From Promethearchaeota archaeon (GTDB taxonomy: Archaea; Asgardarchaeota; Lokiarchaeia; Sigynarchaeales; SOKP01), in assembly GCA_030620005.1 (NCBI GenBank), contig JAUXAJ010000218.1, forward strand, positions 1 through 8,979: a DNA stretch of 8,979 bases. The letters are read 5' to 3'. The notes under the pieces are model-generated. The model had not been told where the DNA came from, did no database searches, and saw nothing but the letters and a program-made list of their open reading frames with translations. Positions 1 through 8,979 of this stretch are shown piece after piece; position 1 is the stretch's first letter, and each line of letters opens with the position of its first letter. The translations under genes were made by a program, and so were the position numbers.

Positions 1-1
1 A

Positions 2-475
2 ATTGAAATAAAAACTGAAGAGAATAACGGAACAAATTTCATAATACACATGCCCATTAAAAATTGGAGCGATACCTTGATTCAAATGTATATCATATAC
101 AAGGGTGGAATTCCACTTTACGATCACGCATTTGTTAAAAATAATACCATTCATAGTTCTTCATTGATTTCCGGAGGTATTATCGGAATGATGACAATTT
201 TAAAAGAAATTTTTCGCGGTGAAAATCAGATAAAAACAATTGATCACGGAGATCGTAAAATAATGTTTGAATATAACCGCACCAAGGATGTTATCTTTGT
301 ACTTATTGTCAAAGAGAACCTTGTAGTTTTTGAAAGAAAACTTGACGACATTATAGAGGAATTTGACATAAAATTCGAAGATTTAATAAAAAACATTGAA
401 AAAACTAGTGTTGAAGTGAATAATTGGGAAGATTTGGGCGTTTTAATCGAAAAACATTTTGGAAAATGTAAATAG
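2..475 (+). CDS. Sensor histidine kinase C-terminus fused to a longin/roadblock-like domain (5' partial)
   Basis: The reading frame is already open at the window edge, so ATG 50 is an internal methionine and not the start. The first residues, IEIKTEENNGTNFIIHMPI, have the form of the last two strands of a histidine kinase HATPase_c domain (the usual 'I.V.SEE..GT.F...LPI' ending). About 20 residues later a second module begins, with MYIIYKGGIPLYDHAF, then a glycine-bearing helix (SLISGGIIGMMTILKEIF), then alternating strands (KTIDHGDRKIMFEY, VIFVLIVKENLVVFERKL) and a final helix. This strand-strand-helix-strand-strand-strand-helix order and these motifs resemble longin/roadblock-like domains that are abundant in Asgard archaea, where they often accompany small GTPases. 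No membrane segment is visible in this part. The phosphoacceptor domain and sensor domains lie upstream and cannot be seen. The kinase-tail assignment is fairly safe. The longin/roadblock assignment is by pattern only. Confidence 0.75.
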   Translation: MEIKTEENNGTNFIIHMPIKNWSDTLIQMYIIYKGGIPLYDHAFVKNNTIHSSSLISGGIIGMMTILKEIFRGENQIKTIDHGDRKIMFEYNRTKDVIFVLIVKENLVVFERKLDDIIEEFDIKFEDLIKNIEKTSVEVNNWEDLGVLIEKHFGKCK

Positions 476-489
476 AAAATTCTAAATTA

Positions 490-524
490 CTTATTTTTTA
501 AAACTCACGATTTTTTCACTTTTA
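490..524 (+). terminator. T-rich archaeal-type terminator region
   Basis: Two T-tracts (around 492-499 and 511-524) follow the stop codon of the upstream kinase gene within 50 bases. Archaeal RNA polymerase commonly stops at such runs without a hairpin. No strong stem is visible. Confidence 0.35.
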
Positions 525-731
525 TAAAACCTGATAATTTTTAAATTCCCTTCATTTCAAAATTACCAAACATGATATATCTAAAAGTTTTAGCGAAAGA
601 ATTCCCAACAGAGGGCATTAGTCAAGGATAAGATATGTAGCAAGAGATTAAACTTATAGAGAAAGATTTTCTTCAATAATATATAATCAGATTTCATGCG
701 TGCTAAATTTGAATAGCTTAAATCCACAAGA

Positions 732-739
732 TTTTTATG
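732..739 (+). promoter_or_regulatory. Possible TATA box for the EF-2 paralog gene
   Basis: The T/A-rich element tttttatg lies 25-32 bases before the ATG at 764. That would fit a nearly leaderless archaeal transcript. The element is weak in a generally AT-rich stretch, so the assignment is tentative. Confidence 0.3.
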
Positions 740-763
740 TTTTCTCATATTTTTTTAATAATC

Positions 764-2985
764 ATGCCTCGGAGAAAAGAAATCGCTGAAATTCTTAATT
801 TAATGGAAAAACCTCAAAGGATAAGGAATATTGGTTTTGTTGGTCATATAGATCATGGAATCATTTAGACAATTATAGTCTACATGCCATATAGACCACA
901 TTATCTGATTCCCTTTTAAGCGAAGCAGGTTTATTATCTCCTGATTTAGCAGGAGAAGCCCGAGCTTTAGATTACTTAGAAGAGGAGCAGAGACGTGGAA
1001 TCACGATGAAATCTTCAAATATTTCTTTATATTATGAAAAATCCTTAGAACGCCACGAACCTTTTTTAATAAACTTAGTTGACACTCCAGGCCATTTAGA
1101 TTTTAGTGGAAAAGTAACTCGAGCTTTAAGACTGATAGATGGGGTAATTGTAGTCGTTGATGCTGTTGAAGAGATAATCGCACAATCCGAGACGGTCATA
1201 AGACAAGCGTTATTGGAAGGGGTAAAACCAGTTCTTTTTATTAATAAAGTGGATCGCCTCATCAGAGAATTAAAGCTTTCAGACGAGCAAATTAGAAAAA
1301 AGTATACAAGAATTATAAATGATTTTAATACTCTCGTTAAGAGATATGCTGAACCACCTTTCAATAGAGAATGGACCGTTTCTCCTGCTGATGGAAACAT
1401 AGCATTTGGTTCAGCGCTTCATAAATGGGGATTTACATTCAAAATATTAGAAAAAAGTGTTTTAAAATTTAAGGATATTAGAGCACGATATAAAAAAGAG
1501 AGTTATACTAAAGAAAGTTATGCTGATTTAGCAGTTTATCTTCCGATCCATCAGGCCATTTTAGAAATGGTTATTGATAAGCTACCAAATCCCATTGAAG
1601 CTCAGAAATATAGAATTGAAAAAGTATGGGATGGAGATATTAATTCAATAGTAGGAAAAGCCATGATAAATTGCAAGGCTGACGGTCCGTTAATAATATG
1701 TTTAAGTAAAGTTCAAGCTGATAAACACGGTCTTATAGCTACTGGGCGAATATTTTCAGGAAATTGCTCAAAAAAAAAAGAAGTTTTTCTCTTAAACGAA
1801 AATAAACACGAAACAATACAAAGAATCTCATTATTCATGGGTCAACGGAGAGAACAAGTGAATTCATTACCAGTTGGAAATATTGTTGCGATAGAAGGAA
1901 TAAAAAAGGTAAAAAGTGGAGAAACTATAATAGAAAGCGATTATTTAGGTGAAATGGTTCCATTTGAGAACGTAAAGTATGTTTCAAGTCCCGTAGTTAC
2001 TGTTTCGATCGAACCAGAATATCTAAGAGATTTAGAAAGAATGAAAGAACTTGCTGAAAATTTATTGATCGAAGACCCTAATTTAAAATTCGAGGTCAAT
2101 GTGGAAAATGGAGAGTTTTTATTATCAGGAATGGGGCCGCTACATCTTGAAGTAAGTACGAGAGAGATTGAAAAGAGAGGGGTGAAGGTTTCCATTTCAG
2201 AACCAAGAGCCGTTCATAAGGAATCTTGCAGAAGTGCTAGTGGAAATATTAGAGTATCTACTTCAAATGGGAAAAATTCACTTGAAATTAGGGTAGAAAG
2301 GTTAGACAATAAAACTGCTAGATTTTTCCAAACTAGCGATTATCGTTCTATCAAACCTTTTAGCAGGCTAAAGGAATTATTAAAAATAAAAACGAATTTA
2401 AAAGAGAAAGAGATTGAAAACTTTTGGAAATGTGACGAAGATCAAAATGTTTTAATTAATTTAACGAAATCAAAAATTTTAGAATTTTACAAGGAAGATA
2501 CCTTAAAAATTATCGAAAAAATACATTATAATGGTCCATTATGTGGGGAAAAATTAACGGAGGTCAAAATTACAATCTTGGATATTCAAATCAACGAGCT
2601 TGACGAAGAAACTGCGTTTACTGAATTATCTACCTTATTTTACGAAGCAATTAAAAAAGGATTAAAAGAGGCCGAATTAATTTTATTAGAGCCAATTTAT
2701 CATACATTCATTCAGCTTCCACCAGATTACATTAAAAATGCTCTTTCTTTACTGGCAAAATATTCCGCAAAAATTAAAAATATAAACCAAGAAAAAGATT
2801 ATCAGGCAATTATTGAAATTTTAATTCCAGTTAGGCATTCGATAAAATTTGCCGAAGAAATGCGCTCAACGACTTCTGGAAGGGCGTTTTGGCAAAATGA
2901 ATTCCACGCATTCATGGAAATTCCCGCAAACGAATCTTCTTCTATCATTAGCAATTTACGGTTTTTAAAGGGCCTTTCTTGGTGA
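764..2985 (+). CDS. fusA: Translation elongation factor 2 paralog, P-loop interrupted by a BHB intron
   Basis: This is an EF-2 family translocation GTPase, which moves mRNA and tRNAs on the ribosome after peptide bond formation. Read directly, ATG 764 gives [20 protein letters not shown]...GFVGHIDHG and stops at 866. Joining base 860 to 893 restores [19 protein letters not shown] and the frame that runs to 2985, giving 729 residues, the usual archaeal EF-2 length. In spliced numbering the P-loop is 27-34 (K33, T34), switch I RGIT is 67-70, DTPGHLDF starts at 96, NKVD at 150, and the G5 motif is in [11 protein letters not shown]. Domain V ends with [19 protein letters not shown]...LKGLSW and lacks the usual Pro-rich archaeal tail. 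In domain IV the conserved loop with the diphthamide histidine (archaeal HEDAIHRGPAQ) is replaced by [11 protein letters not shown] (600-610). This fits the Asgard EF-2 paralog type without a diphthamide site and suggests a role other than, or modified from, canonical EF-2. A translation starting at ATG 1006 would lack the P-loop and is not the likely product. Confidence 0.88.
861..892 (+). other. 32-nt archaeal mRNA intron with canonical bulge-helix-bulge motif
   Basis: This segment lies after the first base of the P-loop lysine codon (phase 1). It adds an in-frame TAG (866-868) and shifts the frame, and its exact removal restores HGKTT. The flanking RNA folds as a BHB. The central helix is AUGG (855-858) with CCAU (887-890). 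The two 3-nt bulges are AAU (859-861) and AUA (891-893). The inner stem pairs CAU 862-864 with AUG 884-886 and UAGAC 866-870 with GUCUA 878-882, with one U/C mismatch and a 7-nt loop. The outer pairs are C854-G894, U853-A895 and G851-C897, with one A/C mismatch. The archaeal splicing endonuclease cuts after the second bulge nucleotide, which gives 860|861 and 892|893, exactly the junctions demanded by the protein. Splicing itself is inferred. Confidence 0.88.
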
Positions 2986-3349
2986 GAAAAAGACTTTAGT
3001 TTATGATCACATGTGCTAATAGAAGCCGTAACTAGAAGTGTTAGAAATATTCGCTCTAGAGATATTAAAAAAATATTCGGACATTACTTTCAAATGGCTT
3101 TATAGTGAGACACCCTACAAGAGGCGGCATGACATTTCAGCTTATAACTAAAGGATTAGGAGCAGGAAATTCATTAAGAACTAAATATTAAAAATATTAA
3201 TAATATGATCTATGTAGAATTAACATTAATAACATGGTCTATGTAGACCAAGAATTCTTATTAATAGGACGGATGTTTTTATCAATAGTTTTTTACCATG
3301 GGATAAAGAAATAATGCTCGGATGGAGAGATTGTAAATATAGAAAGAAG
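2986..3349. other. Gene-free stretch with decayed coding fragments
   Basis: No intact gene is seen here. Two overlapping plus-strand fragments look protein-like. Frame 1 at 3007-3099 reads SHVLIEAVTRSVRNIRSRD and onward to a stop. Frame 3 at 3069-3191 contains LLSNGFIVRHPTRGGMTF followed by QLITKGLGAGNSLRTKY and a stop. The second could be the end of a winged-helix DNA-binding domain (helix, turn, then a strand pair ending in 'LITKG'), but this is only a resemblance. The fragments need a frame change near 3095 to join and have no start codon I would defend. I do not recognise the family. They may be the relic of a displaced gene or mobile element. Confidence 0.35.
3193..3247. repeat. Imperfect 26-nt direct repeat pair
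   Basis: Two copies lie at 3193-3218 and 3222-3247, starting 29 bases apart. They differ at three positions (T/C, T/C and A/G). Each carries the core TCTATGTAGA. The second copy contains a perfect 6-bp inverted repeat, GGTCTA-TG-TAGACC (3236-3249), which the first copy has only in part (GATCTATGTAGAAT). This could be a tandem binding site for a dimeric regulator or a leftover of a duplicated element. There is no gene immediately downstream on the plus strand. Confidence 0.6.
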
Positions 3350-3445
3350 TGCGCCCGCCGGGAATTGGACCCGGGCCCTCAGGTTGGGAACCTGAGATTC
3401 TACCATTTTACTTCTGTTTTTTAACAGGATCTATACTACGAGCGC
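3350..3445 (-). tRNA. tRNA-Gly(CCC): tRNA-Gly(CCC) with a D-loop intron
   Basis: On the minus strand the acceptor stem GCGCTCG/CGGGCGC forms seven pairs (one U-G) with discriminator A at 3350 and no encoded CCA. The anticodon arm is TCAGG-TTCCCAA-CCTGA, so the anticodon is CCC (plus-strand bases 3386-3388), decoding GGG glycine. The T arm is CCGGG-TCCAATT-CCCGG, with a C where U55 is normal. The D arm is interrupted after AG (positions 14-15) by 25 extra bases. Without them the tRNA is 71 nt with a normal AGTGGTA D-loop, although the D stem retains an A/A mismatch at 12-23. The AT-rich bases upstream (3470-3510) could hold the TATA box, but no single element stands out. If the insert is not spliced the gene would probably be non-functional. 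Confidence 0.88.
3406..3430 (-). other. 25-nt D-loop intron in tRNA-Gly, relaxed bulge-helix-bulge
   Basis: The insert sits between tRNA positions 15 and 17. In the transcript it contains a hairpin CUGUU-AAAA-AACAG. A relaxed BHB can be drawn: exon GUAU against intron GUAA (three of four pairs, one of them U-G), with 3-nt bulges AGA and AAU. Cuts after the second bulge nucleotide (AG|A and AA|U) give exactly the expected AG-UGG exon junction. The outer helix is weak. Introns outside position 37/38 are known in archaeal tRNAs. Confidence 0.65.
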
Positions 3446-3691
3446 TTGATTTGTTTATGATCCTATTGAGATAAAAAAAGAGCTTTTCTACTTAAATTTT
3501 TTTAAATAAAAATTGAATTATTAGTTGAGGTATTACAAAAGAAGATTGAAGATTTAAAAATTAGAGCAGAGTAATCATCATGGAAAACATGCCGAAAGTT
3601 TAAATATTGGTTTTTAAAGAACTTGAAGTTTAAATAAGAGCTGCAAAATTGATATATTAAAAAGTTAAAAATTTCAAAAAAATAAAGAAAT
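3446..3691. other. AT-rich spacer between divergent tRNA-Gly and the frameshifted gene
   Basis: Promoters for both flanking genes should lie here, but the composition is so AT-rich that I cannot choose among candidate TATA boxes. A 21-codon open stretch, IELLVEVLQKKIEDLKIRAE ending at about 3572, looks like an amphipathic helix. It has no convincing start and may be a relic. Confidence 0.35.
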
Positions 3692-4217
3692 GTGAAAGAT
3701 ATGGGAGAAGTAAAAGGAAAATATATCTTAAAATTAGATGAGTTATTAAGCGAATGCAACCCTGAAATTGCTCAGGCTGCCCAAAAAGAATTAACCATGG
3801 ATATAAATGAAATTGACTCAGATTCATGGTATGATAGTCAAATAGTTAAAAATTACATGAATAAGGTAAGTCATGATGCTCAAATAGCGCTTGGTAAAAT
3901 GTTAGTCAAGGAAGTCTATCTTAAAAACGATAAAATATTGGAAAGATTTAAGAATCCCGCCGAATTTATCAAGCTCTCGGTTGAAAAATTTAGTTCAGAT
4001 GAGCAAAGAATAGAAGATCCGTACAAGAATCACGTGGTAGATTACGCTGACGATTTTGTCATTGTAAAAAGAGATGATTGGTTATCCCTCTCTTTGGGAA
4101 GGAGCTTATCGTGGAATTCTCGAAAAATATAGAATTATAAGAGTTCACGTCAAAACTACATCAGAAACGATAGATGGTAAATCAATCACAACCTATGAAA
4201 TTAAATTTGATAATTAA
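3692..4217 (+). pseudogene. Small unrecognised protein gene with a single-base frameshift
   Basis: The frame starting at GTG 3692 or ATG 3701 (ATG is the more usual choice; no Shine-Dalgarno decides it) runs as MGEVKGKYILKLDELL to ...VIVKRDDW at 4081, then drifts into LSLSLGRSLSW and stops at 4130-4132. In the third frame the sense continues as YPSLWEGAYRGILEKYR and on through TTYEIKFDN to a stop at 4215-4217. Dropping one T near 4081-4083 joins the two and gives a protein of about 171 residues. The layout is a helical N-terminal half, a SWYD motif near residue 45, then a 'P.LWEG.Y.GIL' helix and a C-terminal strand pair. It vaguely resembles small sensor-type domains such as HNOB/V4R-like or TIGR02265-like proteins, but I cannot assign it. 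A sequencing error, a recent mutation or a programmed +1 shift are all possible. No membrane segment is seen. Confidence 0.7.
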
Positions 4218-4222
4218 TCCCT

Positions 4223-4260
4223 CTTTTCTGAATTATTTTTTTCTATCTCTTTTTTTTTCA
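4223..4260 (+). terminator. T-rich terminator after the frameshifted gene
   Basis: Several pyrimidine/T runs, including a run of nine T near 4250-4258, begin a few bases after the second-frame stop at 4217. Their position supports 4217 as the true end of the ancestral gene. Confidence 0.45.
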
Positions 4261-4349
4261 ATTTTATCAATTTTAATAAATGAGAATTGAATATTACTGA
4301 GCTTAAGAAGTGAAACTTAAGTTATTATTATTTACTAATTTTAATAGTT

Positions 4350-4361
4350 TTTATATATATG
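4350..4361 (+). promoter_or_regulatory. Probable TATA box for the PAS/GAF histidine kinase gene
   Basis: The sequence tttatatatatg is the clearest TATA-like element in the 211-base spacer before the kinase. Transcription would start near 4380-4387 and leave an AT-rich leader of about 45 bases before ATG 4429. No convincing Shine-Dalgarno precedes that ATG. Confidence 0.5.
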
Positions 4362-4428
4362 TTCTGACATTAAAGAATTGTAAGAATGAATTATTTTTAC
4401 AAATAAATTTCTAAAATAAATTTTTTAA

Positions 4429-7400
4429 ATGAAACGGAGCGTACAGTTATTGATAGATAATAAATACGAAGTTAACGATTCCGAAAAAAAATATCGTGCG
4501 TTATATGATAATTCAATTAATGGTATTGCCTTTCATGAGATTGTTTATGATTCATATAATAAACCAATCAATTACATTATTACTGATGTGAATCCAAGTT
4601 ATGAAACAATCTTATCTTTAAAAAAGAATGATGTAGTAAATAAACTCGCTACAAAAGCTTATAATACGGAATCGCCCCCATATTTAGAGATTTACTCCAA
4701 GGTCGCTGAAACAACGGAATCTGCTTCATTTTCCGTTTTTTTTGAGCCATTGAACAAACATTTTAAAATATCGGCGTTTTCTTACGAAAAAGGAAAGTTC
4801 ATTACTATTTTTGACGACATTACTAAACAAAAACAAGCAGAACAAAAATTGATGCAATCTGAGGTACAATTAAAGACATTAAATCAAGAACTAGAGCAAA
4901 GAGTAGAATTGCGGACGAAAGAATTAAAAGATTCTGAAGAAAAGTATCGTTCTTTAATGGATGGTTTAAATCGTATAGGTATTGGTGTGGATATTGTTAG
5001 TAATGATTATTCAGTGATATATCAAAATCAAGTGTTAAAGGAAAAATTTGGTCATGGTAAGGGAAAAAAATGCTACGATATATACATGGAGTTAAAAAAG
5101 CCATGCGAGTTCTGTCCCATGTTAAAAGCCATAAAATCTAATAAAATAGAGAGTATTGAATTAAAAGGCTCTGATGGAAGGGATTACGAACTAATTTCTG
5201 CTCCATTTCCGGATCCAGATGGAAATGTTGATAAGGCAGTTGAAGTTGTAATCGACATCACGGAAAAAAAGGAAGCCGAACAAAAATTAAGAGATTCAGA
5301 AGAAAAATATCGAGATTTATTTGAAAATTCTCCTATTGGAATTCTATTATTTGATGAAAATGGAAATTTCATGAGAGGGAACTCAACATTTTATCGAATA
5401 TTTTCTAAATACGCACAAGAGGAACTCGCAGGTAAAAATTTCAGGCAAATGATATCATTGTTTAAAAATCCCAAAGAAGTTTTACAAATATTTGCGCAAA
5501 GATTTCGTGAATTAGAGGAAGGAAAAGATTTAAAACCAATTGAATTGAAAATTGTTAGAGAGAATGGGGAAGAGCGTTGGGTAAATTGGCATAGTTCCAG
5601 AATAAAAATGAAAGATAAGACAATAATACAAGCAATACTTCAAGATGTTACAGATAAGAAAAACGCAGAACAAGAATTAAAAGAATCTGAAGAAAAATAT
5701 CGCCTTATCTTAGAAAACACGAATGATTTAATTTCCATAATAAATGATAAATTTGAACACGAATATATAAATGAACCAGCATATCTTAATACTTTAGGTT
5801 ATTCTGAAAAAGAAATATTGGGCACGAATGTATGGGAGTTGGTTCATCCCGAAGACATTGAACATTTGACTAAGTTATACCAAATCTCACCAGATGGTTT
5901 TCAAGAATTTCAAGAAGAAGTTAAGCAAGAATTAAGAGTTAGACATAAAAAAGGGCATTATTTGTGGATGGATTTTGTGAGTAAAGTTTTCATTGACAGT
6001 CAAGGTAAGCCTAAAATCGTAGCAATATCAAGAGATATCACCGATAAAAAATTAGCAGAACAAAAATTAAGAGAATCAGAAAAAAAGTTAAAAGAAAAAA
6101 ATGTCGTACTATCAGTCTTGAATAGGATAATCACGCTAGGTAACGAATCCCAGAGTCTCCAAGAGTTCTTGGAGAAATCTTACGATCAAGTTTTAGATAT
6201 TGCAGGTTTCGATAGAGGAGGAGTTTATCTTTATGATCATCAGACTCAGCATAACATATTAGTACACCATAAAAACGTTCATCCCGACTTTATAGCCGCA
6301 GTAGAAGATGTTGACATATCAGAAGGTCTTTTTGCCAGAGTATTTGACAAGAATAAACCATTTTATATTGAAGATTTCTCGAAATTCATGGAAGGCTCAA
6401 GAGAATTGGGCGTGTATTCTGCCGCAATCGTTCCACTCCGCTCAAAAGACGAATATGTTGGAAGCATGAATGTTGCTTCACCAGTTCATCAATTTCTCTC
6501 TAAAGAAGAATTAGAGTTATTAGTGGCGATCGGCAAGCAAATGGGAATAATCATTCAAAAATTTGAATCAGAAAAACTACTCAAGGAATCTGAAGGAAAG
6601 TTCAGAACCATCGCAGAACAATCATTCATAGGTATTTTGATAATCAAAGACTATCATATTAAGTATTCGAATCAGAAGTTTGCAGACATCATTGGGTATA
6701 CAAGAACAGAAATTGAAGATTGGAAACTTGAGGATTTTTTTAAGCACGTGTATCCAGAAGATGTTAAGGACTTAATTGAACTGGAAAGAAGAAAGTATGA
6801 AGGAGATGTAAAAATCATAGAAAAGTATCGATTTAGAGCATTTACAAAAACAGGCGATTTAATTTGGTTAGAAATCGATTCTAAAACAATTCCTTTTGGA
6901 GGAGATTTAGCCGATTTCACGACTATTATGGATATAACTGAAAGGGTACAATCAGAGCAAAAATTAAAAGAATCTGAAGAAAAATTTAGAGTGATTACCG
7001 AACAATCTTTTATCGGTGTTTTAATAGAACAAGAATTTAATATAAAATATGTTAATCAACAATTTTCAACAATGTTAGGGTATAGTACTGAAGAATTATT
7101 AACTTGGACGCTTGAAGATTTCTATTATATTTTCCATCCCGATGATTTAGACATATTTAAAGAACTTATTGATAAAAAGGTTAAGGGTTTTTTTGATAAG
7201 ATTACAAATTATCAGTTGAGAGTATTTAAGAAAACTGGTGAAATCATCTGGTTAGAACTTTTTTCAAGAGAGTTCATGTACCAACATAAAGCCACAAATC
7301 TAGTTTTTGTCACGGATATTACAGAGAAAAAGGAAGCCGAAAGACTCATCATCGAAGAGAAAAATAAACTAATAGAACTTAGCGAAATGAGGCAAGATAT

Positions 7401-8082
7401 TATCACAAGAGTATCGCACGAGTTGAAAACGCCTTTAACTTCTATAGATGGAGCATCTCAAATGCTTCAAATGGTTCATGGAAATGATATGAATGAAAAT
7501 GTATCTAGATTTGTCGAAATCATACATAGAGGTGCCATTAGGTTAAAAACATTAATAAATAATTTGCTAGATATTTCAAGATTAGATGCTAAAAAGTTCG
7601 AATTAAAAATTCAAAAAGAGAATATTGTAGAAATTATAAAAGAATGCATATACGAAATTTGCTATTTAGCAAATAATCGTGAACTTGCGTTAGAAGTAGA
7701 CTTACCAGCAGAATTATATTTTGATGTCGATAAACTCAGATTAGAGCAAGTAATATCAAATATAATGTCAAACGCAATTAAAAACACGCAATTAAAAGGG
7801 AAGATTTTCGTAGATCTTGTCGATACAAGGGATTACATTGATATCCAAATAAAGGATACTGGAATTGGATTAACTGAAAAAGAAAAAGAAAAAATCTTTG
7901 AAAAATTCGGCAAGATAGAAAGATACGGAAAGAATTTTGACGTAAATATTGAAGGAACAGGTCTTGGATTGTATATTTCAAAAGAAATTGTTGACTTACA
8001 TGGGGGCCAAATTCTTGTAGAATCTGATGGACGGGATAAAGGGGCAAAATTTACAGTTCGATTTTTTAAAAAACAAGAATAG
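4429..8082 (+). CDS. Soluble multi-PAS/GAF sensor histidine kinase
   Basis: This 1217-residue cytoplasmic sensor kinase autophosphorylates a histidine and passes the phosphate to a response regulator. Domain order by rough residue: PAS1 18-140; a coiled-coil segment to about 168; PAS2 169-285; PAS3 290-415; PAS4 420-545; GAF 560-715; PAS5 721-845; PAS6 849-975; HisKA 985-1050 with H-box VSHELKTPL (His997); HATPase_c about 1095-1215 with N-box Asn1115, G1 DTGIG (Asp1143) and G2 GTGLGLYISKEIV. All catalytic motifs are present, so it should be active. Most PAS units begin with SE(E/G)K(Y/F)R and end in 'DITxKKxAEQKL', the usual PAS-repeat linker. PAS2 carries Cys215, Cys226 and Cys229 (KKCY...PCEFCP), a possible metal or redox site. 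No transmembrane stretch and no receiver domain are visible, so ligands are probably intracellular and the partner regulator is encoded elsewhere. It is preceded by its own promoter-like element and converges with cheB 35 bases away. Confidence 0.93.
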   Translation: MKRSVQLLIDNKYEVNDSEKKYRALYDNSINGIAFHEIVYDSYNKPINYIITDVNPSYETILSLKKNDVVNKLATKAYNTESPPYLEIYSKVAETTESASFSVFFEPLNKHFKISAFSYEKGKFITIFDDITKQKQAEQKLMQSEVQLKTLNQELEQRVELRTKELKDSEEKYRSLMDGLNRIGIGVDIVSNDYSVIYQNQVLKEKFGHGKGKKCYDIYMELKKPCEFCPMLKAIKSNKIESIELKGSDGRDYELISAPFPDPDGNVDKAVEVVIDITEKKEAEQKLRDSEEKYRDLFENSPIGILLFDENGNFMRGNSTFYRIFSKYAQEELAGKNFRQMISLFKNPKEVLQIFAQRFRELEEGKDLKPIELKIVRENGEERWVNWHSSRIKMKDKTIIQAILQDVTDKKNAEQELKESEEKYRLILENTNDLISIINDKFEHEYINEPAYLNTLGYSEKEILGTNVWELVHPEDIEHLTKLYQISPDGFQEFQEEVKQELRVRHKKGHYLWMDFVSKVFIDSQGKPKIVAISRDITDKKLAEQKLRESEKKLKEKNVVLSVLNRIITLGNESQSLQEFLEKSYDQVLDIAGFDRGGVYLYDHQTQHNILVHHKNVHPDFIAAVEDVDISEGLFARVFDKNKPFYIEDFSKFMEGSRELGVYSAAIVPLRSKDEYVGSMNVASPVHQFLSKEELELLVAIGKQMGIIIQKFESEKLLKESEGKFRTIAEQSFIGILIIKDYHIKYSNQKFADIIGYTRTEIEDWKLEDFFKHVYPEDVKDLIELERRKYEGDVKIIEKYRFRAFTKTGDLIWLEIDSKTIPFGGDLADFTTIMDITERVQSEQKLKESEEKFRVITEQSFIGVLIEQEFNIKYVNQQFSTMLGYSTEELLTWTLEDFYYIFHPDDLDIFKELIDKKVKGFFDKITNYQLRVFKKTGEIIWLELFSREFMYQHKATNLVFVTDITEKKEAERLIIEEKNKLIELSEMRQDIITRVSHELKTPLTSIDGASQMLQMVHGNDMNENVSRFVEIIHRGAIRLKTLINNLLDISRLDAKKFELKIQKENIVEIIKECIYEICYLANNRELALEVDLPAELYFDVDKLRLEQVISNIMSNAIKNTQLKGKIFVDLVDTRDYIDIQIKDTGIGLTEKEKEKIFEKFGKIERYGKNFDVNIEGTGLGLYISKEIVDLHGGQILVESDGRDKGAKFTVRFFKKQE

Positions 8083-8107
8083 TAGAAGGTTTGAACCCTA
8101 AAATTCT

Positions 8108-8115
8108 AAAAAAAA
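8108..8115 (-). terminator. T8 run downstream of cheB
   Basis: Eight A residues on the plus strand give a T8 tract on the cheB transcript strand two bases past its stop codon. In the opposite direction the kinase transcript meets a T6 run at 8127-8132 inside the last cheB codons, so the 35-base gap probably works as a two-way termination zone. Confidence 0.4.
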
Positions 8116-8117
8116 CA

Positions 8118-8979
8118 TTACTTAAATTTTTTATAACCTGCAAACTTAATCATGAAATTAGGAATTTTATTATTGGGCACTATATAATCAGCATATCCGT
8201 TTTCATTAGCAATTTTCGGCATTCCATACAAAACACTTGTTTCTTCTGATTCTGCTAAGGTTGTTCCACCAAACTTTTGAATTGCCCTAAGTCCCGCAAC
8301 ACCGTCCACCCCCATTCCTGTTAATAAAATCCCCATTGTACTACTTCTATAAACTTTTACCGCTGAAAAGAACAAGATGTCTATGGAAGGCATGCAAAAA
8401 TTGACTGGCTTTCCCGTGTATGCTTTAATGCAAGGTCTATTTTTGAAAACAGATACTTCCGTGTGTTGACCACCAGGAGAAATATATACAATTCCTTTTT
8501 GGAGAATTTCGAAGTCTTTTGCAACTTTAACTTTAATGTCACATGACTTATTTAAAGTGGCTGCGAAAGTTTCGACAAAATTTGCATTTAAATGTTGGAC
8601 TATTAAAATTGGACATGGAATATTCTCAGGAATTCTTTTTAGGAGAGAATTTATGGTTTTAGGACCACCCACGCTTGCTCCTATTACTATTACTTTTGAA
8701 GCCAAATGAATTCCTTTAATTGGTGCAAAATCAATGGAAATGTCAGTTTTTAATTTTCTCGTTCTAGTTGGTCTTATCATCTTATCGTGCAGGAGTTCAA
8801 GATTTAATGGTGTAACTGTCGTGCCTTTTTGCTTTATTGGCGTTTTTTTAACTTTAGGTTTAATCGTTTTGAAAACTGCAGCTTTTTGTAGGTTCTTTTC
8901 GTATTCCTTTTTTTTTATTTCTTTACGTTCAATTAATTTATCTTTATCGGCGTGTATGGTTACTTTTTTTTTACTTTTT
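8118..8979 (-). CDS. cheB: CheB-type protein-glutamate methylesterase (5' partial, long basic linker)
   Basis: CheB removes methyl groups from receptor glutamates (and deamidates glutamines) to reset chemoreceptors. The catalytic triad is visible: Ser in GASVGGP (codon 8673-8675), His in IVQHLN (8592-8594) and Asp in GMGVDG (8304-8306). The spacing of 27 and 96 residues is close to that of enteric CheB. The frame does not start at the ATG at 8780. It continues upstream without a stop through NLELLHDKMIRPTR, which resembles the linker before a CheB catalytic domain, and then through about 50 lysine-rich residues (for example ERKEIKKKEYEKN and IKPKVKKTPIKQK) to the window edge. In two-domain CheB proteins a receiver domain lies at the N-terminus; it would be beyond 8979 here. 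The long basic linker is unusual. A neighbouring CheA, CheR or receptor gene would support a chemotaxis role, but none is in view. Confidence 0.9.
   Translation of the reverse strand, partial: KSKKKVTIHADKDKLIERKEIKKKEYEKNLQKAAVFKTIKPKVKKTPIKQKGTTVTPLNLELLHDKMIRPTRTRKLKTDISIDFAPIKGIHLASKVIVIGASVGGPKTINSLLKRIPENIPCPILIVQHLNANFVETFAATLNKSCDIKVKVAKDFEILQKGIVYISPGGQHTEVSVFKNRPCIKAYTGKPVNFCMPSIDILFFSAVKVYRSSTMGILLTGMGVDGVAGLRAIQKFGGTTLAESEETSVLYGMPKIANENGYADYIVPNNKIPNFMIKFAGYKKFK

Follow-up and report, generated by a model that had tools for sequence, protein, structure and literature searches.

An EF-2-family gene interrupted in the P-loop

The window, i.e. the whole stretch of 8979 nt analyzed here, contains at positions 764-2985 a gene of the EF-2 family of a Lokiarchaeal archaeon, which is split by 32 nt (861-892) in the lysine codon of the P-loop. 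The features of the locus are the following (BHB, bulge-helix-bulge):

764..860, plus strand: exon 1, 32 codons and the first base of the P-loop Lys codon
855..858, plus strand: BHB central helix, 5' strand, AUGG, exon
859..861, plus strand: 5' bulge AAU, predicted cut 860/861
861..892, plus strand: predicted 32-nt BHB intron in phase 1, splitting the Lys codon of HGKTT
862..886, plus strand: intron hairpin with 3 bp, 1 mismatch, 5 bp and a 7-nt loop
887..890, plus strand: BHB central helix, 3' strand, CCAU, intron
891..893, plus strand: 3' bulge AUA, predicted cut 892/893
893..2985, plus strand: exon 2, two bases of the Lys codon followed by 696 residues, open to the stop

The protein sequence of exon 1 ends in HIDHG plus one base, and its N-terminus matches that of uninterrupted Lokiarchaeal relatives (e.g. 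L001). One TAG lies inside 861-892 in the frame of exon 1, and a TAG at 892-894 is the codon preceding ACC in the DNA, where no intact Lys codon is present. Excisions with a start at 841-880, an end up to 940 and a length leaving a remainder of 2 on division by 3 were tried, and among these the removal of 861-892 was the single one that restored the 14-residue P-loop motif. The initial annotation of this DNA had held that excision of 861-892 yields HGKTT and a full frame; the unique junction shows it to have been right to the base.

Structure of the insert and chance controls

The insert has two 3-nt bulges at the exon-intron borders with a 4-bp helix between them, as in a BHB motif, while the outer exon-exon helix is weak and consists of 2 bp followed by a mismatch. 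The inner helix pairs 862-864 with 884-886 and, beyond a U-C mismatch, 866-870 with 878-882. Cuts between the second and third base of each bulge give the frame of the gene back, and the cut points thus predicted (860/861 and 892/893) coincide with the ends of the unique excision, in agreement with the first reading of the sequence. The minimum-free-energy fold of 848-904 is the BHB (-8.4 kcal/mol, z -1.76; 14 shuffles out of 200 reached this stability), and the insert folded alone gave a z of -3.27, with 1 of 200 shuffles as stable. In longer stretches (840-912 and 820-930) the central helix was reduced to 3 bp and outer pairing of the exon was preferred, with z about -1.4. The description of the motif as a textbook BHB therefore stands for the central helix AUGG/CCAU, the bulges AAU and AUA and the inner hairpin; it has to be withdrawn for the 2-bp outer helix and for the longer context, which folds otherwise. 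When the insert was shuffled, a BHB whose excision restored the motif and whose inner helix reached at least 8 arose in 1 of 20,000 draws with mononucleotide and 2 of 20,000 with dinucleotide shuffling, which bears out the early judgment that chance is unlikely; when the inner helix was relaxed to at least 3, the same test on the window insert returned 234 of 20,000.

Identity of the host gene and selection on its exons

Exon 2 matches EF-2 domains of Pfam. The closest proteins among the matches listed are 73-78% identical to it; several of them come from Promethearchaeota and bear the name elongation factor EF-2 or GTP-binding protein. Asgard archaea carry two types of EF-2. Against the aEF-2 model (TIGR00490) exon 2 alone reached 597.7 bits, below the cut-off of 738.45, and because of this score the gene is, on sequence grounds, an EF-2 paralogue and not the canonical EF-2; the gene had been called simply EF-2, which holds at the level of the family. 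A further difference, seen by eye, concerns domain IV: the HRG stretch present there in a Bathyarchaeota protein (P0122) is missing from the window protein.

The exons of the window gene are open. In two interrupted relatives introduced below (L019 and L115) the exons differ by a dN of 0.083 and a dS of 1.047 over 696 codons, which corresponds to strong purifying selection; dS towards the window gene is near saturation (about 1.8-2.0), so that selection is well measured on the L019/L115 pair only. As dN lies far below dS in this pair, the interrupted genes appear to be maintained. Decay of the reading frame in relatives with the same insert had been named as an observation that would speak against an intron, and L019 and L115 show no such decay.

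In the class of the genome G002, the picture extends to canonical EF-2. Exon 2 of the interrupted gene L127 from the Bathyarchaeia-like class scored 913.5 bits alone and thus belongs to canonical aEF-2, and all 18 interrupted genomes of the G002 class have one EF-2 match each at an E-value of 1e-150 or better among the matches listed. A single canonical EF-2 is presumably essential, and from its copy number and canonical status removal of the insert would be required.

Relatives with and without the insert

Species genomes were scanned and the loci of the best 80 of 255 relatives were retained. At 77 of these 80 loci the P-loop site is empty and reads straight through or nearly so; the three interrupted loci are L019 (Lokiarchaeota bin106), L038 (Bathyarchaeota B24-2) and L054 (Bathyarchaeota S4B2_HD70). 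A search of 227 genomes in the phylum of L019 (at least 192 matching) added L115 (genome G105), with a P-loop insert at the base of the window's. L019 and L115, both from the Asgard phylum, have 31-nt inserts at the exact base of the 32-nt insert of the window. An alignment with relatives had been proposed to look for intron-plus and intron-minus alleles, and both kinds were seen, L019 and L115 with the insert and most relatives without it.

Central pair 2 is C-G in L115 versus U-A in the window and L019, matching a synonymous change of the His codon, and the inner helices of the three inserts differ in sequence while their pairing is kept. Compensatory change was thus found at the phase 1 position of the P-loop Lys codon, in n = 3 sequences.

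A tree of exon 2 was built from 48 rows, L005 being omitted owing to an internal stop. It groups L019 and L115 with the uninterrupted L022 (100/98) and places the window gene elsewhere on an unresolved fork. A clade of the window gene, L019 and L115 was rejected (AU p 0.001), while the same three genes together with L022 were not rejected (p 0.095). The insert at this position was therefore gained twice, or gained once and lost again in L022, both histories being compatible with the AU tests. As a separate observation, L005/L125 (G152) has an uninterrupted P-loop and one in-frame TAG further down the EF-2 paralogue, which is not an insert.

Inserts in EF-2 genes across archaea

The initial annotation had described this one EF-2 intron. 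It is not an isolated case, since 34 further interrupted EF-2 genes were found in archaeal genomes. Together with the window this makes at least 35 genes with at least 37 inserts, each 29-54 nt long, which occupy eight positions within the motifs G1-G3 or next to them (^, point of insertion):

IR^N, phase 1, just before G1: 21 genes
IIAH^VDHGK, phase 0: 3 genes
P-loop Lys codon, phase 1: 3 genes (window, L019, L115)
P-loop Lys codon, phase 2: 2 genes (L038, L126)
KRQ^MT, switch I, phase 0: 1 gene
DTP^GH, phase 0: 1 gene
DTPGH^V, phase 0: 3 genes
HV^D, phase 1: 3 genes

The G3 motif DTPGHVDF is broken in six genes of the phylum of L019 (L116-L120 and L123). The class of L038 (256 genomes, at least 227 matching) contributed at least 18 genes with inserts, and a 398-genome sample of its phylum (at least 387 matching) at least 8 more; the group of the genomes with further inserts was inferred from the reference genome around which each was searched. 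In one EF-2 gene (L136, genome G450) three BHB introns are predicted, one at each of G1, switch I and G3.

All 37 inserts have a strict 4-bp central helix, 3-nt bulges and an excision that restores the motif, compared with 0.25 of 37 expected from shuffles, and the BHB solution is single in 36 of them; L159 has two, the second being weaker. At every site the 3' end of the insert complements the flanking exon, the sequences differ between sites, and both ends lie two bases into the 3-nt bulges. From species to species, the inserts resemble one another more in their geometry than in their sequence. Among the 21 inserts at IR^N, two-sided changes were observed at central pair 2 and at inner pairs 2-5, with non-pairs at inner pairs 4 (3 of 21) and 5 (6 of 21).

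The survey rows were picked by eye for a suspected break and centred on interrupted genomes, so that the counts are no frequency, and picking rows with late starts biases them toward N-terminal breaks. Several partial rows, e.g. G061, G063, G007, G096, G126, G141, G422 and G749, are left out of the counts, and further introns may lie elsewhere in EF-2. Altogether 47 EF-2 loci were read in the survey, of which 32 contained BHB introns, 4 inteins and 11 neither; among the latter, L125, L134, L135, L139, L140, L141, L160 and L161 are intact at the motifs and L121, L122 and L133 are truncated or masked. EF-1A served as a control in the class of G002, where 231 of 256 genomes matched and the EF-1A rows were near full length among the matches listed. 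For the 18 genomes with EF-2 introns, EF-1A is uninterrupted in 9 among the matches listed, falls below the listing threshold in 7 and has no match in 2 (G264 and G265). Four EF-1A rows flagged for stops have the terminal stop only, and G392 has an internal TAA.

Eight further close EF-2 homologues start after the P-loop (P0008, P0036, P0040, P0051, P0087, P0095, P0103 and P0104) and, judged from their protein sequences, may be additional intron-bearing genes.

Splicing machinery of relatives and a putative tRNA intron in the window

The tRNA-splicing endonuclease EndA (PF01974) was found in 15 of the 15 related genomes tested, with two genes of about 180-230 aa in 14 of them and one in G253. 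Two EndA genes per genome is the pattern expected of a two-subunit endonuclease, and in the work on cbf5 such two-subunit enzymes are described as accepting relaxed BHBs (PMC2738675, in the accessible part of its text). The ligase RtcB was found in 6 of 8 related genomes tested; it was not found in the other two, G105 and G289. From these relatives, the organism of the window would be expected to possess both EndA and RtcB. In G450, RtcB gives two matches (1-56 and 49-426) in one open frame of 1032 residues (C2:90883-93678), which suggests an intein in this ligase.

Within the window, ARAGORN matches a tRNA-Gly(CCC) at 3351-3445 on the minus strand only without a 25-nt insert in the D-loop (3406-3430), and this insert forms a relaxed BHB with 3 of 4 central pairs. 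As the tRNA is recognized only after removal of the insert, this suggests that the organism of the window splices.

Nature of the insert

We consider the 32-nt insert of the window to be, very probably, an archaeal BHB pre-mRNA intron that is cut by EndA and re-ligated in the manner of the crenarchaeal cbf5 intron, with the caveat that the outer helix is weak and that the best fold of longer stretches departs from a strict BHB. The initial reading as a BHB intron in the P-loop codon is supported by the unique junction, the shuffles, the inserts of L019 and L115, the 34 further genes and the purifying selection on exons. In the transcript, the 3' end of the intron (CCAU) would pair with AUGG, the exon bases that immediately precede the 5' bulge. 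EndA would make its cuts within the two 3-nt bulges, at 860/861 and 892/893; the exons would then be joined by an RNA ligase, most likely RtcB, whereby the P-loop Lys codon is rebuilt as A|AG. That the transcript is cut and ligated and that the window gene yields the full-length protein is inferred.

Since the window gene is a paralogue, viability of the host is no proof that the gene works, and the insert could be the mutation that killed a dispensable EF-2 copy; in favour of this, a second EF-2-like match is present in each of the two interrupted genomes of the Asgard phylum (G001 and G105). Such decay is nevertheless highly improbable, given that exon 2 is open over 696 codons, that the exons of L019 and L115 are strongly constrained and that the interrupted genes of the G002 class include canonical EF-2 (L127, 913.5 versus 738.45 bits) and come from genomes with one EF-2 match each at the above E-value among the matches listed; the fit to the BHB would moreover be a coincidence. 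An error of sequencing or assembly has the smallest chance of all. The contig is metagenome-like and a second frame may be broken near 4080-4110, but a BHB-shaped insert of 32 nt would be an unusual error, and L019 and L115 have inserts at the same base in two other assemblies.

A small palindromic mobile element or repeat that sits in the gene and is not removed at the RNA level would likewise be a hairpin, as the insert is. We give this very little credence, because the inserts complement their flanking exons at every site, differ in sequence between sites, end two bases into the bulges and have their geometry, more than their sequence, in common between species. Translational bypass or frameshifting, with ribosomes skipping the hairpin, deserves just as little: the hairpin and the in-frame stop after the glycine codon resemble known bypass sites, but the Lys codon is split A|AG and the codon before the resuming frame is TAG, so that joining of whole codons cannot yield HGKTT. 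Joining of RNA would rebuild the lysine, which a ribosome hop could not, since there is no intact Lys codon before ACC. Phases 0, 1 and 2 are, in addition, all present at other EF-2 sites. An intein at the window site was rejected owing to the length of 32 nt, the broken frame and the TAG in frame, and a group I or group II intron owing to the length and the lack of an Rfam match at the gathering threshold in the window.

Relation to known introns and inteins

Archaeal protein-gene introns are documented mainly in cbf5, and an intron is also known in the XPD helicase gene of Thermoproteales. The pre-mRNA intron of cbf5 in Crenarchaeota was described by Watanabe 2002 (as cited) and Yokobori 2009 (PMC2738675). 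The accessible text of the latter gives the cbf5 introns as having a BHB at both borders, a cut after the second bulge base, a length of 16-44 bp and a patchy presence, in hosts with hetero-oligomeric EndA, and names cbf5 as the one archaeal protein gene with confirmed splicing by 2009, putative introns being predicted in others. The EF-2 inserts are like these in the BHB at both borders, the predicted cuts after the second bulge base and the patchy presence. They differ in their host, since cbf5 encodes a pseudouridine synthase whereas the window insert lies in a gene for a translational GTPase of other archaea, and in occupying eight positions across genes, with three introns in one gene (L136). 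Splicing of cbf5 was shown experimentally, while that of the EF-2 inserts is predicted. In open-access literature (titles and openings of abstracts, with subscription papers and preprints mostly outside this scope) no report of an intron in an archaeal EF-2 gene was found. A type of intron already known would gain a new host in EF-2, where its spread across the GTPase motifs is unexpected.

The archaeal tRNA introns of the BHB type have the motif and the presumed enzymes in common with the EF-2 inserts; introns occur in 92-95% of tRNA genes in three Asgard genomes (PMC11291895, from the part of the article consulted). They are part of tRNA genes and are read in the context of tRNA structure, whereas the EF-2 inserts interrupt coding sequence and have to preserve its frame. 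Group I, group II and spliceosomal introns are also intervening sequences, but the window insert is far too short for them and matches no Rfam family at threshold. In four EF-2 genes of other archaea (L124 from G228, L130, L131 and L132), inteins lie directly after the P-loop Lys codon (HVDHGK/C...HN/TT); they measure 179-605 aa, contain Intein_splicing domains and, in three of the four, a LAGLIDADG domain. They share the HVDHGK/TT site but are removed from the protein, whereas the window insert has 32 nt with in-frame stops. Since inteins and predicted BHB introns are found at the same place, the EF-2 P-loop seems to attract two kinds of removable insert. EF-2 rows of G234, G244 and G246 resemble the P-loop inteins, as seen from match rows only.

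The eight positions argue for several gains of putative introns in EF-2 overall, and reverse splicing may have spread them, since the 3' end of each intron is the complement of its 5' exon. We lean, with some reservation, towards regarding the GTPase core of archaeal EF-2 as a region in which BHB introns have landed repeatedly in at least two phyla, with independent arrivals at eight positions in or beside G1, G2 and G3 and inteins at the same P-loop site; these lineages, some of them with only one canonical EF-2 gene, would then need the tRNA-splicing machinery in order to make EF-2, and translation could be coupled to the activity of EndA and the ligase. The predicted introns place the cbf5 type in EF-2-family genes of a Bathyarchaeia-like class and of Asgard archaea, which are the closest group to eukaryotes. 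In the Bathyarchaeia-like class an interrupted gene may at once belong to canonical EF-2 and be the sole EF-2 match of its genome (L127; among the matches listed). Inserts in the GTP-binding parts of EF-2 point to overlooked archaeal mRNA splicing, which would be hidden in annotation because gene callers truncate such genes. With eight positions in one gene and gains or losses among relatives, a test of archaeal intron gain becomes possible.

Remainder of the window

An ORF at 3701-4132 has no homologue: at an E-value of 0.001 or better one protein was found, the window's own. It seems to be continued in another frame from about 4089 (SLWEGAYRGILEKYRIIRVHV...; region 3701-4216), and a second frame break at about 4080-4110 is possible, which could be a frameshift, an error or an intron. 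The remaining genes are ordinary signalling genes, a multi-PAS/GAF histidine kinase of 1217 aa (4429-8082, plus strand) and an adjoining protein with a CheB methylesterase domain (8118-8978, minus strand).
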